Of a DNA stretch of 17,009 nucleotides, positions 1 through 17,009 are shown piece by piece. Each line of letters opens with the position of its first letter. Within the stretch, counting starts at the first letter, position 1. The DNA comes from an uncultured Odoribacter sp. (GTDB lineage Bacteria; Bacteroidota; Bacteroidia; Bacteroidales; Marinifilaceae), in the NCBI GenBank assembly GCA_905193145.1, contig CAJJNP010000057.1, positions 1 through 17,009 on the forward strand. Reading direction: 5' to 3'. The position numbers and the translations under genes are program-made. The notes beneath the pieces were generated by a model, which saw only the letters and a program-made list of their open reading frames with translations, ran no database searches and was not told where the DNA came from.

Positions 1-950
1 ACTTGTAGTAGTTCACCACCTAATTCTGTCACTAGTTTGAAGTGATTAAGCAGATGGCGTTGTGTAGAGAGATTGATTCTGTCTGGATTTTCTGCAGGGG
101 TTTGTACATATAAGGCAAGAAATTCCGTGTCATAACGGGAGGCTAACCGGGCTGTGCGGCGTATTAGGTGGCGTGGAGTGTTTTCATTGCTGCTGATACA
201 CACTAAAAAGCGTTCCCGAAGTACTGTCTTATCGTTCGGTACTATTTCCATATTTACTTTTTTCTCAACGCGGAGGGCAACTTCTTTCAGTGCTAATTCC
301 CTTAGTTGAAGAATATTTTCTGTTTTAAAGAAATTATGGAGTGCGGTTTGTATTTTTTCTGTTTTGTAAATTTTACCGCTTTTTAGACGGTTGATGAGTT
401 CTTCGGCAGTTAGGTCTATATTGACCACTTCATCGGCTTCTTCCAAAACTTTGTCCGGAATGCGTTCTTTGACTTCAATACCGGCAATACCTTTGATTTC
501 TTCGTTTAGACTTTCGATATGCTGGATGTTGACTGCTGATACGACGTTGATGCCAGCATTAAGTAGTTCCATGACATCTTGCCAGCGCTTGGAATTGCGA
601 CTGCCATCTACGTTGGTGTGAGCTAATTCGTCTACAATAACTAATTCTGGGCGAATTTGCAAGATGGTATCTAAATCCATTTCTTCTAATTCTTTCCCTT
701 TATAGAAAATTTTTTTTCGGGGGATAACAGGTAACCCATCTAATAAGGCTTCAGTACCTGTTCGACCGTGGGTTTCTACATATCCTATTTGCACGTCAAT
801 CCCGTTTTCCAGCATCTCATGTGCTTCTTGGAGCATTCGATAAGTTTTACCTACACCGGCAATCATGCCGATGTAGATTTTGAAAACGCCTCTTTGAGAA
901 CGTTTGATGAGTTCTAGGAAATGTTGTGCGCTTGCTTCTCGCTTATTCAT
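1..950 (-). CDS. kdpD: KdpD, K+/turgor sensor protein, N-terminal part (cut by window edge)
   Basis: The frame is open from the ATG at 950 to the left edge: 316 codons, no stop. The translation begins MNKREASAQHFLELIKRSQR and is a KdpD N-terminal sensor domain. It has a P-loop GMIAGVGKT (residues 28-36), the conserved VETHGR segment near 58-63, and a Walker B-like stretch ending DELAHTN (107-113). The part after about residue 235 looks like the start of the universal-stress-protein domain that follows in KdpD. In the family this cytoplasmic region senses K+/ATP status and controls kdp expression. The gene starts 20 bases after the kdpC stop and is clearly the distal gene of the kdp operon. 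In many Bacteroidota KdpD is short and lacks the membrane and kinase parts; the window ends too early to tell. Identity is sure, full architecture unknown. Confidence 0.95.
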   Translation of the reverse strand, partial: MNKREASAQHFLELIKRSQRGVFKIYIGMIAGVGKTYRMLQEAHEMLENGIDVQIGYVETHGRTGTEALLDGLPVIPRKKIFYKGKELEEMDLDTILQIRPELVIVDELAHTNVDGSRNSKRWQDVMELLNAGINVVSAVNIQHIESLNEEIKGIAGIEVKERIPDKVLEEADEVVNIDLTAEELINRLKSGKIYKTEKIQTALHNFFKTENILQLRELALKEVALRVEKKVNMEIVPNDKTVLRERFLVCISSNENTPRHLIRRTARLASRYDTEFLALYVQTPAENPDRINLSTQRHLLNHFKLVTELGGELLQ

Positions 951-970
951 TGGTATGTTATTGTTGTTTA

Positions 971-1549
971 TTATTTTTCCTTGGCTTCTTCTAAAGCAAC
1001 ATTTAGTTTTAATACATTGATTTTTGCGGGTCCGAAAAGTCCACATAGGGGCTTTTCGATGTTTTTTTCTACGATAGCTTTTACTTCATCTTCTTGCATT
1101 CTGCGAGCTTGGGCTACCCGTTTGATTTGTACGTAAGCACAGGCTGGAGTAATATGGGGATCTAAACCGGAAGCACTAGCAGTTACCATTTCAGCAGGTA
1201 CTTCATTTCTTTTTAAATAAGGGTGATGTACTAAAAAAGTATCTATGCGAGCATTGACTTCGGCCAGATATTCTTCATTGGCAGGGCCTTTGTTGCTACC
1301 AGCAGAACTGGATGCATCATATCCGTCGCCGGCACAAGAGGGACGTCCCCAAAAGTAAATATCTTTGGTAAACTCCTGACCTATTTGATTGGCACCAACT
1401 ATTTTACCATGGAGGGTGATAGTTTCTGCATTACCATTTTTGCCTGGTGCTGCAAATTGAGCAAAAATCCAAAGAACAAGTATATAGCATACGGTCAATA
1501 CAACACAGAATGTAAGTGTAAGACGGATGGATTTTATTAAATTTTTCAT
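971..1549 (-). CDS. kdpC: KdpC, K+-transporting ATPase subunit C
   Basis: 192 residues, the usual KdpC length. KdpC is the single-span chaperone-like subunit of the KdpFABC pump and assists ATP binding by KdpB. One N-terminal membrane helix covers about residues 8-31; the rest would face the periplasm. Family motifs are FWGRPSCAGDGYDASSSAGS (66-85), SNKGPANEEY (85-94), SGLDPHITPACAYVQIKRVA (127-146) and INVLKLNVALEE near the C-terminus. The same frame is open to an ATG at 1603, but that start would overlap the end of kdpB by 29 bases and add a non-family N-terminus. The ATG at 1549, which places the membrane helix directly after MKNLIKS, is therefore preferred. It lies 25 bases after the kdpB stop and 20 bases before kdpD. 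Confidence 0.96.
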   Translation of the reverse strand: MKNLIKSIRLTLTFCVVLTVCYILVLWIFAQFAAPGKNGNAETITLHGKIVGANQIGQEFTKDIYFWGRPSCAGDGYDASSSAGSNKGPANEEYLAEVNARIDTFLVHHPYLKRNEVPAEMVTASASGLDPHITPACAYVQIKRVAQARRMQEDEVKAIVEKNIEKPLCGLFGPAKINVLKLNVALEEAKEK

Positions 1550-1574
1550 GATTATATTTGATTTTGAATGAGTA

Positions 1575-3608
1575 TTAAAAGAATAGTCCAATGAATAAAT
1601 CAATTAGTTTGATTCCGATGAACGGAGCAATTAGACCGCCAACACCATAGATTAATAAGTTGCGGCGCAGCAAAGCACTGGCTCCTATGGGCTTATAGGC
1701 TACACCTTTTAGTGCCAATGGAATTAGAATCGGAATGATGAGGGCGTTGAATATGATGGCTGAAAGAATTGCACTTTCCGGACTATGCAACCCCATGATG
1801 TTCAATGCGCTAAGTTGAGGAACGGAAACCATAAACAACGCCGGTATGATGGCGAAATATTTAGCAACGTCGTTGGCTATGGAGAAGGTGGTCAGTGTGC
1901 CACGTGTCATGAGTAATTGTTTACCTATTTCTACGATTTCAATCAGTTTGGTCGGGTCGTTATCCAAGTCAACCATATTACCTGCTTCTTTGGCTGCTTG
2001 TGTACCGCTGTTCATGGCAACGCCTACGTTAGCTTGTGCTAGAGCTGGAGCATCGTTGGTGCCATCACCCATCATGGCAACTAATTTACCGGCTGCTTGT
2101 TCTTTTTTGATGTAGTTCATCTTATCTTCCGGTTTGGCTTCTGCAATGAAATCATCTACTCCGGCTTTTTCTGTGATATATTTGGCTGTTAAAGGGTTGT
2201 CGCCTGTTACCATAACCGTTTTTACTCCCATTTTACGGAGGCGCTTGAATCGTTCTTCAATGCCGGGTTTGATGATATCTTGCAGTTCGATGATACCGGC
2301 AATTTTTTTATTTATACACACAACGAGCGGGGTTCCTCCTTTGCTACTAATGCGTTGGATCGTTTCTTCTGTTTCTTTTGGAAATTCATTGCCTGCTTCG
2401 GTGACTATGCTTCGAATAGCATCAAATGCTCCTTTGCGTATTTGAGTGCCGTCTTGCAAATCAATACCAGAACATTTGGTTTCTGCTGTGAATTTGATCA
2501 TGCGTGAACCGGTTGTATTTAATGAACGTATCCGTATGCCTTGTTCATGTCCCAATTCGATGATAGATTTTCCTTCGGGGGTGGCGTCTGATACAGAAGA
2601 GAGAAGACAGGCTTCAATAAAGGTGTGTTGGTCTAATCCTTTAACCGGATAAAAGGCAGTGGCTTTTCGATTACCAATGGTGATAGTGCCGGTTTTGTCC
2701 AATAGCAATGTATCGATGTCTCCAGCCGTTTCAACGGCTTTACCGGATTTGGTAATAACATTGGCACGTAGAGCCCGATCCATACCTGCGATACCAATAG
2801 CTGAAAGTAATCCACCGATGGTGGTCGGTATTAAGCATACGAACAAGGAGATGAAAGCTGCAATGGTAATGATAGTACCGGAATAGTCGGCCATAGGTTT
2901 TAAGGTGATGCATACAACAAGAAAAACCAATGTGAATACGGCAAGTAAAATGGTCAGTGCTATTTCGTTTGGGGTTTTTTGACGGCTTGCCCCTTCTACT
3001 AAGGAAATCATTTTGTCCAAAAAACTTTCGCCTGGCTGGCTTGTTACTACGACTTTAATATGGTCGGACAACACTTTTGTACCACCTGTTACGGAACTTT
3101 TGTCACCTCCGGCTTCACGAATGACGGGTGCTGATTCTCCGGTGATGGCACTTTCGTCGATTGAGGCTAATCCTTCGATGATTTCACCGTCTGCAGGAAT
3201 GATATCTCCAGCTTCACAGATGAATATATCTCCTTTTTTCAATTGTGAACTGTTGACGGTTTGTATGGTATCGTGGATGATGATTTTGGCTGGTGTTTCT
3301 TCACGAGTTTTGCGTAAACTGTCGGCTTGAGCTTTCCCTCTGGCTTCGGCAATAGCTTCGGCAAAATTGGCAAAAAGTAAGGTTACCAATAGAATGAAGA
3401 AAACTAGTAGATTGTAAGTAAAAGAACCCTGGGATGTATTGGTGGCAGAGTAAATAGTGACCAATAACATAATCAATGTAGAAACCTCTACTGTAAACAT
3501 AATGGGATTTTTAACCATTACTTTAGGATTCAATTTAATGAAAGACTGTTTCAAGCTGTCGGCAATTAATTCTTTTTGAAACAGGCTGTTATTTTGATTT
3601 GTTTTCAT
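1575..3608 (-). CDS. kdpB: KdpB, K+-transporting P-type ATPase catalytic subunit
   Basis: 677 residues, normal for KdpB. It hydrolyses ATP to drive K+ uptake through KdpA in the inner membrane. Visible in order: N-terminal helices from about 35, with the actuator-domain loop TGES (156-159; the family's regulatory serine is S159); the phosphorylation motif DKTGTIT with Asp304; the nucleotide-binding KGAF (392-395); [11 protein letters not shown] (468-478); the hinge [10 protein letters not shown] (514-523); and C-terminal helices. Asp580 and Lys583 in NDVAKYF match the charged pair of KdpB transmembrane helix 5 that couples ATP hydrolysis to transport. All key residues are present, so the enzyme should be active. 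It starts 38 bases after the kdpA stop; the start [20 protein letters not shown] is family-like. Confidence 0.98.
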
Positions 3609-3646
3609 AAACAGAAAATCTTTATGTTCTACAATTTATTTATAAT

Positions 3647-5353
3647 TTATAGACTAAAGTGTTCGGCAATAGTGCTGAGTGCTTGTGCAGGGAAGAAGGA
3701 TAAAGCGGCAACAATGAAGATGACTGCAAAGGTCATAATGGCAAAGGTGACAGTGTCTGTCTTTAGTGTGCCGGCACTTTCCGGGATGTATTTTTTCTGA
3801 GCTAACAGACCAGCAATGGCAACTTGTCCGATGATAGGTATGAATCTGCTTAATATCAATACAATTCCACAAGAAACATTCCAAAACCATGTATTATCGC
3901 CTAATCCTTCAAAGCCAGAACCATTGTTAGCAGCACAAGAGGTGAATTCGTAAAGGATTTCACTTAAGCCATGAAATCCAGGATTGTTTAGCCAGCCTCC
4001 TTCTTGTTTGACAAATTCTGGTGCATGTATATACAGATAAGCGGCTAAAGCGGTGCCAACCAAAATAACAAATGGGTGTAGCAGTGCAACGATGGAGGCA
4101 ATTTTCATTTCTCGAGCTTCAACTTTGTGACACATGAATTCGGGGGTGCGTCCCACCATTAATCCACTGATAAATACAGCTATGATGATAAAAGTGAAAT
4201 AGTTCATCCAGCCTACTCCGACACCGCCAAACCAAGTGTTAATTTGCATGTTTAGCATTTCTATCATGCCGGATAGTGGCATGGTTGAGTCGTGCATTCC
4301 GTTGACTGAACCATTAGAGGTGACGGTGGTGACGATGCTCCATAAGCCGGTGGCTCCTGCTCCCAAGCGGATTTCTTTTCCTTCCATAGCACCATTGTCT
4401 TGTGTTATTCCCATGGCATCAATTTTAGGATTACCACCCATTTCCTGAGAAACATTGATTCCCACTCCAATTAAAAAAGCAACTAGCATGACACCGAAGA
4501 TGCTATAACCTAATTTTTTGCGATTTACATAAAAACCGAAAGCAAAGACCATTGCCATGGGAATTAGTATGATGGAGCAACATTCTATGATATTTGTCAG
4601 ATAAGTTGGGTTTTCCAAGGGATGTGAAGCATTGACACCAAAATAACCACCGCCATTTGTTCCTAATTGTTTGATGGGTACGATTGCTGCTGCAGGACCT
4701 TGAGAAATTGTTTGTGTGTTGCCTTCCAATGTAGTAATTTCCATCTTACCATCAAATCCCATGGGGGTACCCTGAAGAATCAAGATGAAACCGACAATTA
4801 AAGAAAGAGGTAATAAAATACGGGTACAGCTTAGAACGAGAAAATTCCAAAAATTGCCAATTGTTTGGGTTGTTTTTTCTCCTAATGCTTTCATGATTCC
4901 AGCCATGGCTGCCATGCCTGTTGCAGCTGTGATAAATTGGAAGAGCATGATGACAAAGAGTTGGGTGAAGTAGGTTAATCCGCTTTCTCCGCTATAATGC
5001 TGCAAGTTGCAGTTTACCATGAAGCTGATGCAAGTGTTGAATGCTTGATGGGCACTTTGATTTAAGTTGTTGTCTGGATTAAGAGGAAGATAATTCTGGC
5101 AAGTTAACAGAATCATGCCCCATATAAACCATACAAAGTTAACCATTAATAGGGCTTTTAAGAATTGTTTCCAATTCATTTCTTCGTCAGGTTGAATTCC
5201 TGATAATCGGAATATGAATCGTTCCAAGGGTTTCATAAAGTCACTCCATACTTTTTGGCCTTTATAAACCTTGGCTATGTATTTGCCAAGTGGGTAGCTA
5301 AGTGCTACTACTAAAATGATTTGTGCTATTACACCTATAATTTCAGTATTCAT
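3647..5353 (-). CDS. kdpA: KdpA, K+-transporting ATPase channel subunit
   Basis: 568 residues, very close to family length (E. coli about 557). This polytopic membrane protein binds and translocates K+. It shows about ten hydrophobic segments and the four pore-loop regions of the K+ transporter superfamily: loop 1 at MVNCNLQHYSGE (112-123), loop 2 at GTNGGGYFGVNASHPLENP (231-249), loop 3 at TTVTSNGSVNGMHD (342-355) and loop 4 at CAANNGSGFEGL (473-484). Loop 1 differs from the TNTNWQ form I know from E. coli, while the asparagines and the glutamine are kept. The ATG at 5353 lies 14 bases after the kdpF stop, consistent with one transcript with kdpF and kdpB. Confidence 0.98.
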   Translation of the reverse strand: MNTEIIGVIAQIILVVALSYPLGKYIAKVYKGQKVWSDFMKPLERFIFRLSGIQPDEEMNWKQFLKALLMVNFVWFIWGMILLTCQNYLPLNPDNNLNQSAHQAFNTCISFMVNCNLQHYSGESGLTYFTQLFVIMLFQFITAATGMAAMAGIMKALGEKTTQTIGNFWNFLVLSCTRILLPLSLIVGFILILQGTPMGFDGKMEITTLEGNTQTISQGPAAAIVPIKQLGTNGGGYFGVNASHPLENPTYLTNIIECCSIILIPMAMVFAFGFYVNRKKLGYSIFGVMLVAFLIGVGINVSQEMGGNPKIDAMGITQDNGAMEGKEIRLGAGATGLWSIVTTVTSNGSVNGMHDSTMPLSGMIEMLNMQINTWFGGVGVGWMNYFTFIIIAVFISGLMVGRTPEFMCHKVEAREMKIASIVALLHPFVILVGTALAAYLYIHAPEFVKQEGGWLNNPGFHGLSEILYEFTSCAANNGSGFEGLGDNTWFWNVSCGIVLILSRFIPIIGQVAIAGLLAQKKYIPESAGTLKTDTVTFAIMTFAVIFIVAALSFFPAQALSTIAEHFSL

Positions 5354-5367
5354 GTTTTTTTTCTTTT

Positions 5368-5448
5368 TTAAAATTTCTCGGGTTTAACCAAGACATACAT
5401 TAAATAACCAAATAGAATCAGACAGATAATGAATAGAGCTGTGTACAT
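5368..5448 (-). CDS. kdpF: KdpF, small stabilising subunit of the Kdp pump
   Basis: A 26-codon frame directly upstream of kdpA (14-base gap), too short for most gene finders. The peptide starts MYTALFIICLILFG, is almost entirely one transmembrane helix, and ends YLMYVLVKPEKF. The hydrophobic helix followed by Y-x-x-x-L-hydrophobic-K/R-P-E-x-F is the KdpF signature. In the family it is a lipid-like stabiliser in the membrane part of KdpFABC. It starts 11 bases after the stop of the 32-codon frame upstream. Position, length and C-terminal motif agree, so the call is firm although the peptide is tiny. Confidence 0.9.
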   Translation of the reverse strand: MYTALFIICLILFGYLMYVLVKPEKF

Positions 5449-5459
5449 AATTATCTTTT

Positions 5460-5558
5460 TTAAATGTTTTCAAACCAATCAATGCATTTCATGAATATCC
5501 AAAAACAGGCAACTCCTAAGAGTATGCAAATTACAAATCCAATACTTAACAATTCCAT
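5460..5558 (-). CDS. 32-residue single-span membrane peptide heading the kdp operon
   Basis: A 32-codon ATG-to-TAA frame sits between the predicted kdp promoter and kdpF. The peptide has a short N-terminus (MELLS), a hydrophobic helix from about residues 5 to 25, and a charged amphipathic tail KCIDWFENI. It is not KdpF, which follows 11 bases later with its own motif. From memory, comparable unnamed tiny membrane proteins occur just upstream of kdpF in other bacteria, sometimes carrying misleading 'potassium transporter ATPase' names; I could not check this. Its place as first gene after the promoter suggests an extra Kdp accessory peptide. Alternatively it is a translated leader that couples to kdpF. 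Coding status is likely, function unknown. Confidence 0.62.
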   Translation of the reverse strand: MELLSIGFVICILLGVACFWIFMKCIDWFENI

Positions 5559-5610
5559 TTTTTCTTGTTTTATTTGTGATACTTATTTATACTAAACTGT
5601 TTATTATATT

Positions 5611-5626
5611 GGCAATGGGTATGCCA
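5611..5626 (-). promoter_or_regulatory. Sigma-54 (-24/-12) promoter of the kdp operon
   Basis: The minus strand reads TGGCATACCCATTGCC. Against the RpoN consensus TGGCACGNNNNTTGCW it keeps TGGCA and TTGC with exact spacing: the -24 GG lies at 5625-5624 and the -12 GC at 5613-5612. Transcription would start near 5600, 42 bases before the first ATG of the operon. No TAnnTTTG housekeeping element occurs on this strand between the upstream terminator and that ATG. The gene just upstream encodes a GAFTGA-bearing sigma-54 activator. Caveat: with the next base the site is also a dyad, TGGCA-N7-TGCCA, so an operator is an alternative reading. Confidence 0.72.
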
Positions 5627-5696
5627 TAATGTGTGGAATGAATGAAATGCTTTGAATGATAGTCGAATAGGATTTTTATTAATAGGGCAAAAAAAG

Positions 5697-5725
5697 AAGG
5701 ACCTTCTCATTTTGAGAAGGTCCTT
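5697..5725 (-). terminator. Rho-independent terminator of the response-regulator gene
   Basis: A perfect 12-bp stem (AAGGACCTTCTC, 5697-5708, with GAGAAGGTCCTT, 5714-5725) closes a 5-base loop. On the minus strand it is followed by a run of seven T (5689-5696 region). It lies 22 bases beyond the regulator stop codon and upstream of the kdp promoter, so the regulator and kdp are separate transcription units. Confidence 0.9.
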
Positions 5726-5747
5726 TTATCATTTTGAGATAATAGAT

Positions 5748-7076
5748 TTAAATATGATAGGTTTCTATTTTTCGATAGAGGGTAGCTAAACCTATTTTTA
5801 AGAGTCGTGCTGCTTCTGTTTTGTTGCCATGGGTATATTGTAAAACTTTCATGATGTGCTTACGTTCGATGACAGATAATTCAAATTCGTTACTTTCATT
5901 TGTGTTTTGAAAGTGGTTGTGTTGCAATTCGACTGGTAAATCTTGCAGAGTTACTATATTGTCACATACAATGGCACTGCGCTCCATGATATTTCTGAGT
6001 TCTCGAATATTACCTTTCCATTCGGCTTGTTGCAAGGCTGTGAGTACTTCGGGGGTTATTCCGGAGATGTTTTTATTTAATTTTTTGGCAAATTGCTGGA
6101 GAAATGTTTGAGCCAATATTTCGATGTCTTCTTTACGTTCCCGTAATGGAGGAAGTTGGATTTGAAAAACTGACAACCGGAAATAGAGGTCTTCTCTAAA
6201 ATTGCCTTTTTCAATCTCACTTTTCAAGTCTCGGTTGGTGGCTGCGATGATGCGGACATTTATTTTGGTGCATTTTGTATCTCCTACTTTGATGAATTCA
6301 CTTGATTCCAGAACACGTAATAATTTAGCTTGTAGGCTAAATTCCATTTCTCCAATTTCGTCCAGAAAAATAGTTCCGCCATGAGCTTCTTCGAATAGTC
6401 CTTTTTTATCTTTTAAAGCACCTGTAAAGGCTCCGGCTTTGTGTCCGAATAATTCGCTTTCCAATAATTCTTTACTGAAAGCAGAACAGTTAAGTGCAAT
6501 GAACGGTTTGTCTTTTCGGGGACTGGCCTGATGGATGGATTGGGCAAATACTTCTTTGCCGGTACCGGTTTCGCCTGTTAGTAAAACGCAGGCATCTGTC
6601 GCTGCCACTTTTTGAGCCATGTGTACTACTTCTTGTAAGCAAGCAGATTTTCCTGTAATAGCAGAAAAGATAAGGGTATTGGGTTGTGGTGTTATCTGTT
6701 CTGAATGATGTGGTTTCTGTTCAGTCATGGCTCTACTGACTAAGGGGATGATTTTTCGGTTGTCATCACCTTTAACAATATAGTCAAAAGCACCATTTTT
6801 AATGGCTTGTACACCATCAGGAATATTTCCGTGTGCTGTAAGTAAGATGATATTAGCTTGTGGGGCAATTTTTTTTAGTTCCGGAACCATGATGACTCCA
6901 TTTCCATCAGGTAGAAAAACATCGCATAAAATGACTTGCACTTCGTGCTTTTTGAGCATCTCTAATCCGCTGGCTCTGTCTTTAGCTTGAAAAACTTCAT
7001 ATCCTTCAAGTTCAAGTATTCTGCTTAACAGCATTCTAATGGTCTGTTCGTCATCAATAATCAGTATTGTATCCAT
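5748..7076 (-). CDS. NtrC-family sigma-54-dependent response regulator, probable kdp activator
   Basis: 442 residues in the standard three-domain order. The receiver domain (about 1-120) has the acidic pair Asp8/Asp9, phospho-acceptor Asp52, Thr80 and Lys102. The AAA+ domain (about 138-370) has Walker A GETGTGKE (168-175), the sigma-54 contact loop GAFTGA (215-220), Walker B GGTIFLDE (233-240), arginine-finger candidates around 294-300 and sensor II GNIREL (356-361). A Fis-type helix-turn-helix, GNKTEAARLLKIGLATLYRK (417-436), ends the protein. When phosphorylated, such proteins oligomerise, bind upstream DNA and remodel RNA polymerase-RpoN. No histidine kinase lies next to it in the window. 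It ends just upstream of a sigma-54 promoter that reads into kdp, so it is inferred to control Kdp in place of KdpE. The ATG at 7076 gives a complete receiver domain. Family certain, target inferred. Confidence 0.95.
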   Translation of the reverse strand: MDTILIIDDEQTIRMLLSRILELEGYEVFQAKDRASGLEMLKKHEVQVILCDVFLPDGNGVIMVPELKKIAPQANIILLTAHGNIPDGVQAIKNGAFDYIVKGDDNRKIIPLVSRAMTEQKPHHSEQITPQPNTLIFSAITGKSACLQEVVHMAQKVAATDACVLLTGETGTGKEVFAQSIHQASPRKDKPFIALNCSAFSKELLESELFGHKAGAFTGALKDKKGLFEEAHGGTIFLDEIGEMEFSLQAKLLRVLESSEFIKVGDTKCTKINVRIIAATNRDLKSEIEKGNFREDLYFRLSVFQIQLPPLRERKEDIEILAQTFLQQFAKKLNKNISGITPEVLTALQQAEWKGNIRELRNIMERSAIVCDNIVTLQDLPVELQHNHFQNTNESNEFELSVIERKHIMKVLQYTHGNKTEAARLLKIGLATLYRKIETYHI

Positions 7077-7102
7077 GGATTATTTGCCTTATAAATTCTG
7101 TA

Positions 7103-7110
7103 CAAATTTA
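7103..7110 (-). promoter_or_regulatory. Bacteroidota -7 box for the response-regulator gene
   Basis: The minus strand reads TAAATTTG, an exact TAnnTTTG match, with a T-rich segment about 19 bases upstream in place of a clear -33 TTTG. Transcription would start about 20 bases before the ATG at 7076. The regulator thus appears to use the housekeeping sigma factor, unlike its neighbour kdp. Confidence 0.5.
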
Positions 7111-7202
7111 TTGATAAATTTTGGTGATAAAAACATGTTGGAATATGAATATTAAGGTATGGTTATTGATATATGAATTTTATTATTTACAATATCGCCG
7201 TT

Positions 7203-8663
7203 ATGATAGATGTCCAGGTGCGTATTCACGACCGCTTTGTTGTGGAATTTAAGATTGGTTATGTGGTAAGGAAGGATAAACCACGTAGTGATTTTATGAT
7301 TAATACGTGGATGTTTGTGCCGAATACGTTGGATATAAATTACGACACTTACACAAAGAATCAGTTTTATCGTGATGTGAAATCGAATATTCGTTTGATT
7401 ACTCCTATATATTCTTTGAAGGAGGTTGCGAATGAAGAGGCATTGCCGTTTCAGTTTTTGGAGGTAGCTGTTAATGAATTGAACGTTGAGGCTACGGCGG
7501 AGAATTTTGCGGAGGCGGAATATCAAGTGAAGATGTTTTGTTCCATCACTAAAAGTGCTTTGCGAAGAGAGGTTGACCGCGTATGGCGTTATTCTGATAC
7601 TGCAAGTCGCTTGAAAGTGATTGAAGCGTATATTTTGCGGGTGGAAGGTATATTGAAAAAATATCGCAGTTTGTGTGAGTTGCTACCGGTTGACGGTGCA
7701 GGGAAGGATATACGGGTTTTTCATAGCTTTGGTGATGAATTTTTGTCTAATCAGGTAGATTTCTATACATTTAAGTTGTTGGAGCGGCTTCGGAAAAAAG
7801 ATAAAGAGTGTTTTGGATTGGTGGAAGAGCGTTTGTTGAAACTTGTCCGTGATGAGGTGGTTTATCGTCGTTCCCGAGGGTTTCTGGTTGTGGAAAGGCA
7901 TAGCCCCAATCGTAATCGGGCTGCTTTGTTCCGTCGAAGAATGCTGCGTCTGTATACAGAAAGTCATTTGTTTTTAAAAGCCGACCGTAAGAAGGATGGG
8001 GCGATGGTGGAACAACTTTATTTCAGTATTGCTGCGGGTATTTCAATGATTTTTGCAACTTTGATATCGTTTTCTTTTCAGCAGAAATATGGAAATTTCA
8101 CAACACCGTTATTTATTGCTTTGGTGGTGAGTTATATGTTGAAAGATAGAATCAAAGAGCTGACCCGATATTATTTTGTACATCGTCTTGCTAAAAAGTA
8201 TTTTGACAATAAGACAACAATCAGTATAAAGGACAAACCGATAGGGTGGATAAAAGAAGGTGTTGATTTCATTACAGAAGACCGAGTACCTGAGGAGGTG
8301 ATGGCTATGCGTGACCGTTCCGATATTTTAGAGGCCAATAATCGTCAGATGGCAGAAAAAATCATTCTTTATCGTACGCTTGTCCGGATAGACGGGCAAG
8401 TGTTGGATGAGAATATTCAGTATGATGTTTCGGGCGTTCACAATATACTGCGTTTTAATGTATCGTCTTTTATACTAAAAATGGAAAATCCGGAGGTGCC
8501 GTTGGCGGTTCCTAAAGAGGAAGGAGGCTATGAAATCATTAACGGTGAGCGTATTTATTATATTAATTATCTGCTGCAATTGAGAAGCAGTGAAAACGTC
8601 GATTACAAGCGTTTTCGTCTGATCTTGTCGCGCAATGGTATTGAGGGTATAGAAAAAATGTAA
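7203..8663 (+). CDS. Conserved-looking membrane-associated protein of unknown function
   Basis: I do not recognise a named family. From this start the protein has 486 residues. A long charged N-terminal region (1-270) is rich in Arg, Lys and Glu and contains helical, possibly coiled-coil stretches (about 140-165 and 190-225). Two close hydrophobic segments follow (about 272-292 and 299-314) separated by QQKYGNFTTP, which suggests a helical hairpin in the membrane. After them come a basic stretch KDRIKELTRYYFVHRLAKKY and a soluble C-terminal part. No signal peptide, P-loop, metal motif or protease motif is visible. The frame is open to an ATG at 7173, but those ten extra residues come from AT-rich DNA resembling the intergenic region, so 7203 (MIDVQVRIHDRF) is preferred, without certainty. 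It is divergent from the response regulator (126 bases) and lies 92 bases upstream of speA with no terminator between. Confidence 0.82.
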   Translation: MIDVQVRIHDRFVVEFKIGYVVRKDKPRSDFMINTWMFVPNTLDINYDTYTKNQFYRDVKSNIRLITPIYSLKEVANEEALPFQFLEVAVNELNVEATAENFAEAEYQVKMFCSITKSALRREVDRVWRYSDTASRLKVIEAYILRVEGILKKYRSLCELLPVDGAGKDIRVFHSFGDEFLSNQVDFYTFKLLERLRKKDKECFGLVEERLLKLVRDEVVYRRSRGFLVVERHSPNRNRAALFRRRMLRLYTESHLFLKADRKKDGAMVEQLYFSIAAGISMIFATLISFSFQQKYGNFTTPLFIALVVSYMLKDRIKELTRYYFVHRLAKKYFDNKTTISIKDKPIGWIKEGVDFITEDRVPEEVMAMRDRSDILEANNRQMAEKIILYRTLVRIDGQVLDENIQYDVSGVHNILRFNVSSFILKMENPEVPLAVPKEEGGYEIINGERIYYINYLLQLRSSENVDYKRFRLILSRNGIEGIEKM

Positions 8664-8683
8664 ACATAAGGCGGTCATGTCTT

Positions 8684-8698
8684 TTAATTGTCAATTAA
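8684..8698. promoter_or_regulatory. 15-bp palindrome in the speA promoter region
   Basis: TTAATTG-T-CAATTAA is a perfect 7-bp inverted repeat around one base. It overlaps the place expected for the -33 element of the speA promoter and lies just upstream of the -7 box. It could be an operator for a dimeric repressor. It is AT-rich, so chance is possible. Confidence 0.35.
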
Positions 8699-8704
8699 TT
8701 ACCT

Positions 8705-8712
8705 TAGTTTTG
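8705..8712 (+). promoter_or_regulatory. Bacteroidota -7 box for speA
   Basis: TAGTTTTG matches TAnnTTTG. A TTTT tetramer at 8682-8685 is 19 bases upstream, an approximate -33 element. Transcription would start near 8718, giving a leader of roughly 40 bases before the speA ATG. Confidence 0.55.
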
Positions 8713-8755
8713 CAGAGGTTTATAATCATTATATAATCGCTATCAAAACGTAGAA

Positions 8756-10645
8756 ATGAGAAAATGGAGTATTGAGGATTCAGCAGAACTGTATAATATC
8801 AACGGTTGGGGGCTGAGTTATTTTTCTATTAATGAAAAAGGGCATGTAGCAGTGACGCCTAAAGTAGGTGGTCCTTCAATTGATTTAAAGGAATTGATGG
8901 AAGAGTTGCAGGTGCGTGATGTGGCTGCTCCGGTACTTTTAAGATTCCCGGATATTTTGGATAACCGGATTGAGAAAATATCCAATTGTTTTGAGGCTGC
9001 TGCTCAGGAATATGGCTATAAAGCTAAGAATTTCATCATTTATCCGATAAAGGTGAATCAAATGCGTCCTGTTGTGGAGGAAATTGTCAGTCATGGCAAT
9101 AAATTCAATATTGGATTGGAGGCTGGTTCGAAACCGGAATTGCATGCCGTTTTGTCAATTGACATTGATGAGGATGCAATGATCATTTGTAATGGTTATA
9201 AGGATGAAAGTTATATAGAATTGGCTCTATTGGCCCAGAAGATGGGTAAACGTATCTACTTGGTCGTAGAGAAATTGATGGAATTGAAGACCATTGCCCG
9301 GCTTGCCAAGAAAATGGGAGTTCGCCCTAATATTGGCATTCGCATCAAATTGGCTAGCTCCGGTAGCGGAAAATGGGAAGAATCCGGTGGAGATGTCAGT
9401 AAATTCGGTGTAAATTCCAGTGAGCTGTTGGATGCTTTGGAATTGTTGGAGAAGAATAAGATGGCTGATTGTCTGCAGTTGATTCATTTCCACATAGGCA
9501 GTCAGGTGACAAATATTCGTCGTATTAAAACGGCATTGAAAGAGGCTTCTCAGTTTTACGTGCAGCTGAAGCGGATGGGCTATAATATTAATTTTGTCGA
9601 TATTGGTGGAGGCTTGGGGGTAGATTACGACGGGACACGTTCTGCTACATCTAATAGTATGAACTATTCTATCCAAGAGTATGTGAATGATGCTGTTTCT
9701 GCCATTGTTGATGTGTGTGTGAAAAATGAACTTCCGCAACCGAATATCATTACAGAGTCGGGACGTTCGTTGACAGCTCATCATTCTGTATTAGTATTTG
9801 AGGCTTTGGCAAGTACAAGTCTTCCGGCTTTCGATGAAGCGGAGGAAATAGATGAAAATGCCCATGAACTGGTGAAGGAATTATATGAATTGTGGGATAA
9901 TCTGAATCAGCCGCGTTTGTTGGAAACTTGGCACGATGCTTTGCAGTGTCGTGAAGATGCCTTGAATCTTTTTAATTTGGGATTGATTGATTTGAATACC
10001 AGAGCACAGGTTGAACGCTTGTTCTGGTCGGTAGCTCGTGAAGTATATGAGATGGCAGATGCGACAAAACATGCACCGGATGAACTGAAGAAAATTGCGA
10101 AAATGTTGCCGGACAAGTATTTCTGCAACTTCTCTTTGTTTCAATCGTTGCCTGACTCTTGGGCTATAGATCAGATTTTCCCGATTATACCATTGTCACG
10201 CTTGAATGAACAGCCTACAAAATCGGCAACGATTCAAGATATTACTTGTGATTCGGATGGTAAGATTAATAATTTTATCTCTACGCGTAATTTCTCCTAT
10301 CATTTGCCGGTGCATGAGTTGAATAACAAAGAGCCTTATTATTTCGGAGTGTTCCTTGTCGGAGCTTATCAGGAAATTTTAGGAGACTTGCATAATTTGT
10401 TTGGTGATACCAATGCTGTACATATCAAAGTGAAGAATGGCGAATATGTCATAGACAAGGTGATTGAAGGAGAAACTGTCGCAGATGTATTGGAGTATGT
10501 ACAGTTTACTCCAAAACGTATGGCTCGTACAGTAGAAGTCTGGGTGATGTCTTCAGTGAAGAAGGGTATCATTTCTCCGGAGGAAGGGCGAGAGTTCTTG
10601 TCAAATTATCGTTCAGGATTGTATGGATATACTTATTTAGAGTAA
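8756..10645 (+). CDS. speA: Biosynthetic arginine decarboxylase
   Basis: 629 residues, the normal length for SpeA-type, PLP-dependent arginine decarboxylase of the alanine-racemase fold. It converts arginine to agmatine and CO2 in the cytoplasm, the first step of putrescine and spermidine synthesis. Motifs seen: the Schiff-base lysine in YPIKVNQ (Lys99); HFHIGSQ (244-250); the PLP-phosphate-binding loop GGGLGVDYDG (284-293); ESGRS (334-338); the insertion domain of about residues 360-460 typical of SpeA; the active-site CDSDG (Cys498, 498-502) and GAYQE (536-540). All key residues are intact. The ATG at 8756 gives the family N-terminus MRKWSIEDSAELYNINGWG. The gene converges on an operon that contains an agmatinase, which would use its product. 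Confidence 0.97.
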   Translation: MRKWSIEDSAELYNINGWGLSYFSINEKGHVAVTPKVGGPSIDLKELMEELQVRDVAAPVLLRFPDILDNRIEKISNCFEAAAQEYGYKAKNFIIYPIKVNQMRPVVEEIVSHGNKFNIGLEAGSKPELHAVLSIDIDEDAMIICNGYKDESYIELALLAQKMGKRIYLVVEKLMELKTIARLAKKMGVRPNIGIRIKLASSGSGKWEESGGDVSKFGVNSSELLDALELLEKNKMADCLQLIHFHIGSQVTNIRRIKTALKEASQFYVQLKRMGYNINFVDIGGGLGVDYDGTRSATSNSMNYSIQEYVNDAVSAIVDVCVKNELPQPNIITESGRSLTAHHSVLVFEALASTSLPAFDEAEEIDENAHELVKELYELWDNLNQPRLLETWHDALQCREDALNLFNLGLIDLNTRAQVERLFWSVAREVYEMADATKHAPDELKKIAKMLPDKYFCNFSLFQSLPDSWAIDQIFPIIPLSRLNEQPTKSATIQDITCDSDGKINNFISTRNFSYHLPVHELNNKEPYYFGVFLVGAYQEILGDLHNLFGDTNAVHIKVKNGEYVIDKVIEGETVADVLEYVQFTPKRMARTVEVWVMSSVKKGIISPEEGREFLSNYRSGLYGYTYLE

Positions 10646-10667
10646 GTAGAACGAAGCTATTATAATG

Positions 10668-10714
10668 AAAATATGCCTGACATGAGGAGCATTCCTGTAT
10701 GTCAGGCATATTTT
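10668..10714. terminator. Bidirectional terminator between speA and the rhomboid gene
   Basis: ATATGCCTGACAT (10671-10683) pairs perfectly with ATGTCAGGCATAT (10699-10711), extended by three A-T pairs. The 15-base apex contains a second small hairpin, AGGA-GCAT-TCCT. The plus strand continues TTTTATTT, serving speA, whose stop is 23 bases upstream. The stem is also just past the minus-strand rhomboid stop at 10717, with a weaker T-rich tail on that side. Confidence 0.88.
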
Positions 10715-10716
10715 AT

Positions 10717-11310
10717 TTAAAAGTGGCTTAAAAACATTTGGAATAGACGCGGTTCCAATAGTATGGGAAATACGAATCCGAATACGGCTCCATAAAAATG
10801 GGCATTGTGATTGATGTTGTCGCTACCTTGATGGGCCATATATTGGCAGTAGGCTAAGTATAAAACACCGAACAGTATTCCTGGAATGGGAATAACGGCG
10901 AATAACAGAATCTTATCCCAAGGGTTTAAAAAGATGTCGGCAAAAAGTACGGCAGATACAGCTCCGGAAGCCCCGATGGAGGTGTACCATTCAGCGTTCC
11001 GGTAGCGTATGATGTCGGAAATGGAAGCTGCTATCATACCGCCAAAATAAAGCGTTAGAAAAGCCCATTTGCCAAAGCCTAAATATTCGAATGCGGTTTC
11101 GATGTAGCCGCCGAATGACCAAAATGTAAACATGTTCACCAATAAATGAATCCAGTCGGCATGTACAAATCCATGGGTGATTATGCGCCACCATTCTTGA
11201 TGTTGGACTACGCGATAAGGTTTTAGGGATAGGCGTTCAAATAGCTGATATTTATTGAAGCATGCTATTGAAACGGCGGCTGTGACTATAATAAGTAAAT
11301 CGGTGAACAT
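10717..11310 (-). CDS. Rhomboid-family intramembrane serine protease
   Basis: 197 residues, a compact six-helix rhomboid core without an extra cytoplasmic domain. Rhomboids cleave membrane-spanning substrates within the bilayer. The catalytic serine is in GASGA (Ser115), and the catalytic histidine is most likely His171 in NAHFYGAVFG. The helix-2 motif H-x-x-x-N is present (His55, Asn59), and WWRIITHGFVHADW matches the L1-loop region of the family. Hydrophobic segments fall near 3-19, 50-70, 82-100, 111-128, 133-153 and 169-186. The ATG at 11310 is six bases after the agmatinase stop, so it is probably translated from the deaminase-agmatinase transcript. The substrate is unknown and nothing nearby is an obvious one. 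Confidence 0.93.
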   Translation of the reverse strand: MFTDLLIIVTAAVSIACFNKYQLFERLSLKPYRVVQHQEWWRIITHGFVHADWIHLLVNMFTFWSFGGYIETAFEYLGFGKWAFLTLYFGGMIAASISDIIRYRNAEWYTSIGASGAVSAVLFADIFLNPWDKILLFAVIPIPGILFGVLYLAYCQYMAHQGSDNINHNAHFYGAVFGFVFPILLEPRLFQMFLSHF

Positions 11311-11316
11311 ATTTTG

Positions 11317-12177
11317 TTATTTAAATCTACAACTTAAGAATTGGTATATGAGTTTTGCTGCCAGAAAATCCGGAGCTTTGTTACTTGCGTTTGGACAAAG
11401 TTCAACGACATCCAAGCCGATAATGTTATGGCGTTCGTTGATGAGCTTCAATAAGGTCATTACATCGCGATAGCTCAATCCATCCGGTTCGGGAGTTCCT
11501 GTTGAAGGCATATAGGCTGGATCCAATACATCCAGGTCGATGGTGACGTAAACATTATCTAGTAGTTTTTGTGATATTTCGTACATCCAAGTTGTATCAC
11601 CTAATTCTTTGATCTCGTGTGCATAGAAAATGCGTTCCGGGTCAATATTATGTTTTTCTTCAATGGCTGAACTTCGGATTCCAACCTGTACGATGCTGGA
11701 GGTGATGTCTTTGCCTCTTGCCATGACACATGCATGGTTGTATGGAGATCCTTCATATTCGTCACGCATATCGGAATGGGCATCCAATTGAAGAATGGAG
11801 AAGTTGTCGTAGTGTTTTGCGACGGCACGGAAAGCTCCTACGCTGACAGAATGCTCGCCTCCAAGAAGAACCGGGAATTTTTTGTCATCCAAAATAGTAT
11901 TCATGCGACGTTCTACTTCATCTGCCATGGCTTCCGGTGATGAATTTTCAGTCACGGCATCTAAAGTGGCAATACCTTTTTTGAATACTTCCGAGTCTGT
12001 CTCAATATCATAAAATTCCAAGTTGAAAGAGGCTTCCAGTAAAGCTTGAGGACCTTTATCTGCGCCTTTAATCCAAGTGCTGGTGCCATCATATGGCACC
12101 GGTAAAATAGCGATTTCTGCTGTTTCGTAATTTGTGTACTTTTCTTCGAAATCTCCGTAAAGTGTTTTCTCTGCCAT
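11317..12177 (-). CDS. speB: Agmatinase (ureohydrolase family)
   Basis: 286 residues, a binuclear-manganese ureohydrolase. Metal ligands are all visible: His109 in GGEHS, Asp132/His134/Asp136 in LDAHSD, and Asp214/Asp216 in IDLDVLDP. The tail of the family motif, PSTGTPEPDGLSY (224-236), and GLDVVELCP (254-262) follow. The agmatinase branch hydrolyses agmatine to putrescine and urea. The convergent speA makes agmatine, which supports this substrate over guanidinobutyrate or other guanidino compounds. The start is two bases after the stop of the amidohydrolase gene, and its stop is six bases before the rhomboid ATG: a tight operon. Family is certain, agmatine specificity likely. Confidence 0.92.
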   Translation of the reverse strand: MAEKTLYGDFEEKYTNYETAEIAILPVPYDGTSTWIKGADKGPQALLEASFNLEFYDIETDSEVFKKGIATLDAVTENSSPEAMADEVERRMNTILDDKKFPVLLGGEHSVSVGAFRAVAKHYDNFSILQLDAHSDMRDEYEGSPYNHACVMARGKDITSSIVQVGIRSSAIEEKHNIDPERIFYAHEIKELGDTTWMYEISQKLLDNVYVTIDLDVLDPAYMPSTGTPEPDGLSYRDVMTLLKLINERHNIIGLDVVELCPNASNKAPDFLAAKLIYQFLSCRFK

Positions 12178-12179
12178 GA

Positions 12180-13478
12180 TTATTTACAATTATTTGTTTT
12201 CAACTGTTTTACTTCTTCTATTGCGGCATCTTTGTTAATTGTTTTGAGCTGTCTGCCTTGCATCAGCCATTCGCCATGTACCATGGTTGAATATATATTT
12301 TTGCTATTCATGGCATATACTATGGCGGAATATTCGTCGTATATCGGTTGCATATTGGATGCGTCTGCATGCACGAGAATCAAGTCTGCACTTTTGTTGA
12401 TTTCCAAAGAGCCGGTAATATTTCCTAAACCGAGAGCTTGAGCTCCTCCTATTGTGGCCATGCGAAGAGCTGTTTTCGCATTGACGGCTTCCGGGTTGTA
12501 GTCGACGACTTTGGCTAATAAAGCGGCAAAGCGCATTTCTTCAACCATATCGAGGGAGTTGTTGCTGGCTGTTCCGTCTGTTCCGATACCTACAGTGATT
12601 CCTGCTTTGAGGCAGGCGTCAATAGGTGCTATTCCACTGGATAGTTTTAAGTTGCTTTTTGGGCAATGGGCTATGGATGTTTTTGTTTTTGCCAGCAGTT
12701 CCATCTCCTTTGGATTGAGCCATACACAGTGGGCGGCAATGACGTTTGTGTCCAGTAATCCTAAAGAGTATAGGTATTCTGCCGGTCGCATATTTGTGCG
12801 GGCTTGAATGTCTTCTACTTCTTTACTTGTTTCAGAAAGATGTATCTGCAAAATTGTATTGTGCTTGTCGGCAAGATATTTGGCTTTCTTTAATGTTTCG
12901 GCAGAGCAGGTGTAAGGAGCATGAGCACAAATGGAGGGATGTATTAAATGGTCTCCTTCCCAATTGTATATAAGTTCCTCGGATAGCGTGATGCCTGCTG
13001 TTAGGTCGCCAAAGCTCGGCGTTGGGAAATCAATTAGCGATTCTCCGACAACTCCGCGCATGCCGGCCTTATGGGCTTCTTCTGCAATGGCATTCTCAAA
13101 GAAGTACATATCATTAAAGCAGGTTGTTCCTGATTTAATCATTTCAACTAATGCCAAGCGTGTAGCAATACGTACATTTTGTTCGTTGACAAGCCGGGCT
13201 TCAGCAGGGAAAATGTGTTCGGTCAGCCAGGTATGCAACGGTAAATCATCGGCATAACCACGCAGCATGGTCATGGGTAGATGGTTGTGTGTGTTAACAA
13301 ATCCGGGCAGTATGTACATGCCTTGTGCATCTGTAATTTCAGCATCCGGATCGGATAGAGTTCCGGATGTTATTTCTTTAATTTGTCCTCCTTCTATTAG
13401 TATGCTGCCGTTGGGGATAATTTCCATTCCGGCATTCATCGTAATAATGTGGGCGTTGCTGATTATTTTTTTGCTCAT
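12180..13478 (-). CDS. mtaD: Amidohydrolase, probable 5'-methylthioadenosine/S-adenosylhomocysteine deaminase
   Basis: 432 residues, family length for the MTA/SAH deaminase group of the amidohydrolase superfamily. Zinc-site residues: His64 and His66 in NTHNHLPMTMLRG, His213 in QIHLSE with Glu216, His250 in AAHCVW, and Asp301 in GTDGTASNNSLDM. The segment LHTWLTEHIFPAE (81-93) and HAPYTCS (186-192) are typical of this subgroup. It would deaminate MTA and SAH (perhaps adenosine) to the inosine forms, recycling by-products of methylation and polyamine synthesis. Other deaminases of the same group (for example guanine or chlorinated-triazine types) are less likely but not excluded. It is first in the operon with agmatinase and rhomboid, and divergent from fucI. 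Confidence 0.88.
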   Translation of the reverse strand: MSKKIISNAHIITMNAGMEIIPNGSILIEGGQIKEITSGTLSDPDAEITDAQGMYILPGFVNTHNHLPMTMLRGYADDLPLHTWLTEHIFPAEARLVNEQNVRIATRLALVEMIKSGTTCFNDMYFFENAIAEEAHKAGMRGVVGESLIDFPTPSFGDLTAGITLSEELIYNWEGDHLIHPSICAHAPYTCSAETLKKAKYLADKHNTILQIHLSETSKEVEDIQARTNMRPAEYLYSLGLLDTNVIAAHCVWLNPKEMELLAKTKTSIAHCPKSNLKLSSGIAPIDACLKAGITVGIGTDGTASNNSLDMVEEMRFAALLAKVVDYNPEAVNAKTALRMATIGGAQALGLGNITGSLEINKSADLILVHADASNMQPIYDEYSAIVYAMNSKNIYSTMVHGEWLMQGRQLKTINKDAAIEEVKQLKTNNCK

Positions 13479-13492
13479 TATTTTACTTTTTA

Positions 13493-13500
13493 CAAAGGTA
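13493..13500 (-). promoter_or_regulatory. Candidate -7 box for the deaminase-agmatinase-rhomboid operon
   Basis: The minus strand reads TACCTTTG, a TAnnTTTG match 14 bases before the ATG at 13478, which would give a very short leader. No clear -33 TTTG is seen at the usual distance. Confidence 0.4.
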
Positions 13501-13597
13501 GCTAAAACTTCTCAATTATATAGGTTGTTATCTTTCAATTAGCAAGAATTATGGATTAAAAAAAATTTTTTCTAGGTGGTATTCCATTGTAAAATTT

Positions 13598-13605
13598 TAT
13601 ATTTG
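13598..13605 (+). promoter_or_regulatory. Candidate -7 box for the fucIA-kinase operon
   Basis: TATATTTG matches TAnnTTTG and lies 64 bases before the fucI ATG, giving a leader of about 55 bases. No convincing -33 element is visible upstream, as expected of a promoter that may need an activator. Confidence 0.45.
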
Positions 13606-13614
13606 TGGTGATAT

Positions 13615-13640
13615 AGAAAAGATGCCTTTTCTTTAGAAAA
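13615..13640 (+). repeat. Overlapping inverted repeats in the fucI leader
   Basis: The arrangement is AGAAAA-N6-TTTTCT-N2-AGAAAA. The central arm can pair with either flanking arm, forming mutually exclusive 6-bp stems. It lies downstream of the candidate -7 box and so in the transcribed leader. It might be an operator or a structural switch; it is AT-rich and may be chance. Confidence 0.3.
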
Positions 13641-13669
13641 AAGATATATTTTGATTAAAACAAGATGTT

Positions 13670-15460
13670 ATGACAAAGCAAGCAAGATTTATCGGAGAAT
13701 ATCCGAAAGTAGGTATTCGTCCTGTTATTGATGGTCGTCAGGGTGGTGTGCGTGAGTCGTTGGAAATGCAAACGATGGATATGGCTAAAAATGTAGCCAA
13801 TTTGATTAGTAGTGAATTGAAATACAGTGATGGTACTGCTGTACAATGTGTAATTGCTGACTCAACAATTGGTCGTGTGCCGGAAGCTGCTGCTTGTGCT
13901 GAGAAATTCCGTAAGGAAGGTGTTGGGGTTGTAATTTCTGTGACTCCGTGTTGGTGTTATGGTAGTGAGACAATCGACTACGATTCGCGTATGCCTCAGG
14001 CTATTTGGGGCTTTAATGGAACGGAACGTCCGGGTGCTGTGTATTTGGCAGCTGCTTTAGCTGGTCACACTCAGAAAGGTATGCCTGCTTTTGGTATTTA
14101 TGGACATGACGTGCAGGATGCTGATGATAAGAGTATTCCGGAGGATGTAAAAGAAAAATTATTGCGTTTCGCAAGAGCTGGTATTGCCGTGGCAACCATG
14201 CGTGGCAAGAGTTATCTTTCTATCGGTAATGTAGCGATGGGTATTGCTGGAAGTATTGTAGATGCGGATTTTTTCCAGACTTATTTGGGAATGAGAAATG
14301 AGCAAGTCGATATGAGTGAAATTGTGCGTCGTATCGATGAAGGTATTTATGATAAAGAAGAATATGCAAAAGCATTGGCTTGGGTTGTGAAATATTGCAA
14401 GGTGAATGAGGGAACGGATTTTAATATTCCTGAAAAACGTAAAAACCGCCAGGAATTGGATGCTGATTGGGAGTATGTTGTAAAGATGTTTATGATTTTC
14501 AGAGACTTGATGTGTGGAAATGCAAAATTGAAAGAATTGGGCTTTAAAGAGGAGGCTTTGGGACATAATGCTATTTTGGGAGGTTTTCAAGGACAGCGTC
14601 AATGGACAGATCATTTCCCTAATGGTGACTTTGCAGAAGCTTTCATGAATACTTCTTTTGATTGGAATGGTATTCGTGAGCCATTTGCTTTTGCAACAGA
14701 AAATGATTCGTTGAATGGGGTTGCAATGTTGTTTGGTAAATTGTTGTCAAATACAGCTCAGATATTTGCTGATGTGCGAACCTATTGGAGTCCTGCGGCT
14801 GTAGAACGTGTAACCGGTAAAAAATTGACTGGTGCGGCGGCTAATGGTATTATCCATTTGATTAATTCTGGTGCTGCAACTTTGGATGGAAGTGGTGAAC
14901 AAAGCTGTAATGGAGAACCGGCAATGAAGCCTTTCTGGGAAATTACCGAGGAAGAGACTGAAAAATGTCTGAAAGCTACAACTTGGTATCCTGCTAACCG
15001 AGATTATTTCCGTGGAGGAGGTTTTTCTTCTAATTTCTTATCTAAAGGAGGAATGCCTGTTACTATGATGCGTGTAAATATTGTAAAAGGTTTGGGACCT
15101 GTATTACAATTGGCAGAGGGATATACCGTTGAGATAGATCCTGAAGTTCATAAGATTTTGAATGAGCGTACAGATAAAACATGGCCGACTACTTGGTTTG
15201 CTCCTCGTTTGACAGGAGGTGGAGCTTTCAAGGATGTTTATTCTGTAATGAACAATTGGGGCGCTAACCACGGTGCAATCAGTTATGGACATATCGGAGC
15301 GGATCTGATAACATTGGCTTCTATGTTGAGAATACCTGTTTGTATGCATAATGTAGCGCAGGATAAGATTTTCCGCCCAAGTGCATGGAATGCGTTTGGA
15401 ATGGATCCAGAGGGTGCCGATTATAGAGCATGTCAAAACTATGGAGCTCTTTATAAATGA
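13670..15460 (+). CDS. fucI: L-fucose isomerase
   Basis: 596 residues (E. coli FucI about 591). It interconverts L-fucose and L-fuculose, the first intracellular step of fucose catabolism, and uses Mn2+. Visible: the conserved N-terminus with [30 protein letters not shown] (94-105); GIYGHDVQD (142-150); [18 protein letters not shown] (178-195); [16 protein letters not shown] (305-320). The metal ligands Glu344 (in ATENDSLNG) and Asp368 (in FADVRTYW) keep the 24-residue spacing of E. coli Glu337/Asp361, and His534 in [10 protein letters not shown] fits the third ligand. The closely related arabinose isomerase group is less likely because length and motifs match FucI throughout. The ATG at 13670 is chosen because an ATG five bases upstream meets a stop at once. 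It is the first gene of the fuc operon. Confidence 0.97.
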
Positions 15461-15470
15461 TAATATTGTT

Positions 15471-15505
15471 AGATAGAGGGAGTCTGTGAAAGGAACCCTC
15501 TATTT
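15471..15505 (+). other. Intercistronic hairpin between fucI and fucA
   Basis: ATAGAGGG (15473-15480) pairs with CCCTCTAT (15496-15503), extendable by a G-T and an A-T pair, around a 15-base loop. The following T run is short (TTTGC), so it is a weak terminator at best. It could instead protect the 3' end of processed fucI RNA or lower downstream expression. Confidence 0.55.
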
Positions 15506-15524
15506 GCTTAAAATATAAAAGATA

Positions 15525-16163
15525 ATGGAAATTACAGAACAACAGATAGAACAGTTTTTAGCAGCTGCTCACAATGTAGGAGAACGTAGATTGACTCGTT
15601 GCAGTAGCGGTAATTTGTCTTGGCGTCTTGGTGACGTGGCTTTGGTTTCAGGAACTGGTTCTTGGGTGCCGGAGTTGCGTAAAGAGCAGATTGCTGTTTG
15701 CCGAATTGCAGACGGTGTGTCTTTAAATGGTGTGAAACCTTCAATGGAAAGTACTTTCCATTTGGGAATATTGCGAAGTAGACCGGATGTTAATGTTGTG
15801 TTGCATTGTCAAAGTATATTTGCAACAACAGTAGCTTGTATGAAAAATAAACCGACAAATTTTAATGTAACGGCTGAATTGCCTTGTCACTGTGGTAGTG
15901 AGATAGCAATGGTGCCTTATTTTAGACCAGGTTCCCCTGAATTGGCACAAGCTGTAATGGAAGCTATGAGGAATCATGATTCTGTGATTTTGGAGAAGCA
16001 TGGACAGGTGTTTGTTGGTAAGGATTTTAATGACGCAATTGAAAAGGCTGAATTTTTGGAAATGGCTTGTGAGATTATTGTGCGTTCAGGTATGAGTTAT
16101 ACAACTTTGACCCAAGATGAAATAGATGATTTAGATAAATATATTTTGGGTAAGGTGCAGTAA
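15525..16163 (+). CDS. fucA: L-fuculose-1-phosphate aldolase, class II aldolase/adducin family
   Basis: 212 residues, near the E. coli FucA length of 215. It should cleave L-fuculose-1-phosphate to dihydroxyacetone phosphate and L-lactaldehyde. Motifs: the phosphate-binding SSGNLSW (27-33) and SGTGSW (42-47); the acid/base Glu75 in PSMESTFH; the zinc region VVLHCQS (91-97); and the distal zinc histidine His159 in EKHGQ. In E. coli FucA the zinc pair reads H-x-H (His92, His94); here it reads His94-Cys95-Gln96, so the second histidine is glutamine. This may be a lineage variant with altered metal coordination, and it weakens a strict functional claim. The position between fucI and an FGGY kinase strongly supports the fucose role. 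The ATG at 15525 is 64 bases after fucI, and the kinase starts 14 bases after the stop. Confidence 0.88.
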   Translation: MEITEQQIEQFLAAAHNVGERRLTRCSSGNLSWRLGDVALVSGTGSWVPELRKEQIAVCRIADGVSLNGVKPSMESTFHLGILRSRPDVNVVLHCQSIFATTVACMKNKPTNFNVTAELPCHCGSEIAMVPYFRPGSPELAQAVMEAMRNHDSVILEKHGQVFVGKDFNDAIEKAEFLEMACEIIVRSGMSYTTLTQDEIDDLDKYILGKVQ

Positions 16164-16177
16164 TACTGATAACGCTT

Positions 16178-17009
16178 ATGAGATATATAGCAGCAGATTT
16201 TGGTGCGGGCAGTGGACGTGTAATCGTTGGGACTGTCCGCCCTGATTCAATAGAGTTAGAAGAGATTCACCGGTTCCCAAATCGACAAATTCGGTTGGGG
16301 GGTGTTGTGTATTGGGATTTTCTGGCATTGTTTGAGGAATTGAAAAACGGTTTGCGAAAAGCTTTCCGTAAGTATGATGATATTGTAAGTATCGGTGTAG
16401 ATACTTGGGGGGTTGATTTCGGATTGATAGATAAACAAGGACATTTGATATCTAATCCTGTATGTTATCGAGATGCACGTACTGAGGGGATGTTGGAAAA
16501 AGCATTTAAGGTGCTTCCTAAAGAGAGGTTTTATGCTTTGACTGGGAATCAATTTATGGAGATAAATACAGCGTTTCAGTTGTATAGTATGACTCTTGCA
16601 AACGATTCCATATTGCAAATTGCTGACAAGTTGCTTTTTACACCAGATTTATTTAATTACTTTTTGACAGGCAGGGCATTGAATGAATTTTCAATTGTTT
16701 CTACATCACAACTTTTCAATCATACGAAACATGATTGGGCTGATGAGGTTTTTGATGTATTGGGATTACCGCGTCGTCTGATGCAGAAAGTTGTTTCGGC
16801 AGGGAGTGTGATTGGAGAATTATCTGAAGATGTGGTTGCTGAAGTGGGAGGTAAAGGAGTGAAAGTCGTGGCTGTCGGTTCTCATGATACTGCAAGTGCA
16901 GTAGCATCGATTGAGGCTACGGGTGGCAATTGGGCTTTTATCAGTTCTGGTACTTGGTCATTGATGGGTATTAAAGTTGATAAACCGATACTGACGGAAG
17001 AGGCCATGG
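16178..17009 (+). CDS. fucK: FGGY-family sugar kinase, probable L-fuculokinase (RhaB-like), cut by window edge
   Basis: 277 codons from the ATG at 16178 run open to the right edge; the full protein should be about 470-490 residues. Motifs: the ATP-phosphate loop DFGAGSGRV (7-15); DTWGVDFGL, in which the aspartate is the likely catalytic base region; YRDART; GSHDTASAVASIE; and FISSGTWSLMG near the edge. The motif style (GAGSGRV, compared with GASSGRV in rhamnulokinase) is closer to RhaB than to E. coli FucK. Bacteroidota fucose operons are known to carry such a kinase in the FucK position. With fucI and fucA it would phosphorylate L-fuculose; rhamnulose is the alternative substrate. It starts 14 bases after fucA, in the same operon. 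Confidence 0.88.
   Translation, partial: MRYIAADFGAGSGRVIVGTVRPDSIELEEIHRFPNRQIRLGGVVYWDFLALFEELKNGLRKAFRKYDDIVSIGVDTWGVDFGLIDKQGHLISNPVCYRDARTEGMLEKAFKVLPKERFYALTGNQFMEINTAFQLYSMTLANDSILQIADKLLFTPDLFNYFLTGRALNEFSIVSTSQLFNHTKHDWADEVFDVLGLPRRLMQKVVSAGSVIGELSEDVVAEVGGKGVKVVAVGSHDTASAVASIEATGGNWAFISSGTWSLMGIKVDKPILTEEAM

Follow-up and report, generated by a model that had tools for sequence, protein, structure and literature searches.

In Escherichia coli, the kdpFABC genes are under two-component control by KdpD and the OmpR-family regulator KdpE. The window analysed here, a stretch of 17,009 nucleotides from an uncultured Odoribacter sp., holds a kdp operon next to a gene for a regulator of the NtrC type, which raises the question of how this potassium pump is controlled. 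An earlier note, made from the sequence alone, had proposed that the operon depends on sigma-54 and on this regulator, and that control had been rewired in the lineage. According to the data presented below, control of kdp by sigma-54 and the adjacent NtrC-type regulator is very probable, a reading supported by the promoter geometry, the occurrence of rpoN in relatives, and the linkage of the regulator to potassium importers.

Table 1. Features of the window around the kdp operon.
Feature	Position	Strand	Basis or remark
TAnnTTTG element	7103..7110	-	Upstream of the regulator gene; motif scan
NtrC-type response regulator	5748..7076	-	Pfam domains, motifs, K+-linked group in tree
Distal enhancer dyad (predicted), TCAAAATGA	5729..5737	-	111 bp ahead of the -24 TGG
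Proximal enhancer dyad (predicted), TCAAAATGA	5707..5715	-	89 bp ahead of the -24 TGG
Intrinsic terminator-like hairpin of the regulator gene	5697..5725	-	T-run next; just past the stop
-24/-12 sigma-54 promoter (predicted), TGGCATACCCATTGCC	5611..5626	-	GG-N10-GC exact
Small ORF, 32-aa hydrophobic peptide (...CIDWFENI)	5460..5558	-	First ORF past the promoter
kdpF, 26 aa	5368..5448	-	TIGR02115, 28.7 bits against a cut-off of 26.85
kdpA	3647..5353	-	PF03814; TIGR00680
kdpB	1575..3608	-	P-type ATPase domains PF00122 and PF00702; operon position
kdpC	971..1603	-	PF02669; coordinates of the longest ORF
kdpD, N-terminal part (PF02702 sensor)	3..950	-	Runs past the window edge

On the minus strand, the regulator gene is followed by an intergenic region, the 32-aa ORF, kdpF, kdpA, kdpB, kdpC, and the start of kdpD (Table 1), which was set at 950 from relatives within an open ORF that extends to 1046. 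The small ORF is a recurrent feature: in 25 of the 31 window-type kdp loci, a hydrophobic peptide of 27–35 aa (22 as read in L073) with a KCVDWFEKI-like end is encoded ahead of kdpF, whereas none of the 18 inspected kdp loci of the other type has it. A search of NCBIfam yielded no match for the 32-aa peptide, which is a candidate extra subunit of Kdp. Additional genes are found in related clusters. Many of them (L043 6836-7603 and relatives) encode a protein of 233–304 aa, labelled "barrel" here, between kdpC and kdpD that is absent from the window and, in the L043 copy, has no Pfam match; L052 encodes a BBP2 porin-like protein between kdpC and kdpD; and in many phylum-wide loci (L205-L227, around 3000-3500) a conserved 93-aa ORF lies between the regulator gene and kdpA.

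The regulator ORF (7076-5748) encodes 442 aa and holds, according to Pfam, a receiver domain, a Sigma54_activat domain (E 1e-72), an AAA lid, and an HTH_8/Fis domain. The GAFTGA motif was located by motif scan at residues 215-220, a Walker A stretch (GETGTGKE) at residue 168, and a VILCD stretch with the candidate phospho-Asp at residues 48-52. When the protein was compared by sequence with solved structures, the best matches were NtrC-family regulators. Both Pfam and the motif scan therefore confirm the claim of the earlier note that the regulator adjoining kdp carries GAFTGA and a Fis-type helix-turn-helix. This protein has the sequence features of a sigma-54-dependent NtrC-type response regulator, and ATP-driven activation of the sigma-54 holoenzyme is predicted. 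Protein relatives of the window include Phocaeicola (68% identity), and the first ortholog loci studied (L001-L003), from Bacteroidales or Bacteroidota, showed 61–63% identity. Upstream of the regulator gene lies a TAnnTTTG element, which we take to be a Bacteroidota housekeeping element of the -7 type, and a protein of 496 aa without a Pfam match is encoded divergently from the regulator at 7173-8663 (+).

The -24/-12 match with exact spacing reported previously upstream of kdp was recovered at the same place (Table 1), and would put the kdp transcription start near 5600. On its own, this match is weak and non-significant: the pattern TGGCAY-N5-TTGC was found once in the window against 0.13 expected, and it was present in 24 of 200 shuffles. 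For this reason, kdpA was searched across related genomes, giving a match in 35 of 295 genomes of the order of L001 and in 19 of 123 genomes of the family of G108. Besides a few fragments, the kdpA sequences fell into a window-like group with 55–83% identity (L013-L024) and a second group with 42–46% (L025-L042 and others). In 9 of the 12 window-like kdpA loci (L013-L015, L017-L022) the regulator is encoded directly upstream, within a 1.5 kb flank.

The reading of the earlier note did not include two tandem dyads, TCAAAATGA, at 5707-5715 and 5729-5737. Such a pair with a spacing of 22 bp was found once in the window and never in 200 shuffles. Paired activator sites roughly two turns from each other, some 110–135 bp before the start, are a usual layout of sigma-54 promoters. 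Conservation of this arrangement was assessed in 31 kdp upstream regions (the window, L013-L024, L063-L078, L080, and L081). A YCAWWWTGR dyad is located 86–92 bp before TGGYAY in 24 of the 31 regions and 108–114 bp before it in 11, so that either spacing is present in 27/31, while dinucleotide shuffles gave a mean of 0.06 loci and a maximum of 1 in 300 rounds. The composite is missing in four regions: L019 has the dyads but TGGCCT as the promoter element, L073 holds degenerate dyads, L074 lacks both elements, and L081 is cut by the end of its contig. The resulting alignment (A1) comprises 27 kdp rows together with L001, L002, and L116, omitting L024, L068 (a near-copy of L067), L074, and L081. 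The distance from dyads to promoter appears to be fixed, as for an enhancer and its sigma-54 promoter. A chance match to -24/-12, possible from the window alone, is ruled out by the conserved geometry of the relatives.

With regard to the promoter element itself, 29 kdp rows and two kimA rows were compared. Conservation of both GG and GC, which the earlier note had suggested checking, was found only in part: GG occurs in all 29 kdp rows, largely by construction, the rows being anchored on TGG, and the -12 dinucleotide is GC in 16 of them, GT in 7, GA in 4, and other in 2. The RpoN DNA-binding domain was detected in all 31 related genomes tested (3/3 and 28/28), with the RpoN box ARRTVAKYRE intact in the seven rpoN loci read (7/7); judging by these relatives, the bacterium of the window presumably encodes rpoN, as well as the kinase described below.

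The variable -12 half, with GC in little more than half of the kdp rows, could also fit an operator for another protein, in which case kdp would use a housekeeping sigma promoter. In the window, TGGCA-N7-TGCCA indeed forms a perfect dyad (1 found against 0.03 expected), and the earlier note had offered it as an alternative reading of the same bases. This dyad failed the comparison, as its second half, TGCCA, appears in none of the 30 other rows, 11 of which show TTGGCA there. Moreover, the element keeps a constant distance to enhancer-type dyads, next to the gene of a GAFTGA regulator, and no TAnnTTTG promoter for kdp was found by motif scan in 5559-5747 on the minus strand. All this makes the operator reading very unlikely. 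The statement that the -24/-12 match is the only promoter-like element before kdp holds for TAnnTTTG, but a sigma-70 scan did reveal a weak 9-of-12 match at 5767-5739 (-), in a scan that performed near chance level (53 found against 46.9 expected).

The proximal dyad has a second context. The earlier note had observed that the regulator gene ends at its own terminator, and this was borne out by a strong hairpin followed by a T-run after the stop codon (Table 1), the 68-nt region folding with -22.6 kcal/mol (z -5.6). The proximal dyad lies in the apex of this hairpin, and the dyads might accordingly be mere parts of the terminator rather than enhancers. Among the 15 loci where the end of the regulator gene precedes the proximal dyad centre by 29–59 bp, the dyad mostly falls within a long hairpin, with a mean half-length of 15.1 and 6.2 GC pairs, and at least five T are found in the next 10 bases in 11 (the exceptions, short or lacking it, are L013, L017, L018, and L077). 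In the 14 loci without an adjacent regulator end, the means drop to 7.1 and 1.8 GC pairs, lowered in part because L024, L069, L071, and L073 have no clear proximal dyad; the Mann-Whitney P values of 8e-4 (half-length) and 2e-4 (GC pairs) are overstated because the loci are related and not independent. Yet 10 of these 14 loci retain a dyad 86–92 bp before TGGYAY, and the distal dyad of the window lies outside the hairpin, so a role in termination only is highly improbable. Most simply, a single palindrome may serve as both terminator and enhancer, of which mainly the core is retained where no gene is left to terminate. The locus would then represent a case of a putative enhancer nested in a terminator.

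The window shows only the N-terminus of KdpD, and the position of a kinase gene falls beyond its edge. In all 11 window-type Bacteroidales clusters (L043-L053), a KdpD of 370–375 aa comes before a separate kinase of 479–578 aa, and the same split is found phylum-wide in 10 of 12 stretches, the other two being L240, which is cut before kdpD, and L241, without kdp; overall, the stand-alone, non-kinase KdpD of relatives has 370–381 aa. The KdpD of L043, the one scanned whole, holds only the KdpD domain in Pfam, and the three kinases scanned (L043, L045, and L046) hold HAMP, PAS, HisKA, and HATPase domains. This KdpD is similar to the NCBIfam model NF038185, a KdpD-like non-kinase potassium sensor, over residues 6-343 with 359 bits, but under the model cut-off of 550 bits. 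The kinase gene is a neighbour of the regulator gene apart from kdp as well (L118 and L122), follows it two genes later in L116, and adjoins it in G337 (L117), which has the KdpA nearest to that of the window among those seen (89%). Since the kinase adjoins the regulator even away from kdp, their pairing is supported.

Other Bacteroidales kdp clusters have a full KdpD and an OmpR-type regulator, and a canonical KdpD/KdpE pair encoded elsewhere in the genome could in principle control kdp in the window, leaving another function for its NtrC-type neighbour. In eight clusters of this second type, KdpD has 884–895 aa and the stretch encodes a response regulator of 226–229 aa, which in L055, the one checked with Pfam, is of the OmpR type. 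However, these clusters carry the different kdpA, and the composite position weight matrix (PWM) reached at most 6.1 bits in the eight kdp loci of this type that were scanned, on both strands. In the window-type stretches examined, no KdpE/OmpR-type match or full-length KdpD kinase was found, KdpD being short and the kinase separate as described, and the NtrC-type clade tracks K+ importers (see below). This alternative is consequently very unlikely. As to the rewiring of control proposed in the earlier note, given that full KdpD/KdpE clusters come with a different kdpA (42–46% identity to that of the window), a difference of the whole module is as likely as a changed promoter. The system would share with that of E. 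coli the two-component control of kdpFABC and the KdpD sensor domain, and would differ from it in its sigma-54 type promoter, as well as in having neither a full KdpD kinase nor an OmpR-type KdpE.

The regulator is linked to potassium uptake well beyond kdp. A K+ importer (Kdp, Trk/Ktr, Kup, or KimA) is encoded near 45 of 49 orthologs examined (46 when G518, with kdp about 3 kb away, is included) and near none of 19 paralogs. A search of Bacteroidales at E<=1e-108 retrieved 22 orthologs in 21 of 295 genomes, all of which were inspected, and 20 of them lie near an importer: 11 near kdp, one near kimA, and eight near trkA, trkH, or ktrA. When equal flanks of 1.5 kb were compared, a K+ gene was present for 16/22 orthologs versus 0/19 paralogs. 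In G108, kdp is about 6 kb from the regulator (L123), and no importer was seen beside the regulator in the stretch fetched for G173, in G143, where it is at a contig end, or in the 12 kb of G456. In a phylum-wide sample of 395 genomes, the best-scoring ortholog matches were examined and gave 27 new loci, 25 with an importer within 1.5 kb (24 kdpA and one kup) and 22 with a promoter PWM score of at least 20 bits, the other five scoring below 20. Moreover, in 10 of 12 genomes whose kdp lacks an adjacent regulator (or where this is unclear), an ortholog was found at E<1e-150; the ortholog search of genomes detected none in G351 and G165, the latter still having sites. In the tree, the K+ group forms one branch (100/100), a result partly built in because the K+ group labels were preset by identity, and the window protein is nearest to that of L116, a neighbour of trkH; L097, L109, L110, and further orthologs (L086-L093, L098) are omitted from this tree. 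Within the K+ group, as judged from gene neighbourhoods, the linked importer varies while the regulator persists.

The PWM for the composite was trained on kdp loci only, whose own scores are therefore in-sample. Before kimA it gave 42.8 (L192), 37.4 (L002), and 28.1 bits (L155), before trkH 42.3 bits (L116), and before a DUF7674-trkA pair 22.4 bits (L193). In L003 a site of 35.8 bits follows kup, at the place where L002 has kimA and where the L003 contig ends, and L229/L239, with the order regulator-kup-kdp, scored 24.7; no convincing composite was found before kup in L002 or L003. KimA of L002 was recognised from a match to 6s3k (E 2.9e-73), and TrkH of L116 and Kup of L003 by Pfam. Other trk/ktr loci gave 17.9 (L194), 14.9 (L195), 13.5 (L202), 11.5 (L201), 10.7 (L200), 4.0 (L197), and -1.1 bits (L199), where scores below about 17 are not clear because secondary sites in non-kdp loci score as high as 16.4; in L200, however, the composite is recovered with the strict pattern. 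That pattern also matches sites not preceding an importer (L123 at 2053, L199 at 8941, and the paralog locus L096), and other spacings occur in L154 (81 bp) and L161 (74 and 93 bp). Based on these sites, it is probable that the same clade controls other K+ importers through the same composite, forming a wider regulon.

A profile (R1) that includes three non-kdp rows was searched against the 295 genomes, 124 of which had a match at E<=0.01, and 18 further matches among those listed were inspected in their surroundings. The weak matches proved unproductive: besides importers and the regulator itself, the regions hold genes with no K+ link and a different, paralogous regulator (L156, L157, L163, L170, and L171). 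This paralog, of the NtrC type and 35–36% identical (L156, L157, L163, and L171), has similar dyads and a -24/-12 element before a gene for a protein of 318–328 aa, which in L156 has no Pfam match. In L154 (3139-3250), a dyad lies 81 bp before TGGCAT upstream of a fusion of GT20 and trehalose phosphatase, OtsA/OtsB-like. A role of the regulator in osmotic adaptation may be envisaged. Separately, a DUF7674 protein is encoded between the regulator gene and trkA or within a kdp cluster (L053 6726-7109, L193 7514-7849, L195 5603-5941, and L202 7140-7478), assigned to PF24722 by Pfam in the L158/L193 and L169/L202 copies and by similarity in the others; it is possibly a small partner of K+ uptake.

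From these parts, their conservation and spacing, the gene linkage, and the split KdpD of relatives, a mechanism can be postulated in which regulator binding, the kinase–regulator pairing, the signal, and the start site are the proposed elements. The kdp operon would be transcribed from the sigma-54 promoter at 5626-5611 (-), and the NtrC-type regulator would bind the two TCAWWWTGA dyads, whose centres lie about 111 and 133 bp before the start, and remodel the closed complex using ATP. The stand-alone KdpD would sense low K+ and act on a distinct HAMP-PAS histidine kinase in the membrane, by which the regulator would be phosphorylated. In Bacteroidota, the same regulator clade may control KimA, Trk/Ktr, and perhaps Kup via the same composite promoter. 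Potassium pumps in many members of this phylum would be under all-or-nothing control of the enhancer type.

A related system has been reported in Desulfovibrio vulgaris. According to PMC3333781 and PMC4641369, the kdp operon is a target of the GAFTGA response regulator DVU3334, which reportedly controls the operon that encodes it, and two additional regulators act on kdp as well; KdpD is divided between DVU3336 (sensor and UspA) and DVU3335 (kinase), potassium uptake appears among the sigma-54 operons, and DVU3334 orthologs are reported only in D. vulgaris Miyazaki and S. fumaroxidans. By this description, both systems have an NtrC-type regulator beside kdp and a KdpD divided into two ORFs (in relatives of the window). 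Unlike DVU3334, which is said to act on its own operon, the regulator in Bacteroidota is often encoded apart, upstream of kdp and ahead of a terminator of its own, and members of the regulator clade also occur beside Trk/Ktr, Kup, and KimA. Since DVU3334 and a split KdpD have already been described, the Bacteroidota case would be a broader variant of a known form of control. PMC3162934 connects kdp of E. coli with sigma-54 only indirectly, by way of PTS-Ntr. An open-access literature search, with most subscription journals outside its scope, found nothing on the transcriptional control of potassium supply in Bacteroidota, and the main text of a sigma-54 regulon survey that includes this phylum (PMC12316311) does not contain the words "kdp" or "potassium". 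Control of K+ uptake by sigma-54 and an NtrC-type regulator is thus ordinary in principle, but the form seen here is well defined, spread through the phylum, and apparently undescribed in Bacteroidota.

The balance tilts slightly towards a more general proposal, in which one orthologous NtrC-type regulator would be the potassium/osmotic master switch of much of Bacteroidota, driving Kdp, Trk/Ktr, Kup, KimA, and in places OtsA/OtsB trehalose synthesis by means of a single enhancer–sigma-54 code, often with the enhancer placed in its own terminator, and with a Kdp operon that includes an undescribed additional membrane micropeptide. Potassium supply underlies turgor and pH tolerance. The code of TCAWWWTGA dyads placed about 90 and 112 bp ahead of TGGCAY defines a directly testable regulon, the split arrangement points to a KdpD sensor able to function separately from a kinase, and one of the numerous enhancer-binding proteins in Bacteroidota is given a probable function.
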